From Sulfurimonas crateris (GTDB lineage: Bacteria > Campylobacterota > Campylobacteria > Campylobacterales > Sulfurimonadaceae): a stretch of DNA of 64,000 nt. The position numbers and the translations under genes are program-made. The notes below the pieces were generated by a model. That model saw only the letters and a program-made list of their open reading frames with translations. It had not been told where the DNA came from and searched no databases. Where the stretch lies: NCBI RefSeq assembly GCF_005217605.1, contig NZ_SZPX01000003.1, positions 1 to 64,000 on the forward strand. The letters run 5' to 3'. Shown piece by piece: positions 1 to 64,000 of the stretch. Positions within the stretch are counted from its first letter, which is position 1, and each line of letters opens with the position of its first letter.

Positions 1-127
1 ATTCCCATCGGGGACGATGGGAACGAGAAAACATTTAAAAAAAACTTTCTGCTACGCCACACTCTGCAAGCCAAACTCTACTTTAAAGTCAGTAGCTTTT
101 ACTTCTGGAACTATGTTGTTTTTTACT
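1..127. repeat. Direct repeat copy with the 3' end of the wHTH antitoxin gene
   Basis: Positions 1-127 match 343-469 base for base (offset 342). The copy begins with a REP-type hairpin and includes, on the minus strand, the last ~25 codons of the wHTH gene at 394-765 with its stop codon. Identity breaks at 128, where a REPIN-like element begins. It is a partial gene duplication cut by the repeat. It may extend left of the window. Confidence 0.85.
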
Positions 128-207
128 CGCTCCCATGCTCCTGCGTGGGAGTGTGTATTTCAGGTTATTTTACAGTATGCATTCCCATCGAGGACGATGG
201 AAATGAG
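124..207. repeat. REPIN-like doublet, copy 1
   Basis: Two hairpins in inverted orientation. The left one (124-155) has arms CTCCCA/TGGGAG; the right one (178-207) has ATTCCCATCG/CGATGGAAAT. The reverse complement of the right hairpin resembles the left one (CTCG[C/T]TCCCAT start), which is the REPIN arrangement. Positions 123-241 recur identically at 1241-1359 (119 bp). Confidence 0.7.
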
Positions 208-369
208 AAAAAAGTGGAGATTCATCCACAGGGGTGTAGTTTCAGGGGTGTAGTTTTATGCATTCCCACGGAGACCGTGGGAACGAGAGAAAGTGGAGAT
301 TCATTCTCAGGGGCGTTGTTTAGGGGCGTTGTTTCAGTATGCATTCCCATCGGGGACGATGGGAACGAG
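178..369. repeat. 81-bp tandem array of hairpin plus spacer
   Basis: Hairpins of the form TGCATTCCCA...TGGGAACGAG start at 178, 259 and 340, so the period is exactly 81 bp. The intervening ~50-bp spacers are also related: both contain GTGGAGATTCAT followed by a doubled GGGGTGTAGTTT or GGGGCGTTGTTT motif. This is a diverged tandem repeat of REP unit plus spacer. Confidence 0.65.
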
Positions 370-393
370 AAAACATTTAAAAAAAACTTTCTG

Positions 394-765
394 CTACGCC
401 ACACTCTGCAAGCCAAACTCTACTTTAAAGTCAGTAGCTTTTACTTCTGGAACTATGTTGTTTTTTACTTTGTTTAAATCTACAATCCCATATCTTTGAA
501 GTGTTTTTAGCGTTCTTGATAGATTTGACTTTGCTCTTCCGCTTAGCTCCTCAAGTTCTCTGAGTGATTGAGGATTATTCAGCAAAATTATTCTAAGCAG
601 CTCTTGATTTTCGCTTGAGAGTATTTGAGCCATTGACTTTAAAGACTCAAACCATACTTTTGGCTCATCTTTTTTGGGGATATACTCGCCTTTTGCGATT
701 GCTATCGTTCTTTTTTTGTACTGCTCTAAAGGCATTATGCCTACTCTTAAAGTTTCTAGTTTCAT
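394..765 (-). CDS. HVO_A0114-type winged-helix protein, probable antitoxin
   Basis: A 123-residue protein. Its C-terminal half (about 60-105) is a winged helix-turn-helix (SLRELEELSGRAKSNLSRTL, then LQRYGIVDL). This fits the HVO_A0114 family of putative DNA-binding proteins, which is known to pair with DUF6516 proteins. It lies 11 bp downstream of the DUF6516 gene on the same strand, with an AAAGGAT ribosome site before the ATG. I infer that it is the antitoxin and autorepressor, acting at the palindrome at 1125-1143. Its 3' end is duplicated at 1-127. Confidence 0.7.
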   Translation of the reverse strand: MKLETLRVGIMPLEQYKKRTIAIAKGEYIPKKDEPKVWFESLKSMAQILSSENQELLRIILLNNPQSLRELEELSGRAKSNLSRTLKTLQRYGIVDLNKVKNNIVPEVKATDFKVEFGLQSVA

Positions 766-776
766 TTTTCATCCTT

Positions 777-1112
777 TTAACTGTTTGCTATGTAATAATC
801 CACACTGTTCCAAAAATCTTCTACAAGTTGCGCGCAAGACTCAAACTCATAAGGTACGATATCTATTTTCTTATGTACATGGTCTAATGTCTCTTTTCTA
901 GCAGCATACTTCTTAGAAGACTTAAAACTATGAGCGTTATCATAACCGACCACTCTATGGTTTCTTTTGTCATGCAAAGTCAAAGAGTATTTAACTCCAT
1001 GAGGAACAGTTTTGCTCTTTTGAACTTTTTTTGCTTCAAACTTGACCCAATAACCACTATCCAAAGGATAAACTTCGCCATCAAGATTTAGTAAAAACTC
1101 TAAATCATTCAT
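777..1112 (-). CDS. DUF6516 family protein, probable toxin
   Basis: A 111-residue protein matching my recollection of the DUF6516 family: an N-terminal beta-rich part with GYWVKFEAKKV, a central HGVKYSLTLHDKRNHRVVGYDNAH block with conserved Tyr/Asp/His, and a C-terminal acidic helix. DUF6516 genes commonly precede HVO_A0114-type regulators in putative toxin-antitoxin pairs, and that is the arrangement here. The ribosome site AGGAAG sits 4 nt before the ATG. The biochemical activity is not known to me, so toxin is an inference from pairing and operon structure. Confidence 0.65.
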   Translation of the reverse strand: MNDLEFLLNLDGEVYPLDSGYWVKFEAKKVQKSKTVPHGVKYSLTLHDKRNHRVVGYDNAHSFKSSKKYAARKETLDHVHKKIDIVPYEFESCAQLVEDFWNSVDYYIANS

Positions 1113-1124
1113 AATGCTTCCTTT

Positions 1125-1143
1125 GTTATCATCAAATGATAAC
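1125..1143. promoter_or_regulatory. Palindromic operator upstream of the toxin-antitoxin pair
   Basis: A perfect 8-bp inverted repeat, GTTATCAT-CAA-ATGATAAC, sits 13 bp before the DUF6516 start codon and just before its ribosome site. This is the position expected for an autoregulatory operator bound by the wHTH protein. The symmetry is visible in the sequence; the function is inferred. Confidence 0.55.
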
Positions 1144-1241
1144 TAAATTATTTTTATATCAATGTTAAATATTTTAAATAATAGCGATTTTAATTCGAGA
1201 TGTGAGAAAATATGACAGATTGAAATGTTTATACATGGTAT

Positions 1242-1325
1242 TACTCGCTCCCATGCTCCTGCGTGGGAGTGTGTATTTCAGGTTATTTTACAGTATGCAT
1301 TCCCATCGAGGACGATGGAAATGAG
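1242..1325. repeat. REPIN-like doublet, copy 2
   Basis: The left hairpin is at 1242-1273 and the right hairpin at 1296-1325. It lies within the 119-bp block that is identical to 123-241. Identity stops at 1360, where transposase-like coding sequence begins. Confidence 0.7.
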
Positions 1326-1360
1326 AAAAAAGTGGAGATTCATCCACAGGGGTGTAGTTG

Positions 1361-1525
1361 CATCACTACAACCAAAGAAGCATGGTCGAGAGAGTTAATA
1401 AATATCTCAAGGATGACTTTGGATGTGATAAGATATATTATCAAGGAGCTTCAAAAGTAGCTTCTGTGTTAGCCTTTGGAATACTCTGTATCTGTATTCA
1501 TCAGAGTATAAAGATGATTACTTGA
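1361..1525 (+). pseudogene. Transposase C-terminal remnant
   Basis: An open frame from 1361 to the stop at 1523-1525 reads YNQRSMVERVNKYLKDDFG, then a DKIYYQGASKV block and an AFGILCICIHQS helix. This matches the C-terminal DDE(E)-type pattern of IS transposases of the form RSTVERVNxRLKDxFG...G..KV..HL.FG.LA. Only about 54 codons remain. The 5' part is absent, and the fragment starts exactly where the REPIN-containing block ends, so it is a decayed insertion sequence. Confidence 0.6.
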
Positions 1526-1776
1526 TTTTACAGGCAAAAGTTACAAAAAATCGTTCCGAAACTAGCGAATAGCGGTTTCACGAAGTGAAAAGTTTCCTTG
1601 AAAATCAAACCTAAACCATAAAGCACGGAGTAAAAAATGATAATTTAGAACAAATAAGTCAAAAAACTGTAAAATTACAGGCAATGGCTAAAATCAGTTT
1701 TTTAAAAAGTTAGAAAATTGACTTTAGAAGATATTAGCTTGGTTGCTTGGTTGAATTTGCAAGTGGCTCAGAAAAA
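1526..1776. other. Non-coding decay zone
   Basis: No convincing gene was found. The stretch has a small inverted repeat (TTTCACGAAGTGAAA, about 1575-1589) and two occurrences of a TTACAGGCAA motif (about 1529 and 1676). These may be ends of lost mobile elements. Confidence 0.3.
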
Positions 1777-1968
1777 TTACTTTTTTATATTATTAACAAT
1801 CAAATAATAAATAGTTAAGCACAGTATAAAAGCTATTCCACCCCATGGAAGTTCACCTTTACTCAAAAATAATTCTCTTTGATATTGCATATTAAAGTAA
1901 GGAAATTGAGTTGATAATATCACAAAAATCAAAGTTATTACAATATATCCTATCCAGAATTTATTCAT
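1777..1968 (-). CDS. Small two-helix membrane protein, unknown
   Basis: A 63-residue hypothetical protein with two predicted membrane helices: about 5-22 (IGYIVITLIFVILS) and about 43-58 (GGIAFILCLTIYYLIV). They are separated by a polar stretch containing NMQYQRELFLSKGELPWGG. A weak GGGA site lies 8 nt before the ATG. It sits in the scar zone between the transposase remnant and the REPIN that truncates the restriction gene. I recognise no family, and a chance ORF cannot be excluded. Confidence 0.4.
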   Translation of the reverse strand: MNKFWIGYIVITLIFVILSTQFPYFNMQYQRELFLSKGELPWGGIAFILCLTIYYLIVNNIKK

Positions 1969-1998
1969 TAATTAAGTCCCATATTGAATTTAATCCTT

Positions 1999-2080
1999 TA
2001 CTCGCTCCCATGCTCTAGCGTGGGAGTGTGTTTCAGGTTATTGTGCAGTATGCATTCCCATCGAGGACGATGGGAACGAG
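1999..2080. repeat. REPIN-like doublet, copy 3, inside a restriction gene
   Basis: The left hairpin (1999-2030, arms CTCCCA/TGGGAG) and right hairpin (2051-2080, arms TTCCCATCG/CGATGGGAA) share the layout of copies 1 and 2 but have a shorter spacer and several substitutions. The element supplies the last codons and the stop of the truncated gene at 2033-3973. Confidence 0.7.
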
Positions 2081-3973
2081 AAAAGAATAGTTTTCATTAA
2101 TATATTCTCTCAATGTAGTACCATAATTTGCAGATAAAATTTTATTTGGAATAATAAAAGATAAATATCTACCATTTTTTAACAAACTCAACCCTAGCTC
2201 TACAAATGGTACAAATATATCCCAATTTCCTACAGCTGTTCTATAATTTTTTGCTATCCATTTTCTTTCATCCTTGTAGAACTTAGTCATACTTTCAGAG
2301 TCTACATACGGAGGATTTCCAATCACAACATCAAAACCGCCTTGTGCAAAAACTTCCGCAAACTCTTCTTCCCACACAAAAGCGTTCTCTGCTACTGTTT
2401 TATCGTCTATAAGAGAATTGCCGCATTTTATTTTATCTGCCAGTTTTGTAAGCTCTCTTCCCTTATGAGCCGTTCTTAGCCAGAGTGAGAGTTTTGCTAT
2501 CTCTACTGCGTCTTCGTTGATATCTACGCCGTATAGGTTGTGTTCTAGTATCTCTTTTTCTATCTCGTAACCGAGTGTCAAGTCCTCAAAAGGCAGAAGC
2601 ATATCTCTCACGAGGGTGTGTTCGTTTATGAGAAACTCTAACGCTTGGTTTAGAAATGCGCCGCTTCCGCATGCGGGGTCTAGTATCTTTAGGTTTGTAA
2701 GCCATTCGCGGTAGTCTAAGATGTTTTGTTTATGTGTTTGTTCGGCTTTTGTGAGTTTTTTAGTATTGGATGGAGTTAAAATCTCGCCGCCGATTTGCAG
2801 TAGTTCTCTTTTTTCTTCGCAAAGCCTGCCCAGAGTGTTTTCAACGATGTAGTGGGTGATGTACTCGGGAGTGTAGAAGACGCCGTCTTTTTTGCGTTTA
2901 GATTTTTTCTTGTCAAAGTCGGTGTTATCTATGTTTGCCTGAAGCTCCTCCAAGTCCGTCAAACTCTGCTCAAATATATGCCCTAGTATGTTTACGCTCA
3001 CATCGCTCATAAAGTCGTAGTCGCTTAGTTTTTGCGCCTCCATGTCAAGTTGCGCATCGTCTATAATGAGAGTATCGAGAAGTTCATCTTTTGCAAAAAG
3101 TCCGCCGTTGTATTTTGGAATGCCTAGCTTCTCATTTCCCTCGTTTATGGCGTTAAAGTAGAACTTGTAGATATCGTAAAGAGCGTAAGATGTAAATTTT
3201 TGTCCCTTAAACTCCTCTCGTATCTCTTTGATGGTGTTGTGTCGAAGCAGTCCGCGGTCTTCTGCAAAAAGCATAAATATAATGCGGTCACAGAGCTTTT
3301 GGGTAAGGCGGAGCAGGGTTGATTTCTCAAGAGAGTTATTTTTTACTATATTTTCAAAAAGATGGGTTCTAAAGAGCGAGAAATCTTTGTAAAGTTCTTT
3401 AGAAATTTGGAGTTCAAAGTTTGCAGACTTCTCTTTTAGTTTGAGCGGTAAGCCCTCTTTTATGCTCTCATAGCTTAGCAGAAGATGCAGTTTTTTGAAC
3501 TCTTCATAAGTGAGGTAAAAGAGGCTAAACTTCTCGTAAGCGGTCTTTTTGTCTATGTAAAATCTCAGTTCGTCAAAGTTCGAGATGATGACGTACTTTG
3601 AGTTTGAGTGCGAGTTGTGATAGTTAAACGCCTGAGCCTCTATGGCATCTAAGTTTTTGCTCTTTTGGTCTTTTAACTCCACTATGCCGATAACTTCCCC
3701 ATCAACATAGATGACGCCGTCTGCTTTTTTGCCGTCTGTTTCGTTCTTTTTTTCTCGCTCAAGGTTGAAGCTTTGGGGGTTTGTGTTGTCAAGCGTATAA
3801 CCTAAACACTCCTCAAAGACGTCATGTAAGAAGCCGTCTTGGTACTTCTCCTCTTTGACGCTCTTTACAAACTCCACTTTTGACAAAAAGTTTTGGTAGG
3901 CTGCCCACCTCTGAGCAATCAGAGCTTCATCTTGTTTGTAGGTTTTTAGGACGGATTTTAAAAATAACGGCAT
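2033..3973 (-). pseudogene. Type IIG restriction-modification enzyme, 3'-truncated by a REPIN
   Basis: The 646 residues left resemble Eco57I-type fused endonuclease/N6-adenine methyltransferases. The N-terminus has a PD-(D/E)xK-like nuclease signature (DGVIYVDGE then VELKD, about residues 86-105). A helical connector follows, then the methyltransferase with motif I DPACGSGAFLNQ and motif IV GNPPYVDSES. Family members usually continue several hundred residues past NPPY with the rest of the methyltransferase fold and the target-recognition domain. Here the frame runs into the REPIN at about 2085, and the last ~17 residues are repeat-derived. It is probably non-functional, although the nuclease half is intact. 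Confidence 0.75.
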
Positions 3974-4053
3974 AAGATGCTTTTCCTTGCTGCGTATTGT
4001 ATAAAAAAGAGTTTAGCAAAAACTAAATTAAACTCTTGTTTTTATTCTGGTTT

Positions 4054-4542
4054 TTACTTTCTAAGCGCCTCTCTTGCTGCTCTGTCCACTAGAGTGAAGT
4101 ATTTGTCTATTTCGTCTTTGTCTTCGCTTCTTTTGTGCCCTTTTACTTTGATGAAATCACACTCGTAAAGGTCTGTGAGCTCATAAAACTTTTCGTAAAG
4201 CTTGTGATTTTTTATAAGCGTGCCTCTTCTTGTCATGTAGTGGTTTTTTTTGATCTTCTCTTCTCTATCTTTTAGGTTAATGATATTTTGGCAGTCGGTA
4301 TAGACTACTACTTTGGAGTTTTTTGTCGGTAGTTTTTGCAGAGCCCATAAAAAGGTCTCAAGTTCCAATTTTGAGGATGTTGTGCACTCAAATCTTTTGA
4401 CCCTGACCTTTAGTTTTGAGAGCGGTGCTTCAATCTCAAACTCGCCCAAAAGCAGGTACGCACCGTAGCCGACTTTTGTTTGCGGGTCTACGCTGGCATC
4501 TGTAAATAAGAAGAGCGTGGGCTTGTTTATGTCAACGTACAT
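4054..4542 (-). CDS. RNase H-like protein
   Basis: A 162-residue protein with the RNase HI fold signatures: FTDASVDP (first Asp, about residue 14), KLELETFLWAL (catalytic Glu, about 59), VYTDCQN (Asp, about 83) and KGHKRSEDKDEIDKYFTLVDRAA (His and last Asp, about 133-155). The family hydrolyses RNA in RNA:DNA hybrids. The order and spacing of acidic residues suggest an active enzyme, although overall similarity to canonical RnhA looks low. It lies between the broken restriction gene and zupT, reads in the same direction, and is probably transcribed on its own. Confidence 0.7.
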   Translation of the reverse strand: MYVDINKPTLFLFTDASVDPQTKVGYGAYLLLGEFEIEAPLSKLKVRVKRFECTTSSKLELETFLWALQKLPTKNSKVVVYTDCQNIINLKDREEKIKKNHYMTRRGTLIKNHKLYEKFYELTDLYECDFIKVKGHKRSEDKDEIDKYFTLVDRAAREALRK

Positions 4543-4566
4543 CTGTGGCTCTTTTCCTTTTGTTTA

Positions 4567-5412
4567 TTATATTAGTTTAAAAGCGATCAGGCTTATTGCC
4601 ATGACAAGCATACCGAGTGTTATTCCCGCTATGGTAGTGTGGGCATTACCATAAACTCTTGCAGCCGGCAAAAGCTCATCAAACGATATGTAGACCATTA
4701 TTCCTGCGACCATACCAAAAGTAATGCCCAAAGTAGCGTCTCCCATAAAAGGCAATAGGATAAAAAAGCCCACAAGCGCACCTACAGGCTCTGCCACTCC
4801 TGATAGAGTCGCGTACCAAAATGCACTTTTTTTGTTCCCTGTTGCGTGGTATATAGGCAGAGAGACCGCCATCCCTTCAGGTATGTTGTGAATCGCAATT
4901 GCAAAAGCAATTGTTATACCCACCGTAGGGTCTTCAAGAGCGGAGATAAAGGTGGCAAAACCCTCAGGAAAGTTGTGTATGCCGATAGCCAGCGCGGTAA
5001 AAATTCCTGTGCGTTTAAGAGCGGAGTTTTTTATAAGAGAGCTTTGTGCATCCGGTTTTAGTTCTAGTAGTTGGCTGTTGCTTTTGGTCTCATGAGGGTT
5101 TACATCTTCAGGAATAACTTTGTCTATAAAGGCAGTAAGTGCCATACCTGCAAAAAAAGCAAGAACGGCAAGTGATTCTCCAGTGAACTGGCTTGAGTAA
5201 AGCTGAGTAAAGGAGTCTTTTGATTTTGCCAAAATTTCTACAAAAGAGACGTAGATCATAACACCGGCTGAGAATCCCATCCCGATAGAGAGTATAGTGT
5301 AGTTTTTGCTCTTTGAGAAGAATGCCAAAAGGGCGCCTATGGAGGTTGAAAGCCCCGCAAGTAGAGTAAGCGCAAAAGCAAATAAAAATGTTTCAAATGA
5401 TAAATCTTGCAT
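4567..5412 (-). CDS. zupT: ZIP-family zinc transporter ZupT
   Basis: A 281-residue inner-membrane protein of the ZIP family, which imports Zn2+ and other divalent cations. About eight membrane helices are visible. The family metal-binding signatures are HNFPEG (about residue 147) and HNIPEG (about 176), each in a helix and both intact. The cytoplasmic loop between helices 3 and 4 (about 100-130) is polar with a HETKS stretch. Length and motifs match bacterial ZupT. No zinc-responsive operator was recognised in the short upstream gap. Confidence 0.9.
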   Translation of the reverse strand: MQDLSFETFLFAFALTLLAGLSTSIGALLAFFSKSKNYTILSIGMGFSAGVMIYVSFVEILAKSKDSFTQLYSSQFTGESLAVLAFFAGMALTAFIDKVIPEDVNPHETKSNSQLLELKPDAQSSLIKNSALKRTGIFTALAIGIHNFPEGFATFISALEDPTVGITIAFAIAIHNIPEGMAVSLPIYHATGNKKSAFWYATLSGVAEPVGALVGFFILLPFMGDATLGITFGMVAGIMVYISFDELLPAARVYGNAHTTIAGITLGMLVMAISLIAFKLI

Positions 5413-5453
5413 ACAAAGATTATAAGATTTTAAAAATAAATCGCGCCTTTTAT

Positions 5454-7397
5454 CTACTCCGTATTTGCGCTTTTTCTAGGTTCTGAAAGAAAGTAGCCTT
5501 GTGTGCGGTTTACGTTAAGCTCTTTGACCTTTTCATAGATGTCAGCGCTGTGCACAAACTCCGCTACAGTCAATATATTTAATCTTTTTGCAAAGTCAAC
5601 TATCGTCTCAACGATTATCTGGGCGCTTATATCATTGTCAAGATTCTCAATCAGGGTGCCGTCGATCTTTATATAGTCAATATTTAACTTAAGTAGATGC
5701 TCAAAGTTTGAGTATCCGCTTCCAAAGTCATCGATTGCTATTCTACAGCCAAGCTTTTTCATCTCACGTGTAAAAATAGAGACCTCTTCATAATTTTCTA
5801 TGCCGTCTGATTCAAGTATCTCAAAGATGATTTTGTTTGCAACGTTGTACTGGATTATTTTTGCCTTTATGTAGTTGACAATATCGACATTAAGAATATC
5901 TTCCACGGAGAGGTTGATAGAGAAGTCATACTCAAGATCTGCAAAGTGTATGCAGCTTTTTTCTATCATTATCTTTGTGAGCGTATTGTAGAGGCGGCTC
6001 TTTTTTGCAACATTTAAAAATAGGTATGGACTTATGACTTTACCCTCATCGTCTATTAAGCGCACAAGACACTCAAAACTTGCAATTTTATCTGTTATGT
6101 TGTCAAATATAGGTTGATAGTAAGGAACAATCATATCATGTTCAATAGCTTTTTTTAGCTTTTTAACCCACTCCATATTCTCTTTATATTGACCTTCGAT
6201 ATTTAGATTCTCATCATAAAGCAGAAATGATTTTTGCTGTTTTTTTGCAGATTTTAGAGCTATGTCCGCTTTTTCCAAGCCGCCGTCAACTTGATATGCT
6301 CCGCCTACCGTTACTCTTATGCTTATCTCGTTGTTGTCGTTGAAAAAAATCATCTTCTCAACGTCGTTTATTAGCTTATGCGCAATTTTTATAAACTCTT
6401 GAAGCGGAGGTTTTTGAACAAAGAGCAGTGCGAACTCATCTCCGGAGAGGCGCTTTAGCTTAACAAACTCATTGGCTTTAAACATATTTTTAAGTCTGTT
6501 TGAGAACTTTTTTAGAACATTGTCTCCTGCAATCTGGCCAAAGAAATCATTTATCTCTTTGAAGTCGTCTATATTGATAATAAGCAGCGCTCCATCGTCG
6601 ATATCTACTATGTCGTTGAACATACTAAATCTGTTTGGAAGACCTGTTAGCGTATCTATATAGAGCTGTGCACGAAGTTCAAGTGTCTTTTCATTTACTT
6701 TCTCCTCCAGATAGTGGTTTATGTTCTCCTGCTTTTTTGAATACTGCACTATTTTTTTCTGCATATTGGTTAGAGCATTTGAGATAAGTCCGATCTCATT
6801 GTTCTGCGATATAAATGGAATCTCTATATTTTTGTTAGGAGAGTAGTTCTTTAGCAGTTTTGATATCTGTCTCAGCGGAGAGAGAAGTTTTTTTACATAA
6901 AGACCAAATAGCGCAAGAAGAATCACCAGAGATAAAACAAGTAGAGCAGTTAGATCGGTGTACTTTGATATAAGCTCTTTATACCCTTTGTTTGAGTATA
7001 TAAGTACAAGTTCACCTATCGCTTTTGATGAGTTTGGTTGAGTAAGAGTCCTCTTTACCACAAAAGATTCATCTATTTCGGCTTTGTGCTCTTTTGATTC
7101 TACATAGTTGATAAGATTGTTGTTTTTGAGTACTTTTACGGCAAGAATATTTGGATTTTCTATAAGCTGCATGGTGATCTGGTTTATTTTATCTTCCATA
7201 TCAAGATATATATTCAGTGAGATAAGCGGCTCGATAGTTTGGGCGATAATATGTGCTTTTTCTATCTCTATGTGATGAAAAGCTTCCTTGTTTATTTTGT
7301 TGGAAACTACAAAAATAACCAAAGTCATAAAAATAGAAACAAATGCGATCGAGAGCACTATTTTTGTAGATAGAGAGTTGAAACTTTTTCTTTTCAT
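5454..7397 (-). CDS. Membrane GGDEF-EAL protein with periplasmic sensor
   Basis: A 647-residue inner-membrane protein. It has TM1 (about 12-32), a periplasmic domain (about 33-145), TM2 (about 147-168), a HAMP-like linker, and a GGDEF domain with DTLTGLPNR and SGDEF (about 318) but no RxxD inhibitory site. The EAL domain keeps ECLVR (about 441), INLS, EILES, IDDFGSGYSN (about 553), KIDG and TQGYF. The EAL metal and catalytic residues are present, so c-di-GMP hydrolysis is plausible; SGDEF variants can still be cyclases. The layout resembles YfiN/TpbB receptors. It is the last gene of the operon, 72 bp after the YfiR-like gene, which in known systems binds the periplasmic domain of such a protein. 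Confidence 0.85.
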   Translation of the reverse strand: MKRKSFNSLSTKIVLSIAFVSIFMTLVIFVVSNKINKEAFHHIEIEKAHIIAQTIEPLISLNIYLDMEDKINQITMQLIENPNILAVKVLKNNNLINYVESKEHKAEIDESFVVKRTLTQPNSSKAIGELVLIYSNKGYKELISKYTDLTALLVLSLVILLALFGLYVKKLLSPLRQISKLLKNYSPNKNIEIPFISQNNEIGLISNALTNMQKKIVQYSKKQENINHYLEEKVNEKTLELRAQLYIDTLTGLPNRFSMFNDIVDIDDGALLIINIDDFKEINDFFGQIAGDNVLKKFSNRLKNMFKANEFVKLKRLSGDEFALLFVQKPPLQEFIKIAHKLINDVEKMIFFNDNNEISIRVTVGGAYQVDGGLEKADIALKSAKKQQKSFLLYDENLNIEGQYKENMEWVKKLKKAIEHDMIVPYYQPIFDNITDKIASFECLVRLIDDEGKVISPYLFLNVAKKSRLYNTLTKIMIEKSCIHFADLEYDFSINLSVEDILNVDIVNYIKAKIIQYNVANKIIFEILESDGIENYEEVSIFTREMKKLGCRIAIDDFGSGYSNFEHLLKLNIDYIKIDGTLIENLDNDISAQIIVETIVDFAKRLNILTVAEFVHSADIYEKVKELNVNRTQGYFLSEPRKSANTE

Positions 7398-7469
7398 ATA
7401 GATGCCTTAGAGTGCCGATACACATACTTTGAGTATATTTTATCATACATATAAAATAATCTACTCTTT

Positions 7470-8015
7470 TTAACTGCCGCTTTTATCAACAAAGTTGACG
7501 ATCTGGTAAAGTGAATCGACAAAATCGATCTTTTTAGTATTGAGGTTCTCTTTGTTGAGATAAAGTACAGTTGATTTTTCAAGCATTAAAGAAAAAAGTA
7601 TTCCCTGCTTTAAATTGTTTATGCTGTAAGTGAATGAGATAATGCCCTGTTTAATTGCACCTTGTGCTACTTTTTCAATATTTTCTTCAGAGTTCAAGAC
7701 GTAAACTGCAGTTGCTTGAGTCTCATCAGAGAAATTGGAAAACTCTACCAGATCCACTTTGCAACTATATTTACTTTTGTCTTTTCTATTGTTAGCCTCT
7801 ATAAACTCTCCTATCTCCAAGGCGGTATGGTAGTCCTCTTTTTCATAAACGATGGTATATACTATCTTGCCGTCTACAAGTTTGTTTTCGAGTTGTTTAT
7901 CAAGCATAATTATTTTAGGAAAGATAGATGCTTGTGCCTTTAAGAGAAGTTTGTTGTATGTATACCCATAAGAATAGTTGACAAGCATAAAAAGTAAAAG
8001 AGCTGTTTTTTTCAT
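7470..8015 (-). CDS. YfiR-like periplasmic protein (DUF4154)
   Basis: A 181-residue protein with an N-terminal signal sequence (KKTALLLFMLVNYSYG). The body fits the YfiR/DUF4154 family: a KAQASIFPKIIMLDKQL segment, strands around TIVYEKEDYHTALEIGEFIEAN, and a C-terminal GILFSLMLEKSTVLYLNKENL. YfiR proteins sit in the periplasm and restrain a membrane diguanylate cyclase. The start codon directly abuts the stop of the TonB receptor gene, which implies translational coupling. The partner is presumably the GGDEF-EAL protein encoded next. Confidence 0.75.
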   Translation of the reverse strand: MKKTALLLFMLVNYSYGYTYNKLLLKAQASIFPKIIMLDKQLENKLVDGKIVYTIVYEKEDYHTALEIGEFIEANNRKDKSKYSCKVDLVEFSNFSDETQATAVYVLNSEENIEKVAQGAIKQGIISFTYSINNLKQGILFSLMLEKSTVLYLNKENLNTKKIDFVDSLYQIVNFVDKSGS

Positions 8016-10124
8016 TTAAAACTCTTTTTTGAGCGTTATTAAAAAAGTTCTGCGCTCTTGCTCGTAATCTTCAGGATAGGTGCTAACGGCAGACGGAAAT
8101 TTAACGGTAGAGTTAAAGATATTTTTTACGCTAAACGTCAAAGCAAAGTCATGTTCTTTGTTTTTGTACTGCATAGCAGTGTCAAAAGTAGAGTATGCCT
8201 TTACCTTTTCGCGTGTATCTCCGAATACTCTGTTTTTTGAGCCGACAAATTTAGCTGTGGTACTAATAGACAAAGTTCTGTCAATGTTATAGATGTAGTA
8301 CCCTTTTGCCAGATGATTCGCAACATTTGATAGCGATTCACTTCTTGCTTCATCGTTTATATAAGATTTTCCTGTCACGTAGGAGTAGTTCAGGTAGAGC
8401 TGATCAAGAGATGTTATATTTCCCTTATACTCGAGTTCAAAGCCGTAGATATCGGTATCCATTACATTCTCATATTCCGGAGATGTAGATGAGTTATATA
8501 TCTGGTCTTTATTTAGAAGATAAAAAAGATTTGTCTGAATATATGAGTCATTGGAGAATTTTTTGATATATGCTGCCTCAAAAGCATCTACTATTTCAGG
8601 TTTTAGATCACTGCTGCCTACTCTGGCACGGTTGTTCATCGTAAACATCTCCTGCCACGAGGCATTTCTGTGTGAGCGGCTGTATATTGCTTTAAAAATA
8701 TTTTCTGCATCTAGCTGATAGACCATAGATACTCTAGGTTCCAGACCTGCATCTTCGTATGAGGTCTCTTCATAATTAAAGCCGTAGATGAAGCTGAGAT
8801 TATTGTTTAGTTCAAACTCGTCTTGTAGTGATATGATAAGAGTATTGCGTTTGGCATTTGCATCAAAAAACGGATATGTTTGCGTATAGTCATATAGTTC
8901 AGGTAAGCCTGTTGACCAATTTGATAGCTTTGAGATCATATCTATGGTCTCTTCTCTTGTAAGACGGTACCCAAAGGTAAAAAGATGTCTCTCTACTCCT
9001 CTGTACTTGAGATAAGAAGATTGATAAAGTGTTCTTTGTGTTGCTAAATGCTCTCCGTATAATCCATCTGCAAATGAAACAGGAGGAGAGACTGTACCAT
9101 AAGTGTCAAATTGGTACATGTCAATAAAGTTTAAACCATCCGGAAGCAGTTTGGATTTGGAATCAAATGTATCATATTTTATACCTGCATCTATATTTAG
9201 CTCATAATCGTTGATTTTTTTGTTATAGCCCAAATCTAGATAGTAGCTTGGCAGTTTTACCCTATCGTTCTCTTGAGGGAGCGAATAGTTAATGCCGTAA
9301 GCACTCCCTTTTTTATGCTCAAGCATCCTAGCTTTGAGAGAAAAATCTTTATACTCAAGACTCAGTCCGAGAGAGTACTCCTCTAGCCACAGGGGAGCAT
9401 CTCCAGACTGAGAAAGTGCTCTGTTATCATAGCCCGTCATGCTCATAACACCCTGAGACAAGCCATCAGGACCAGATGGCAATTTTTTATTATCCTCTTG
9501 GTAGAAAAAGTCAACAGAAACTCTTAGATCATCCACCTTGTAGTTCTTAAAAAAACCGCCCATTTTGTAGTCGTATGAGCCGTATTTAAAAACTATTTTG
9601 TCGCTAGAGTTAAAGCCTTCAAAATCTTCAGCATATGTAATAACATTTATTGAACCGGCATAAGCATTAAACCCATCCGTTTTACTTCCGGGGCCTCTTA
9701 CGACTTCTATACGCTTGATCATCTCAACGGGAAAAGAGAGATATTCAGAGTAGGCATCTAGAAAAAGGTTGTTAACGGGTACGCCGTCGATAAAGAGCTT
9801 TGACTGCCCGTATGCCAGAGAGTTTGACCCCCTGAATATAGGTGTTTGATTATTTGAGTTATCTGTTGCCATATCAACACCTGGAACCAAAAACAGAGCC
9901 TCTTTCAGGTTTGATATACCAAGTTTTTCAAGCTCTTTACCGTTAAAAGTAGATATGATATAGGGTTGATAATGTTCGTTTTGTTTTGTAGTAGTTGCAA
10001 CTTCGCTGAAATGTTTCATTTGGTTTGCTAGGGACTCTACTGCATTGTCTACACCTCCATCTGCAACACAAGAATATGTTAAAGAGGACAGTAAAAGAGC
10101 TATATTAAACAGTTTGTTTTGCAT
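8016..10124 (-). CDS. TonB-dependent outer-membrane receptor
   Basis: A 702-residue receptor. It has a signal peptide (about 1-22), a plug domain (about 50-165) with LKEALFLVPGVDM, FRGSNS, LFIDGVPVNN and IEVVRGPGS, then a 22-strand-type beta-barrel ending in the expected aromatic residue (LKKEF). TonB receptors move a ligand across the outer membrane using TonB. The substrate is not evident. Being second in the operon, between an acyltransferase and a YfiR-like protein, suggests that it senses or imports a signal rather than iron. The nearest tonB-like gene is at 22838. Confidence 0.88.
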   Translation of the reverse strand: MQNKLFNIALLLSSLTYSCVADGGVDNAVESLANQMKHFSEVATTTKQNEHYQPYIISTFNGKELEKLGISNLKEALFLVPGVDMATDNSNNQTPIFRGSNSLAYGQSKLFIDGVPVNNLFLDAYSEYLSFPVEMIKRIEVVRGPGSKTDGFNAYAGSINVITYAEDFEGFNSSDKIVFKYGSYDYKMGGFFKNYKVDDLRVSVDFFYQEDNKKLPSGPDGLSQGVMSMTGYDNRALSQSGDAPLWLEEYSLGLSLEYKDFSLKARMLEHKKGSAYGINYSLPQENDRVKLPSYYLDLGYNKKINDYELNIDAGIKYDTFDSKSKLLPDGLNFIDMYQFDTYGTVSPPVSFADGLYGEHLATQRTLYQSSYLKYRGVERHLFTFGYRLTREETIDMISKLSNWSTGLPELYDYTQTYPFFDANAKRNTLIISLQDEFELNNNLSFIYGFNYEETSYEDAGLEPRVSMVYQLDAENIFKAIYSRSHRNASWQEMFTMNNRARVGSSDLKPEIVDAFEAAYIKKFSNDSYIQTNLFYLLNKDQIYNSSTSPEYENVMDTDIYGFELEYKGNITSLDQLYLNYSYVTGKSYINDEARSESLSNVANHLAKGYYIYNIDRTLSISTTAKFVGSKNRVFGDTREKVKAYSTFDTAMQYKNKEHDFALTFSVKNIFNSTVKFPSAVSTYPEDYEQERRTFLITLKKEF

Positions 10125-10134
10125 AATTTTCTTT

Positions 10135-10713
10135 CTATGCCTGAATAAATTCAGGATTATCTTTTCCTAGTTGGCTTGTATATAAGACAGATGGATGTCT
10201 TAAACCCATTTTTCCATGGAGCTGCATTGAGGCTAGCACTTCATACTGTATTTTATACATTTTAAGAAGCCTTATAAAACTCGGTTCCAATGCTCCATAA
10301 GTATACTCTATACCGAGTTTTATCATTTTGTGATACATAAGTTTTTTAAGTCCATTCATGATATCCATTGTAGTTTTTATATTTCTATATTTAGCACCAA
10401 CAAAAATCCTCGACATCTCTCCTAGTTTATCTCTTTCAAATATGCTATTGTCAAATACCATACAGTTCTCCGTTGGGTAACCGTGTGGGCAGTTGTAAAT
10501 CAACCTTACCGTTGCACAAATATTTTGTATATCATCAAGTACTACAAAATGAACAGAGTAAGGATCATAAATATCGCTCTCTTTGTTATTGACAAAATTA
10601 TTATCTACAACATACTCTTTAAATATTTCAGTTTGCGTAATTACCTTATATCTAAACTCAAATACTTTTTCAAGCAACTCTTTGTCATGTACTTCTAAAA
10701 ATGTAAAGTTCAA
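10135..10713 (-). CDS. Autoinducer-synthase/exosortase-type N-acyltransferase
   Basis: A 192-residue GNAT-fold protein. It has the fingerprint of LuxI-type and PEP-CTERM/exosortase-associated acyltransferases: FRYKV (Arg21), DIYDPYSVHFVV (Asp47, Asp50), ATVRLI (Arg70) and GEMSRIFV (Glu99, Arg102). The D-x2-D and E-x2-R spacings match those families, which make N-acyl homoserine lactones or N-acyl amino acids from acyl carriers. No exosortase gene is nearby. It is the first gene of a four-gene operon, 10 bp before the TonB receptor. The ribosome site is weak. The product is unknown; a diffusible N-acyl signal is my inference. Confidence 0.6.
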   Translation of the reverse strand: MNFTFLEVHDKELLEKVFEFRYKVITQTEIFKEYVVDNNFVNNKESDIYDPYSVHFVVLDDIQNICATVRLIYNCPHGYPTENCMVFDNSIFERDKLGEMSRIFVGAKYRNIKTTMDIMNGLKKLMYHKMIKLGIEYTYGALEPSFIRLLKMYKIQYEVLASMQLHGKMGLRHPSVLYTSQLGKDNPEFIQA

Positions 10714-10881
10714 GCTATCTCTTTTGCGCTATATTGCAGATAACTTGTAAGAGCGTAGGCTGTTAATGCTTCTGTAATATAGCTTTGTAAAATTTATTAA
10801 TTAAATATATTTATATATTTATAATATTAGTAATAATATTTAAATAAAAATTAATACAAACTGAAATATATAGCTAAGAAA
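10714..10881. promoter_or_regulatory. Promoter region of the acyltransferase-receptor-GGDEF operon
   Basis: A 168-bp, very AT-rich gap between pepA and the first gene of the operon, both on the minus strand. It contains an AT-only inverted repeat (AATATTAGTAATAATATT, about 10825-10842) and several TATAAT-like runs. The operon promoter must be here or further upstream; I cannot fix a single -10 box. Confidence 0.3.
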
Positions 10882-12294
10882 TTATAAGTTTTTTAAATAT
10901 CCACACATTAGACGCACTCCCGAACCGGTTGCACCGTAGACATTACAATCCCATGGAGTCTCTGTATAAGCCGTGCCCGCTATATCAAAGTGCATCCACT
11001 TCTTTTTGTTCTCTTCACGGATAAATTTATCTAAAAACAGACCTGCAGTTATAGCTCCGCCGTAAGGTTTTGATGCCGTATTGCTGATGTCTGCGATCTC
11101 GCTTTTTAGAAGCTTTTTAAGATGCTTGTTAAACGGAAGAGAGCTTATCATCTCTCCTGTATCGCTTCCTGCACGTGAAATATCATGTTTTAGCTTGTGA
11201 GAGTGTCCCATAAGCCCTGTCGTGTACTGTCCAAGAGCGATCATACATGCACCTGTTAGCGTTGCAAAGTCAAAGATATAGTCCGCATTTACCGCATCTT
11301 GAGCATAATCTAAAACATCCGCTAAGACCAAACGACCTTCTGCGTCAGTATTTCTGACCTCGATAGTGGTCTTGCTTCTTGAAACAAGCACATCATCTGG
11401 CTTGTAAGCATCTCCGCCTACCATATTTTCAACTGCGCCGATAAACGCATGGACTTCAATATCAAGCTTCATCTCGCTTATAGCTTTTATCATCCCAAGA
11501 ACCGCGCAAGCTCCCGCTTTATCCATCTTCATTGTAACCATTGAAGTCGCAGGCTTAAGGCTTAATCCTCCGCTGTCGTATGTAAGGCCTTTTCCTACAA
11601 GTGAGACGACTTTTTTAGGGTTTTCGGGTTTGTACGATAGATGGATCAGAGCGCTTCCGTGAACAGATGCACGCCCGACTGCAAGCATAGCGTTCATATT
11701 CTCTTTTGCAAGATCATCCTCTTGAAGTATCTCGCACTCCAAAGAGTTGTCATCTGCAAGCTTTTGAGCAAGTGAGCACATAGTCTGAGGGTTTAGCTCT
11801 TGTGGAGCTCTGTTTACGATATCACGCGTAAAAGATGTAGCGTTTGAGATAATAAGCGCTTCATTGAAGATAGGCTCAAGCGTAGCAAGCTCCATATCCT
11901 CAGCTGCTATAAAAATCTTCTCCAGTGCCGCTTTTTTAGCATCTGATTTGTACTCGTTAAACTCATATCCGCCTAAAACTACTCCTTCAACTAATGCTCC
12001 AAGAGAAGATTTGCTAATAGCGCTTACTTTTGCCGATTTGTAGTTTGAACTCTTTAGCGCTTTTATCATTACTGCTGCCGCACTTCTTATGTCGTCGCTC
12101 TTTTTGCTATCGACCCCGCAAAATATAGCTCTTTTTTCATATAAGAAGCATGTTGTGTCCTGCTCGGCTTTAAAACCTGCACTGCCAAGTATCTCAGACT
12201 CTTCATGCTCGCTCAGTTCATCTTTGCTTATAAACTCTATTTTTATCTCTGCATCTATATCAGATATCTTTTTTTCTACTAATTTAATATTCAC
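10882..12294 (-). CDS. pepA: Leucyl aminopeptidase (M17)
   Basis: A 470-residue cytosolic aminopeptidase. The N-terminal domain (about 1-150) is variable. The catalytic domain has VGKGLTYDSGGLSLKP and the family signature NTDAEGRLVLAD (about 316-327), which carry the two-metal ligands and active residues. The length is normal for PepA. It removes N-terminal residues during peptide turnover; some PepA proteins also bind DNA. It starts 17 bp after trpB and is probably cotranscribed in the apt-trpB-pepA series. Confidence 0.93.
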   Translation of the reverse strand: MNIKLVEKKISDIDAEIKIEFISKDELSEHEESEILGSAGFKAEQDTTCFLYEKRAIFCGVDSKKSDDIRSAAAVMIKALKSSNYKSAKVSAISKSSLGALVEGVVLGGYEFNEYKSDAKKAALEKIFIAAEDMELATLEPIFNEALIISNATSFTRDIVNRAPQELNPQTMCSLAQKLADDNSLECEILQEDDLAKENMNAMLAVGRASVHGSALIHLSYKPENPKKVVSLVGKGLTYDSGGLSLKPATSMVTMKMDKAGACAVLGMIKAISEMKLDIEVHAFIGAVENMVGGDAYKPDDVLVSRSKTTIEVRNTDAEGRLVLADVLDYAQDAVNADYIFDFATLTGACMIALGQYTTGLMGHSHKLKHDISRAGSDTGEMISSLPFNKHLKKLLKSEIADISNTASKPYGGAITAGLFLDKFIREENKKKWMHFDIAGTAYTETPWDCNVYGATGSGVRLMCGYLKNL

Positions 12295-12311
12295 AAATTT
12301 TCCTATTTCAT

Positions 12312-13535
12312 TTAGTTATCGAAGCTTAATAGCTCTTTTGCCTGTACCATATCTTTATCTCCGCGACCGGATAAGTTTACGATAATTAGTTTGTCTTTAA
12401 TATTTGGCATCTTTTTAAGATACGCTATAGCGTGAGCGCTCTCAAACGCAGGAATTATTCCCTCTTTCTGAGAGAGCCATACAAATGCGTCAAGAGCCTC
12501 TTCATCTGTTATATAATCATAACTAACAGATTTGTTGTCGTGGTGAAACGAGTGCTCTGGTCCGATGCCTGGGTAGTCAAGCCCTGCGCTTATTGAGTGA
12601 GCCTCCATTATCTGACCGTCATCATCCTGAAGAAGATAGCTCATCTGTCCGTGCAGTACTCCGGGGCGACCTTGATTAAGTGAACATCCGTGCTGACCGC
12701 TGCCTATGCCGTGACCGCCTGCTTCGATACCGATGCACTCAACATCTTCATCTTCCAAAAAGTGGTGAAATGTGCCTATGGCGTTACTGCCGCCGCCGAT
12801 ACACGCTATGACGTGATCAGGCAGACGACCTTCTTTTTGTAGGATCTGTGCCCTTGCTTCGTACCCGATAATAGCCTGAAAGTCTCTTACCATCATTGGG
12901 TACGGGTGGGGTCCTGCAACTGTTCCTATGATGTAAAAAGTGTCTCTTGTATTTGTTACCCAGTGACGGATCGCGTCATTCATAGCATCTTTTAGGGTCT
13001 TGCTCCCGCTCTGCACAGAGTTTACTTTTGCACCAAGAAGTTTCATACGAAATACGTTAAGCTCCTGTCTTGCGACATCTTTTGCACCCATAAATATTTC
13101 ACACTCTAAATCTAGAAGTGCGCAGATGGTCGCAGTTGCGACTCCGTGCTGACCTGCACCGGTCTCAGCGATTATCTTTTTGTAGCCAAGTCTTTTTGCC
13201 ATAAGCCCTTGCGCGATAACATTGTTTACTTTATGCGCTCCCGTGTGGTTGAGATCCTCTCTTTTTAGATAGATCTTTGCGCCGAGCTCGTCGGAGATGT
13301 TTTTAGCAAAGTAGAGCGGAGAAGGGCGCCCTACATAATCTTTTAGATAGTAATCGACTTCGCTCCAAAACTCTTTGTTGAAACGTATGCTTTTGTACTC
13401 CTCTTCGAGTTTTAGAAGAGCAGGCATAAGAGTTTCAGGAACATATCTGCCGCCAAAAGCTACGCTCTCGTTGTCAAACTTTCCGAAATGACCGTTCTCA
13501 TCGGGGTCAAATTTTGAAGGGGATGGTATATACAT
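12312..13535 (-). CDS. trpB: Tryptophan synthase beta chain
   Basis: A 407-residue PLP enzyme that condenses indole with serine to make tryptophan. The PLP lysine lies in [10 protein letters not shown] (Lys102). The phosphate loop GGGSNAIG and the GRGDKD block near the end are intact. It is the standard TrpB1 type by length and N-terminus. It overlaps the apt stop codon by one base (13535). No trpA, trpC or other trp genes are in the window, so the pathway genes are scattered. Confidence 0.95.
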
Positions 13536-14083
13536 TATTTTACCTCGACCAGTGAGTAGACTTCAGTGCTCTTTTTAAGCTCTTTTTGTCCATCTAAAAA
13601 GTCAAGAGCTATGATAAAACAAGCCTCCACACAAGATGCGCCTGCTTGGTTTATAAGTCTTGCGGCAGCGTTTGCAGTTCCCCCTGTAGCTATGAGGTCA
13701 TCCATAAGAAGAACTCTTGCATTTGGGATATTGCTAAAAGCGTCTATGTGAACCTCTATCTCATCAACACCATACTCCAAAGAGTACTTTTCGCTTATAG
13801 TCGTATATGGAAGCTTCCCTTTTTTGCGGATTGGAACAAACCCGATGCCCAGCATCTGCGCAAGTGTAGCGGCGAAGATAAAGCCTCTTGCATCAATGCC
13901 TGCTATATAATCAAGGTTGTACTCTTTATATTTTTGGTAAAGGTGGTTCATAGTAACCCCGAAAGCTTCTCTGTCATTTAAGAGGGTCGTTATATCTTTA
14001 AATACAATGCCGGGTTTTGGAAAATCTTTTATATCTCTTATGGAATTTTCTACAATTCTTCTCTCTGTGTTGCTAAGTGTCAT
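13535..14083 (-). CDS. apt: Adenine phosphoribosyltransferase
   Basis: A 182-residue purine salvage enzyme converting adenine and PRPP to AMP. The PRPP-binding motif [14 protein letters not shown] is complete, preceded by the [10 protein letters not shown] loop typical of Apt. Length and motif order match the family. It is followed by trpB with a one-base overlap and preceded by a small coiled-coil membrane gene 13 bp away. Confidence 0.94.
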
Positions 14084-14096
14084 CTCTGTTCCTTTA

Positions 14097-14429
14097 TTAT
14101 ATTAGAGCGTCTATGCGACCCTCTAGAGCTTTGATCTTGTTGTTAAGACGGTCGGTCTCTTGTCTGTATTTGGTATTTCTCTGTTTTAGAACTTTTAGTT
14201 CATTTTTCTGTTTTGTCAACTCATCACTTAAGATATCAACGTTTCCAAGAGCACGCTGAAGCTGGATCTGATACTTTCTAATAAGTATCTCCGCTTCTTG
14301 AAGCGTAAGTTTCATCAAGTCGTTGTTTCGCTGCTCTTTGCTTGTAATACTTTTAAAGTAAAACATTTTAACAAAGAGATAGACAGATAAGATAGAGAGT
14401 ATCGTTAAAAGTGACCATTCTAAAAACAT
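14097..14429 (-). CDS. Small membrane-anchored coiled-coil protein
   Basis: A 110-residue protein with one N-terminal membrane helix (about 6-22, [18 protein letters not shown]) and a long coiled coil (about 35-108) rich in Glu, Lys, Gln and Leu ([20 protein letters not shown]). I do not recognise a named family. The topology resembles small division- or envelope-associated scaffolds, but nothing specific supports a role. It lies between rpiB and apt in the same direction, with short gaps, and is probably in the operon. Confidence 0.65.
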
Positions 14430-14472
14430 CAGTTTTCCTTTTTAAAATTATAGCTCTTCACAAGCATGTAGA

Positions 14473-14907
14473 TTAATGAATAGCCTCTATTTTTTCTACG
14501 CGCCCAGTGTGACGACCGCCCTCAAAGCTCCCGCCGATCCATGCATCGAGTATGGACTCACATACGCCTTTGCCTATGATTCTCTCGCCAAAGCATAGTA
14601 CATTTGCATCATTGTGTCCTCTGGCAACTGTTGCTGTGTAAGCATCATGACAGAGTGCTGCGCGGATCCCGCTGTGTCTGTTCGCTGCCATGCTCATGCC
14701 GATTCCAGAGCCGCATATTAAAATACCGTGCGCTGTATTATCAGCTAAAACTGCTTTGCAAACACTTAGTGCATAATCTGGATAATCAACTCTATCTCTT
14801 GAGAAAGGTCCAAGGTCTATAACCTCGTGACCCTTCTCTTTTAGCAGTTCAACCGTGTAATCTTTAAGATCCAAGCCGGCATGGTCTGTTGCAATATAAA
14901 ACTTCAC
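14473..14907 (-). CDS. rpiB: Ribose 5-phosphate isomerase B
   Basis: A 144-residue RpiB-type isomerase interconverting ribose 5-phosphate and ribulose 5-phosphate. The N-terminal IATDHAGLDLK phosphate/substrate loop and the catalytic Cys65 in ILICGSGIGMSMAANR are present, as is HDAYTATVARGHNDAN. Length is typical. It lies 16 bp downstream of the M50 protease gene in the same operon. Confidence 0.94.
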   Translation of the reverse strand: MKFYIATDHAGLDLKDYTVELLKEKGHEVIDLGPFSRDRVDYPDYALSVCKAVLADNTAHGILICGSGIGMSMAANRHSGIRAALCHDAYTATVARGHNDANVLCFGERIIGKGVCESILDAWIGGSFEGGRHTGRVEKIEAIH

Positions 14908-14923
14908 TTTATTCTCTCCTCTT

Positions 14924-15607
14924 TTATGATAGTAGTAACTTTAAAATTGTCTGCACAGGCATTAGAAGCAGATAATCTTTTAGCGGCGTCATAAGAACTA
15001 TTAAAACTATAATTATTCCATATCTTTCATTTTTATAAAAGAACTCCGCAACGGAATTTATCCTGTATTTTAGCGAAAGGTGCATTAGAAAGTGCGCCCC
15101 GTCAAATTGCGGTATAGGGAGCAGATTGAAGACTCCAAGTACAACATTTATGATAACACTCTGAAGTATAAATAGATATGCAAAAATATAAAGCAGCGAA
15201 TCTGCATCGGTAGGTCTGCTAAGATTTATAAGAACAATAGATGCTATCGCGGCTAATGTAAAGTTGTAGACTATACCCGCCAGGTCAACTTGCATAGCTC
15301 CGTTATATCCTGCTCTGTCAACTACAGTTCTCATATTTATAGGAACAGGCTTTGCCCAGCCAAACAAAAATCCGCTCTCACTTCCAAGAAGTATAGGCAC
15401 AAAATACAAAGCCGCAGGAACAAGAATAGTTCCTACCAAGTCTATATGTGAAATAGGATTAATAGAGAGCCTTCCTGCATTTTTTGCCGTATTGTCGCCG
15501 TACATGTATGCAACCCATCCGTGCATTATCTCATGTCCTACGATTGCCAGAGTTAAGGCAAAAACGGCAGCGGCGATTTTTAGAAGATCAATAGATTCCA
15601 TAGTCAT
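14924..15607 (-). CDS. Site-2 protease family (M50) membrane metallopeptidase
   Basis: A 227-residue multi-helix protein. The zinc motif HEIMHG is at residues 25-30 inside TM1, and the second metal ligand is in NLLPIPQFDGAH (about 160-171). This is the minimal M50/site-2 protease form widespread in Campylobacterota. It cleaves membrane-embedded substrates; the target is not known. Its first 20 bp overlap the end of the signal peptidase gene at 15588, showing translational coupling. Confidence 0.88.
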   Translation of the reverse strand: MTMESIDLLKIAAAVFALTLAIVGHEIMHGWVAYMYGDNTAKNAGRLSINPISHIDLVGTILVPAALYFVPILLGSESGFLFGWAKPVPINMRTVVDRAGYNGAMQVDLAGIVYNFTLAAIASIVLINLSRPTDADSLLYIFAYLFILQSVIINVVLGVFNLLPIPQFDGAHFLMHLSLKYRINSVAEFFYKNERYGIIIVLIVLMTPLKDYLLLMPVQTILKLLLS

Positions 15608-16568
15608 CTTTATCTTTTTTTATTCTCTCAACAACGGCTCTATCCAGATGCTCCGGAGCTTCTAGATCGGTAGGAGTTTTCCCTAAACGGTCCCATCTTA
15701 TCTCCCAATCTTCATCTATGCTAAAGTAGATAAACCAAGGAGTCCCTTCGATATTCTCATATGGAACAGCTCCCCAAAAACGGCTGTCGTTCGAGTGGTC
15801 TCGGTTGTCGCCCATCATAAAGTAGTGATCTTCATCGACTCTTATCGGAGCAAAGTTAAAAATAGGCATAGGATATTGACCGTTAAGAGAGATCTTATCA
15901 TCGTGGTGTATCCCGGGATGTTCTTTCATATATGGATTCTTGACCCAGAGCTTCTGGGCAAAAACTACGATATCCTCTTCATTAAAGTTGTTCTTTATCC
16001 ACTCATCGCCTTCTCTGTGGTGTAGATAGAGATTTTTATCAGCTACGAAGAGCTCATCACCAGGAAGTGCTACACATCTTTTTACAAAGTGCTGTTTTGT
16101 GTTGTGAGGCGGTCTGAATATTACAATGTCGCCACGTTGAATTTTTTTTGATGAAATTTTATTTAATGAAACACAATCTCCAGATAAAATATTATAATTC
16201 ATGTGATTAGAAGTTAGATTGAAATTTTCAATCACATAAGTTTTAATCAAAAATGTTGAAGTTACATTAAGAAGAATAAATAGTAAATAAAAATACCATT
16301 TATTGTAACTTTCCAGTTTGTAATTGAAAATATTATTTGCTTCTTTAAAAGAAAGAATTATATTTGCGGCGTATATAGAGAACAATAAAAATAAAAAGCT
16401 TAGATAAAAAACATTACCAAAATAATAACTTAGATAAAAAGTAAAGATATAAATTAAAAAAAAACTAATAAAAAAAAATATTGCTTTTCCCAATTTTCCA
16501 CAATACATAAACCCCAATCCAGGGAATAAAAAAGATAAAAAAGCAGCTAAAAATTTGTTTCTTTTCAT
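15588..16568 (-). CDS. Chimeric signal peptidase I, catalytic Ser replaced by His
   Basis: A 326-residue protein. Residues 1-118 carry extra membrane helices (FPGLGFMYCGKLGKAIFFF and following) and are strongly AT-biased. From about 144 on (QRGDIVIFRPPHN) it matches signal peptidase I, with catalytic Lys163 (HFVKRC) and MGDNRDHSNDSRFWG. Aligning FNLTSNHMNYNILSGD with the FKIPSGSMKDSLLIGD of the copy at 19762 puts His122 at the nucleophilic Ser39. The 3' half has normal host base use, overlaps the M50 gene and looks like the original lepB tail; the 5' half looks imported. Peptidase activity is doubtful. Confidence 0.75.
   Translation of the reverse strand: MKRNKFLAAFLSFLFPGLGFMYCGKLGKAIFFFISFFLIYIFTFYLSYYFGNVFYLSFLFLLFSIYAANIILSFKEANNIFNYKLESYNKWYFYLLFILLNVTSTFLIKTYVIENFNLTSNHMNYNILSGDCVSLNKISSKKIQRGDIVIFRPPHNTKQHFVKRCVALPGDELFVADKNLYLHHREGDEWIKNNFNEEDIVVFAQKLWVKNPYMKEHPGIHHDDKISLNGQYPMPIFNFAPIRVDEDHYFMMGDNRDHSNDSRFWGAVPYENIEGTPWFIYFSIDEDWEIRWDRLGKTPTDLEAPEHLDRAVVERIKKDKDDYGIY
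16084..16115. repeat. Left recombination segment in lepB
   Basis: These 32 bp are identical to 20333-20364 (offset 4,249). They encode the RPPHNTKQHFV part of signal peptidase on the minus strand. Base composition switches on either side in opposite senses in the two copies. This is the probable crossover region of the lepB insertion. Confidence 0.6.
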
Positions 16569-16978
16569 AAAATTTATTTACTTTCCATATGCATGACTTA
16601 ATATAGTGAATTGTATCCAATTATGCTTAAAAATATTTTGCTGATTTTTAAGTCTATTGTAATTATGCAGAAATGAAAGCTGAAATATTGCAAGCTTTTT
16701 TATAATATCAACACTTGTGTTTACTTCGCAAGAATGAACAATGAGTTTTGGAGCTAGAATTATTTATGATATAAGTCACAAATTTTATATTTTTTAAAAA
16801 TTAGGGTACACTTCTTGTTATTAGAGTTTTATATATTTCGTTAATTGTAAAATAATTTTATTGAAAAGATTTGAAAATTTAGCTTCAACGAGTTTTTTTA
16901 AACTTCCAAATAAAACTTGATTGGGATGTGTATTTAGAAACTTACAAGGTGATTATACAATATATGAAGGGGAATTAA
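16569..16978. other. AT-rich divergent intergenic region
   Basis: A 410-bp gap between the chimeric signal peptidase (minus) and a small membrane gene (plus). No ORF of note was found. It holds poly-A/T tracts and possible -10 boxes (TATATT-like, about 16785-16795). A GAAGGGGAATT ribosome site is visible just before 16979. It probably carries both divergent promoters. I see no integrase or attachment site here. Confidence 0.4.
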
Positions 16979-17302
16979 ATGAATAATGATTTATTGGTGA
17001 AATTTTTGCCATTTTTTGACTCAGTTTGGTTTTGGATTATTGCAATAGTAATTAGTTTTTTTTGGGGATTTGTGGATATTGATTATATAGACAAAGAAAA
17101 AAATAATTTTAAAACTAAAGCCAATTATTTTGTTTCAGGTTTTTTGAGTTCTATTCTTGGATGGTTTAGTTTATATATCTTGTTTGCAAATGTAGCAAAA
17201 CAAGAATTTGACAATTTTAATATAGCACTACTTATAGTTGCGGTAGCTGGAATTAGTGGATATGGATACAAAACTTCAAATTGGTTTGGAAAGGATAAAT
17301 GA
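16979..17302 (+). CDS. Small three-helix membrane protein, unknown
   Basis: A 107-residue protein with hydrophobic segments at about 14-33 (SVWFWIIAIVISFFWGFV), 46-70 (FVSGFLSSILGWFSLYILFA) and 78-95. A short charged loop (DKEKNNFKTK) lies between the first two. No family is recognised. It has a good GAAGGGG site 5 nt before the ATG. It overlaps the following lipoprotein gene by 4 bp, so the two are probably made together. Composition is AT-rich like the rest of the insertion. Confidence 0.6.
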   Translation: MNNDLLVKFLPFFDSVWFWIIAIVISFFWGFVDIDYIDKEKNNFKTKANYFVSGFLSSILGWFSLYILFANVAKQEFDNFNIALLIVAVAGISGYGYKTSNWFGKDK

Positions 17303-18846
17303 TGTTGCGAAAAATAAGCTATTTTTTTTCATTATTTGTTTTTTTAATCATGATAACTGGTTGTGCACCAATGTATATAAAAATGAATAGGATGGGATAC
17401 AATATTGAAGATTCGATTGAATGGCACCAAAGATATAACAATTGTAGTGAATGCAGTAAGAAATATACTGAAGAACAATGGATTAAAATATATCAAGACT
17501 ACCGAAATATTTTTGAAAATACACAACCTATAGCTCGTTTTTCATATAATTTATTTAACGAGAACATAACCCCAAATAATTTGATTCCTTATAAGAATCA
17601 TATATTATTAAAATTAATATCTGATGAGCATAAAGAGTCTAATGATATGAATACGAGAATTTTAGAGGTAGTTCGCTATACAAATAATAATCAAAATTAT
17701 CAAGTTTTTAAAAAACTTTTTGATAGTAGTTTAAAGAATGGATGGCGATTAGACAGCGTAGCGTCAATTTTAAGTGAGAATAGAATTTATATTAAATATG
17801 TTATTAAAGAGGAAAAAAATATACGTACAATAATCGAAAAAAATCACAAGTCTTATTATGGTACGTATGATTATATGAAAATTATTATAGAAAAAATAAA
17901 TATATCAAAAAAATATTCCTTAACTCTTACGGATACTGTAACACTTGAATCAGTATTTTTAAATAGAAAATTTTCTTATGATGAAGTATCTAAACTAAAA
18001 AATAAATATAACTTCAGTTATGATGATTTTAGTAAATACTATTTTCAATCTGCAAAACTTTCCAAATATTTGAAAGAAGAAGGTATTACGGTGTCTGAAT
18101 TAAAAAAATATGCTATAGCTGATAACGCTGATACTATGGAAGTCGAAAACTTCATTATAAACTTAAAAGAAATCAAGAAAATACTAAATGACAATAAAAT
18201 TACTGAATGGTATTCGACTTTTAAAGATTTAAACAATTATGAAATTGATTCTATCTATTCTTTAAATCAAACATTTAATATATTAAATTACCCTGATTTA
18301 ATTAAAGTATATTTAAATTTAAATTTTTCACCTGAAAAGGCAAAAGAGTACTTTTTTAGTACCGATATCAATGATGTTTATAAGGTTGATATACTTATTA
18401 AAGCTAAGATTCGTAAAGAAATTATAAAAGATGGAATTGCTAAAAAATTATCCGTAGAGGAAATTATAAATATTCAAAAACAGCAAATTGCAAAAGAAAA
18501 ACAACAAATTGAAAAAGAAAAAGAAGTTAGAAATTTATATAAAAAAATGTGCTTAAATGACCCAGTAGAATATAATGTCATAACTTATATATCAAATAAC
18601 CCTTATCTATTAGAAAATAAATGTTTAATAGTAGCAGATGCTTTAATGACGCAAGTTATAGGTAAAAATACTGGAGTATATCAGTTAACTTTACTAAATC
18701 TACCTGTACAAGTTTATATTGGGCTTGTATTTGAAGATATTGCTCCTAGGTTTCTGAAAAAAGCTACAGTGAAGATTACTAACATAGGTGAGTTAATAGA
18801 TGGAACAAAAATCCCTATTGCCAAAGTTTTTTATGAATTCAAATGA
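17299..18846 (+). CDS. Large lipoprotein, unknown
   Basis: A 515-residue protein with a lipoprotein signal (hydrophobic stretch then ITGC, lipidated Cys22). The body is mostly helical and Lys/Asn/Ile-rich, with a coiled coil around 390-418 (QQIAKEKQQIEKEKEVRN). It ends in a cysteine-containing beta-rich domain (MCLNDPVEYN, VYQLTLLNLPVQVYIGL). I know no family. It belongs to the 4.2-kb insertion and is preceded, with a 4-bp overlap, by a small membrane protein. Surface or envelope location is inferred from the lipobox only. Confidence 0.65.
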   Translation: MMLRKISYFFSLFVFLIMITGCAPMYIKMNRMGYNIEDSIEWHQRYNNCSECSKKYTEEQWIKIYQDYRNIFENTQPIARFSYNLFNENITPNNLIPYKNHILLKLISDEHKESNDMNTRILEVVRYTNNNQNYQVFKKLFDSSLKNGWRLDSVASILSENRIYIKYVIKEEKNIRTIIEKNHKSYYGTYDYMKIIIEKINISKKYSLTLTDTVTLESVFLNRKFSYDEVSKLKNKYNFSYDDFSKYYFQSAKLSKYLKEEGITVSELKKYAIADNADTMEVENFIINLKEIKKILNDNKITEWYSTFKDLNNYEIDSIYSLNQTFNILNYPDLIKVYLNLNFSPEKAKEYFFSTDINDVYKVDILIKAKIRKEIIKDGIAKKLSVEEIINIQKQQIAKEKQQIEKEKEVRNLYKKMCLNDPVEYNVITYISNNPYLLENKCLIVADALMTQVIGKNTGVYQLTLLNLPVQVYIGLVFEDIAPRFLKKATVKITNIGELIDGTKIPIAKVFYEFK

Positions 18847-19005
18847 TTAACATGCAAAATTAAAATTCTAAACAATCCCCCGCGTCTTGGTATTTGTTAT
18901 TTTACCCGATTGACACAGAATTCTGAACGGTCCCTACTATTTTTCTTTATTATATTTTATTTACAAATTTATAATTTTCTTTGAAAGAACAGATAGCTTT
19001 AATAG
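18847..19005. other. Possible insertion-sequence end remnant
   Basis: Between two convergent genes is a block, about 18878-18932, that is more GC-rich than its flanks and contains TTGACACAGAATTCTGAAC followed by GGTCCC. This looks like a terminal inverted repeat region of a transposable element. There is no transposase beside it. It is a weak call based on resemblance. Confidence 0.3.
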
Positions 19006-19461
19006 TTAAATTCTAATTCTTTTAATTCTTTCTTCTGCGTTTAATCTTCTTGCTTCAGCTGCCATTTCCTTAGATACAATTGTTTTACCTATAGGAAAAA
19101 GTGCAATACTGGCTAATTTTAAATGCTGAATTGCAAATGGAATTCCCACAATAGTTGTAGCAAGTATTAGTGCATTCACAACATGAAAAATCGCAAGCCA
19201 CAACCCAAAAAGCACAAGCCAAATGATATTCCCAATAGTACCAAAAATACTAGTTCCCAAGTCTTTAGTTAAAGACAATTCTTCCCTGCTAATAGCTTCT
19301 TTACCAAAAGGAAAAAATATAAACTGTCCTATCACAAAACATGCTCTACCCCATGGAATACCAACAATGGAAACAAAACACAACAATCCCAAAACCCACC
19401 AAATCATTCCCATTAAAAATCCACCAAGAATAAACCATAAAATATTTCCAATTAAACTCAA
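19006..19461 (-). CDS. yccF: YccF-domain inner-membrane protein
   Basis: A 151-residue protein with the duplicated YccF (DUF307) pattern: NILWFILGGFLMGMIWWVLG...IVGIPWGRACF...PFGKEAI, then NIIWLVLFGLWLAIFHV...IVGIPFAIQHLKL...PIGKTIV. Each half contributes two membrane helices and a GIP[WF] signature. The molecular function of YccF is unsettled. It lies inside the lepB-bounded insertion and may have arrived with it. Confidence 0.85.
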   Translation of the reverse strand: MSLIGNILWFILGGFLMGMIWWVLGLLCFVSIVGIPWGRACFVIGQFIFFPFGKEAISREELSLTKDLGTSIFGTIGNIIWLVLFGLWLAIFHVVNALILATTIVGIPFAIQHLKLASIALFPIGKTIVSKEMAAEARRLNAEERIKRIRI

Positions 19462-19761
19462 TTGTGCTTCCTTTTTTTAGTAGTCTAACATGTTTTTTTA
19501 ATTTAAGATATAAAAGTTTAAAAAAACAAAAATATGTAAAAAGTAATATATATAAAGTTCTTTCTGAGAATTCACACTATATTTTTGCCAAGCAATTAAT
19601 AGACGTTAAATTTTAAAATTTATTTCAAGACAAAAAAAATAATTGAGGCAAAGGCTTAATTTTCGAAAACGAAGATTTTTTTGTTATATATAATTCTGAT
19701 TGCACTATTGTTAGTAATTAAATTACAACTCTAAATTTAATTCAGAGTTGTAAAATATATT
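19462..19761. other. AT-rich non-coding gap upstream of yccF
   Basis: About 300 bp without an ORF. The yccF promoter should be at the left end. The only clear structure is the hairpin at 19723-19753, listed separately. Confidence 0.4.
19723..19753 (-). terminator. Hairpin terminator after lepB
   Basis: Perfect 10-bp arms, TTACAACTCT and AGAGTTGTAA, around an 11-nt loop, 9 bp beyond the stop codon of the signal peptidase gene at 19762. Read on the minus strand, the stem is followed by a TTTAATTA run. It is consistent with an intrinsic terminator that came with the donor lepB. Confidence 0.6.
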
Positions 19762-20646
19762 TCAATAGATTCCATGATCTGCTTTATCATTTGTGAGGCG
19801 TTCGTTTCTTGCGCGTTCAAGATATTCATTCTCTTCTAGGTTAGTTGGTGTTTTACCAATTCTATCCCATCTGATTTCCCAATTTTCGTCAATGCTGAAA
19901 TATACAAACCATGGTGTTCCCTCAATATTTTCATAAGGCACGGCACCCCAAAAACGGCTGTCATTTGAGTGGTCTCGATTATCACCAATCATATAATATT
20001 TGCCTTGTTCCACTTTTTTATAAAAAGCATTAAATGGTAATCTATAGTCTATAACTGGGAGGCCCTCAATTAATTTAGGCTCCATATCTATTGTATAGTT
20101 TGGTGATAACATATGACTTATCATATCGTTAAAAATATCATGATTAGCATCATAGTGAATACCACTGTGTTTATCAATCATTGGATTTTTAATCCATAGT
20201 TTATTTAAAATTTTTACTATTTTTTCTTTTGGAAAGTGTTTATGAATATAGTCATCACCTTCATTCGGTCTTAAGTATAATGTTTTATCTGAAAATATAA
20301 CTTCATCCCCACCAATAGCGAAGCATCTCTTAACAAAGTGCTGTTTTGTGTTGTGAGGCGGTCTAAATATAACTATATCGCCCCTTTGCGGCGTGTCGCC
20401 GTCAATTAGACGAAGCTTGTCGCTCCACGGCATGATCGAGACTTCTAAAAAAGGAATATGAGGCATAGAGACACCGTAGGCAAACTTCTTTGCAAAAAGA
20501 TGGTCCCCTATAAGAAGAGAGTCCTTCATTGAGCCGCTTGGTATCTTAAAAGCTTGAGCGATAAAAAATATAACAAAAAGAACGATGATGATCGTTCCTG
20601 TCCACGAGTTTGAAAATTTGTATGTTTTGTGTAAGATCTCTTTCAT
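19762..20646 (-). CDS. lepB: Signal peptidase I (native 5' half, donor 3' half)
   Basis: A 294-residue enzyme with one membrane helix (about 18-33). The catalytic serine is in IPSGSMKDSL (Ser39) and the catalytic lysine in HFVKRC (Lys106), followed by GDNRDHSNDSRFWGAVPYENIEG. It removes signal peptides at the periplasmic face. It starts one base after folD, the conserved operon position. The first ~100 codons use host-like GC-richer codons, while from about 20340 down the sequence is AT-rich and differs from the normal-looking tail found in the copy at 15588. I read this as a recombinant that kept all catalytic residues. Confidence 0.88.
   Translation of the reverse strand: MKEILHKTYKFSNSWTGTIIIVLFVIFFIAQAFKIPSGSMKDSLLIGDHLFAKKFAYGVSMPHIPFLEVSIMPWSDKLRLIDGDTPQRGDIVIFRPPHNTKQHFVKRCFAIGGDEVIFSDKTLYLRPNEGDDYIHKHFPKEKIVKILNKLWIKNPMIDKHSGIHYDANHDIFNDMISHMLSPNYTIDMEPKLIEGLPVIDYRLPFNAFYKKVEQGKYYMIGDNRDHSNDSRFWGAVPYENIEGTPWFVYFSIDENWEIRWDRIGKTPTNLEENEYLERARNERLTNDKADHGIY
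20333..20364. repeat. Right recombination segment in lepB
   Basis: The partner of 16084-16115: 32 identical bases, 4,249 bp apart, in direct orientation. A direct repeat bounding the insertion is what a single crossover of a circular donor, or a site-specific insertion with duplicated core, would leave. Confidence 0.6.
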
Positions 20647-21504
20647 CTACTCTCTTTCATCTGCATGCGCTTGTGCGGCTTTTAATGTGTTGCTAAGAAG
20701 CATCGCTATGGTCATCGGACCGACACCTCCGGGAACAGGCGTAATGTATGAGCACTTTTTGCTCACTTTTTCAAAGTCGACATCTCCGACAAGTTTGCCG
20801 TTGTCCGCACGATTGATACCTATGTCGATAATTACCGCACCGTCTTTTACCATATCATCTTTTATCAGGTTTATAACACCTGCACCTACAAAGATCATAT
20901 CTGCGTTTAGTGTATGTCTTTTCAGATCATCTGTAAAGATGTGGCAGATTTCGACTGTCGCATTGGCGTTTAAGAGCAGTGATGCCATAGGTTTTCCAAC
21001 TATATTTGAAGCACCTACAACAACACAGTTCTTACCTTTTACATCAATATTGTACTCATCTAAGAGCTCCATTACTCCAAGCGGCGTACATGGAACAAAA
21101 CCCTCAAGTCCTGTTGTGAGTCTTCCTACATTGTATGGGTGAAAACCGTCAACATCTTTGCTTGGATTGACAAGTTCAAGTATTTTAGTGGTATCGATTT
21201 GCGAAGGCAGGGGGAGTTGAATCAAAATTCCGTCGATATTTGGATTGTCGTTCATCATAGTAATGGTTTTCTCGATCGCATCTTGAGATATATCCTCTGG
21301 CATCTCATGAGTTACAGAGTAAAAGCCTACTCTGTCACACGCTTTTTTCTTCATGCTTACATAAGCTGCACTTGCAGGATCCTGCCCGACCAGTATTACG
21401 GCAAGACCCGGAACTGAGCCTGTTTTGCTCTTTAAAATTTTTACTTCATCCGCTACGGTTTTTTCTATCTTTGCCGAGAGCGCTTTTCCATCAAGAAGTT
21501 GCAT
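20647..21504 (-). CDS. folD: Methylenetetrahydrofolate dehydrogenase/cyclohydrolase
   Basis: A 285-residue bifunctional enzyme of one-carbon metabolism (5,10-methylene-THF to 10-formyl-THF, NADP-linked). The motifs YVSMKKKACDRVG (catalytic Lys), QLPLPSQID, DVDGFHPYNVGRL and PVPGGVGPMTIAML are all complete. It is directly followed by lepB without spacing. Together with purU at 34630 it controls the formyl-THF pool. Confidence 0.95.
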   Translation of the reverse strand: MQLLDGKALSAKIEKTVADEVKILKSKTGSVPGLAVILVGQDPASAAYVSMKKKACDRVGFYSVTHEMPEDISQDAIEKTITMMNDNPNIDGILIQLPLPSQIDTTKILELVNPSKDVDGFHPYNVGRLTTGLEGFVPCTPLGVMELLDEYNIDVKGKNCVVVGASNIVGKPMASLLLNANATVEICHIFTDDLKRHTLNADMIFVGAGVINLIKDDMVKDGAVIIDIGINRADNGKLVGDVDFEKVSKKCSYITPVPGGVGPMTIAMLLSNTLKAAQAHADERE

Positions 21505-21563
21505 TTAAACCTCATAATATTATTTTTTTGTTATTATACCTTTATATATTAAAGGATGGCTTT

Positions 21564-21914
21564 ATGAGGGGAATATTGTTCGTATTGCTGCCGTTTTCAT
21601 TGTTAGCAAAAAGCAGTTTTATTACGCCTATGGAGTACGCCACCTCACTATATAAAAATCCTAGAGGAATAGGGTGTCATAAATGTCACGGTGAGAGTGG
21701 AGAGGGCAGAGTCGTTGCAAAGTATGAGCATAAAAATGAGAAAAAAAGTTTTGCCGGACCACCTATAAACAGCGTAAGCTTTAACGATTTTTTCATCTCG
21801 TTAAACGTCAGAAAAAATGGAATGCCCAGGTATTTTTTAACTCAAAAAGAGATCAAGGCGCTCTATTTTTATCTGCAAGAGAAAAAGAGAGAGGATGGCG
21901 CGGATGTTAAGTAA
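21564..21914 (+). CDS. Small secreted c-type cytochrome
   Basis: 116 residues from the ATG at 21564, which has an AAAGGA site 7 nt upstream; the frame is open further upstream but has no better start. There is a signal peptide (about 1-16, RGILFVLLPFSLLAK), one haem motif GCHKCHGESGEG (Cys38, Cys41, His42) and a likely axial Met87 in NGMPRYF. It is a periplasmic monohaem cytochrome of class I size. It overlaps the CitE-like gene by about 20 bp. The redox partner is unknown. Confidence 0.8.
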   Translation: MRGILFVLLPFSLLAKSSFITPMEYATSLYKNPRGIGCHKCHGESGEGRVVAKYEHKNEKKSFAGPPINSVSFNDFFISLNVRKNGMPRYFLTQKEIKALYFYLQEKKREDGADVK

Positions 21915-22836
21915 TTTTGAAGAGGTAAAAGCTGCTTATGAGAGCAGAGATCTGGTAAAGCTCGATGAGTTGGCAGTTCCTACCTATAGGAAGCTAAACA
22001 GAAGAAAAGATTTCCGTTCCGTCTTGATGCTCTCATGCAACAATCTGGATCACCTTATGAAGATAGATTCTGTTGAGGCTGATTGTATAATCCTAAATTT
22101 AGAGGATGGTGTAAGCAGAGAAGATAAGCCGTTCGGGCTTGTTCTCTGTGCCATATTTCTTTCACATCACAAACATTGCGATAAAAAACTTGTCGTAAGA
22201 GTAAATGCTCTTAAAGAGGGCGGATTTGAAGAGATAGCATACTTAAACCAGTTTATGCCAGATGCTATCAGGGTGCCAAAGATAAGAGAGGTAAAAGAGG
22301 TAGAGTCTGTTTATGAACTGCTAGATGAAAAAACGGAGCTTCATCTCTCCATAGAGACAAGTGATGCTTGGAAGAACCTCTCTTTACTTAAAGTTGACAA
22401 AAGGATCACCACATTTTATCTTGGAATACTCGATCTTTTTGCAGATATGAAACTTCCGCAAAGCCTAATAAGAAGTGATAATCCGACCGTACTCTATATT
22501 TTGTCCCATTTTTTGGTCACATGCAGAATAATAGGCGTAAGACCTGTCTCATTCGTTTATCAGGAGTTTAAGAACTTGGATGAATTTCGAGAGTGGTTGT
22601 ACTTAGAAAAAAATATGGGCTATGATGCAAAAGGGTGCATCTCTCCAGATCAAGTCTCGATCGTAAATGAGGTCTTAGCAGACGAAGAGAGGGAGATAGT
22701 AAGAGCAAAAACCATTATAAAGCTTTTTGAATTAAAAAGAGAAGAGGGCATTACAGGCTTTGAAGATGAAGAGTTTGGATTTATTGATGAGCCTATATAC
22801 AAAGGTGCTTTGGCTATATTAAATAAAAACAGCTAA
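21895..22836 (+). CDS. CitE-like HpcH/HpaI-family lyase
   Basis: About 313 residues; the start could also be the ATG at 21904. Motifs of the citrate lyase beta/malyl-CoA lyase family appear in order: LNLEDGV (Mg-binding Glu/Asp), VVRVNAL (substrate Arg), RVPKI, LSIETSD (Mg ligand Glu), LGILDLFADM, and KGCISPDQVSIVNE at the end. The family splits or forms beta-hydroxyacyl-CoA or citramalyl bonds; the exact substrate cannot be told. No citrate lyase alpha or gamma genes are nearby, so it is a stand-alone CitE-like protein. It overlaps the cytochrome gene. Confidence 0.78.
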   Translation: MARMLSNFEEVKAAYESRDLVKLDELAVPTYRKLNRRKDFRSVLMLSCNNLDHLMKIDSVEADCIILNLEDGVSREDKPFGLVLCAIFLSHHKHCDKKLVVRVNALKEGGFEEIAYLNQFMPDAIRVPKIREVKEVESVYELLDEKTELHLSIETSDAWKNLSLLKVDKRITTFYLGILDLFADMKLPQSLIRSDNPTVLYILSHFLVTCRIIGVRPVSFVYQEFKNLDEFREWLYLEKNMGYDAKGCISPDQVSIVNEVLADEEREIVRAKTIIKLFELKREEGITGFEDEEFGFIDEPIYKGALAILNKNS

Positions 22837-22837
22837 A

Positions 22838-23719
22838 TTAATATCTGGCTAAATTATAGTAGACGTTATAGCGCACAAGTATCTTCTCGTCCGGTCTTGG
22901 GTATCTGCTGTAGGCGTACTCGATCGTCTCTTTTGTCGTATCGTCAAGTACATAGTAACCGCTTTTTTTAAGAAACTTAAAGTCGCTTATGTCCCCGTTT
23001 GGATGGAGATAAAACTCTACGACATTAGTTCTGTTGACGTTTATATCTCTTGTTAGATTCACCTGCGCAACTCTGTTTAGCACCTCTTGCGTGATCCTTC
23101 TCATAATCTCTTGATTGTCTATAAGATATTTCTGCTGACCGGGAGTAAGTTTCCCGAACATATCTCCGTATAGCTCTTTTAGAGTTGAACTTCCTATGCT
23201 GCTCCCCGAGCTCTGCTTAGCCTTTTTCTCATCTTTCTCCTCTTTAGACTTGTCTTCATAGAGCCAGCTGTAAGCCTCTTTTGTTTTTTGCTCTTTTTTC
23301 TCTTCTTGAGGCTTAGAGAGCTCAATATATGGCTTTGATGGTGGAACAGGCTCTATTTTAGGTTTTTGTACCGGCTTCTCTTCTCTTCTTTCTTGCGGCT
23401 TAAACTCTTTTTGTTCTTGAATTTTTTTCGGTTCATATTTAATGGGAGGCTTTTCGTTTATGGGAGTCACCATCTCTTTTAACTGACTTCCCTTTGGCAT
23501 AGGTGGCGCTTCTGGGGTGGGCTTTTTGATAACTTCTTTTTTATCCCCCGCATCTTTTGATATCTTTGGCATCTCTTTTAGCGAGACCTTAATTTTATTT
23601 TCCGGCTCTTTTTGCTCTTTTTTTATCTCTGGGGCGATAGTACCCAAAAGCCAGAATAGCAGTAGCAGTATAAAGTGAATTAAAAGTGCAACAAACAGGG
23701 CAAAAGAGGAGCGATTCAA
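22838..23719 (-). CDS. Energy transducer TonB-family protein
   Basis: A 293-residue protein with an N-terminal membrane anchor (about 7-28), then a long Pro/Lys/Glu-rich periplasmic spacer (about 35-165, repeated KKP/KPP/EEKP), and a TonB-type C-terminal domain (about 205-293) with VEFYLHPNGDISDFKFLKKSGY and YPRPDEKILVRYNV. It links the proton-motive force to outer-membrane receptors or, as a TolA/TonB hybrid, to envelope integrity. No exbB/exbD genes are near. It could serve the receptor at 8016. It is convergent with the CitE-like gene. Confidence 0.8.
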   Translation of the reverse strand: MNRSSFALFVALLIHFILLLLFWLLGTIAPEIKKEQKEPENKIKVSLKEMPKISKDAGDKKEVIKKPTPEAPPMPKGSQLKEMVTPINEKPPIKYEPKKIQEQKEFKPQERREEKPVQKPKIEPVPPSKPYIELSKPQEEKKEQKTKEAYSWLYEDKSKEEKDEKKAKQSSGSSIGSSTLKELYGDMFGKLTPGQQKYLIDNQEIMRRITQEVLNRVAQVNLTRDINVNRTNVVEFYLHPNGDISDFKFLKKSGYYVLDDTTKETIEYAYSRYPRPDEKILVRYNVYYNLARY

Positions 23720-23782
23720 AGCATAATATCCAGTCGTTAAAATTTGAAATATTATAACTAATATAGATTAATACTACTTTGC

Positions 23783-23788
23783 TATAAT
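23783..23788 (+). promoter_or_regulatory. -10 box of hemL
   Basis: A TATAAT hexamer with an upstream TTTGC stretch, 26 bp before the hemL start codon. An AAGGG ribosome site lies between. There is no strong -35, as is usual for Campylobacterota sigma-70 promoters. Confidence 0.6.
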
Positions 23789-23813
23789 GACAAAAAAATA
23801 TTAAGGGTGTTTA

Positions 23814-25112
23814 ATGAGTGTAGATGGTTCACTAAAAGCTTTTAAACAAGCGCAAGATTTAATTCCGGGGGGCGTTAATTCGCCTGTAAGAGCATTTAGC
23901 AGTGTCGGGGGGACACCTCTGTTCATAGCAGAGGGAAGCGGTGCTTACTTGACGGATATTGACGGAAACAGATATGTTGATTTTGTTCAGAGCTGGGGGC
24001 CTCTTATTTTTGGTCATAGAGATGAGGCAATAGAGAGCGCAGTTATAGATGCCGTAAAACATGGGCTTAGTTTTGGGGCTCCGACTCAGGCAGAGAGTGA
24101 TTTGGCACAGCTGGTCATCTCTATGTTTGATTCAATAGATAAGATCAGATTTGTAAGCAGCGGAACAGAGGCTGTAATGAGCGCTATACGTCTTGCCCGC
24201 GGATATACAGGGCGTGATGATATAGTAAAGTTTACGGGGTGCTATCATGGACACAGCGACTCTCTTTTAGTCCAAGCGGGAAGCGGTGCGGCAACATTTG
24301 GAAATCCAAGCTCACCGGGCGTACCTGCGGATTTTACAAAACATACGCTCTTAGCAGAATATAACAATATTGAGAGCGTAAAGAAGTGTTTTGCCGACTC
24401 TAGCGATATTGCGTGCGTTATCATAGAGCCAATTGCCGGCAATATGGGTCTTGTTCCTGCAGATAAAGAGTTCTTGCATGAGCTAAGAGCGCTTTGTGAT
24501 GCAAGCGGAACTCTTTTGATCTTTGATGAAGTTATGAGCGGTTTTCGTGCTACTATAAACGGTGCAGAGTCTATTACCGGTGTAAGACCTGATATCGTGA
24601 CTCTAGGCAAGGTTATAGGCGGCGGGATGCCTGTGGGCGCATTCGGCGGACGTGCAGATATTATGGCGAAGCTCTCGCCTGAGGGACCTGTATATCAGGC
24701 AGGAACACTAAGCGGAAATCCTGTTGCAATGGCAGCGGGACTTGCGGCGATCTCAAAATTGAAGAAAAATGCACAGGTCATCTCTGTTTTAAACGAAAGA
24801 GCAAAAAGATTGGTTGAGGGAATGCGCAAAGAGGCTGAGTCTTGCGGCATACCTATGCAGATAGATACCAGAGGGAGTATGTTTGGCTTCTTCTTTAATG
24901 AGAAACCTGTTAAGAACTTTGCAGATGCATGCAACTCTGATGCCCAGCTCTTTGCCAAATTTCACTCTAAAATGCTTCAAGAGGGCTTCTACTTCGCATG
25001 TTCTCTTTATGAGACGGGATTCATCTCAACTGCTATTACGGACGAGATGATCGAAGATACCATTAAAGCAAGTGCGAAAGTATTTAAAGAGATAACTAAC
25101 AATGCAAAATAG
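23814..25112 (+). CDS. hemL: Glutamate-1-semialdehyde 2,1-aminomutase
   Basis: A 432-residue PLP enzyme making 5-aminolevulinate for tetrapyrrole synthesis. The PLP lysine is Lys266 in [29 protein letters not shown], the GCYHGHSD loop and DEVMSGFR are all typical. Length is standard. It has its own promoter and overlaps the AtpI-like gene by 11 bp. Confidence 0.95.
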
Positions 25113-25428
25113 TGATAAAGAGGAGCAAAAAGCCCCTAGAATAAAGCCGATAATCGAAGCGGCGGACAGCCTCTCTTTAGGCATATCTATGGTTGTGGCC
25201 GTACTTATGGGTGTCGGTATAGGTATTTTACTTAAAAATTTAACCGGTGCAGCATGGACTCTTTGGATAGGTGTTTTTATAGGTATAGCAGCAGCGGTGC
25301 TAAATGTCTATAAAGCCTACTCAAAACAGTATAAAGAGTATGAAGAGCTTGCAAAACAGCCTCGCTATGCCGTAAAGAAAAAGCTCAAAGATGATGAAGA
25401 TGAGGATGAGAGTGAAAAAAACTATTAA
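25102..25428 (+). CDS. AtpI/AtpZ-family membrane protein
   Basis: A 108-residue protein with a short N-terminal polar tail, two membrane helices (about 25-47 and 52-72, with [21 protein letters not shown] between), and a charged C-terminal tail ending in a DDEDEDESE run. It matches the AtpZ/AtpI type linked to F-type ATP synthase assembly or Mg2+ supply. No atp operon lies beside it here. It is translationally coupled to hemL. Confidence 0.78.
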
Positions 25429-25912
25429 GTTTTTAGCTGTAGTTGAGTCTCTTATTCTTCTGACAAACATAATCTTCTTTGAGTTTTACATAAATCTTCA
25501 GATAGCCGCTTTAAGCAGCTTCTTTATAATTGCAGGCTCTGCTTATGCCTACAAAAAAATGGTAAAAGAGCAGATCAAGCTTGAGAATATAGATGAAAAA
25601 AGAGATACGCTTGATGAGATCGAAGATCCATATGAGCTTTATGAAAATTTTGAGGTAGATGAGAGACTGGCAGATGAGCTAGATATTAAAGCCATCGTCA
25701 AAGAAGAGAAGAAAAAGATTAAGATACTAAATATAAAAGATATAAAAAAGGGCTCAAGAGCAGGGGTTTCTCTCTTCAGGCTGGTTCCCTATCTCTTTTT
25801 GGTTTTAGGCTTTATAGCCCTAAGAAATAACGAACTATTGGATATATATATCTACCTTCCATCACTCTTGGTTGGAATTGTTGCCGGATATTTTTTTGCA
25901 AAAGAGCTATGA
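25406..25912 (+). CDS. Four-helix membrane protein, unknown
   Basis: About 168 residues from the ATG at 25406 (MRVKKTIKF); earlier in-frame ATGs at 25391 and 25394 lie inside the acidic tail of the AtpI-like gene and are less likely. Helices are at about 6-22, 28-46, 120-138 and 145-163, with a soluble acidic segment between (IEDPYELYENFEVDERLADELD). I do not recognise the family. It overlaps the AtpI-like gene by 23 bp and is convergent with the PAS-like gene. Confidence 0.65.
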   Translation: MRVKKTIKFLAVVESLILLTNIIFFEFYINLQIAALSSFFIIAGSAYAYKKMVKEQIKLENIDEKRDTLDEIEDPYELYENFEVDERLADELDIKAIVKEEKKKIKILNIKDIKKGSRAGVSLFRLVPYLFLVLGFIALRNNELLDIYIYLPSLLVGIVAGYFFAKEL

Positions 25913-26590
25913 GGTGATCATAGGTATATTTATGGTTATCTTTTTTTGAATATCTATATAGAAGTTTGTATTTGCAGCTAGCGACTTTAGTTCACCGACT
26001 CTCTCTTCATCAATTTTCTTTGCGCTCACTTCGATAGAAAAAATACTGTACTTGTTCTTCTCAAACTTAATATGCTCTCCGACTCTGTAAAATATTTTTG
26101 TTGTTATCTTCTCATTTTTTTCATAGCATGAGTATATTTTATTTAATATCTTAATGAAGTTGTTTGAGTCGAGAATGATCTCCGGAATAGTAGGGTCAAA
26201 ATCCTTTTCAAAGACTATTTTTGAGTTTATGGAGTTAGTGAGCATACAGAGATCAACAAGTGTATATATATTTGTCAATTCACCTATTGGCATTTGTGCA
26301 TTTATCTTAAAAGATGGTGCCTGATAGAGCTTTATGCCTATTACATCATCATTTTCATAGCCTACGGTCAGTGCAAAGAATCTATAACGCCCGAATTCAA
26401 GTTCAACAAAAGTTGTTTTAAATCCAAATGAGACATTTGCATAGGTCGTAGCAAGGTTAAAAAGCTCTTCGGTGGTTATAGCACCTAGTAGAAACTGAGC
26501 TTCTGCGTTTAGTGAAATAATTTTCCCATTTGAGCTAAAGAGTATAAATGGATTATAATCATACTCTATCCACTGCTGCTCAAATGTCAT
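25907..26590 (-). CDS. PAS-like sensor protein downstream of rpoD
   Basis: A 227-residue soluble protein. The N-terminus reads like a PAS domain (YDYNPFILFSSNGKIISLNAEAQFLLG, about 8-34). The rest resembles the dimerisation and start of the ATPase part of a histidine kinase (IPEIILDSNNFIKILNKIYSC) but without an H-box or a full set of N/G boxes. It begins 6 bp after rpoD and is clearly cotranscribed. The function is unknown; a degenerate regulatory kinase is one option. Confidence 0.6.
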   Translation of the reverse strand: MTFEQQWIEYDYNPFILFSSNGKIISLNAEAQFLLGAITTEELFNLATTYANVSFGFKTTFVELEFGRYRFFALTVGYENDDVIGIKLYQAPSFKINAQMPIGELTNIYTLVDLCMLTNSINSKIVFEKDFDPTIPEIILDSNNFIKILNKIYSCYEKNEKITTKIFYRVGEHIKFEKNKYSIFSIEVSAKKIDEERVGELKSLAANTNFYIDIQKKITINIPMITS

Positions 26591-26596
26591 TTGGTA

Positions 26597-28468
26597 TTAC
26601 TCTTCTATGTAGTTTTTAAGTTTTCGTCCGACTTTAGGGTGCTTGAGCTTTTTAATAGCACTCGACTCGATCTGGCGGACTCTTTCGCGTGTTACACTTA
26701 GCTCTTTTCCTATCTCTTCAAGTGTTCTGTCAGACTCATCATCCATAATTCCAAAACGGAGTTTTATAACCGCTTTTTCTCTTTCGTTAAGCTGCTCTAA
26801 AACATTCTCGATCTGAACTCTAAGATCATCTTTTAGTATAGAGTCAGAAGGCGAGAGTGATGATTTATCTTCTATGAAGTCACCAAAACGTCCATCATCT
26901 TCACTTCCGATAGGTGCTTCAAGACTGATAGGCTCTTTTGTGATCTTTATGACGTTTTTAACCTTCTCAACAGAGAGACCGACCTCTTGAGCGATGATCT
27001 CGACATCCGGCTCTCTTCCGTGCTCTTGAAGATGTTTACGCATGATCTTGTTTATGCGGTTTATAGTCTCGATCATATGGATAGGGATACGGATTGTTCT
27101 TGCCTGATCTGCAATTGCACGCGAAATAGCCTGACGGATCCACCATGTTGCATAAGTTGAGAATTTATACCCTTTTTGGTACTCAAACTTGTCAACTGCT
27201 TTCATAAGACCTATATTTCCCTCTTGTATCAAGTCGAGGAACGGAAGTCCACGGTTTGTATATCTCTTTGCAATAGAGACGACAAGTCTTAAGTTAGATT
27301 TTGCCATCTTTGTTTTTGATATTTCAGAGATGTTTTTACCGCGTTTTATCTGCTCTAGAATATCTGCTAGTTTTTCAGGTTCCATATCAAAGCTGTTTTT
27401 TGAAGCCTCTTTGGTCTGTACAAGCTTTTTGATCTCCATATATGTACTTACCATAGTAGCTTCAGGAACCATAGCAGCAATATCTTCTTTGTTTAGATCA
27501 CAAATTTTTTCTACCAAGATCTTATGATTTGCTTTTAGCGTAGAGTTAAAGAGTGGAAGTTTATACTCTAATCTCTTAAGCTCTTTGTCGTAACCCTCAT
27601 CACTCTTAAGTGCGGTCTCCATAGCTTTTACAAGTTCATTTATAAGCTTAGATGTAGGACCAAGGTCTAGCAGCTTCTCTTTTAGGATGCTTTTTTTGAA
27701 AGTAACCGATAAAAAGTAGTGGATAATATCCGGAGTAACTTCACCATCAAGGTTCTCAGGTGCCTTTTCAGTCAGTTTTACCCACTCTTTTTTCGCTTTT
27801 TCCAAAGCTTTAAAGCTTGTTGTGACTTTTTCAACCCTGCTTTTGTCTTTTACCGTCAGTGGCTTTTCCGCATCTTCATCATCGATGTCGTCATTGTCGT
27901 TGTCTGAGTCGTCGTTATCGTCACTGTCGTCATCTTTTTCATCTTCAAAGCTTTTAAATAGCTCTTTGACTCTTCTCTCACGGTTTATAAGAGGCTCTTT
28001 GTAATCTAAAATAAACTCTATTAGGTATGGAACCGAACAGATAGCGTCAATAATGATACTCTCTCCGCCCTCTATCTTTTTAGAGATCTCTATCTCTTCC
28101 TCCTTTGTTAAAAGCGGAATTTGCCCCATTTCACGTAGATACATACGAACGGGAGAGTCTGAGCGTGACCACTCTAGGAGTTCATGCTCTTTTAAGATGT
28201 CGAAGCTGTCCGTTTCATTGTTCTCGATCATCTTTCTTTGAGCGCTTCTTCTAGCCTCTGCCTCTTTGTCGTTTAGAAGCTTTGCATGCTCTGATGCCGT
28301 ATAAATACAAGCTTTGTGCTTTTGTATAAGTTTAAATATATTTGCGGCTTGTGCATTTGTGGGCTGCTTGTCAAAAAGTTCTATTAAAGATTCGTAGGTT
28401 AGACACTCTTTTGGTTTTTGATTGGTAAAGAATGATTCGATAGCTTTGTTGAGTTCTTTAGCTGTCAT
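26597..28468 (-). CDS. rpoD: RNA polymerase primary sigma factor
   Basis: 623 residues from the ATG at 28468 ([14 protein letters not shown]). The open frame extends 30 codons further upstream but that part does not look like RpoD. Region 1.2 is [21 protein letters not shown]. Region 2 has [33 protein letters not shown] and [15 protein letters not shown]. Region 3 follows, and region 4 has [21 protein letters not shown] very acidic Asp/Asn insert (about 190-215) sits between regions 1.2 and 2. Housekeeping sigma-70. Confidence 0.95.
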
Positions 28469-28549
28469 ATAAAATACACCTTGTTGGTCTATAAGATTTT
28501 TCAAAGGTGGATTATACCCAAACACTCTTAATCTCTCCTTGTTTTTATA

Positions 28550-28567
28550 TTGGAACACACTTTGCTT
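28550..28567 (+). promoter_or_regulatory. Sigma-54 promoter of the flgF/flgG pair
   Basis: TTGGAAC-ACACT-TTGCTT, with GG at 28552-28553 and GC at 28564-28565, exactly 10 bases apart. This is the -24/-12 pattern of RpoN. It lies 32 bp before the flgF start. Sigma-54 control of rod/hook genes is established in Campylobacter and Helicobacter. Confidence 0.75.
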
Positions 28568-28598
28568 TAAACTTGAAAATATTACTCAAAGGTACTTT

Positions 28599-29420
28599 AT
28601 GCAGAGCGGATATTACTCAGCAGCAGCAGGTATGGTTACCCAGTTTAACCGTTTAGATACTATAGCAAACAACCTTGCCAACGTAAATACTGTAGGTTTT
28701 AAAGAGGACAATCTCATTGTTGGTGACTTTATGCGCCTATACAAAGAAGCAAGAGATGAACTCCCCAATGCAAACCACACTAAAGAGGCAGCACAGTTTT
28801 TAAATAGAGCAATGAACAAAGCTCCTCAAGTTGTTGATGCATATACAGACCACTCTTTAGGTGATATGCAAAAGAGTAACAACCCTTTAGATATGGCTTT
28901 ATCAAGGGAGGGGCTTTTCTTTTTGGTAAAAACACCTGACGGAGTCAGATTTACAAGAGACGGATCCTTTACAAGAGACGATCAGGGAAGACTTATAACA
29001 AAAAGCGGCTACGAAGTGCTTCCAAGCGACTATTTTGAATCAAAACAGCCAATAGTATTAAATCAGGAAGATAGCATAATCGAGATAGATAAAAATGGAC
29101 AGATCTATGCAAATGTGCCTAACAGTGCCAATTTTGCTCCAAATGCAAAACTATTTGTAGCACATCCTGACAATATAGCTTTTTTGAAAAAAGAGGGTGA
29201 CAATCTCTACCGCTATGACGGCGAAGAGGAGTTAAAAAGCCTTGAAGAGAGCGGAGCCGTTATGCAGGGTTTTGTAGAGAAGAGCAATGTAAATGCCGTA
29301 AAGATGATGACACAGCTTATAGAGACAAACCGTTTGGTAGGGATGTATCAAAAAGCGATGGACACACAGATGAACGATATGAACCGCGATGCAATTGAAA
29401 AAATTGCCAGAAAATCTTAA
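28599..29420 (+). CDS. flgF: Flagellar basal-body rod protein, FlgF/FlgG2 type
   Basis: 273 residues from the ATG at 28599 (MQSGYYSAAAGM), which has an AAAGG site; the frame's earlier ATG overlaps the sigma-54 promoter and is rejected. The N-terminal rod motif TIANNLANVNTVGFKEDN and the C-terminal QGFVEKSNVNAVKMMTQLIETNRLVGMYQKAM are characteristic. It forms part of the rod that crosses the periplasm. In Campylobacter the equivalent gene is called flgG2. It is 12 bp before flgG. Confidence 0.88.
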   Translation: MQSGYYSAAAGMVTQFNRLDTIANNLANVNTVGFKEDNLIVGDFMRLYKEARDELPNANHTKEAAQFLNRAMNKAPQVVDAYTDHSLGDMQKSNNPLDMALSREGLFFLVKTPDGVRFTRDGSFTRDDQGRLITKSGYEVLPSDYFESKQPIVLNQEDSIIEIDKNGQIYANVPNSANFAPNAKLFVAHPDNIAFLKKEGDNLYRYDGEEELKSLEESGAVMQGFVEKSNVNAVKMMTQLIETNRLVGMYQKAMDTQMNDMNRDAIEKIARKS

Positions 29421-29432
29421 GGAGTTTAGAAC

Positions 29433-30221
29433 ATGATGCAATCACTTTATACTGCTTCAACAGGAATGTTGGGAATGCAGACACAAATAGATACGACGGC
29501 AAACAATATTGCAAACGTAAACACTATCGGTTTTAAAAAGTCGCGCGCTGAGTTTGCAGACTTGATGTACAAAGTCATGGAGTACGCAGGAACATCCACA
29601 AGTGATGTTACAAAAAGCCCTACGGGAATTGAAGTTGGTCTTGGTGTCAGACCTACGGCAATAAACAAGATATTTTCAGAAGGTAGTCTGAAGCAGACTG
29701 ACAATGAACTTGACGTAGCGGTAACCGGAAAAGGTTTTTTTAGACTTGAACTTCCTGATGGAACAGAGGTTTATTCAAGAAACGGTGCTTTTAAGATAGA
29801 CGAGAATGGAACTATCGTAAACAGTGATGGCTACAGAATGGTCCCAGAAGTCGTTATTCCGCCTGATGCAACAAATGTAAGCATAGGAACCGACGGAACT
29901 GTAAGTGTTGTACAACCGGGGCAGACTCAGGCAACTCAGATAGGGCAGATTACGCTCACGAACTTCATAAATCCTGCGGGTCTTCACTCTATGGGAGACA
30001 ACCTCTACATTGAGACCGACAGTTCAGGACAGCCTGTTGAGGGAACCCCCGGGCTTGATGGTCTTGGAGTTCTTAGACAGGGTTTTGTTGAGCTAAGCAA
30101 TGTTGAGCTTGTCGTTGAACTTACAGACCTTATTACAGGTCAGCGTGCGTATGATTCTAACTCAAAGGTAATCACGACAAGTGATGAAATGCTCCAAACC
30201 ACAAATAATCTAAAAAGATAA
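29433..30221 (+). CDS. flgG: Flagellar distal rod protein FlgG
   Basis: A 262-residue protein, standard length. It starts MMQSLYTASTGMLGMQTQIDTTANNIANVNTIGFKKSRAEF (N-terminal signature split here for reference only: TTANNIANVNTIGFKKSRAE). It ends in the C-terminal helix GFVELSNVELVVELTDLITG with QRAYDSNSKVI. It builds the drive-shaft rod below the hook. It is cotranscribed with flgF from the sigma-54 promoter. No other flagellar rod genes follow; an AT-rich insertion begins after it. Confidence 0.94.
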   Translation: MMQSLYTASTGMLGMQTQIDTTANNIANVNTIGFKKSRAEFADLMYKVMEYAGTSTSDVTKSPTGIEVGLGVRPTAINKIFSEGSLKQTDNELDVAVTGKGFFRLELPDGTEVYSRNGAFKIDENGTIVNSDGYRMVPEVVIPPDATNVSIGTDGTVSVVQPGQTQATQIGQITLTNFINPAGLHSMGDNLYIETDSSGQPVEGTPGLDGLGVLRQGFVELSNVELVVELTDLITGQRAYDSNSKVITTSDEMLQTTNNLKR

Positions 30222-30287
30222 TAAACTCCTAAAAGCAGCCTAATACTAATTGATATCAAGCTGCATTAATATAAAATAAGGCTCAAG

Positions 30288-31454
30288 ATGAAAGAAGAAT
30301 TTTTCGGTAATTTATATTTATTCTTTTCCTATAGTGCATCTGATATTTCAAAAATATTAGAAATAAATAACGACAAATGTACAAAAATTAGTGATTATTT
30401 AGATAAATTTGAATCACAGATTAATCTAGAAATCACTTCCACAACAAGCAGTTTGATTAAGAGAAAATATGTTGATGAATTAAATTTTTTTTATTTGGAT
30501 GAAAATGAAAGTATTGAATCTAACAAAACTGAAACAGGAAAATTATTCGCAACATTTGATACTATTACTAATTTAGTGGTCGTAACAGTTGCTTTTTTTG
30601 AAACAAGTATTCCTATTTCTCATATACTTGATAGGCTTTCTCAAAATAATATTCAGATTTTTAAAGACGATAAAAAAATGCTATTAAGCGATTATTTACA
30701 AAATATGTATTGTCTAGAATACCATGGTAGCGCAAAGGCTTGTTTAACTACAAATAACTCGATAAACGATGAAATATACCCATATTATATAGCAAATGAA
30801 ACTTTTGATTCATCGGTTATGTCAGCAACCTTAAAAGATGAAATATACGGAAAAAAATTACTTGAAAATCTTGCTCAATATAACAGTAGCGATATTTATT
30901 CAGGAAAAAATACAATAATAAGAATTGATAAAAGAGATTATAAAAAACAAAATAAATCTAGAATCGAAAGTGATATTATTTTTTTATTTATTATTGAAAT
31001 ATTGATGTTTAAAGAAACTGCTATTGAGAGAAGTAATAAAAAAATAATTAATTACTTAAATTCTAAAAAAGATATAGATTTAAAAATACTTGATAAACTT
31101 AATAGAGAGTTTAGTCAAACAATTCCTTTTTGGGATATAAAAGTGTTTAAATATATAGCTGCTCAAAATCTAGCAAACAAAATTGAGTCATCTTTTGGGC
31201 TAAACGAAAGATATGAAAATTATGAAAAAAATCAAAACTTTCTTCAGCACAAAATCAATATAAAACAAGCAATTGCGCAAGAACATGAAAGTAAAATTTT
31301 ATTTACTATTGCTATTGTTCTTTTTATTTTTGAAGTTTATAAATTAGGTTCTGAGTTTATTGGCAAAAGTACTTCTTTATTTTTTTCAACATCTTTAATT
31401 TTAATTTTTTTAATTTACTGGGTTAATAAAAATAGGAAATTAAATGATGGATGA
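30288..31454 (+). CDS. Membrane protein with two C-terminal helices, unknown (CorA-like layout)
   Basis: A 388-residue protein, very Lys/Asn/Ile-rich. An N-terminal soluble region (about 1-250, with a TNLVVVTVAFFETSIPISHI stretch) is followed by a helical stalk (about 280-335) and two closely spaced C-terminal membrane helices (about 340-355 and 364-381) with only a short loop. This is the CorA-type layout, but the GMN loop motif is absent (the loop reads KLGSEFIGKST). I do not recognise a family. It overlaps the next gene by 11 bp. Codon use is unlike the flanking flgG and leuD, suggesting transfer. Confidence 0.55.
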   Translation: MKEEFFGNLYLFFSYSASDISKILEINNDKCTKISDYLDKFESQINLEITSTTSSLIKRKYVDELNFFYLDENESIESNKTETGKLFATFDTITNLVVVTVAFFETSIPISHILDRLSQNNIQIFKDDKKMLLSDYLQNMYCLEYHGSAKACLTTNNSINDEIYPYYIANETFDSSVMSATLKDEIYGKKLLENLAQYNSSDIYSGKNTIIRIDKRDYKKQNKSRIESDIIFLFIIEILMFKETAIERSNKKIINYLNSKKDIDLKILDKLNREFSQTIPFWDIKVFKYIAAQNLANKIESSFGLNERYENYEKNQNFLQHKINIKQAIAQEHESKILFTIAIVLFIFEVYKLGSEFIGKSTSLFFSTSLILIFLIYWVNKNRKLNDG

Positions 31455-32343
31455 AATGCATAGAAAATTAGTCAATTTATTTGAGGAGTTTTACTTGATA
31501 AATTTAAGTAAAACATCTGCCATATCATTAATTGATGAAATTGTTGACAATTGTCATTCAGATATAAAATTATACAAGTATAAAAGAATTTTTTTTATAA
31601 AAAATATTATTTATAATTATAAATATAACAAATTAAACAAAAAGTACTATTTTGAAATTTGTTTATGGTACTACCGTATATTTGAAAATAAAAATAATAG
31701 TTGGTTAAATAAAAATTTAATAGATTTTTATCAAAACAATAAAAATTTTATTGAAATCTTAAAAATAGAGGATCTTGTAAGATATAAATGGAGTATGAAT
31801 GATATAGTTTCTGATTCTGTGAGATTATCTGGTGATAATATTTTTAATTATCATAGTAGTGATAAAGAAATCAAATACTGGGTTCATATGAGAAGTAAAA
31901 ACAAAGAACTTTTTCTTGCTCTTTTGTTTTGTGGGAAGATAATCGGTCATATTGGTGCTATAGTGATTAATAAAACTGAATATAATTTAATGAAAGAAGG
32001 TGTATTACATGAAAATGAATTTTCCCATGGAACTTCAGATATAAATATAGTTAAATATTTATATATCCCAACTATTGTCATTGAGTATAATTTTAGAAAT
32101 CCATTTGTATTAAAAAATATAATTATAAATTTTTTTAAATTAATTAAACAATTTAATGAAAAACACAAATCAATTAAATCTATATTAACTAATGTCTACT
32201 CTGAAGAAGGAAAAAGTGTGGCTGAAAAACTTGGTTTTAAAGCTGTAAAAAAACACGTAGATGAAGGTATAGTCTATGAACTTGATGTTAGTTTTATGAA
32301 TACAAATAAAAACATCCCATCCAGAATATTAGAAAAAATTTAA
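31444..32343 (+). CDS. GNAT-like protein, unknown
   Basis: A 299-residue AT-rich protein. The N-terminal ~130 residues are helical and unrecognised. The C-terminal half reads like an N-acetyltransferase: strand LALLFCGKIIGHIGAIVIN, a middle strand YLYIPTIVIEYNFRN, and the closing SILTNVYSEEGKSVAEKLGFK typical of GNAT motif B. The usual Q/RxxGxG/A acetyl-CoA loop is not clear, so activity is uncertain. It is translationally coupled to the membrane protein before it and the two probably work together. There is no terminator between this pair and leuD. Confidence 0.5.
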   Translation: MMDEMHRKLVNLFEEFYLINLSKTSAISLIDEIVDNCHSDIKLYKYKRIFFIKNIIYNYKYNKLNKKYYFEICLWYYRIFENKNNSWLNKNLIDFYQNNKNFIEILKIEDLVRYKWSMNDIVSDSVRLSGDNIFNYHSSDKEIKYWVHMRSKNKELFLALLFCGKIIGHIGAIVINKTEYNLMKEGVLHENEFSHGTSDINIVKYLYIPTIVIEYNFRNPFVLKNIIINFFKLIKQFNEKHKSIKSILTNVYSEEGKSVAEKLGFKAVKKHVDEGIVYELDVSFMNTNKNIPSRILEKI

Positions 32344-32414
32344 TAATATTTATTTTAAATTTAAATTTAAACTTACGACAAAAACTCTTTATAAAACTAA
32401 AATTTCATTTTGGG

Positions 32415-32420
32415 TATAAT
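32415..32420 (+). promoter_or_regulatory. -10 box of leuD
   Basis: TATAAT in the context TGGGTATAATCGC, 35 bp before the leuD ATG. This gives leuD-leuB its own start after the AT-rich insertion. Confidence 0.6.
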
Positions 32421-32455
32421 CGCAAAATTAATTTAGTACTTAATTAGGAATTTAT

Positions 32456-32959
32456 ATGCAAAAAGCAAATATTAACGGCAAAGTTTGGAGATTTGGAAAA
32501 GATATTGATACAGATTTGATCATAGCAGCTCGTTATTTGAACACGTCAGTACCCGAAGAGTTGGCAAAACACGTTATGGAAGATGCAGACCCTGAGTTCG
32601 TCAATAAGATGAGCAGAGGAGACGTAATAGTCGCAGATGAGAATTTCGGCTGCGGAAGTTCCCGTGAACACGCTCCAATAGCTCTTAAAGCGGCAGGTGT
32701 TGCAGCAGTTATAGCTCCTACGTTCGCAAGAATCTTTTATCGTAACGCTTTTAATATGGGACTTCCTATATTTGAACTAAAAGAGAGCAGTGAGATTGCC
32801 GAGGGTGATGAGATAAGCGTAGATATGAACAATGGAACGATTACCAATAAAACATCAGGAAAAGTTTATAACTTCACGCCGATCCCTGCGTTTATGCAAG
32901 AGCTGATCGATGCAGGCGGACTTATGAATTTTGCACAAAATGAGATTAAAGGTAAATAA
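32456..32959 (+). CDS. leuD: 3-isopropylmalate dehydratase small subunit
   Basis: A 167-residue LeuD of the short type. [12 protein letters not shown] at the start and the swivel-domain motif [19 protein letters not shown] are intact, followed by [13 protein letters not shown]. With LeuC it isomerises 2- and 3-isopropylmalate in leucine synthesis; leuC is not in this window. The last base overlaps the first base of leuB. Confidence 0.94.
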
Positions 32960-34026
32960 TGAAAACATATAAAATCGCACTTATCAAGGGTGACGGAATC
33001 GGCCCTGAGATTATAGATGAAGCAGTAAAGGTTTTAGATGCCGTAGCTTCATGCTGTGATATAGAGTTCTCTTATGAAGAGGCTCTAATGGGCGGCTGTG
33101 CTTATGATATTACCGGTGATCCGCTTCCTCAAGAGACGATCAACATCTCACTAAACAGTGATGCTGTACTTTTTGGTGCGATCGGCGGTCAAAAATGGGA
33201 TAATCTGCCTCGTGAGAAGAGACCTGAGAGCGGACTTTTAAGATTTCGTAAAGAGCTTGGCGTCTATGCGAACCTGCGTCCTGCAGTCGTTTATGATGAA
33301 CTTGTAAATGCTTCATCACTAAAGCCTGAGATAGTAAAAGGCGTTGATCTTATGGTCGTTCGCGAACTGATCGGCGGCATCTACTTCGGTGAACCAAAAG
33401 GGCGTGACGAGAACAGAGGGTGGAACACTATGGTCTACACTCGTGAAGAGATCGTAAGAATTGCTCATCAGGCGTTTAAAATAGCTATGACAAGAAGCAA
33501 AAGAGTCTGTTCGGTAGACAAAGCGAATGTTTTGGATGTCTCACAGCTTTGGAGAGACGTAGTGACCGAGGTTGCAGAGGAGTATCCTGAGGTTGAGCTC
33601 TCTCATATGTACGTTGATAATGCCGCAATGCAGCTTATCCGCGATCCTAAGCAGTTTGACGTAATGCTGACAGGAAATATTTTCGGCGATATTTTGAGTG
33701 ATGAAGCTAGTATGCTATCAGGCTCAATTGGACTCTTGCCTTCAGCTTCAGTAGGAGCAAAGATCGGTGTTTATGAGCCGATACACGGCTCTGCTCCTGA
33801 TATTGCAGGGCAGGGAATCGCAAACCCAATTGCTACTATCTCATCTGCTTCAATGATGCTTCGTTATGCTTTGGGCGAAAATGATGCGGCTGACAAGATA
33901 GATGCAGCTATTAAAAGAGCTTTAAAAGAGGGTTACAGAACAAAAGACTTGGCTCAGTTTGATGCTAAAGAGGTCTGTTCTACAAGCGAAATGGGCTCTA
34001 TTATCGCTAATTATGCGGCAAAATGA
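32959..34026 (+). CDS. leuB: 3-isopropylmalate dehydrogenase
   Basis: A 355-residue NAD-dependent oxidative decarboxylase of leucine synthesis. It begins [20 protein letters not shown]. It has the substrate arginines ([15 protein letters not shown]), Lys and Asp ligands ([27 protein letters not shown]), and the NAD loop [18 protein letters not shown]. All active residues are present. It overlaps leuD by one base and the next small gene by 4 bp. Confidence 0.96.
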
Positions 34027-34271
34027 AAACACTTACCTTAGCAAATATCTATGAACTTCAAGGGCTAAAAGAAGAGGCTCTTGAGATATATAAAGAGATA
34101 CTTAAAAAAGATCCCTCAAATAGTGACGCTAAGATCGCGATACGAAGACTCTCAGGCATGAGAAAGAAGTTTTTAAACGTAAATACCCAGATGAAAGAGT
34201 ATTTTGTAAAGATGGAAGCAGACATTGAGTTTAATGAATTTGAAAGGTGGTTATTGAAACTATGGAACTAA
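34023..34271 (+). CDS. Small TPR-like protein
   Basis: 82 residues. One tetratricopeptide-like helical pair is visible ([20 protein letters not shown] then [17 protein letters not shown]), followed by a helical tail. It is probably a protein-binding adaptor. Start and stop overlap its neighbours (ATGA with leuB, 10 bp with the next gene), so it belongs to the leuB transcript. The partner is unknown. Confidence 0.65.
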
Positions 34272-34633
34272 AAGATGTAATCCTCTCTACTTTGGCGGAG
34301 ATGGAGAGTGATAAGCCCCAAAAAAATATAATCAGTAACCCAAAACCTCTTAAGGAAGTTAAAGAGAAAATCCAAGAAGAGCAACAAGAAGAAGAAAAAG
34401 AAGAGATTAGAGTTGAAGAGGAGTCTGATCTTGAAGATGAGCAGACCCCAAACAATGAGCTCTTCTTCTTAAAATCTATGAGAGAGAGACTGCTTGTGCT
34501 TTTTGAAGGCTTTCAAGCTCCAAATAACACAAATATAGAGGCTAAGATAGATATGACGCTCAATTTTTTGGAGTATGTTCTAGTTACCATAGATTCAAGA
34601 GTTGAAGAGATTGAAAGAGGTAAGCGAAAATGA
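34262..34633 (+). CDS. CiaD-like domain protein
   Basis: 123 residues from the ATG at 34262, with an AAAGGTGG site 11 nt upstream; a GTG at 34247 is an alternative. The N-terminal half is disordered and very acidic (EEQQEEEKEEIRVEEES). The C-terminal half (ELFFLKSMRERLLVLFEGFQ and LNFLEYVLVTIDSRVEEIE) matches the CiaD-like domain as I recall it from Campylobacter and relatives. In a non-pathogen the role is likely structural or regulatory, not invasion. It overlaps purU by 4 bp. Confidence 0.6.
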   Translation: MELKDVILSTLAEMESDKPQKNIISNPKPLKEVKEKIQEEQQEEEKEEIRVEEESDLEDEQTPNNELFFLKSMRERLLVLFEGFQAPNNTNIEAKIDMTLNFLEYVLVTIDSRVEEIERGKRK

Positions 34634-35472
34634 GTCAATACAGAGTCCTCATAGATGCAAATGATGAAAAAGGCTTGGTGCATAAAATATCAAGCGTCTT
34701 TTTTCAAAACGACTTAAACATCCTCTCAAACAATGAGTTTGTAGATAAAGAGAATAATAAATTTTTTATGAGAAGCGTTGTTGACGGCGATATCGTTTTA
34801 GACAAGCTCTACCAATCCCTGTGTGATGTTCTGCCGCAAAATGCTAACGTAGATGTGATAGCCCCTAAAAATAAAAATATAATCATCATGGCGACAAAAG
34901 AGATGCATGCTCTTGGCGATATTCTCATAAGACACGAAGCAGGGGAGTTAGAGGCAAATATATTGGCTGTTATATCAAACTACAGCGACTTGGAGTCTCT
35001 TGTAAGCAAGTTTAATATTCCATTCATCTGCATCTCTCATGAAGGTTTAAACAGAGAAGAGCATGAAAATAAGATTCTTAAGTGTTTGACAGAGTTTGAA
35101 GAGATAGACTATATTGTTCTGGCAAAATATATGAGGATTTTAACTCCTAAGTTTGTGGAGGTTTATGAGAACAGGATCATAAACATTCATCACTCTTTTT
35201 TGCCTGCTTTTATAGGTGCAAATCCTTATAAACAGGCTTATGAGAGAGGCGTTAAGATCATAGGGGCCACATCTCACTTTGTTAACAACAATCTTGATGA
35301 GGGTCCGATCATTGCCCAAGAGGTCATACACGTCGATCACGCTTACGGCTGGAGAGATATGCAGCGCTCAGGCAAGGATGTTGAAAAAGTAGTTTTATCC
35401 AGAGCTTTAAAGCTGGCACTTGAAGATAGAATATTTGTATATGAAAATAAAACCGTTATTTTTCAGGGATAG
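34630..35472 (+). CDS. purU: Formyltetrahydrofolate deformylase
   Basis: A 280-residue enzyme hydrolysing 10-formyl-THF to formate and THF. The N-terminal ACT regulatory domain is LIDANDEKGLVHKISSVFFQ. The C-terminal formyltransferase-type domain has INIHHSFLPAFIGANPYKQA (catalytic His) and GATSHFVNNNLDEGPIIAQE (catalytic Asp). Length is typical. It balances folate pools with FolD. Confidence 0.94.
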   Translation: MSQYRVLIDANDEKGLVHKISSVFFQNDLNILSNNEFVDKENNKFFMRSVVDGDIVLDKLYQSLCDVLPQNANVDVIAPKNKNIIIMATKEMHALGDILIRHEAGELEANILAVISNYSDLESLVSKFNIPFICISHEGLNREEHENKILKCLTEFEEIDYIVLAKYMRILTPKFVEVYENRIINIHHSFLPAFIGANPYKQAYERGVKIIGATSHFVNNNLDEGPIIAQEVIHVDHAYGWRDMQRSGKDVEKVVLSRALKLALEDRIFVYENKTVIFQG

Positions 35473-35475
35473 AGA

Positions 35476-35946
35476 ATGTTTAACCTTGTTCTAGTAAATC
35501 CGCAGATACCAAACAATACCGGAGCAATAGGTCGTCTGTGCGTTAATGCCGGTGCATCTTTGCACATAATAAAGCCCATTGCTTTTGATATAGACGAAAA
35601 AGCGGTCAGACGTGCAGGACTTGACTATTGGCATAAGCTGGACCTTCATGTCTGGGAGAGCATAGATGATTTTTTTCAAAATAATAAAATAACAGACAAT
35701 GCTTACTTTGCCACCACTAAAACAGACAAACCATACTTTGAAGCGGCATTTAAAGAGGGCGATTACATATTTTTTGGAAGCGAAACTGCGGGAATACCAG
35801 AGGCTATTTTAGATGCCTACAAAGAGCAAAATATAACTATACCTATGACCAAAGATGGCAGAAGCCTAAACCTGGCGATAAGCACAGGCATAGTTTTATA
35901 TGATGCAATAAGACAGAACTACACCGCTTTTAAAGGACTCCTATGA
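35476..35946 (+). CDS. trmL: tRNA (cytidine/uridine(34)-2'-O)-methyltransferase
   Basis: A 156-residue SPOUT methyltransferase. The knot motifs are PQIPNNTGAIGRLCVNAGA at the start (RNA and SAM contact Arg and Asn), FFGSETAGIPEAIL in the middle, and IPMTKDGRSLNLAISTGIVLY at the end. It 2'-O-methylates the wobble base of certain leucine tRNAs. The stop overlaps the start of a 46-residue membrane protein gene (ATGA). Confidence 0.92.
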   Translation: MFNLVLVNPQIPNNTGAIGRLCVNAGASLHIIKPIAFDIDEKAVRRAGLDYWHKLDLHVWESIDDFFQNNKITDNAYFATTKTDKPYFEAAFKEGDYIFFGSETAGIPEAILDAYKEQNITIPMTKDGRSLNLAISTGIVLYDAIRQNYTAFKGLL

Positions 35947-36083
35947 GCACTTTTATAGATATAGTGATGATGCTTCTTTTTATACTTTTTATGGTCTTTA
36001 TATTCGGAGGCTATCATAAGAGCAAATCCGAGCAAAGAGAGGCCGAAGAGAAAAAGTTAAAAGATAAAGAGAATACTCTTTAA
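35943..36083 (+). CDS. Small single-pass membrane protein (46 residues)
   Basis: The start overlaps the trmL stop by 4 bp (ATGA). One membrane helix spans about 5-22 (IDIVMMLLFILFMVFIFGG), followed by a charged tail (SEQREAEEKKLKDKE). This is typical of small conserved membrane proteins. No family is recognised, but coupling to trmL and clean topology support it as real. Confidence 0.6.
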   Translation: MSTFIDIVMMLLFILFMVFIFGGYHKSKSEQREAEEKKLKDKENTL

Positions 36084-36163
36084 AAAAACTTTTCTGCCCA
36101 TCTCTCTAGGTTTTCTTCAAATTTATCAAATAAGCTCTGTACATTTTTTACTACAACTGTCAT
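36080..36163 (-). CDS. 27-residue peptide divergent from an S24 repressor
   Basis: An ATG at 36163 preceded by a strong AAAAGGATT site 5-6 nt away; the peptide reads MTVVVKNVQSLFDKFEENLE and then RWAEKFF. It should form one amphipathic helix (Leu/Phe/Trp on one face, Lys/Glu/Asp on the other). It is divergent from the S24 regulator, and its tail overlaps the end of the 46-residue gene by 4 bp. No family is known. The ribosome site and helix pattern argue for a real small protein. Confidence 0.5.
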   Translation of the reverse strand: MTVVVKNVQSLFDKFEENLERWAEKFF

Positions 36164-36226
36164 ATTAAATCCTTTTGATTTTTGAATATATTACACATTT
36201 TTTTATCTTTATCTAAAAAACATTGC

Positions 36227-36293
36227 ATTTTGTCATATATTTCTTTGACTAAATTGCAAAATTCAAATATAATGGTTCAATATTTGACAAAAA
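36227..36293. promoter_or_regulatory. Promoter with flanking operator dyad for the S24 regulator
   Basis: The -35 is TTGACT (36245-36250) and the -10 is TATAAT (36268-36273), with a 17-bp spacer. Two inverted 15-mers flank them: ATTTTGTCATATATT at 36227-36241 and AATATTTGACAAAAA at 36279-36293. The reverse complement of the second matches the first at 13 of 15 positions. A dimeric repressor binding both would cover the promoter and the divergent gene's upstream region. Confidence 0.6.
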
Positions 36294-36302
36294 GGAAACG
36301 AT

Positions 36303-36962
36303 ATGAAAAATTTTCTTGAAATTGTTGAAGAGATAAAAAGCATTGTCTCTACAGAGTTTAACGGCAGAAAGATTTACGACAAAGATGTAGCTGACATACT
36401 TGGCATATCGCAAATGAATTTTGCAACTATGAAAAAAAGAAACAAGATCCCATTCGGTGAACTTTTAGATTTTTGCGCAACAAAGTCTATATCTATAAAC
36501 TGGATCCTTTATGGGCAGTCGCCTGAGAGTCTGGTAGAGGCTACAAACAGATTTTTTATGGTCAAATACTTTGGCGATGTCAATGCGTCTGCAGGCGGTG
36601 GGGCAGATACAGACGAGGGAGAAGCACAGGGCATAGAGATCCCTCAAGAATTTGTTATGATGCTTGACGGAGAGAGAGAGCTTAAGAACATTGAAGCAAT
36701 AAATGTTTCAGGAGACTCAATGGAGCCTACTTTTAGTTATAACGATATAGTCTTTATAAACAGAAGTAAAACTGACCTTCAAAGAGGAGGGGTTTTTACC
36801 ATAAGAACTGATGGCGGCCTCTTTATAAAGAGAATTCAGAAGAGAATTGACGGGAAAATTGATATAATATCCGACAATCAAGTCTACTCGACACAGACCC
36901 TTGATCCGTCAGAAATAGAGGTGATCGGAAGGGTTGTGAGCAGATTTGGAAGTATTGATTAA
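36303..36962 (+). CDS. Cro/CI-like HTH-S24 peptidase repressor
   Basis: 219 residues. The N-terminal helix-turn-helix is KDVADILGISQMNFATMKKR (about 27-46). The LexA/CI-type S24 domain has a possible Ala97-Gly98 self-cleavage site (NASAGGGAD), Ser139 in VSGDSMEPT and Lys176 in LFIKRIQ, so the Ser-Lys dyad is complete. Such repressors cleave themselves on RecA-ssDNA contact. Campylobacterota generally lack LexA, so a chromosomal copy may give a damage response. The operator dyad at 36227-36293 suggests autoregulation. Confidence 0.85.
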   Translation: MKNFLEIVEEIKSIVSTEFNGRKIYDKDVADILGISQMNFATMKKRNKIPFGELLDFCATKSISINWILYGQSPESLVEATNRFFMVKYFGDVNASAGGGADTDEGEAQGIEIPQEFVMMLDGERELKNIEAINVSGDSMEPTFSYNDIVFINRSKTDLQRGGVFTIRTDGGLFIKRIQKRIDGKIDIISDNQVYSTQTLDPSEIEVIGRVVSRFGSID

Positions 36963-36974
36963 AAAGGTTCTGTT

Positions 36975-38381
36975 TTGAGATATATTTTTTTACTTTTATC
37001 TATAACTATATTTGTCGGCTGTGCACCAAAAGAGAGTCAGCCAAAGAGTGAGAGCAGAGTAGAGGATACGGCTGAAGTTGAAGCCGTTGAAGATGTTGTA
37101 TATCTGCAGGAAGTTCAAAAAGATCTCAAAAAGATAGAGATCAAAGAGGTAGAGATACATGACCTGCTCAATATACCTCAGGATGCAAGCTACTACGCAG
37201 AGAGTATAGAGAACAATAAAACCATTTATGATATTCAAAAAAAGTATGATAAGAACTATTTTAGTGTCTGGAATATTGAGAAGCCTCAAGAGGACCTAAA
37301 GTCTGTAATGTGGCCTTTTGCATCGTTTAAAGTCAATAAAAGTTACGGGGAGAACCTGCGTCTTTTAGAGGAGAGCTTCTTTCAACAAATGATAGAGAAT
37401 GCAAACTTTAAAGCATATGGCACGATCAATAAAAAGGCTCTAACGCTTAAACATAGCAACATGAGAGCCTTTCCTACAATAAGACCGCTTTTAAAAGACC
37501 CTACTGCAGCGGGAGAGGGTTTCCCTTTTGATTACCTGCAAAACAGCTCAATACATGCAAATGAACCGCTTTTTATATCTCACTATTCAAAAGATAGAGA
37601 GTGGGCGTTTATATTTACAGGATACGCTTCTGGGTGGCTAAAGTCTAACGAGTTTGTAGTTTTAAAAGATGAGCATACTGATAAGTGGCAAAAAGCAAAA
37701 AAAGTCTCCATTACCGTTGAAGATAGCCCGATATACGATACCAAAGGAAACTTTTTATTTAAATCAAAAGTCGGCATGGTATTCCCGCTAATATCTGAAG
37801 AAAAAGATACATATACGATACTTGCCGTCTCATCATTTAAAAATTCAAAACCGCTCTTTTTAAAATCTAAAATATACAAAGATAAAGCGACAAAAGATCT
37901 ACTCTCGCTTAATAAGAGTAGTCTAACATCTATTATAAACGAGGTTTCAAAAACAAACTACGGTTGGGGCGGAATGTATGAACAAAGAGATTGCTCATCT
38001 ATGCTTAGAGATATGTTTACGCCCTTTGGTATATGGCTTCCAAGAAACTCTTACCAGCAGAGCAAAATAGGCAAGGTGATATCTCTTGAAAACCTCTCGG
38101 ATGATGAGAAGATAGATACAATTAAAGAGAATGCTATACCATTCGAGACGCTTCTATATAAAAGAGGACACGTTGTCCTATATGTAGGAACTTATGATGA
38201 TGAGATAGTGGTTTTTCATAATACATGGGGCATAAAGACAAAAAATGACAAAGATGAGGGCAGGGTAATAATAGGAAAGCCTATTTTTAGCTCTTTAAGA
38301 CTTGGGCAATATCAAGAAAATTATGATGAAGAGGCAGAGATCCTCAAAAATCTGACAAGTATGAATATATTGACAAGATAA
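36975..38381 (+). CDS. SH3/NlpC-P60 cell-wall hydrolase lipoprotein
   Basis: 468 residues from a TTG start with AAAAAGG upstream. The lipoprotein signal ends in FVGC (Cys16). SH3-like segments lie in the middle (about 150-310). The C-terminal NlpC/P60 domain has YGWGGMYEQRDCSSMLRDMF (catalytic Cys, about 340) and RGHVVLYVG (catalytic His). It matches SH3_6/SH3_7-NlpC peptidases that cut gamma-D-Glu-DAP bonds in peptidoglycan. It lies 12 bp after the S24 gene, and readthrough from that promoter is likely. Confidence 0.82.
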   Translation: MRYIFLLLSITIFVGCAPKESQPKSESRVEDTAEVEAVEDVVYLQEVQKDLKKIEIKEVEIHDLLNIPQDASYYAESIENNKTIYDIQKKYDKNYFSVWNIEKPQEDLKSVMWPFASFKVNKSYGENLRLLEESFFQQMIENANFKAYGTINKKALTLKHSNMRAFPTIRPLLKDPTAAGEGFPFDYLQNSSIHANEPLFISHYSKDREWAFIFTGYASGWLKSNEFVVLKDEHTDKWQKAKKVSITVEDSPIYDTKGNFLFKSKVGMVFPLISEEKDTYTILAVSSFKNSKPLFLKSKIYKDKATKDLLSLNKSSLTSIINEVSKTNYGWGGMYEQRDCSSMLRDMFTPFGIWLPRNSYQQSKIGKVISLENLSDDEKIDTIKENAIPFETLLYKRGHVVLYVGTYDDEIVVFHNTWGIKTKNDKDEGRVIIGKPIFSSLRLGQYQENYDEEAEILKNLTSMNILTR

Positions 38382-38396
38382 TTTTGTAGTTTGTTG

Positions 38397-38702
38397 TTAG
38401 GCTTTTGTGTCTAAAAGAGAGCCTAACATCTCATCTTGCGTTCTTATAGCGGCTACATTTGCAGCTGTTACATCTTCAACTATTATCTGATCGGTAAGCT
38501 CTTTTGAGAGATCGGTCTGGCTGTTTGCAGATCCGTTGTCATCTGCTTTGCGCACATTTGGCGTAACGGTGTTCTCACTGCTCTGCATCCTTACATCAGT
38601 TGGCACGTACCTCTCGCTATTGACATTTGCTACGTTGTTGGCACTGCTGTTCATCATTGTCTGATGAGCCTGCAGAGATGATATGTTGCTAGAAATATTC
38701 AT
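38397..38702 (-). CDS. Flagellar rod-like short protein
   Basis: 101 residues. The N-terminus has the rod/hook family motif (MMNSSANNVANVNSERYVPT) and the C-terminus ends like FlgC/FlgG in a helical segment (VEDVTAANVAAIRTQDEMLG). The middle is short and polar, so it is smaller than FlgC or FlgB. It is likely an accessory flagellar or rod-associated protein. The upstream region contains a possible sigma-28 type element. It has an AAGGAG site 6 nt before the ATG. Confidence 0.7.
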   Translation of the reverse strand: MNISSNISSLQAHQTMMNSSANNVANVNSERYVPTDVRMQSSENTVTPNVRKADDNGSANSQTDLSKELTDQIIVEDVTAANVAAIRTQDEMLGSLLDTKA

Positions 38703-38734
38703 GAGAACTCCTTATGTTTTTGTTCATTTTAGTC

Positions 38735-38763
38735 TTATCAGACTGAAAAAACGATTACTTTAA
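38735..38763 (-). promoter_or_regulatory. Possible sigma-28 (FliA) promoter
   Basis: On the minus strand, TAAA is followed after 16 bases by TCTGATAA, near the FliA consensus TAAA-N15-GCCGATAA. It lies 33 bp before the flagellar rod-like gene. The spacing is one base long and two consensus bases differ, so this is tentative. Confidence 0.35.
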
Positions 38764-38774
38764 AAAATTAAATT

Positions 38775-39971
38775 TTAGTGCAGCTCAGCGTTTAATTTAA
38801 TCTCTCTTGTACTTCTTTGGGCTACATACTGACCATTTAGAGAGTTTTGTCTAAAATGGACTCCGTTAAACCCTGCAAGTTCTGACCCTTTCATAATATT
38901 TGAAAATGCCGCACCAGGATTAACCTCTTGAAGCTCTTTTATCTCTTCATCATTTAGATGAACTTTAGTTCCGGCAAAAATAGCCAGTCCGCCATCAATA
39001 ATACAGCCATCACCAAGCGGAATACCGCAAGTAGAATTTGCTCCTAAAAGCGTATTTTTACCTATAGTTATCGGGTTGCCGTCTGTTCCGCTAAGAACAC
39101 CAAGTATAGAAGCTCCACCTCCGACATCGCTTCCTGCTCCGACTATTGCAGAGCTTGAGATTCTTCCCTCTACCATTACAGGACCTGTTGTTCCTGCATT
39201 GAAGTTAATGTATGATGCTCCAGGCATTACAGTTGTACCTGCTGCAAGCTGTGCGCCGAATCTTACTTTTGAAGTATCGAGTATACGCGTATTGTCTGCA
39301 GGGATAATATGCTGCAGGAATCTTGGAAATTTATCTATAAAGTCAATATGCGGATATTCGTTTGATAGTTTTAGCTCGATCTCAAATTCACGAAGATAAT
39401 CAAGCTCTATAGGCTGTCCGTTTGACCAAGCAACATTTGGCAGTGCACCAAACGCACCGTTTAGGTTTATGCTTCTTAGTTCAACTTTTGCCTGTGAGAG
39501 TGCGTATAGCTTTAAGTAAGTAGCTTCAACGCTTTGAAGCGGCTCATCTGCAAAGATAAACGTTACTTTAAACTCACCCTCTAAAGAGCCGCTGTTCATT
39601 ATTTGGTTATATAGAGCGGAGACGACCTGAATATTTTTGTGAGCATCTCCGTAAGCTTCATCTGCATAAGGTGTGAACGCGTTCAAACAACTTTCTAAGA
39701 ACAAAGCGTTTATGTTGCATACAACTTCACTCTCGTTGAAATCTATCTCAATGCCTTGCTCTTGCAGCGCTTGAATAAAAATAGCTGCACTCCCGAAGTT
39801 TTCATTCCAGTTAATAACAGGATAGGTAGCTTGAAGTGTTTTCGTAAGATTTAACTGCCCCATATCTACTCTGCATATACCAAATGCCAAAGGATCTTTA
39901 TAACCCTTTGTTGATGATTTAATATTTTGAATAAGTGCCTTAAAAGCATCTGTAGTCTGAATGATTTCCAT
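38775..39971 (-). CDS. dapD: Tetrahydrodipicolinate N-succinyltransferase
   Basis: 398 residues from the ATG at 39971 (MEIIQTTDAFKALIQ). The open frame extends 95 codons further upstream with unrelated sequence, which is rejected. The C-terminal half is a left-handed beta-helix with hexapeptides (GAQLAAGTTVMPGASYINF, GPVMVEGRISSSAIVGAGSD, VGGGASILGVLSG). It is the long DapD form seen in Campylobacterota. It makes N-succinyl-2-amino-6-ketopimelate for lysine and DAP. Confidence 0.9.
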   Translation of the reverse strand: MEIIQTTDAFKALIQNIKSSTKGYKDPLAFGICRVDMGQLNLTKTLQATYPVINWNENFGSAAIFIQALQEQGIEIDFNESEVVCNINALFLESCLNAFTPYADEAYGDAHKNIQVVSALYNQIMNSGSLEGEFKVTFIFADEPLQSVEATYLKLYALSQAKVELRSINLNGAFGALPNVAWSNGQPIELDYLREFEIELKLSNEYPHIDFIDKFPRFLQHIIPADNTRILDTSKVRFGAQLAAGTTVMPGASYINFNAGTTGPVMVEGRISSSAIVGAGSDVGGGASILGVLSGTDGNPITIGKNTLLGANSTCGIPLGDGCIIDGGLAIFAGTKVHLNDEEIKELQEVNPGAAFSNIMKGSELAGFNGVHFRQNSLNGQYVAQRSTREIKLNAELH

Positions 39972-40047
39972 GAATTCTCGCTTAAATAATTTGTTAAAAG
40001 AATTATACTTAAACATTACTAATAGCAATTTAGTATATACTTCTGCT

Positions 40048-40551
40048 ATGAACAAATGGATTGAACTTTTAAAAAATAACGACATTATAGGTATAAAAAA
40101 GTACCTAAAAGAGGGCGCAGACGTAAATGAAGCCAACGATACAGGAGAGTCTGTTCTTGCCTCATCATTAAGACACGGATGTGATTTTGAACTCATTATG
40201 TTACTGGTTGATAGCGGCGCAGACATATATGATTTTGACGAAGAGGGTGTAAGCATTTTTGATATGGCTGTTACCTATAACAACATTGAGATGGTAAAGT
40301 ACTTGATATCAAAAGGCATAGATGTTAATGCTACTACAAGAAGAAGCAGATTTACTCCTTTGATGGCGGCTGCTTGCTACGGTCGTCTTGAGATAGCGAA
40401 ACTTCTTTTAGAGAGTGGCGCAGATAAAAATGCCGTTGATGCAAAGGGGATCAGCGTCACGGATTTTGCAAGAAAAACAAACAAAAAAAGCATTTTACTT
40501 CTTTTGGATTATGACGAGAGTGCGCCTAAAAACACAAACTATGCCAGATAG
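40048..40551 (+). CDS. Ankyrin-repeat protein
   Basis: About 167 residues from the ATG at 40048 (MNKWIELLKNND). It has four ankyrin units: ...YLKEGADVNEANDTGES, LLVDSGADIYDFDEEGVS, YLISKGIDVNATTRRSRFTP with LMAAACYGRLEIA, and LLLESGADKNAVDAKGIS. No signal peptide is visible. It is a protein-interaction module with unknown partner. The region between it and dapD carries divergent promoters. Confidence 0.85.
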   Translation: MNKWIELLKNNDIIGIKKYLKEGADVNEANDTGESVLASSLRHGCDFELIMLLVDSGADIYDFDEEGVSIFDMAVTYNNIEMVKYLISKGIDVNATTRRSRFTPLMAAACYGRLEIAKLLLESGADKNAVDAKGISVTDFARKTNKKSILLLLDYDESAPKNTNYAR

Positions 40552-40566
40552 GCGCTCTATTGGTAT

Positions 40567-41202
40567 TTATGATACTTCAAGCATCTTTACAAAGTTTTTG
40601 TAACTCTCGACTATCTGCTCATTTTTCTGGCTCTGCATATAAAACTCTATAGCTTTTTTTCCCAGTCTTGGGATCTCATCCTTTACAGCCCAGCTGCTAA
40701 CCGTTCCCTCTGGGATCTCTAAAATATTTGCAAGATCTTTTTGTGTGATCTGAAGTTCACTGCATATCTTTTTTACAACATTGCTCTTCGCTCTTGGTTT
40801 TTTAGAGGCCTTTGGCGTCTTTAAAATTAATACATTTGCAGGTTGTTCATCTTTTTTCTCTTTAGAGATGGTTTGGATATCATCTTTTATTGTATGTTTC
40901 TCTATCCATTTTGAGACCTCTGAAGCTGATATTATCCAATCTCTTCCGCTAAATTTTGAAACTATCTCTGTTGTAAAGAGCAGCGTGTTCTCTCTGGCAA
41001 ACTCTTCGTTGCTTAGTTGATAAAGTATAGAAAATGAGAGTTGCTGTGCGGCGCTTCCTGTATGACCCCAGTCAAAGCCGTTTTTTGATGAAGAAAAGAT
41101 ATCGTATCTAAGTGGAAGTTCGAGTTCACCGTATGTTACATACTTTGCACCCAAAAGTGTTTTATGCCCTTTGAAGACATGATTATTACGCATGATAGCC
41201 AT
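40567..41202 (-). CDS. DUF6166-HTH fusion protein
   Basis: 211 residues. The N-terminal part (about 1-95) fits the DUF6166 pattern with YGELELPLRYDIF and DWGHTGSAAQQLSFSILY. A charged linker follows. The C-terminal helix-turn-helix (about 140-185, ELQITQKDLANILEIPEGTV and SSWAVKDEIPRLGKKAIEF) is Xre-type. It probably binds DNA. It begins 9 bp after a 41-residue membrane peptide gene, in one transcript. Not recognised as part of a named system. Confidence 0.6.
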   Translation of the reverse strand: MAIMRNNHVFKGHKTLLGAKYVTYGELELPLRYDIFSSSKNGFDWGHTGSAAQQLSFSILYQLSNEEFARENTLLFTTEIVSKFSGRDWIISASEVSKWIEKHTIKDDIQTISKEKKDEQPANVLILKTPKASKKPRAKSNVVKKICSELQITQKDLANILEIPEGTVSSWAVKDEIPRLGKKAIEFYMQSQKNEQIVESYKNFVKMLEVS

Positions 41203-41211
41203 TACTGCCTC

Positions 41212-41337
41212 TTATATTTTGAAAGTGTAATGATGCTCTCCTCTTTGAATTCTCTCTTTTTTGTTAAGAAATAACAAGCGATAAGCAACATATATGGACA
41301 AACAAAGCAATAACAGTGCCAATAACCAAATTATCAT
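41212..41337 (-). CDS. 41-residue single-pass membrane peptide
   Basis: ATG at 41337 with AAGGAATC upstream (spacing 7). It has one strongly hydrophobic helix (IIWLLALLLLCLSIYVAY) followed by a basic tail with two His (KKERIQRGEHHYTFKI). It reads directly into the DUF6166-HTH gene 9 bp later. Its size and order recall membrane-acting peptides paired with regulators, but it may also be a simple small membrane protein. Confidence 0.55.
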   Translation of the reverse strand: MIIWLLALLLLCLSIYVAYRLLFLNKKERIQRGEHHYTFKI

Positions 41338-41393
41338 AGTAGGATTCCTTGATTTTTACTTATTGAGAGTAAATCGACAATATAACAGTAATA

Positions 41394-42125
41394 TTAAATT
41401 ATATTATATGATATTCCTGAATCTTCCAAAAAATCTTTAAACAGCTTAAAGTTTTTATCTACAAGTCCTTTGTTTGAAGCGCATAAAGATATCTCAACAG
41501 ATGCGCCCTCACTGCCAAGTATCGGCAGAGATGAGAGCTCTATTTCAGGCGGAATGATTTTCATAATATTTATAAGCGTATTTTCGCTTGTGTTTGCGAG
41601 CAGGGTGGCTCTGTATTTTTGCACTGAGGTGCCAAATAAACGCTCGATAACCGAGGCGATCATCGGGTGCGACATCTGTGGAAATCCAGGAGTAAAAAAG
41701 AATCTATCTTGCAGAGAAAAACCTGACATATTGTTGATGGGATTTTGAAGAAGGTCTGCATCTTGCGGCAGATCGGACATATGAACTCTGTGAGGGTATG
41801 CCTCATCGCCAAACCTCTCTATAATGTCCTTCTCAAACTGTTTATGTCTTTTTAGCGGTTTGGAAGTAAAGACCTCCGCAGCTATAGCTCTTGTAAGATC
41901 ATCAGGGGTAGCGCCTATGCCGCCAAAAGAGAACATTACGCTTTTGTCATCATCTTTTACAAGCTTATATATATTTTTGATAAGCTTCTCATCATCTTTA
42001 ATAATAAAAGAGGCGAAGAGCTCATGCCCATACTTTTGCAACTCATTTTTTACAAATTCAAAATGTTTGTCAACTCTGCGGCCGTTTAATATCTCACTGC
42101 CGATAATGCATGCATAAAAGTTCAT
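41394..42125 (-). CDS. CinA-type molybdopterin-binding domain protein
   Basis: 243 residues. The N-terminal MoCF/CinA domain has IGSEILNGRRVDKHFEF and FSFGGIGATPDDLTRAIAAEVF, the pterin/phosphate loop, and the FTPGFPQM segment. The C-terminal CinA amidase domain of the full-length competence protein is missing, so this is the short COG1058 form. The role is probably nucleotide-pyrophosphatase-like detoxification. There is no moa/moe gene nearby. Confidence 0.82.
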   Translation of the reverse strand: MNFYACIIGSEILNGRRVDKHFEFVKNELQKYGHELFASFIIKDDEKLIKNIYKLVKDDDKSVMFSFGGIGATPDDLTRAIAAEVFTSKPLKRHKQFEKDIIERFGDEAYPHRVHMSDLPQDADLLQNPINNMSGFSLQDRFFFTPGFPQMSHPMIASVIERLFGTSVQKYRATLLANTSENTLINIMKIIPPEIELSSLPILGSEGASVEISLCASNKGLVDKNFKLFKDFLEDSGISYNII

Positions 42126-42183
42126 TTTTATCTACCGTTATATCTTTTTTATGTATTATACTGAAAACTTATGAGGAAACCGT

Positions 42184-42471
42184 ATGTCTTACGCACAACA
42201 ATTAGAAGAGTTAATAACAAAGAGCGTCATACCTGATATAGATGACAGATTGGATGAGATATTTGAGGAGATCGCCGATAGCAAAGAGGCAGGTGAAGAA
42301 GCGAAAGATGAGATAGAGGAGCTTCGCGAATTTAAGGCTGATCTGCAGGATGTACTAGAAGATATAAAAAGCGGTGACATTGAAGAGGATGAGTGCAAAG
42401 AGCTGATAGATGATATTTTAAATGCTCAAAAAGAGTCTCAAGATGATGATTTTGGATTTGAAGAGGATTGA
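42184..42471 (+). CDS. Small acidic coiled-coil protein
   Basis: 95 residues, more than a third Asp/Glu (DDRLDEIFEEIADSKEAGEE). It is predicted to be a single long helix or hairpin. There is a GAGGAAA site before the ATG. I know no family name, although such genes recur in Campylobacterota near cinA. Its 3' end overlaps by 54 bp a minus-strand ORF (42418-42624), so at most one of the two can be long-expressed there. Confidence 0.65.
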   Translation: MSYAQQLEELITKSVIPDIDDRLDEIFEEIADSKEAGEEAKDEIEELREFKADLQDVLEDIKSGDIEEDECKELIDDILNAQKESQDDDFGFEED

Positions 42472-42624
42472 TTCTCTGTGGTTTTGCATGTCGATTTGAC
42501 ATGTAAAACCAACTTGTTTTGAAGTTCGAGGCTTATCTACAGGTGTTATGGGAATCCAGTTCTCATTTGCACATGCAGTGCTTGTTGGAGAGAGTGATAG
42601 CAAAAATGGCAGCAACAGTTTCAT
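42418..42624 (-). CDS. Possible small exported protein
   Basis: 68 residues with a believable signal peptide (MKLLLPFLLSLSPTSTACA) and then ENWIPITPVDKPRTSKQV. An AAAAAAGGG site lies 5 nt before the ATG. The C-terminal ~18 codons overlap the end of the acidic coiled-coil gene antisense. The signal peptide and ribosome site favour a real gene; the overlap argues against. Confidence 0.4.
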   Translation of the reverse strand: MKLLLPFLLSLSPTSTACANENWIPITPVDKPRTSKQVGFTCQIDMQNHRESILFKSKIIILRLFLSI

Positions 42625-42670
42625 AAAACCCTTTTTTAGTGAAATGATACAGTAATGATTTTAAACTCGC

Positions 42671-42747
42671 ACAACGGGAGTCAGGTGATAACGATAACAA
42701 AATAGAAATAATTTGAAATGCTATTGTTATCGTCTGACCCCTTTATT
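42671..42747. repeat. 77-bp palindromic element, copy 1
   Basis: It has inverted arms GTCAGG...CGATAACAA and TTGTTATCG...CTGAC around an ATAGAAATAATTTGAAAT core. It is identical to 44148-44224 except for three bases. It is followed by a partial repeat of TTTGACCCCTTTATT. It is non-autonomous and could fold into a long hairpin. The malic enzyme gene lies between the two copies. Confidence 0.75.
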
Positions 42748-42851
42748 TGACCCCTTTATTTGGTTAAAAGTTCTTTAGTCTCTGAGAAAGCTGATATATT
42801 TGTTTTGAGTTGTGTTAAGATATACTTTTAAAAATATACTTAGGATAAATA

Positions 42852-44117
42852 ATGTCTAAAAAATCAACTACTGATCAAGAAGCTTTGGATTATCATGAAT
42901 TTCCAAGACCCGGAAAAATATCGGTTGAGGCTACAAAAGCTGTAGAGACTCAAAAAGACTTATCGTTGGCATATACTCCAGGTGTTGCGATCCCATGTTT
43001 AGCAATACAGAAGAATCCTGAGGATGCTTACAGATATACAGCTAAAAAGAATCTTGTTGCAGTTATCTCAAACGGAACGGCAGTTCTTGGACTTGGAAAT
43101 ATCGGAGCATTAGCATCTAAGCCTGTTATGGAAGGTAAGAGCGTATTGTTTAAAAACTTCTCGGGACTTGATTGTTTTGACATAGAAGTAGATACCCAGA
43201 GTATAGATAGGTTTTGTTCAGTTGTAACTGCTATTGCTCCAACTTTTGGCGGGATAAACTTAGAAGATATAAAATCACCGGAATGTTTTGAGATAGAGAG
43301 ACGTTTAGTAGAAGAGTTAAATATCCCCGTAATGCATGATGATCAGCATGGAACAGCAGTTATTTCTGCCGCAGGAATTATCAATGCTTGTATAGTCACA
43401 CACAGAAAAATAGAAGATTTGAAAATCGTTGTTGTCGGTGCAGGTGCTGCCGCAATATCTTGTGCGAGACTTTACAGAAAGCTTGGAGTAAGAGAGATAT
43501 ATATGCTTGACTCAAAGGGTGTTATTCACAATGGGAGAAGTGATTTAAATGCTTATAAGAGAGAATTTTGTGCAGGAGGATATATGACTCACTCAGAAGT
43601 GTTTGAGTGTGCTGACGTAGTCGTGGGCTTATCTCGTCCTGGAACATTTAGCGTAGAAGATATTAAAACTATGGCAAATGAGCCTATAGTATTTACTTTG
43701 GCAAATCCGACACCTGAGATATTTCCGCAAGAAATCTTAAAAGCAAGACCAGATGCAGTAGTAGCAACAGGGCGCAGTGATTTTGACAACCAAGTAAACA
43801 ACGTTTTGGGGTTTCCGTTTATTTTTAGAGGAGCGATGGATGTTCGTGCTCGAAAGATAAATGATGAAATGAAAATAGCAGCAGCCTATGCATTAGCAGA
43901 TTTGGCACGTAGTGAAGTACCGAAATATCTGAGTGAACTATATGGGAAAAAGATAAAATTTGGTAAAGACTATTTGATTCCTAAGCCGTTTGATAAAAGA
44001 CTTATAGTTGAAATATCAAGTGCAGTGGCACAGGCCGCTGTAGATAGCGGAGCTTCTGTTATGAAGGATTTTGATATAAAAGCTTACAAGAAAGAGTTGG
44101 CAAAAATATTAAAATAG
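42852..44117 (+). CDS. Malic enzyme (short, MaeB-like)
   Basis: A 421-residue NAD(P)-dependent malate decarboxylase making pyruvate. It has DLSLAYTPGVAIPCL, the catalytic Tyr/Lys region AVLGLGNIGALASKPVMEGK, metal ligands IEDLK-preceding MHDDQHGTA, and the nucleotide fold VVVGAGAAAISCARLY. There is no C-terminal phosphotransacetylase domain, so it is the short form. It sits between two copies of the 77-bp palindrome with no other gene inside, suggesting a cassette. Codon use is moderately host-like. Confidence 0.9.
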   Translation: MSKKSTTDQEALDYHEFPRPGKISVEATKAVETQKDLSLAYTPGVAIPCLAIQKNPEDAYRYTAKKNLVAVISNGTAVLGLGNIGALASKPVMEGKSVLFKNFSGLDCFDIEVDTQSIDRFCSVVTAIAPTFGGINLEDIKSPECFEIERRLVEELNIPVMHDDQHGTAVISAAGIINACIVTHRKIEDLKIVVVGAGAAAISCARLYRKLGVREIYMLDSKGVIHNGRSDLNAYKREFCAGGYMTHSEVFECADVVVGLSRPGTFSVEDIKTMANEPIVFTLANPTPEIFPQEILKARPDAVVATGRSDFDNQVNNVLGFPFIFRGAMDVRARKINDEMKIAAAYALADLARSEVPKYLSELYGKKIKFGKDYLIPKPFDKRLIVEISSAVAQAAVDSGASVMKDFDIKAYKKELAKILK

Positions 44118-44147
44118 GCTAGATAATTACTTCGTCATTTTTTATGA

Positions 44148-44224
44148 ACAACGGGGGTCAGGTGATAACGATAACAAAATAGAAATAATTTGAAATGTTA
44201 TTGTTATCGCCTGACCCCTTTATT
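44148..44224. repeat. 77-bp palindromic element, copy 2
   Basis: The same orientation as copy 1, with three mismatches in 77 bases. Its right end abuts the broken IS256-type transposase fragment, whose reading frame is intact up to the border and is replaced by the element. This shows the element inserted into, or joined with, the transposase gene. Confidence 0.75.
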
Positions 44225-44227
44225 GTT

Positions 44228-44497
44228 AACTATTTGAGGTTCAAAGGTGCCGTTTCTATCCCGAGGAGTCTCAAGCTCAAAGGAACCGTCGCTTGTTTCT
44301 TTGACGGTTTTTTTATTGACACCGTTTTTTCTGTTGCGGTTGCCGCCTAAAATATGATTTGCAATACATGAATCTATCTCTGTTTCAAGTGCAGTTTCTG
44401 TAAGTTGCTTGATAAGCGGAGCTAAAAGTTCATCTTAGCCTGTAAGTCTTTTTCCGTTCTTGTATTCTTTGAGTATCTCATCAAAATTAAACTCTTT
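44228..44497 (-). pseudogene. IS256-family transposase N-terminal fragment
   Basis: On the minus strand the frame reads KEFNFDEILKEYKNGKRLTG, then stop (TAA at 44435-44437), then DELLAPLIKQLTETALETEI, LGGNRNRKNGVNKKTVKETS and FELETPRDRNGTFEPQIV. This is the classic N-terminus of IS256/mutator transposases (LTGKDGLLAPLIKQLTEAAL, RNRKNGYNKKT, ETPRDRNGSFEPQIV). About 90 codons remain, with an in-frame stop. It ends at the 77-bp palindrome. It overlaps the last codons of the DEAD-box gene. Confidence 0.8.
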
Positions 44498-45713
44498 TTT
44501 CTCTTGCTTTGTCTTTTTTGCTTTTGCCCTTGCCTTTAATCGGCTGTGGACCTTTTCCTTTTATGGCAGCTTCGCCTTTTAGTTCAAACCCCTCTATCTG
44601 CTCCATTGCTATATTCACCTTGCATCTCTTTTGGATAATACCAAAATGCGCTCTATCCTCGTGAGATATAAACGAAATAGCCATTCCCGACCTGCCGGCT
44701 CTTGCCGTACGTCCAATGCGGTGGACATAGTCGGTAGGCGAGCGAGGAAGATCAAAGTTTATAACGCATGAGACATTCTCTATGTCGAGTCCTCTAGCGG
44801 CTATATCGGTTGCAAAGAGTATGCGTATCTTTTTGGCTTTAAATTCATCCAGCGTAAGAGTGCGCTCATCTTGAAACAGATCTCCGTGAAACGACTCCGC
44901 CTTGTAGCCGTACTTTTTAAACTTAGCCGCAATGTTGTCCGTAGCTCTTTTGTTTGCCATAAACACAAGAACTTGCTCTAACTTTTCAGTATCTAGCAGG
45001 TGTCTTAGAAGCGGACCGCGATTTTCACGATTTACTTCTATGGCGCGCTGCACCACACTCTCTACAGTAGGCACATCTTGCTCAATATTTACTCTTATAG
45101 GATTTTGTGTAATTTTCGAGGCAATATCTAAGATTTTTTGAGGGTAGGTTGCAGAGAAGAGAAGATTTTGGCGCTTTTGCGGAATTGCTTCAAGGATGGC
45201 ATCAAGCTCCTGCGAAAAACCAAGGTTTAGCATCTTGTCTGCTTCATCAAGAACTAAAAATTCAAGATGAGATAGGTTTGTCTGCTTTTTTGTAAGCACG
45301 TCAAGAAGTCGTCCTGATGTCGCTACCAAGATATCGCATCCCTGCTGAATGGCATAGATTTGATCACCGATACTCTCTCCGCCTATAATAGAGACAACCT
45401 TTGGTTCTCTTTTCAGATCTGCGCCAAAAGTGTTAAAAGCATCGGCAACTTGAAGTGTGAGTTCACGAGTAGGGGTTACAACAAGCGCTTTTATCTTAGG
45501 CTTTCCTTCGCTGACACTCTTAGACCATAGTTCAAGTATCGGCAGTACAAAAGCGGCACTTTTACCGCTTCCGGTCTGCGCCATTGCCATAACATCATGA
45601 TGATTTAGCACAAGAGGAATAACCTCTTCTTGAATAGGAGTAGGCGTTATAAAGCCGCTTTTTTTAAGCGCGCTTTGGATTTGCGGTGAGAGACCCAGTT
45701 TGGAAAATGGCAT
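44487..45713 (-). CDS. rhlE: DEAD-box RNA helicase, RhlE type
   Basis: 408 residues with all helicase motifs: Q motif GFITPTPIQ, I AQTGSGKS, Ia PTRELTLQVA, II LDEADKML, III SATYP, IV-VI LVFMANKRAT, ATDIAARGLD and HRIGRTARAGRSG. It unwinds short RNA duplexes for ribosome assembly or RNA decay. The C-terminus is a short basic tail (KGKGKSKKDKAREKRV) whose end coincides with the transposase fragment, so a few native residues may have been lost. Confidence 0.92.
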   Translation of the reverse strand: MPFSKLGLSPQIQSALKKSGFITPTPIQEEVIPLVLNHHDVMAMAQTGSGKSAAFVLPILELWSKSVSEGKPKIKALVVTPTRELTLQVADAFNTFGADLKREPKVVSIIGGESIGDQIYAIQQGCDILVATSGRLLDVLTKKQTNLSHLEFLVLDEADKMLNLGFSQELDAILEAIPQKRQNLLFSATYPQKILDIASKITQNPIRVNIEQDVPTVESVVQRAIEVNRENRGPLLRHLLDTEKLEQVLVFMANKRATDNIAAKFKKYGYKAESFHGDLFQDERTLTLDEFKAKKIRILFATDIAARGLDIENVSCVINFDLPRSPTDYVHRIGRTARAGRSGMAISFISHEDRAHFGIIQKRCKVNIAMEQIEGFELKGEAAIKGKGPQPIKGKGKSKKDKAREKRV

Positions 45714-45779
45714 TTGACTTCCTATAGTTAATTGAGTGTATTTTATGAAAGTTACGCTTCAGAGAAGGTTTATTTATAG

Positions 45780-46503
<724 letters not shown>

Positions 46504-46507
<4 letters not shown>

Positions 46508-47073
46508 ATTTTTGATCTTATAAAAGAGTGCATCTCTGAGACTATCTCTTCGATAGTTCTCTCTCCGTTAATTGTGTGAAGCAGATCTTTCTCTATATAA
46601 AACTCTTTTATATCATCCAGTGGCTCCGTATAGACCTTCATACGGTTGTTAAAAACTTCAACTTTGTCATCTTCGCCGCGAGAACGTCCTAAAACTCTGT
46701 CTCTTGCCGTCTCTTGACTTACTTCAACCTCGATAACACTGCAAAGCTCTAAAGATGAGTCGCTCTCAAGATAGTTGTCTAAAGCCTCTAACTGCTCCAT
46801 GCTTCTTGGATATCCGTCAATGATGATAACATCCGTCGGAGCATTTTTAATTGCGTTTACAATGGTCTCTATTGCTATTTTTATAGGAACGATAAGACCT
46901 TTTGATATATAGTTGTTTATCTCAGAGCCAAGTTCAGAGCCGCTTGCGGCTTCTGCGCGAAGCATATCGCCTGTGGAGTAGTGTGTTATTTCGCTGTTTT
47001 GCTCTGCGATCAACTCTGCATCTGTGGTTTTGCCGGAGCCGGGCGCTCCGATAATAAGAAAGAGTTTTTTCAT
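46504..47073 (-). CDS. Adenylate kinase, short-LID type
   Basis: A 189-residue nucleoside monophosphate kinase. P-loop GAPGSGKTTDAEL, STGDMLRAEAASGSELG, IIDGYPRSMEQL, and a short lid GRSRGEDDKVEVF instead of the ~40-residue LID. This is the size of the sole Adk known to me from Campylobacter, and it is adjacent to aspS there too, so it is likely the ancestral Adk of this lineage. The long copy next to it may be an acquisition. Its start overlaps the aspS stop by one base. Confidence 0.85.
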
Positions 47074-48830
47074 TATGCTTTTATCTGCTCACGAAGACGA
47101 ATATGAAGATCTCTTAGTTGCGTTGCATCAACTTCACTCGGTGCTTTTGTAAGTATACAAGAAGCTTTTTGCGTTTTAGGGAATGCTATAACATCACGGA
47201 TGCTTGATTTTTTAGTAATAAGCATCATAAGTCTGTCAAATCCGATCGCAAAACCGCCGTGCGGAGGAGCACCGAATTTTAGAGCATCAAGCAGGAACCC
47301 AAACTTCTCCTGAGCCTCTTCTTCGTCTATTCCAAGAAGCTTGAAGACTTCCTCTTGGACTTCAGGTTTATGTATACGGATACTTCCGCCGCCTAGCTCC
47401 GTACCGTTTAGTACAATGTCATATGCGATAGACTCTATCTCTTCTACGTCATCTTTATCGGTATTTTTTGGCTGCGTGAACGGATGGTGAAGCGCTTTTA
47501 CTCTTCCATCTTCGATCTCAAACATAGGGAAGTCAACAACCCATACGAACTCAAAAGCATCTTTGTCTACAAGGTTCATCTTCTCATGTTCTGCAATAAA
47601 GATTCTCAGACGTCCCATATAGTCCCATACAGTTTTCTTATCTCCGGCACCGAAGAAGACAACGTCGCCCACTTCCATGCCCAGTCTCTCTATTAAAAGT
47701 GCAATGTCGGCATCGCTAAAGAACTTGATCAGCGGACCTTTTAAGCCATCCTCTTTCATCTGGAAGTAACCAAGTCCCTGAGCTCCGAACTTACGTACAT
47801 AATCCTCAAAGCTCTTCATCTCTCTCTTTGAGAAGACAAGGTCTGCACCAGGAACTTTTAGAGCCTTGATGCGGTTTGTATGAGGTTTTTTAGCGATATT
47901 TGTAAATATCTCATTATCACATCTCTCAAAGATGTCGATAACGTCAACCATCTTAAGGTCATATCTCAGATCAGGCTTGTCGGAGCCGTACCACTCCATA
48001 GCGTTCATGTGTGAAATGCGGTTAAACGGAGGTTTTACATTGATGCCGCAAGCGCTAAACATAGCTTCAAGAAGATCCTCTGCTACTTTTATAACATCCT
48101 CTTGGTCACAAAAGCTCATCTCGACGTCTATCTGAGTAAACTCTGGCTGGCGGTCTGCTCTTAGGTCTTCGTCGCGGAAACATTTTGCTATCTGAAAATA
48201 TCTGTCAAATCCGCCTACCATTAAAAGCTGCTTGAAAAGCTGTGGAGATTGCGGAAGTGCGTAGAACTCACCGCTGTGTACACGAGACGGAACCAAATAA
48301 TCCCTTGCACCCTCAGGAGTAGATTTTGTTAAAATCGGAGTCTCAACCTCCAAAAAGCCGTTTTCATCAAGTATATTTCTTGCAGCTATAGCAGCTTTTG
48401 AGCGAAGACGAAACGCCTCATACATCGCAGGATCTCTAAGCTCTAGGTAGCGGTATTTAAGTTTAGTCTCTTCACCTACGTTCTTATCACCTATCATAAA
48501 AGGGATTGGAGCCGATTTGTTCTCAATAATGAGCTCTTTTACTATAACCTCGATAGCACCGGTTTTTAAGCGAGGATTTACAAGACCCTCTCCACGATGG
48601 CGAACAGTACCTTTTGCTATAAGAACATACTCGTCGCGAACACCGTCTGCAACCTTATGTGCTGCTGCATTGTCTTCAGGATCACAAGTAAGCTGAATAA
48701 GTCCGCTCTTGTCTCTTAAATCAATAAAAATAATCCCGCCATGGTCACGGTAACTGTTTGCCCAACCTGTCAGAACAACCTCTTGTCCAACGTTTGCTTC
48801 ACTTAAATACGCACAATAATGACTTCTCAT
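47073..48830 (-). CDS. aspS: Aspartyl-tRNA synthetase
   Basis: 585 residues from the ATG at 48830 ([16 protein letters not shown]); the frame is open 19 codons earlier but that part is not synthetase-like. The OB-fold anticodon-binding domain is followed by the class II core with motif 2 [18 protein letters not shown], the bacterial insertion domain, and motif 3 [13 protein letters not shown]. It is the bacterial-type enzyme; lineages without GatCAB-independent Asn-tRNA use it in a non-discriminating way. Confidence 0.95.
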
Positions 48831-48917
48831 AAAAATAGAGTCCCTAGTAAATAATTTTCGCGATTGTACCCAAATTTGGCTTATCACATAATTAGAGAGA
48901 TTTTTTTGTTTTTTATG

Positions 48918-48923
48918 TATAAT
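48918..48923 (+). promoter_or_regulatory. -10 box of nadK
   Basis: TATAAT in TATGTATAATTTACG, 28 bp before the TTG start of nadK, which is preceded by an AAAGAGA ribosome site. Confidence 0.55.
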
Positions 48924-48951
48924 TTACGAAACAATTTTATAAAGAGATATT

Positions 48952-49806
48952 TTGAAAAACAAAGAGATCAAAAAAATAGGCGTAGTTTTAAGACCATCAT
49001 CCCCTGAAATAAAAGAGGGTTATCTAAAACTGGAGAAGATCTTCAGAAGCCACGGCATCGATGTTTTGCTAGAGAGCAAGAGTGCTAAGATGATAGATAT
49101 GAGCGGCGAGAGTTTTAAAAGCATCTGCATGGAGTGTGACTTTATTGTAAGCTTCGGCGGGGACGGCACACTTATATCTACGGTGAGAAAATCATTTGAC
49201 TTTGATATCCCCATACTAGGCGTTCATGCCGGCAATCTCGGTTTTTTGGCGGATCTCTCACTTGATGAGCTTGATACGTTCGTAGAAAAAATTATCCATA
49301 ACAGATACAGAGTAGATGAGAGAGCGGTTCTTGAAGCAACGGTTATAAAAAACACCAAAGAGGTGAAGTACTACGCTTTTAACGACATTGTACTCACACG
49401 CACACGTGTCTCAAATATGATACACATAGAGACACTTGTTGACTCACAATCGTTTAATACATACTACGGTGACGGGGTGATAGTCTCAACTCCTACAGGT
49501 TCTACGGCTTACAACCTCTCTGCAGGCGGACCAGTGCTTTTTCCTATGTCAAACGTCTTTGCATTAACGCCCATCTGCCCGCACTCACTGACGCAAAGAC
49601 CGGTCGTGCTTCCGGGGAGATATGCCATAGAGATGAAAACATCAGAAGAGAGAGCTCTTATAATTATAGACGGACAGGATGTGCATGAGCTCGAACTTGG
49701 AGAGAGCGTACATATAAAACTCGCAACTAAGACGGTGAAGCTGATACACAAAGAGGAGTATAACTACTTCGATGTGCTAAAAGAGAAACTAAGATGGGGC
49801 GAATAA
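48952..49806 (+). CDS. nadK: NAD kinase
   Basis: 284 residues from a TTG start (KNKEIKKIGVVLRPSS). The catalytic motif FIVSFGGDGTLIST, then LGVHAGNLGFLADL, the NAD-binding YYGDGVIVSTPTGSTAYNLS and the C-terminal LSAGGPVLFP are all present. It phosphorylates NAD to NADP. It heads a run nadK - DUF4136 lipoprotein - recN - tatD with short gaps, a probable operon. Confidence 0.95.
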   Translation: MKNKEIKKIGVVLRPSSPEIKEGYLKLEKIFRSHGIDVLLESKSAKMIDMSGESFKSICMECDFIVSFGGDGTLISTVRKSFDFDIPILGVHAGNLGFLADLSLDELDTFVEKIIHNRYRVDERAVLEATVIKNTKEVKYYAFNDIVLTRTRVSNMIHIETLVDSQSFNTYYGDGVIVSTPTGSTAYNLSAGGPVLFPMSNVFALTPICPHSLTQRPVVLPGRYAIEMKTSEERALIIIDGQDVHELELGESVHIKLATKTVKLIHKEEYNYFDVLKEKLRWGE

Positions 49807-49821
49807 GCCAAAGGAGTTCAA

Positions 49822-50364
49822 ATGTTTAAATTTATACTTCCTCTTCTGCTGATCCTACTTGCAGGATGTTCTACTAAAAAAGCGGATATTGATTTTGACC
49901 CGTCTTTTGATATGACAGCGCTATCTACATTTGCCGTGGTTTATGATAAAAATGACGATTTTAGCGCTTTAAACAGTGAGCGCATTGCTGAATCTATCAC
50001 CAGTGAGATGCGATCAAAAGGGTATGTAACTGCACCAGAAGATGAGGCAGATTTTCATATAACCTTTGAGAGCATAATAAGAGAAGATGTCCCATCTAAC
50101 GTCGGTTTGGGCTTTGGTCTGGGTACTTTTTCAAGCGGACTTGGACTTTCACTTGGCACCGTAAGAGGTTTTTCAAACGATGAGGGAACTCTTTTTATAA
50201 ATATGCTGGATCCTGCAACACAGAAGATATTCTGGTATGCAAAGCTCACCAAAAAGATCGAGAGTTTTGAAACGCCGCAGGAGCGTGCCGAATACTTCAA
50301 TGAAACCGTCTCTGAGATGCTTGAAGAGTTTCCATTAAATATTTTACAAGGTGCATATAAATGA
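49822..50364 (+). CDS. DUF4136 lipoprotein
   Basis: 180 residues. The lipoprotein signal ends in LAGC (Cys15). The DUF4136 body has FDMTALSTFAVVYDKND, an ESITSEMRSKGYV helix, the DFHITFESIIREDV strand and a Gly-rich GLGFGLGTFSSGLGLSLG hairpin. It is an outer-membrane-anchored periplasmic protein of unknown function. The stop overlaps the recN start by 4 bp. Confidence 0.78.
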   Translation: MFKFILPLLLILLAGCSTKKADIDFDPSFDMTALSTFAVVYDKNDDFSALNSERIAESITSEMRSKGYVTAPEDEADFHITFESIIREDVPSNVGLGFGLGTFSSGLGLSLGTVRGFSNDEGTLFINMLDPATQKIFWYAKLTKKIESFETPQERAEYFNETVSEMLEEFPLNILQGAYK

Positions 50365-51896
50365 TAGAGAGATTCTACTTAAAAGAGTACCTCAGTTTTA
50401 AAGAGATTGAACTTGATCTAAAATCGGGGCTTGTTGTATTTACGGGTCCAAGCGGAAGCGGGAAGTCGATTTTAATGAGCTCGATCTTATCATCGTTTGG
50501 CAGCGGTACTTCCGATGCATCACTCTGCGAAGCTACCGTCTCTTGGGAGCTGGAAACCGATGAACACGGTATAGAAAATGATGACGTATATATTTTCAAA
50601 CATATTAAAAAAGAGAAATCAAGATACTTTATAAACAATCAAAGCCTGCCTAAAAAGGCAATGTCAAGCCTCTCTTCTAACTACTTAAGACATCTCTCTT
50701 TAAGAGATTTTAGCGATTTTGAAAACGAAAACCTTCTTTTGATCCTAGATGGAAGAATAAGCAAACAGAACCCTAATATTGATCTGCTCAAAGATGAGTA
50801 CAAGGAGGCTTTTTTAGAGCACAGAAGAGTCAAAAAAGAGCTCCTAAGTATCGAAGATGAGCAAAAAAGAGTTACAGAGCTAAAAGAGTTTGCTGCCTTT
50901 GAGATCAAAAAGATAGAAGATGTCAATCCGAAAGTATCAGAAGATGAAGAGCTTTTGGAGATTAAAAAAGAGCTCTCCAAAAAAGAGAAGGCACTGGAGG
51001 CGATAGCCAAAGCAAACGCGATTTTTGAGCATGAGCACAGCGTCTTTAGCGCACTTGATACGCTAAATGTGGACAACTCTTTTTTTAACGACGCTATGAA
51101 TGAGCTAAGAGCCGTTATGGAGAGTGCCGAAGAGAAGTTCAATGCACTTGATGAAGTGGATATTGAAGAGGTTCTTAACCGTCTGGAGGAGCTAAGTGAG
51201 CTAAAAAGAAGATACGGCGGCATAAAAGAGGCTCTTGAGTACAAAGAGCAGAAGGTTTTAGAGCTGCAAAAGTATGAAAATATAGAGATAGCCAAAGGAG
51301 ATCTGGAGTCAAGAGAGTCGCTGCTTAGGAGAAAAGTAGAAGATCTGGCGCAAAAGATCAGCGCTCTTCGCACAGATGAGCTGAAGCATTTCAAAGAGGA
51401 TCTGAACAGATATTTAAAGCAGCTCTACCTCAGAGATGCAGATGTTGCAATAAATAGCGCAGAGTATGGGGTTCTGGGCAAAGATGAGATTCTGTTAAAG
51501 CTAAACAACACCGATCTTCAAAAGATAAGTACAGGCGAGTTCAACAGGCTCCGCCTTGCAGTGTTGGCTCTAAAATCAGAGTTTATGAACCAAAACGGCG
51601 GAGTATTGATGCTTGATGAGATAGATGCGAATCTTAGCGGAGAGGAGTCTATGAGCGTTGCCAAGGTTCTAAAAGAGCTCTCTGAGCATTTTCAAATATT
51701 TGTAATATCGCATCAGCCGCAGCTGACATCTATGGGAGACCAGCACTTTTTGGTTCATAAAAAGGGCGATGAATCCCACGTAAAAGAGCTTGGCTTTGAT
51801 GAGAGGGTTGATGAGATAGCAAGGATCATAAGCGGTGCCAACATTACGCAAGAGGCTAGAGAGTTCGCAAAAGAGCTGCTCAGCCTGCAGAAATAG
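50361..51896 (+). CDS. recN: DNA repair protein RecN
   Basis: A 511-residue SMC-like ATPase, the short form usual in Campylobacterota. Walker A GPSGSGKSILMSS is at the N-terminus, then long coiled coils (about 130-215 and 260-345), and the C-terminal ABC part KISTGEFNRLRLAV (signature) and LMLDEIDANLSGEES (Walker B) with a VISHQPQL switch. It acts in double-strand break repair. Tandem overlap with the lipoprotein gene. Confidence 0.9.
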   Translation: MIERFYLKEYLSFKEIELDLKSGLVVFTGPSGSGKSILMSSILSSFGSGTSDASLCEATVSWELETDEHGIENDDVYIFKHIKKEKSRYFINNQSLPKKAMSSLSSNYLRHLSLRDFSDFENENLLLILDGRISKQNPNIDLLKDEYKEAFLEHRRVKKELLSIEDEQKRVTELKEFAAFEIKKIEDVNPKVSEDEELLEIKKELSKKEKALEAIAKANAIFEHEHSVFSALDTLNVDNSFFNDAMNELRAVMESAEEKFNALDEVDIEEVLNRLEELSELKRRYGGIKEALEYKEQKVLELQKYENIEIAKGDLESRESLLRRKVEDLAQKISALRTDELKHFKEDLNRYLKQLYLRDADVAINSAEYGVLGKDEILLKLNNTDLQKISTGEFNRLRLAVLALKSEFMNQNGGVLMLDEIDANLSGEESMSVAKVLKELSEHFQIFVISHQPQLTSMGDQHFLVHKKGDESHVKELGFDERVDEIARIISGANITQEAREFAKELLSLQK

Positions 51897-51908
51897 AGAG
51901 AGTAGAGT

Positions 51909-52685
51909 ATGATTATAGACACACATGTGCACCTAGACGACGACAGATATAGAGATGATCTGGATATAGTACTAAAGAGAGCCAGAGAGGGCGGGGTGGA
52001 GCGTTTCATAATTCCAGGAGCAGATCCGAAAAACTTAAAAAGAGCGATAGAGATAGCCAAAAGCAACAGTGATGTCTATTTTGCCATCGGTGTACATCCT
52101 TACGATATGGAGGCATTTGATGCTGCTGTGTTTGAAGAGTATATTAATCATCCAAAGTGCGTTGCAGTAGGCGAATGCGGGCTTGATTACTTTAGACTTG
52201 AGGGAAGCGACGAAGAGAAACTAAGAGAAAAAGAGAGACAAAAAGAGGTCTTTATTGCACAGATCGAGATAGCAAAAAAGTACAAAAAACCGCTTATTGT
52301 ACATATCAGAGACGCTTCAAGAGACTCAAAAGAGATACTTCTTACACACGGTGCAAAAGATGTCGGGGGAGTTCTGCACTGCTACAATGCGGATGAGGAG
52401 CTTTTAAGTCTTGCAAAAGAGGGGTTTTACTTCGGAATAGGCGGAGTTTTGACCTTTAAAAATGCAAAAAAACTACTTCATGCACTGCCAAAGATACCTC
52501 AAGATAAACTTCTGATTGAAACAGATGGTCCATATCTGACACCGACACCTCACAGAGGTGAGAGAAATGAGCCTCTATATACTACTTTTGTCGCAAAAAA
52601 GATCTCTGAACTTCTGGAGATCCCACTAGAAAACATAGAGAAAATAACGACTCAAAACGCCCTGAAACTCTTTAATATTTCTTAA
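51909..52685 (+). CDS. tatD: TatD-family metal-dependent hydrolase
   Basis: 258 residues. Metal ligands are in IIDTHVHLDDDRYRDD (HxH), AVGECGLDY (Glu), HIRDAS (His), GVLHCYN (His) and ETDGPYLTP (Asp). It matches YcfH/TatD nucleases, which act in 3'-5' DNA end processing. It lies 12 bp after recN, consistent with a DNA-repair role. Confidence 0.9.
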   Translation: MIIDTHVHLDDDRYRDDLDIVLKRAREGGVERFIIPGADPKNLKRAIEIAKSNSDVYFAIGVHPYDMEAFDAAVFEEYINHPKCVAVGECGLDYFRLEGSDEEKLREKERQKEVFIAQIEIAKKYKKPLIVHIRDASRDSKEILLTHGAKDVGGVLHCYNADEELLSLAKEGFYFGIGGVLTFKNAKKLLHALPKIPQDKLLIETDGPYLTPTPHRGERNEPLYTTFVAKKISELLEIPLENIEKITTQNALKLFNIS

Positions 52686-52763
52686 TATGAATAACTGTTA
52701 ACTATATTTAATTTTGATTTAGATAAAATCTACTTCTTAAAATTTAAAATAAGAGTTGCCGTT

Positions 52764-53990
52764 TTGAAATATTTTTTACTACTTCTACTGCCGCTTATGT
52801 TGAGTGCTAGTCTTACTTTCACTTCAAATCACACAAAAGAGATAGCTGTCTTAGAGTCTTTTGACATTGAAGCTTCATTCTTGTATGACCCGATCATGAA
52901 CGATATGAAAAACAAGAACATGACTATCTACAAAGAGAAACGCTTTTTTCAGGCGATGAATGATGCTTATCTCTTCATTCCGGCGATAAAGAGCATTTTG
53001 GCTAAGCACGGCATACCTGCCGAATTTCTATTTCTGGCTATGGCGGAGTCTCACTTTTCCGCAAAAGCATTCTCTGTAAAAAAAGCCTCTGGACTCTGGC
53101 AGTTTATGCCTGCAACAGGCAAAATATACGGTCTTAAGATAGACGAGTATGTCGATGAGAGAAGAGATCTTATAAAATCTACAGAAGCAGCTGCTCAGCA
53201 TCTTAGCGAGCTTTATGCAAAATTCGGTAAGTGGTACTTAGCAGCAATAGCTTATAACTGCGGCGGCGGAAGACTTGGCAGGGCAATAGAAGCGGCAAAA
53301 AGCGATGATCTTAATATATTGCTAGACCCAAAAAAAAAGTATATACCAAGAGAGAGCAGACTCTACATCAGAAAAATCGTAGCGCTTGCATTGTTGGGCA
53401 ATGACGAGCAGTTTTTGCTAAAGAGCGAGTATGAGCACCTTCTAAACAGAGCAAATGCCTACTCCATATCTACGGTAAGAGTTCCAAGAGGAGAGTCTCT
53501 AAAGAGAGTCTCAAAACTTGTCGGTATACCGCTTTCAGAACTTCAAAAGCTCAATAGACACCTCAAATATGATTTCGTTCCTCCCTATCTGGGAGGCTAT
53601 GACATATATATCCCCTACATTAAACTCTCAGACTTCAAGCAGAAATATTTTGAAGAGAAGATCCAAAATATCTATAAAGTCCATGTTGTAAAAAAAGGTG
53701 ACACTCTTTACGAAATGGGAAAGAAATATAAAGTTTCGTACAAGATGATAGTAGACTTTAACAACCTCAAGAGCAATGTTCTCAGCTTAAATCAAAAGCT
53801 TATTGTTCCAATCGACAACAAAGCAAATGTCGAAAAGATAAACAAAGAGATCTACTACTTGGTTAAAAAAGGCGACACTCTGGAGTCTATTTCTCAGGCA
53901 TATAAAATAAGCGTCAGAAGCATTCAGCTTAAAAACAACCTAAAAAGTACTCTTATCAGAGAGGGTGAGAGGTTAAAGCTCTATGAGTAA
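52764..53990 (+). CDS. mltD: Lytic transglycosylase with two LysM domains (MltD-like)
   Basis: 408 residues from a TTG start. It has a signal sequence, a catalytic SLT domain with [19 protein letters not shown] (catalytic Glu in AES), [14 protein letters not shown] and [15 protein letters not shown], and C-terminal LysM repeats at about 308-352 ([18 protein letters not shown]) and 363-407 ([17 protein letters not shown]). It cuts peptidoglycan glycan strands. It overlaps rlpA by 8 bp. Confidence 0.9.
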
Positions 53991-54798
53991 GATATCTTTT
54001 TTTACTACACTTATTTTAGTTCTTCTTCTAGCTACTGGATGTAGTACAAGAGGCACTAGAACATACACAAATGCAGGTGAGACAAAAACATACTCTTCAG
54101 ACAGCAGATCTCACAGCCCTGTTATCAATCAAAAAGACTACAAGCATCCTACGATGAGACCTTATGTCATAAGAGGGAAGAAGTACTATCCAACGGTCGT
54201 AAATGTAGGTGACAAGTTTAGCGGCAATGCAAGCTGGTACGGTCCTGATTTTCACGGCAAACTGACATCAAACGGCGAGACCTACAATATGTACGATATG
54301 ACGGCTGCACATAAGACTCTTCCTATGAACACCATTGTAAAAGTTACCAATAAGAAGAACGGCTTAAGCACCGTAGTTAGAATCAACGACAGGGGTCCCT
54401 TTATCGCAACTAGGATCATAGATCTCTCAAATACTGCGGCAAAAAAGATAGATATGATAAATGACGGAACTGCACCGGTTACCGTTGAAGTGTTAGGTTT
54501 TCACTCAAAAGGGCAGAGAAAAGTTCCGTTGCAAGAGCAGTTAAAAGATGCTCCTCAAGATCAGCAGTCAGATGGATTTGCTCTTCAGATAGCATCTTTT
54601 TCAAGATTCGAGGGTGCGCTTTTAACACAAAAAAAATATGATGATACGGACGGCTACAAGACCATCATAAAAGATATGCAGACGCAAAACGGCAGGATGT
54701 TCAAAGTGTGGCTAAAAGGCTTTAGAAGCGAGCAGGAAGCAAGAGACTATAAATCACTTGGCCATTTTAAAGATTCATTTATTGTTAGAGAGGACTAG
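53983..54798 (+). CDS. rlpA: RlpA-type septal lytic transglycosylase
   Basis: 271 residues. Lipoprotein signal with ATGC (Cys20). The RlpA double-psi beta-barrel has [37 protein letters not shown] and [17 protein letters not shown] (catalytic Asp, His). A C-terminal SPOR domain (about 197-270, [18 protein letters not shown]) targets septal denuded glycans. It is coupled to the MltD-like gene, so both act on the wall during division. Confidence 0.88.
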
Positions 54799-54802
54799 AA
54801 AT

Positions 54803-55375
54803 ATGATTACCAAAAGTAGAAAAACAAAAGAGACGGATATAACAATTTTACTCTCTCTTAACGGAGAGGGAAAAAGCAAGATAAACACAGGCGTAGGTTT
54901 CTTGGATCATATGCTTGAGAGCTTCTCTAAGCACTCGCTGATCGATCTGGATATATCATGCAAAGGCGATACACATATAGATGACCACCACAGTGTAGAG
55001 GATGTCGGAATCGTTCTTGGCTCTCTTTTGGCAGAAGCGATATATCCGGTTAAAAATATGGAACGCTTCGGAAGTGCAAATATAGTAATGGATGAAGCTT
55101 GTGTAAGCTGTGACCTTGATCTGAGCAACCGTCCGTATCTGGTTTATGAAGTGAGTGTTACCGGCAAAGTAGGACAGTTTGACACGGAGCTTGTTGAAGA
55201 GTTTTTTAGAGCCTTTGTCCTAAATGCAAGAATTAGTACTCACATAGTGGCTCTTAGAGGTAAAAACAAACATCATATAATCGAAGCTGCTTTTAAATCG
55301 CTTGCCGTCGCCCTTCGCCGTGCGATGCAAACCAATGAGAGAGTCGGTATTCCAAGCACGAAAGATATGCTGTGA
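54803..55375 (+). CDS. hisB: Imidazoleglycerol-phosphate dehydratase
   Basis: 190 residues from the ATG at 54803 (MITKSRKTKETDI); the earlier in-frame ATG is inside rlpA and rejected. Metal motifs: GFLDHMLESFSKHSLIDLD and DDHHSVEDVGIVLG, later KNKHHIIEAAFKSLA (HHxxE). It is the monofunctional form. The stop overlaps the GTG start of kdsC. It carries the sixth histidine step; other his genes are elsewhere. Confidence 0.94.
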   Translation: MITKSRKTKETDITILLSLNGEGKSKINTGVGFLDHMLESFSKHSLIDLDISCKGDTHIDDHHSVEDVGIVLGSLLAEAIYPVKNMERFGSANIVMDEACVSCDLDLSNRPYLVYEVSVTGKVGQFDTELVEEFFRAFVLNARISTHIVALRGKNKHHIIEAAFKSLAVALRRAMQTNERVGIPSTKDML

Positions 55376-55866
55376 TAAAGCTGATAGTTTTAGATGTTGA
55401 CGGCTGCTTGACGAACGGAGATGTTATATATACGGCTGATGGCAATGAGATCAAGCACTTTAACGTAAAAGATGGCTTGGCTATAAGCTCTTGGATAAAG
55501 ATGGGCTTTCACGCTGCGATCATAACGGGCAGAGAGTCTAAAATTGTTGAGAAAAGAGCAAATGAGCTTGGTATAAAGCACCTTTTTCAGCATATTAAAG
55601 ATAAAGAACAGAAGCTAAAAGAGCTCATAGAGAGTCTTGGACTCAAAAGCTACGAGGTAGCGGCAATTGGCGATGATCTAAACGACTACAAGATGCTTAA
55701 TTACGTTGGCAGAAGCTTTACTCCAAAAGATGGCGTAAAAGAGATACAAGAGCTTGTTGATACAGTATTGTCACGTAAAGGCGGAGACGCTGCGGTTAGA
55801 GAGATGATAGATATTTTAGTAGATGAGAACGACACAAAAGATGAGTTTTTGTCCGTGTGGATTTAG
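55372..55866 (+). CDS. kdsC: 3-deoxy-D-manno-octulosonate 8-phosphate phosphatase
   Basis: A 164-residue HAD phosphatase starting with GTG, overlapping hisB by 4 bp. HAD motifs: VLDVDGCLTNGDV (nucleophile Asp), AAIITGRESK and EVAAIGDDLNDYKML. It removes phosphate from KDO-8-P in LPS core synthesis. It is followed at once by lptC and lptA, the LPS transport genes. Confidence 0.92.
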   Translation: MIKLIVLDVDGCLTNGDVIYTADGNEIKHFNVKDGLAISSWIKMGFHAAIITGRESKIVEKRANELGIKHLFQHIKDKEQKLKELIESLGLKSYEVAAIGDDLNDYKMLNYVGRSFTPKDGVKEIQELVDTVLSRKGGDAAVREMIDILVDENDTKDEFLSVWI

Positions 55867-55869
55867 GTT

Positions 55870-56391
55870 ATGAATATAAACTACTTTTTTATATTTTTTT
55901 CACTCTGTCTATTAATGATCCTGTTTTTATTTAAGCCGATGGAGATAAAACAGCACGCATACAAAGAGGTGCCTCTCTTTACGATCTCTACTTTTACCAT
56001 GCATGAACTTGATAAAAACGGGCTTGTAACGTTGATGAACGGAAGTGAAGCCTCAAGGTTTACAAACAGATATACGGTCAAAGATATGGACTATACTGAC
56101 AACTCAAAAGAGTATATGGCAAATATGAAAGCAAACAGCGGAGTATATAAAAATGAGATAGTGGATCTGGTGGGAGATATTCTTTATGTTAGAGAGGACG
56201 GCTTAACCTTTGAGACGCAAAAAGCACTATACAATAAAAAAACAGCCATTGCAACCGCAAATGGTAAATTTGTGCTATATAGAGATGCTAACAGAGTAAC
56301 TGGAGTGAAGTTAAAGTATAATGACTCCTTAGAGAGAGTAGAAGCAAAAAATGTATATGCAATATATAAATTAGAAGAGAGAAAAAGATGA
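55870..56391 (+). CDS. lptC: LPS export protein LptC
   Basis: 173 residues with a single N-terminal membrane anchor (about 4-19, FFIFFSLCLLMILFLF) and a periplasmic beta-jellyroll (about 30-165; the DYTDNSKEYMANMKANSGVY and NEIVDLVGDILYVREDGL strands). Sequence identity in this family is low, but size, topology and position between kdsC and lptA are decisive. It hands LPS from the LptBFG pump to LptA. Confidence 0.82.
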   Translation: MNINYFFIFFSLCLLMILFLFKPMEIKQHAYKEVPLFTISTFTMHELDKNGLVTLMNGSEASRFTNRYTVKDMDYTDNSKEYMANMKANSGVYKNEIVDLVGDILYVREDGLTFETQKALYNKKTAIATANGKFVLYRDANRVTGVKLKYNDSLERVEAKNVYAIYKLEERKR

Positions 56392-56870
56392 AAAAAACAA
56401 TTTTTTTAACAATTTTTTTAGCGTCATCGCTGTTTTCACAGGAGCTGAAGGTAAAAGCCAAGCTTTTTAATGCGGATCAAAAAACGGGGGTGTCTGTTTT
56501 TGAGGGTGATGTTAATATAATAAGAGGCAGTGATGAACTAAACGCATCAATGGTCACTATATACACCAACGAGAAGCAAGAGCCTACAAAGTTTGTTGCC
56601 GAGGGAGACGCCTCTTTTAAGATAAAGACAGAAGAGGGTGCGCGCTATGAAGGAAAAGCTCAAAAAGTTGTATATCTTCCTATAGAAAAAGAGTACCACT
56701 TTTTTAAAGAGGTTCACCTAAAACAGATCAATGAAAAAAAAGAGATCATAGGAGAAGAGGTCATTCTTAAAACCATAGAGGGCAAAGCTTACGCAAAAGG
56801 TGCGGAAAAAGAGCCTGTTATTATGATATTTAACATGGCACAAGATAGCAATAAGAGCAAAAATGATTGA
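56388..56870 (+). CDS. lptA: LPS transport periplasmic protein LptA
   Basis: 160 residues. Signal peptide (about 1-17), then the OstA/LptA beta-strand repeats: LFNADQKTGVSVFEGDVNII, DELNASMVTIYTNEKQEP, FVAEGDASFKIKTEEGARYE and GKAQKVVYLP. It bridges inner and outer membranes for LPS. It overlaps lptC and engB by 4 and 8 bp. Confidence 0.88.
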   Translation: MKKTIFLTIFLASSLFSQELKVKAKLFNADQKTGVSVFEGDVNIIRGSDELNASMVTIYTNEKQEPTKFVAEGDASFKIKTEEGARYEGKAQKVVYLPIEKEYHFFKEVHLKQINEKKEIIGEEVILKTIEGKAYAKGAEKEPVIMIFNMAQDSNKSKND

Positions 56871-57477
56871 TATTGTTGATGCAAAATTTGTCACATCGGC
56901 AGCAGATATAAATGGTGCGCCGACAAGTGAAGAGCAAAATGAAGTTGTTTTTATGGCGCGCTCAAACGTCGGCAAAAGCTCACTGCTTAACGCCCTTAGT
57001 AACCACAAAGGTTTGGCTAAAGTCTCTTCTACACCTGGAAAAACAAGACTTATAAACTATTTTGACGTAACCTTTATGGATAGAGATGATTCATCAAAAA
57101 CCGTAGTAAAGTTTGTAGATTTGCCAGGTTTTGGATATGCAAAAGTGTCAAAATCAATAAAGTATGATTGGGAGAAGAATCTAACTGACTATATCTCCCA
57201 AAGAAAACAGATAAAACTTTTTATTCATCTAATTGACTGTAGACATCCGCACTTGGATATTGACAAATCTGTAAGCGATTTTTTACTTGAACATGCTGAT
57301 GAAACACAGCAGATAATGCAGATTTTTACAAAAATAGATAAATTGAACCAGAAAGAGCAAAATGCTCTTAAAAAAGAGTTCCCTCAGGCCTTGATGGTTT
57401 CAAGCTCAAAGAAGAGAGGTCTGCAGAAGATCGTGACAATAATTTACGATATTTTAAAGGGAGCGGCAGATGAGTGA
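56863..57477 (+). CDS. engB: Ribosome biogenesis GTPase EngB/YsxC
   Basis: 204 residues. G1 ARSNVGKSSLLNAL, G2/G3 TPGKTRLINYF and VDLPGFGYAKV, G4 TKIDKL, and a G5-like SSSKKRG. It functions in large-subunit assembly. It is closely linked to lptA (8-bp overlap) and the next GNAT gene (8-bp overlap). Confidence 0.93.
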   Translation: MIDIVDAKFVTSAADINGAPTSEEQNEVVFMARSNVGKSSLLNALSNHKGLAKVSSTPGKTRLINYFDVTFMDRDDSSKTVVKFVDLPGFGYAKVSKSIKYDWEKNLTDYISQRKQIKLFIHLIDCRHPHLDIDKSVSDFLLEHADETQQIMQIFTKIDKLNQKEQNALKKEFPQALMVSSSKKRGLQKIVTIIYDILKGAADE

Positions 57478-57934
57478 AGCCCAGTTTTGTAAAGCAAAAT
57501 TATCAGACATCCAAAATATGCAAACACTCGTTATACCCGAAGTTGAATCAGGTCTCATCTTAGCTAGAAGTTCAGATGAGATAGCAACAAATATAAGGTC
57601 GTATATCCTTGCAAAAGAGGATGGCGAGATCGTCGGCTTCTGTGCTTTGCATATTCATACGCCCGCACTTGCCGAGATTAGATCACTTGTGGTCAAAGAG
57701 AGCAAAAGAGGGCGCCGTATTGGAGAGGGTTTAGTACTCAGAGCAATAGAGGAGGCTAGAACTCTCGGTCTGCAAAAAGTATTAAGCTTGACCTACAGAC
57801 AGAAGTTTTTTGAGAACCTCGGGTTTGTCGAAATTCCAAAAGAGTCACTCCCAGAACATAAGATCTGGGCTGACTGCATTAAGTGTAAACACTTTCCTGT
57901 ATGCAACGAAGTATCTCTCATCAAAACTCTTTAA
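57470..57934 (+). CDS. GNAT N-acetyltransferase, ArgA-like
   Basis: 154 residues with the acetyl-CoA binding loop VKESKRGRRIGEGLVLRAIEEA (split: VKESKRGRRIGEGLV) preceded by LAEIRSLVV, and the C-terminal FFENLGFVEIPKESLPEHKI. A CIKCKHFPVC cysteine pair is near the end. This matches the short N-acetylglutamate synthase-like GNATs of many bacteria, which replace ArgA. It overlaps a MreD-like gene by 34 bp. Confidence 0.72.
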   Translation: MSEAQFCKAKLSDIQNMQTLVIPEVESGLILARSSDEIATNIRSYILAKEDGEIVGFCALHIHTPALAEIRSLVVKESKRGRRIGEGLVLRAIEEARTLGLQKVLSLTYRQKFFENLGFVEIPKESLPEHKIWADCIKCKHFPVCNEVSLIKTL

Positions 57935-58353
57935 CACCGCTTCTTTATGCTGCGCTGTTTGTCATATATACCGCAATAAGCGGTATATATCTATTGTTAC
58001 CGCCTCTTTTTGCAATTTTGTATCTTCTTTTTTCAAAAGCACTTAAGCAAGAAGATGTAGTTTTACTATCGCTAGTAGCGGTATGTCTGCTTTTTTTTGA
58101 AGCACAAAACAGCTATATGCTCTTTAGTGCTATTATATATTTTGCGCTCATTCACAGATATGTCATTCCAAAAATAAAGCAAAATTTCAACTGTAACCTA
58201 TGTGTTAATCTCTCAATAGTCATCTTAGTATATATTGGATTTTTTCTCTTCTGTTCTCTTCTGTCAAATATATTTCTGCTTCCTATGCCAAGCATTAATT
58301 ACTACGTACTCTACTATATGGCAATAGAATTTATAATTTTGAGCTTGATATGA
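57901..58353 (+). CDS. MreD-like membrane protein
   Basis: 150 residues with about five hydrophobic segments (LLYAALFVIYTAISGIYLLL, FAILYLLFSKAL, and so on). It lies immediately before mrdA, the position of mreD, and its size and topology fit MreD, although identity is weak. It probably works with PBP2 in side-wall elongation. The start overlaps the GNAT gene, the stop overlaps mrdA by 4 bp. Confidence 0.6.
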   Translation: MQRSISHQNSLTPLLYAALFVIYTAISGIYLLLPPLFAILYLLFSKALKQEDVVLLSLVAVCLLFFEAQNSYMLFSAIIYFALIHRYVIPKIKQNFNCNLCVNLSIVILVYIGFFLFCSLLSNIFLLPMPSINYYVLYYMAIEFIILSLI

Positions 58354-60137
58354 AAATAAAGTTTATTCTTTTTATATTTATTGCAACATGGCTGGCACTT
58401 TTGGTAAGAGTTTTTATGCTCTCGGTCGAATCCAATACCTACTATGAAAAGCTATCTTACGACAATACTATAAAAACCGAACAGATACCGCCGGTAAGAG
58501 GTGAGATACTAGATATTAACAACAAGCCCGTAGCAATAAATGAACTCGGTTTTAAAGTGCAGCTTGCCCCGCATCTTACTCTTAAAAAGAATCAACATAT
58601 TTTTGATGAGGAGATAAACAATCTTCTTAAGCTTCTGCCAAATTTAGACAAAGAGAAGATGATAAAAAACTACAAGAAAGCTGACTCCTACTACAATCAC
58701 AACTTTATAGACATCGTAGATTTTGTCTCATACGAAGAGATCATGCCTGTCTACTCTATCCTAAATCTTAGAGAAAAGATAAACATCGTATCATCTCCAA
58801 AAAGATTTTATCCCTACAACGAAGTAGCTGCACACTCTATCGGATATGTGGCGCGTGCCAATAAAAGCGACATCAAAGATGACAAACTTCAAGAGCTTAT
58901 AGGCTACACTGGTAAATCAGGCATTGAGAAGTATTACAACACATATCTGCAGGGAGAGGCAGGAAAAAGAGAGATAAAGGTAAATGCGAACAACCAGGAG
59001 ATAGAAGAGCTATCAAGTGAGCCGGCAGTAGAAAACAGAAAGCTGAAACTAAACATAGATATTGAGCTTCAGAAATATATCTCTTCGCTCTTTGTGAAAA
59101 AGTCCGGTGCTGTTGTTGTTATGGGTCTAGATGGCGCTATATTGTCTGCAAGCAGTTTTCCTGAGTATGACCTAAACACATTTGTTGCAGGTATTAGCCA
59201 TGAAGAGTGGGACAGACTCTCAAACAGCTTGGAAAAACCTTTTACAAACAAACTTGTCCATGGGCTATATCCTCCAGGCTCTGTCATAAAAACAGGGCTT
59301 GGACTTATCTACATAACAGCACCTGAGATAGGTCCCAACTGGGGAGTGTACTGTACGGCATCTATGCCTCTTGGCAAAAGGGTGTTTAGATGCTGGAAAA
59401 AGGACGGACACGGTAACACCGGTATAACAAAAGCCATAAGAGAGAGTTGTGATGACTACTTCTATAAAGGCAGTATTCAGCTTGGCATAAAAAAGATGAG
59501 TGATGGGCTTATCAGATACGGTCTTGGCAGAAAAACAGGCGTTGACCTGCCTAATGAGTTTATAGGCACCGTTCCATCAAGAGAGTGGAAGAGAAAAAAA
59601 TACAACAAAGCTTGGTATATAGGAGAAACCGTAAACACGTCGATCGGGCAGGGTGATTTTTTGACAACGCCTATGCAGATGGCACAATTTACGGCACTTA
59701 TGGCTACTGCAAAACTTCCAAAACCACATTTTGCAAAGATGATAGGAGATGAAGAAGTTAAGCCTGAGTTCGAAGAAGTTCTTGATGAAGATGAGCTGAG
59801 AAAGCTCCCTATTATCCAAAAAGCGATGTATGAGGTATGTAACTATCCAAGCGGAACCGCTACAAACTATCTCAGCTCCAAAGTTAAGATCGCAGGCAAG
59901 ACAGGAACAGCACAGGTCGTTGGAATTCTTCAGGACATCGAAGAGAGAGAGCTAGAGCATGAGATGGAGTACTATACACGTTCACATGCATGGTTCGCAA
60001 CTTACGGACCTTATGAAGACCCTAAATACGTGGTTTTAGTAATGGTCGAACATGGCGGACACGGCGGTGCGGCAGCAGGTAAGATCGTCTCAAATATTTA
60101 CAATAAACTTTTAGAGATGGGATACATTAAAAAGTAG
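58350..60137 (+). CDS. mrdA: Penicillin-binding protein 2
   Basis: A 595-residue elongasome transpeptidase. N-terminal membrane helix (about 4-22), pedestal with PPVRGEILDINNKPVA, FYPYNEVAAHSIGYVARANK, then the transpeptidase with SVIK (catalytic Ser in YPPGSVIKTG), the second-motif region RESCDDYFYKGS and AGKTGTAQVVG. SxN is replaced by SCD as in many PBP2. It makes cross-links in side-wall peptidoglycan. Confidence 0.94.
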   Translation: MKIKFILFIFIATWLALLVRVFMLSVESNTYYEKLSYDNTIKTEQIPPVRGEILDINNKPVAINELGFKVQLAPHLTLKKNQHIFDEEINNLLKLLPNLDKEKMIKNYKKADSYYNHNFIDIVDFVSYEEIMPVYSILNLREKINIVSSPKRFYPYNEVAAHSIGYVARANKSDIKDDKLQELIGYTGKSGIEKYYNTYLQGEAGKREIKVNANNQEIEELSSEPAVENRKLKLNIDIELQKYISSLFVKKSGAVVVMGLDGAILSASSFPEYDLNTFVAGISHEEWDRLSNSLEKPFTNKLVHGLYPPGSVIKTGLGLIYITAPEIGPNWGVYCTASMPLGKRVFRCWKKDGHGNTGITKAIRESCDDYFYKGSIQLGIKKMSDGLIRYGLGRKTGVDLPNEFIGTVPSREWKRKKYNKAWYIGETVNTSIGQGDFLTTPMQMAQFTALMATAKLPKPHFAKMIGDEEVKPEFEEVLDEDELRKLPIIQKAMYEVCNYPSGTATNYLSSKVKIAGKTGTAQVVGILQDIEERELEHEMEYYTRSHAWFATYGPYEDPKYVVLVMVEHGGHGGAAAGKIVSNIYNKLLEMGYIKK

Positions 60138-60161
60138 AAGCTACATGTAAAGATGTAGCTT
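60138..60161 (+). terminator. Hairpin after mrdA
   Basis: AAGCTACAT-(GTAAAG)-ATGTAGCTT, a perfect 9-bp stem directly after the mrdA stop codon. There is no downstream T-run, so it may act as a stabilising end or a Rho-dependent pause. Confidence 0.45.
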
Positions 60162-60167
60162 AGAGAG

Positions 60168-60246
60168 AATTTTCTAAAGAAACTTATACTGCGTTTTCTG
60201 AAGAAATTCATAAAGAATTTTCTAAAGAAACTTATACTGCGTTTTG
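60168..60246. repeat. Short tandem duplication at the end of the exchanger gene
   Basis: Two copies of a ~47-bp unit: GAATTTTCTAAAGAAACTTA followed by TACTGCGTTTT at about 60168 and 60215. The second copy contains the last codons of the exchanger gene (minus strand, QNAV and stop). It arose by local duplication of the 3' end. Confidence 0.6.
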
Positions 60247-61158
60247 TATAAACAGAGCAAGTATTATCAGTAAAAATATCGCTCCGGCTCTGTTGTAGAG
60301 CTTGTTTGCCAAAATGAACACAAGTGTAATAGAAGCCGCTGCCATTATAAACAGATCGAACTTTGTTGCAACAAGATCAACTATCAGTGGACTTACAAGC
60401 GATGCAGAACCAAGAACCATAGAGAAATTGGCTACGTTGGAGCCGATAATGTTTCCTATGCTCATCTCTGCATTGCCTTTTTTAATTGCAACAAGAGACA
60501 CGACAAGTTCAGGCAGTGACGTTCCAAGAGCTATAAGGAAGAGTCCTATGATCCACTCGCTTACACCAAAAGATCTAGCTATATTTGTTCCGCTCTCCAC
60601 AACAAAGTTTGCTCCTCCGATAGTCAAAACAAAACCCACTAAAAGAAGGGCGATAGTCAGACCCCAATTAAACTTCTCTTTTACAAGCTCTTCATCAATA
60701 TCGCTCTCAAGAGTCTCTTTTGAGCTTCCAAACAAAAATATAAGATAGGAGAGCATCAAAAGCAGATACAAGATGCCGTCAGCTCTGCTTATCTCACCAT
60801 CTTGTATCATAATAAAAAAGATCACTACAGGAATAACTATCCAAGCGCTGTCCAAAGAGAATAGGTCTCTTTTTGGAACCATTTTCTTGGATATAAAAAA
60901 TACCACTCCAAGTACAAGCGTTATATTAAATATAACGCTGCCGACCACATTTGCCACAGCCATATCGCTCTTACCGGCATAAGATGCCATCATAGAAGCT
61001 GCCATCTCAGGAAGAGATGTTCCAAAAGCTATAAGTGTAGCACCGATGACATAGTGTGATATATTAAAATGCAGAGCAATTCTTTCAGACTCTTTTATTA
61101 CAAAGTCAGCCCCGTATATTAGAGCCGTCATAGCAGCTATAAAGATTATAAAATCCAT
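60232..61158 (-). CDS. Na+/Ca2+ exchanger (YrbG-like)
   Basis: 308 residues, ten membrane helices in two inverted halves. Each half has the alpha-repeat: ATLIAFGTSLPEMAASM (first) and LFLIALGTSLPELVVSL (second), and the partner repeats GSVIFNITLVLG and GNIIGSNVANFSMVLG. These are the ion-binding motifs of CaCA transporters. The 3' end is part of a short tandem duplication. Confidence 0.88.
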   Translation of the reverse strand: MDFIIFIAAMTALIYGADFVIKESERIALHFNISHYVIGATLIAFGTSLPEMAASMMASYAGKSDMAVANVVGSVIFNITLVLGVVFFISKKMVPKRDLFSLDSAWIVIPVVIFFIMIQDGEISRADGILYLLLMLSYLIFLFGSSKETLESDIDEELVKEKFNWGLTIALLLVGFVLTIGGANFVVESGTNIARSFGVSEWIIGLFLIALGTSLPELVVSLVAIKKGNAEMSIGNIIGSNVANFSMVLGSASLVSPLIVDLVATKFDLFIMAAASITLVFILANKLYNRAGAIFLLIILALFIQNAV

Positions 61159-61163
61159 ATATT

Positions 61164-61583
61164 TTATCCTTCTGTTCTAATAATTAAACTTTTTGGCAGA
61201 TCAAATTTCTCAATAAGCTCTGCCTCTTTTACTCGCATCTCACCGTTGTCTGTCTCATGGTCATACCCTAGAAGATGCAGCATTCCATGAATAAAAAGAA
61301 GTGCAAGTTCATCGTTTATGCTATGTCCGAACTCTTTTGAGTTCTTCTCAAGATAAGATGATGAGACGACAATGCTTCCAAGCGGGCTTAGGGGCATCTC
61401 TTGATACGGAAAACTAAGTACGTCCGTGTCTTTGTCTATATTTCGATGCTCTTTATTTATCTCTCTCATCTCTTTTGAGTCGGTGATAATAAGCTCTATC
61501 TCTTTGTTTGTCAAAGAGTCTGCTATAGCCTCTATTGTTTTTGTATCAATATTTAATGTGGTTCTGTTATCTAGTTCAATCAT
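61164..61583 (-). CDS. ybeY: Endoribonuclease YbeY
   Basis: A 139-residue zinc RNase for rRNA 3' maturation. The signature HGMLHLLGYDHE (three His ligands) and the preceding DVLSFPYQE motif are intact. The N-terminus is shorter than in E. coli, as is common in Campylobacterota. It lies 5 bp upstream of the exchanger gene. Confidence 0.93.
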   Translation of the reverse strand: MIELDNRTTLNIDTKTIEAIADSLTNKEIELIITDSKEMREINKEHRNIDKDTDVLSFPYQEMPLSPLGSIVVSSSYLEKNSKEFGHSINDELALLFIHGMLHLLGYDHETDNGEMRVKEAELIEKFDLPKSLIIRTEG

Positions 61584-61661
61584 GGGCGTGATTATATCAA
61601 ATAAGAAGGAAGATTTTGCAAGAGGGGAAGTAAAATCTACCCATCTTTTGCGTGAAAGTGG

Positions 61662-61841
61662 TTAAGCGGTAATATTTAGGTTAATACCCAAACCATTTTT
61701 TTGAGCCGCTGCCTTTTGAGACTGCTCATTAGAACTCTCTAGTATTTTTAAAACTTGCTGTTCTTGTGTATCCATAGCTTTTTTCATAACTTCGATATGT
61801 GTCGAAGATGGAGCCGTTGCTCCTGAAGATGAAACATCCAT
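61662..61841 (-). CDS. YjfB-family motility-associated protein
   Basis: 59 residues from the ATG at 61841 (MDVSSSGATAPSSTHIEVMK), with GGGGACAT just upstream; the frame is open 18 codons earlier with a poorer start. The pattern (Ser/Thr-rich start, KKAMDTQEQQVLKILESS, GLGINLNITA end) matches the YjfB putative motility protein family. The function is unknown; genes of this type often carry flagellar promoters. Confidence 0.7.
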   Translation of the reverse strand: MDVSSSGATAPSSTHIEVMKKAMDTQEQQVLKILESSNEQSQKAAAQKNGLGINLNITA

Positions 61842-61927
61842 AATGTCCCCTTTTATTCGTATATATTTTTTTATTATATTGGTTATTTCTTTCAATGGAG
61901 ATTAAAATATTATGTTAAAATCTTTTT

Positions 61928-62602
61928 ATGATAACAAAAAAGAAAATAGCGCTCTGCATTATGAGCGGAGGTATGGATTCTACACTTAGTGCTTATATGA
62001 TGAAAAAAAGGGGCTATGAGATAGTAGCTCTTCACTTTAATTATGAGCAAAGAACGCAAAAAAAAGAGCTTGAATGCTTTCATGCAATATGCGACGAGTT
62101 AAAAGTCTCAAACAGATATGTTTTGGATCTGGACTTTTTTGCCCAGATCGGTGCTTCGGCTCTTACTGATACAAACATAGATGTTCCAACGGGCGGACTT
62201 GAAGAGGGCATACCTGTAACATACGTGCCTTTTAGAAACGGCATATTTTTAAGTATGGCAGCGGCAATAGCCGAAAAAGAGGGTGCTGAGGCAATAGCAA
62301 TAGGCGTAGTAGAGGAGGATAGCAGCGGCTATCCTGACTGCAGAGAATCTTTTATAGAGAGTATGCAGCAAAGCATTAATCTAGGCACAAAAGATGAGAC
62401 AAATATTGTGATCGAAATGCCTCTGGTACATCTGAAAAAATCTCAGATAGTCAAACAAGCATTAGAGCTTGAAGCTGCGCTTCATCTTACTTGGAGCTGT
62501 TACAAGAGCGAAGATAAGGCATGCGGAGTCTGTGACAGCTGTCGCTTAAGATTAAGAGGCTTTGAAGAAGCCGGAGCAGAAGACCCGATTGAGTACCGAT
62601 AA
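61928..62602 (+). CDS. queC: 7-cyano-7-deazaguanine synthase
   Basis: 224 residues. PP-loop ATPase motif [48 protein letters not shown], and zinc Cys cluster [20 protein letters not shown] (C-x9-C-x2-C-x2-C). It converts CDG to preQ0 in queuosine synthesis. It overlaps the next gene by about 40 bp. Confidence 0.94.
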
Positions 62603-63254
62603 AATACGATTTAACGATCTGGAGATACTGCATCTCTGCAAACCAAGTCTAAAAAATAGCTATATCAGCGTAAAAAAAAACGGCGCTATTACGCTTAAAA
62701 CCCCAAAAGTATCGGGCACATATATAGAGAACCTTCTTTTAAAAAAAGAGAGCTGGATAAGAAAGCAGTTAAAAGTAGCGGAAGAGAACCCGCCACAAAC
62801 ATTCAATCTTCAAGATGAGATACTTCTGTTTGGGGAAGTTCTTAGCATTGACTGCTATGATGCACTTGAACTCAGAGAGAGCCTGTGTAAAATAGATATA
62901 TCAAATACAAAGAGTGTGATTAGGTGTTACGACAGATATTACAGCTCATACGCAAAGAGCTATATAACGCAAAGAGCAGAGCACTACTCAAAAGAGATGG
63001 GACTTGAGTACAGCACTCTTAAGTTTAGAAAGATGAGAAGTAGATGGGGAAGCTGCAGCTCAAAGAGAGTTATAACCTTCAACACAGAGCTTATAAAGAT
63101 AGACAAAAGGCTTATTGATTTTGTAGTTGTTCATGAGTTGGCTCATCTGGTGCATATGAACCACTCCAAAAAATTTCATGATCTGGTTAGTCTATATACT
63201 CCGAATTCTCGCGTATTGAATCAAGAGTTAAAACGTCTCTCTCTTTGGCTCTAA
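62562..63254 (+). CDS. YgjP-type zinc metallopeptidase
   Basis: Up to 230 residues; the ATG at 62562 lies inside queC, and a later start is possible. Conserved features are [20 protein letters not shown] and [18 protein letters not shown] (HExxH...H). This is the YgjP/WLM (DUF45) family, M48-like. Substrate unknown. It overlaps the convergent glycosidase gene by 68 bp at the 3' end. Confidence 0.82.
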
Positions 63255-64000
63255 AATAGCTAAGCTCATATCTGCTTGAAGGTGACCACAACATCCATCC
63301 GCTAGTGTTTGTATCAGCTGCTGCTCTTATCTGCTCGTTTATTTCAAAGTAGTTATACTCAATTTTTCTGTGAGCATAATCTTTAAAAGATTGCAACCAA
63401 GGTCTGAGCCTTTTTGACTCTATTTGATCCTCTATGTTTTTCAGGCTTCTGTAGATAACCGCATGCGGATGCTCTGATGGATTTTCAAGCCCGAACGAGC
63501 CTTTTGCAAATCCCGAAGGGTAGAGCATAGGAGCTATATAGTCCGCATATTTGGAGAGCGGCTCTATCATCTGCCCTATACCCATATCATAATCTTCCCA
63601 ACAGATATTTCCGTAAGTGTCCACGGAGATAAAAACACCATATTTTCTGAGTCTGTTTTGCGCCAGTTTTAAAAATTCGCTAATTGCTTCAACACGACTC
63701 TCTTGCGTGCTCTCTTTTGAAAAACTAAGCCCATCTTTTGCAGGAAAGCGGATATAGTCAAAGTTTATCTCATCAAAACCTACTCTAGCAGCATCTTCGG
63801 CAATTGAGACCGTATACTCATGAGCTCTTTTATCAAAAGGATCGACCCATGCCATCTCATCGTGATTTCTCCAGAGAGTTCCATCACTCTTTTTGATGGC
63901 ATACTCAGGATTATTTGAAGCTTGAAGCTCATCTTTAAATGTCACTATCCTAGCAATAGTGTATATGTTTTTAGACTTCATCAGCTTCATAAACTGCTCT
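63187..64000 (-). CDS. DUF4015 putative glycoside hydrolase, partial
   Basis: The reading frame is still open at the right edge of the window, so the N-terminus is missing. It has IARIVTFKDELQASNNPEYA, the GFDEINFDYIRFPA motif with catalytic-like Asp, FISVDTYGNICWE, YADYIAPMLYPSGF, and RPWLQSFKDYA. This is the C-terminal part of a (beta/alpha)8 barrel of the DUF4015 family. The 3' end overlaps the YgjP-type gene (convergent, 68 bp). Confidence 0.8.
   Translation of the reverse strand, partial: EQFMKLMKSKNIYTIARIVTFKDELQASNNPEYAIKKSDGTLWRNHDEMAWVDPFDKRAHEYTVSIAEDAARVGFDEINFDYIRFPAKDGLSFSKESTQESRVEAISEFLKLAQNRLRKYGVFISVDTYGNICWEDYDMGIGQMIEPLSKYADYIAPMLYPSGFAKGSFGLENPSEHPHAVIYRSLKNIEDQIESKRLRPWLQSFKDYAHRKIEYNYFEINEQIRAAADTNTSGWMLWSPSSRYELSYFRAKERDVLTLDSIRENSEYID

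Follow-up and report, generated by a model that had tools for sequence, protein, structure and literature searches.

A chain of four genes in Sulfurimonas crateris would allow the cell to make a compound, to detect it at its own outer membrane, and to pass the news through the periplasm into a change in c-di-GMP, and we put the probability that the chain is such a self-sensing circuit at roughly 60%. The genes lie within the window that we analyzed (64,000 nucleotides, positions 1 to 64,000 of contig NZ_SZPX01000003.1), and the first-pass annotation was right about their place: all four are on the minus strand, running from 10713 to 5454 in the order acyltransferase (AT), receptor, YfiR-like protein, and GGDEF-EAL protein. 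The features are these:

10714..10881, minus strand: A+T-rich intergenic region between a pepA-like gene and the AT gene, presumed from its sequence to be the promoter region
10135..10713, minus strand: AT, an acyltransferase of the acyl-homoserine lactone (AHL) synthase/FeeM fold, 192 aa, TTG start
8016..10124, minus strand: TonB-dependent outer-membrane receptor, 702 aa, plug domain at residues 54-157, no STN (FecA-type) match
7470..8015, minus strand: YfiR-fold periplasmic protein, 181 aa, N-terminal signal peptide
5454..7397, minus strand: GGDEF-EAL membrane protein, 647 aa, with HAMP, GGDEF (246-389), and EAL (413-640)

Ten nucleotides separate the AT and receptor genes, none separate the receptor and YfiR-like genes (which abut at 8016 and 8015, as had been claimed), and 72 lie between the YfiR-like and GGDEF-EAL genes. 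In the S. crateris genome, AT and YfiR of the operon's type are each matched once. Promoter- and terminator-like sites around the operon were in no clear excess over shuffled sequence, and no promoter could be placed with confidence; no repeats were found around the AT start, and the four-gene unit encodes no exporter. In two Hydrogenimonas-type genomes, a 1036-aa protein that resembles RND efflux pumps by sequence is encoded directly upstream of the AT (L146, 3946-7053; L147, 7387-10494) and is a possible exporter. Elsewhere in the window, positions 1-469 and 1241-1365 carry repeats of ~80-127 nt, some in tandem and others dispersed, that contain short palindromes and include one pair with 100% identity; a 40-nt part of them also matches immediately upstream of the AT in the relative L041, and 15588-16568 and 19762-20646 encode signal peptidase I-like paralogues, judged by sequence, whose C-terminal parts are closely similar.

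What kind of enzyme is the AT? It had been credited with a LuxI/exosortase-acyltransferase fingerprint, of which the residue set and the synthase fold have held, and the exosortase identity has not. The named residues are real and conserved: across 29 homologues, R21, D47, D50, E99, and R102 are invariant (as are Y49, S101, and R110), and R70 is kept in at least 90%. The AT sequence by itself found nothing in the PDB, and a profile was needed; a profile of the 29 homologues has the AHL synthases TofI, RpaI, and LasI among its best PDB matches. A predicted model of the AT (pLDDT 93) finds AHL synthases and FeeM as its ten best PDB entries (Z 16.0-18.3), with LasI at Z 18.3 (rmsd 2.9 over 183 residues; TofI, BjaI, and RpaI similar) and FeeM (2g0b) at Z 18.1 (rmsd 3.0 over 173 residues). 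On the evidence of the model, the two tie, and the fold match does not separate an AHL synthase from FeeM; the next GNATs reach Z 16.0 at most, over ~142 residues.

Searches with sequence profiles place the window AT above the cut-off of PF13444 (27.4 bits) and at half the cut-off of TIGR03694 (56.6 bits against 111.95), which is nonetheless its best NCBIfam match; PF00765 gives no match at E up to 1, and PF21926 is not among the matches. Relatives of the AT do pass the PF21926 cut-off, and one of them, L132, passes both PF00765 (37.1 bits) and PF21926 (38.1 bits, cut-off 27). Profile, fold, and relatives' Pfam matches together put the AT in the autoinducer-synthase/FeeM fold group and not in an unrelated GNAT family.

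Two known arrangements were considered for it and rejected. The PEP-CTERM/exosortase-associated acyltransferases of TIGR03694 differ from the window AT not only in the halved score but also in being longer, and PF09721 finds no exosortase in the genome. A LuxI/LuxR pair falls because PF03472, the LuxR autoinducer-binding domain, likewise finds nothing there; without either partner, the system is neither LuxI/LuxR nor PEP-CTERM. The AT shares with LuxI-type AHL synthases (LasI, TofI, BjaI, and RpaI; PF00765) the fold, at Z 17.5-18.3, and the residue set R...D..D...R...E.SR, but it is only 11-16% identical to them, and its partner is an outer-membrane receptor. FeeM shares the fold as well, and it is not known to be accompanied by a receptor or a c-di-GMP enzyme. 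A synthase that does score above the TIGR03694 cut-off adjoins a ThiF-family gene in two other loci (L070, 7941-9562; L069), at the same post-pepA site that the operon occupies in the window.

The case that AT and receptor belong together begins with their linkage. Of the 58 AT copies recovered, 52 have the receptor as the next gene downstream on their strand; the other six are accounted for by two contig ends, three lone ATs (L055, L129, and L145), and one rearrangement (L066). About 20 groups of upstream neighbor, at many unrelated chromosomal sites, indicate that the unit stays together as its surroundings change, and the AT-receptor linkage is more than chance. The suggestion that all four genes travel together is borne out by the neighborhood survey, in which they co-occur across genera and at least four families of Campylobacterota, with the same order in Sulfurimonas relatives, other genera of the family, Hydrogenimonas, Arcobacteraceae, and one family more; Sulfuricurvum has a divergent GGDEF-EAL gene. 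Of 200 genomes of the family, 45 have the AT and 111 have the YfiR gene, with close and remote matches both counted for the latter; counting strong matches only, 29 genomes have both, 1 has the AT only, 10 have YfiR only, and 160 have neither (Fisher 2.5e-25, uncorrected for relatedness). A one-motif scan of named genomes gave matches in Campylobacterota only. On plasmids, the YfiR gene has no match, and the AT is matched only by distant (35%) proteins of Aliarcobacter. A longer FeeM-like protein of ~253 aa that matches PF21926 is encoded in L149, L150, L151, L155, and L161 (4779-5537, on Aliarcobacter faecis plasmid pAFAEC), and on Aliarcobacter plasmids it is annotated as "hypothetical protein"; its gene comes after those of a 7TMR-DISM histidine kinase and a response regulator, an order that may mark another synthase-sensor pair, built differently.

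Linkage is joined by co-variation. We compared pairwise distances in 43 cassettes, and in a subset of 21 that are Sulfurimonas-like. With YfiR and GGDEF-EAL removed, the AT and receptor give a partial r of 0.63 in the full set (jackknife 0.61-0.68) and 0.57 in the subset (0.45-0.63), with a permutation p of 0.0005 and phylogeny only partly controlled. The AT's correlations with YfiR and with GGDEF-EAL are near zero, and its co-variation is specific to the receptor; the other co-varying pair is YfiR and GGDEF-EAL (0.55 in the full set, 0.83 in the subset). Might this be no more than neighboring genes recombining as one? The AT signal is steady along the receptor gene and does not fade, and the abutting receptor and YfiR genes have a correlation of -0.15 in the Sulfurimonas-like set (0.26 in the full set), both of which make short recombination tracts a poor explanation.

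Receptors also outlive their synthases. One clade of the receptor tree consists mostly of AT-linked receptors, with AT-less copies scattered inside it; seven receptor cassettes persist with no adjacent AT (L072, L073, L075, L077, L078, L079, and L080), and in L071 and L081 the AT is broken. The AT has been repeatedly lost or broken while receptor, relay, and effector were retained, and the AT-less cassettes would look like strains that only listen or like receptors turned to another ligand. Where the AT once might have been expected, other genes are found: in two genomes its position is occupied by metE, the cobalamin-independent methionine synthase (L072, 2658-4937; L077, 3860-6133), and elsewhere (L078, 3278-6818; L156, 13994-19000) by genes for an NRPS and a phosphopantetheinyl transferase, which adjoin the receptor and YfiR genes, with a hipA-like pair in place of the GGDEF-EAL gene. 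We count the NRPS and activating transferase of L078, as another maker of acyl or peptide compounds next to the receptor, in favor of a self-sensing circuit.

The AT may be exchanged as well as lost. Between the window and its nearest relative, L041, identity is 93% for GGDEF-EAL, 87% for the receptor, and 81% for YfiR but only 62% for the AT, in flanking genes that are 92-98% identical (except for one at the far end, 71%). The nucleotide match is broken from within the AT to just inside the receptor gene, from which we think that the AT allele was probably replaced. With ATs so different and receptors so similar, the pairing is loose rather than strictly one-to-one, unless the two alleles yield the same compound.

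The receptor itself is what it had been taken for, a TonB-dependent receptor with a PF07715 plug (61.1 bits, cut-off 23.9), and it raises the main rival that remains to a self-sensing circuit. Its nearest solved structures are uptake receptors, the colicin I receptor/CirA and BtuB, and one can imagine that the AT product is a secreted amphiphile, a surfactant or metal-binding N-acyl compound, which captures a metal or nutrient and is retrieved in loaded form by the receptor, while YfiR and GGDEF-EAL do nothing but report the uptake. The NRPS that sits beside the receptor in one relative, as in siderophore loci, would suit such scavenging, as would the further TonB receptor and transport genes that follow the unit in L044. 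The conserved unit, however, has no inner-membrane transporter, its conserved partners are signaling proteins, and usually no gene for the biosynthesis of a metal chelator stands alongside the AT. We regard scavenging as unlikely, although it deserves to be kept in mind.

Less probable still is a true AHL circuit, in which the AT would use S-adenosylmethionine to make an acyl-homoserine lactone and the receptor would read the lactone in the place of LuxR. LasI, TofI, BjaI, and RpaI do tie with FeeM as the nearest folds, and a subtype of the AT has the tryptophan of LuxI (the W34 position): it is present only in L055 (genome G046), L056, L129 (genome G466), L132, and L133, and some relatives match PF00765 and TraI models. 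The same tryptophan is absent from the window AT and from most homologues, which favors an N-acyl amino acid over an AHL. Moreover, an LCM-family carboxyl methyltransferase gene (PF04072) is in front of the subtype AT in L055/L134, L129, and L133, and this points to a free carboxylate on the product, which a lactone does not have. N-acyl amino acid methyl esters (NAME) are a product class that such an AT and an LCM-type methyltransferase could make; according to PMC11580390, no candidate genes for the NAME synthase had been found. In L154 (5920-7747), an LCM-type methyltransferase gene precedes one for a FeeM-like synthase that carries a fused cyclic-nucleotide-binding domain.

The subtype has receptors to match. 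Those from G046, G466, L132, L133, and L075 fall into a single subclade (SH-aLRT 96), and in G046 and G466 the subtype AT and the matching receptor cassette are on different contigs. G107 has the receptor and no AT; in G083, the AT lies at the end of a contig, and YfiR is not matched.

The weakest alternative, that the AT makes an OlsB-like N-acyl amino acid lipid for the envelope, that the receptor senses an outside nutrient, and that the genes are joined through the same surface-attachment program, can draw on weak OlsB-model matches in relatives (L145, 2e-8) and on the PF13444 match of the window AT, but OlsB cut-offs are not approached (34/320 bits), the unit has no second acyltransferase of the OlsA/PlsC type, and neither AT-receptor co-variation nor subtype matching would be expected, all of which leaves it quite improbable.

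We return, then, to the self-sensing circuit and to its inner half. The third gene had been called YfiR-like, and the call stands with no Pfam support for the window protein: PF13689 (YfiR/HmsC-like) does not match it and matches 2 of 22 members (best 0.0064), but the predicted model (pLDDT 87) fits the fold of Pseudomonas aeruginosa YfiR at Z 13.4-13.8 and rmsd 3.1-3.2 over 144-145 residues. Homology to YfiR rests on that predicted model, whose structure matches also include solute-binding proteins, one solved with L-Trp. YfiR has been crystallized with L-Trp or vitamin B6, and the binding is very weak (PMC4887326). The YfiR-like gene adjoins the gene of a membrane c-di-GMP protein, and this fourth gene does encode a membrane GGDEF-EAL protein with a periplasmic segment (EAL 208 bits, GGDEF 77 bits), flanked by two membrane helices predicted from the sequence; its best PDB match is PA0861.

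As to what this protein does, the annotation of a c-di-GMP enzyme holds for its domains, and the half with invariant catalytic residues is the EAL phosphodiesterase, not the cyclase. The EAL residues E442, N495, E526, E529, D556, D557, K577, E613, and Q633 are identical in 67 of 67 homologues, whereas the GGDEF signature, which is SGDEF in the window protein, varies in its first positions across the same 67. With nine EAL positions that never vary and a GGDEF signature that does, the output is most safely read as c-di-GMP hydrolysis, which the GGDEF half may regulate.

The closest precedent is YfiBNR of P. aeruginosa, which also has an outer-membrane component, a YfiR-fold periplasmic protein, and an inner-membrane c-di-GMP protein with a periplasmic segment, HAMP, and GGDEF. 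The operon differs in that its outer-membrane part is a TonB-dependent receptor and not the peptidoglycan-binding YfiB, its enzyme carries an EAL domain with invariant catalytic residues, and a synthase has been added. The circuit might run as follows. The AT, to judge by its fold and residues, would acylate an amine, which is more likely to be an amino acid (as with FeeM) than homoserine lactone. The compound would leave the cell and, as linkage and co-variation suggest, be recognized by the adjoining receptor. By the precedent of YfiBNR, the receptor would then alter what the YfiR-fold protein does in the periplasm, either by contact on its periplasmic side or by admitting the ligand. The YfiR-fold protein would, in turn, act through the periplasmic segment on the GGDEF-EAL protein, presumably a c-di-GMP phosphodiesterase for the most part. 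The local level of a compound made by the cell or by its neighbor would then set c-di-GMP and with it the choice between attached and motile life.

Is this a class of its own? We found no description of the four-gene combination in open-access papers. A broader claim, that here is a new quorum-type sensing class, spread across Campylobacterota, in which an acyl synthase and a co-evolving TonB-dependent receptor signal through YfiR to c-di-GMP, with synthase alleles that swap, listeners that have no synthase, and an LCM sub-branch that makes an N-acyl amino acid methyl ester, is one that we offer tentatively, with the odds somewhat against it. If the circuit is real, acyl signals can be sensed without LuxR and without a sensor kinase: a type of receptor associated mainly with the uptake of nutrients would read the cell's own compound at the outer membrane, and the result would be a change in c-di-GMP. 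Campylobacterota, which are common at vents and in sulfidic water, would then have a route by which to sense their density or their neighbors.
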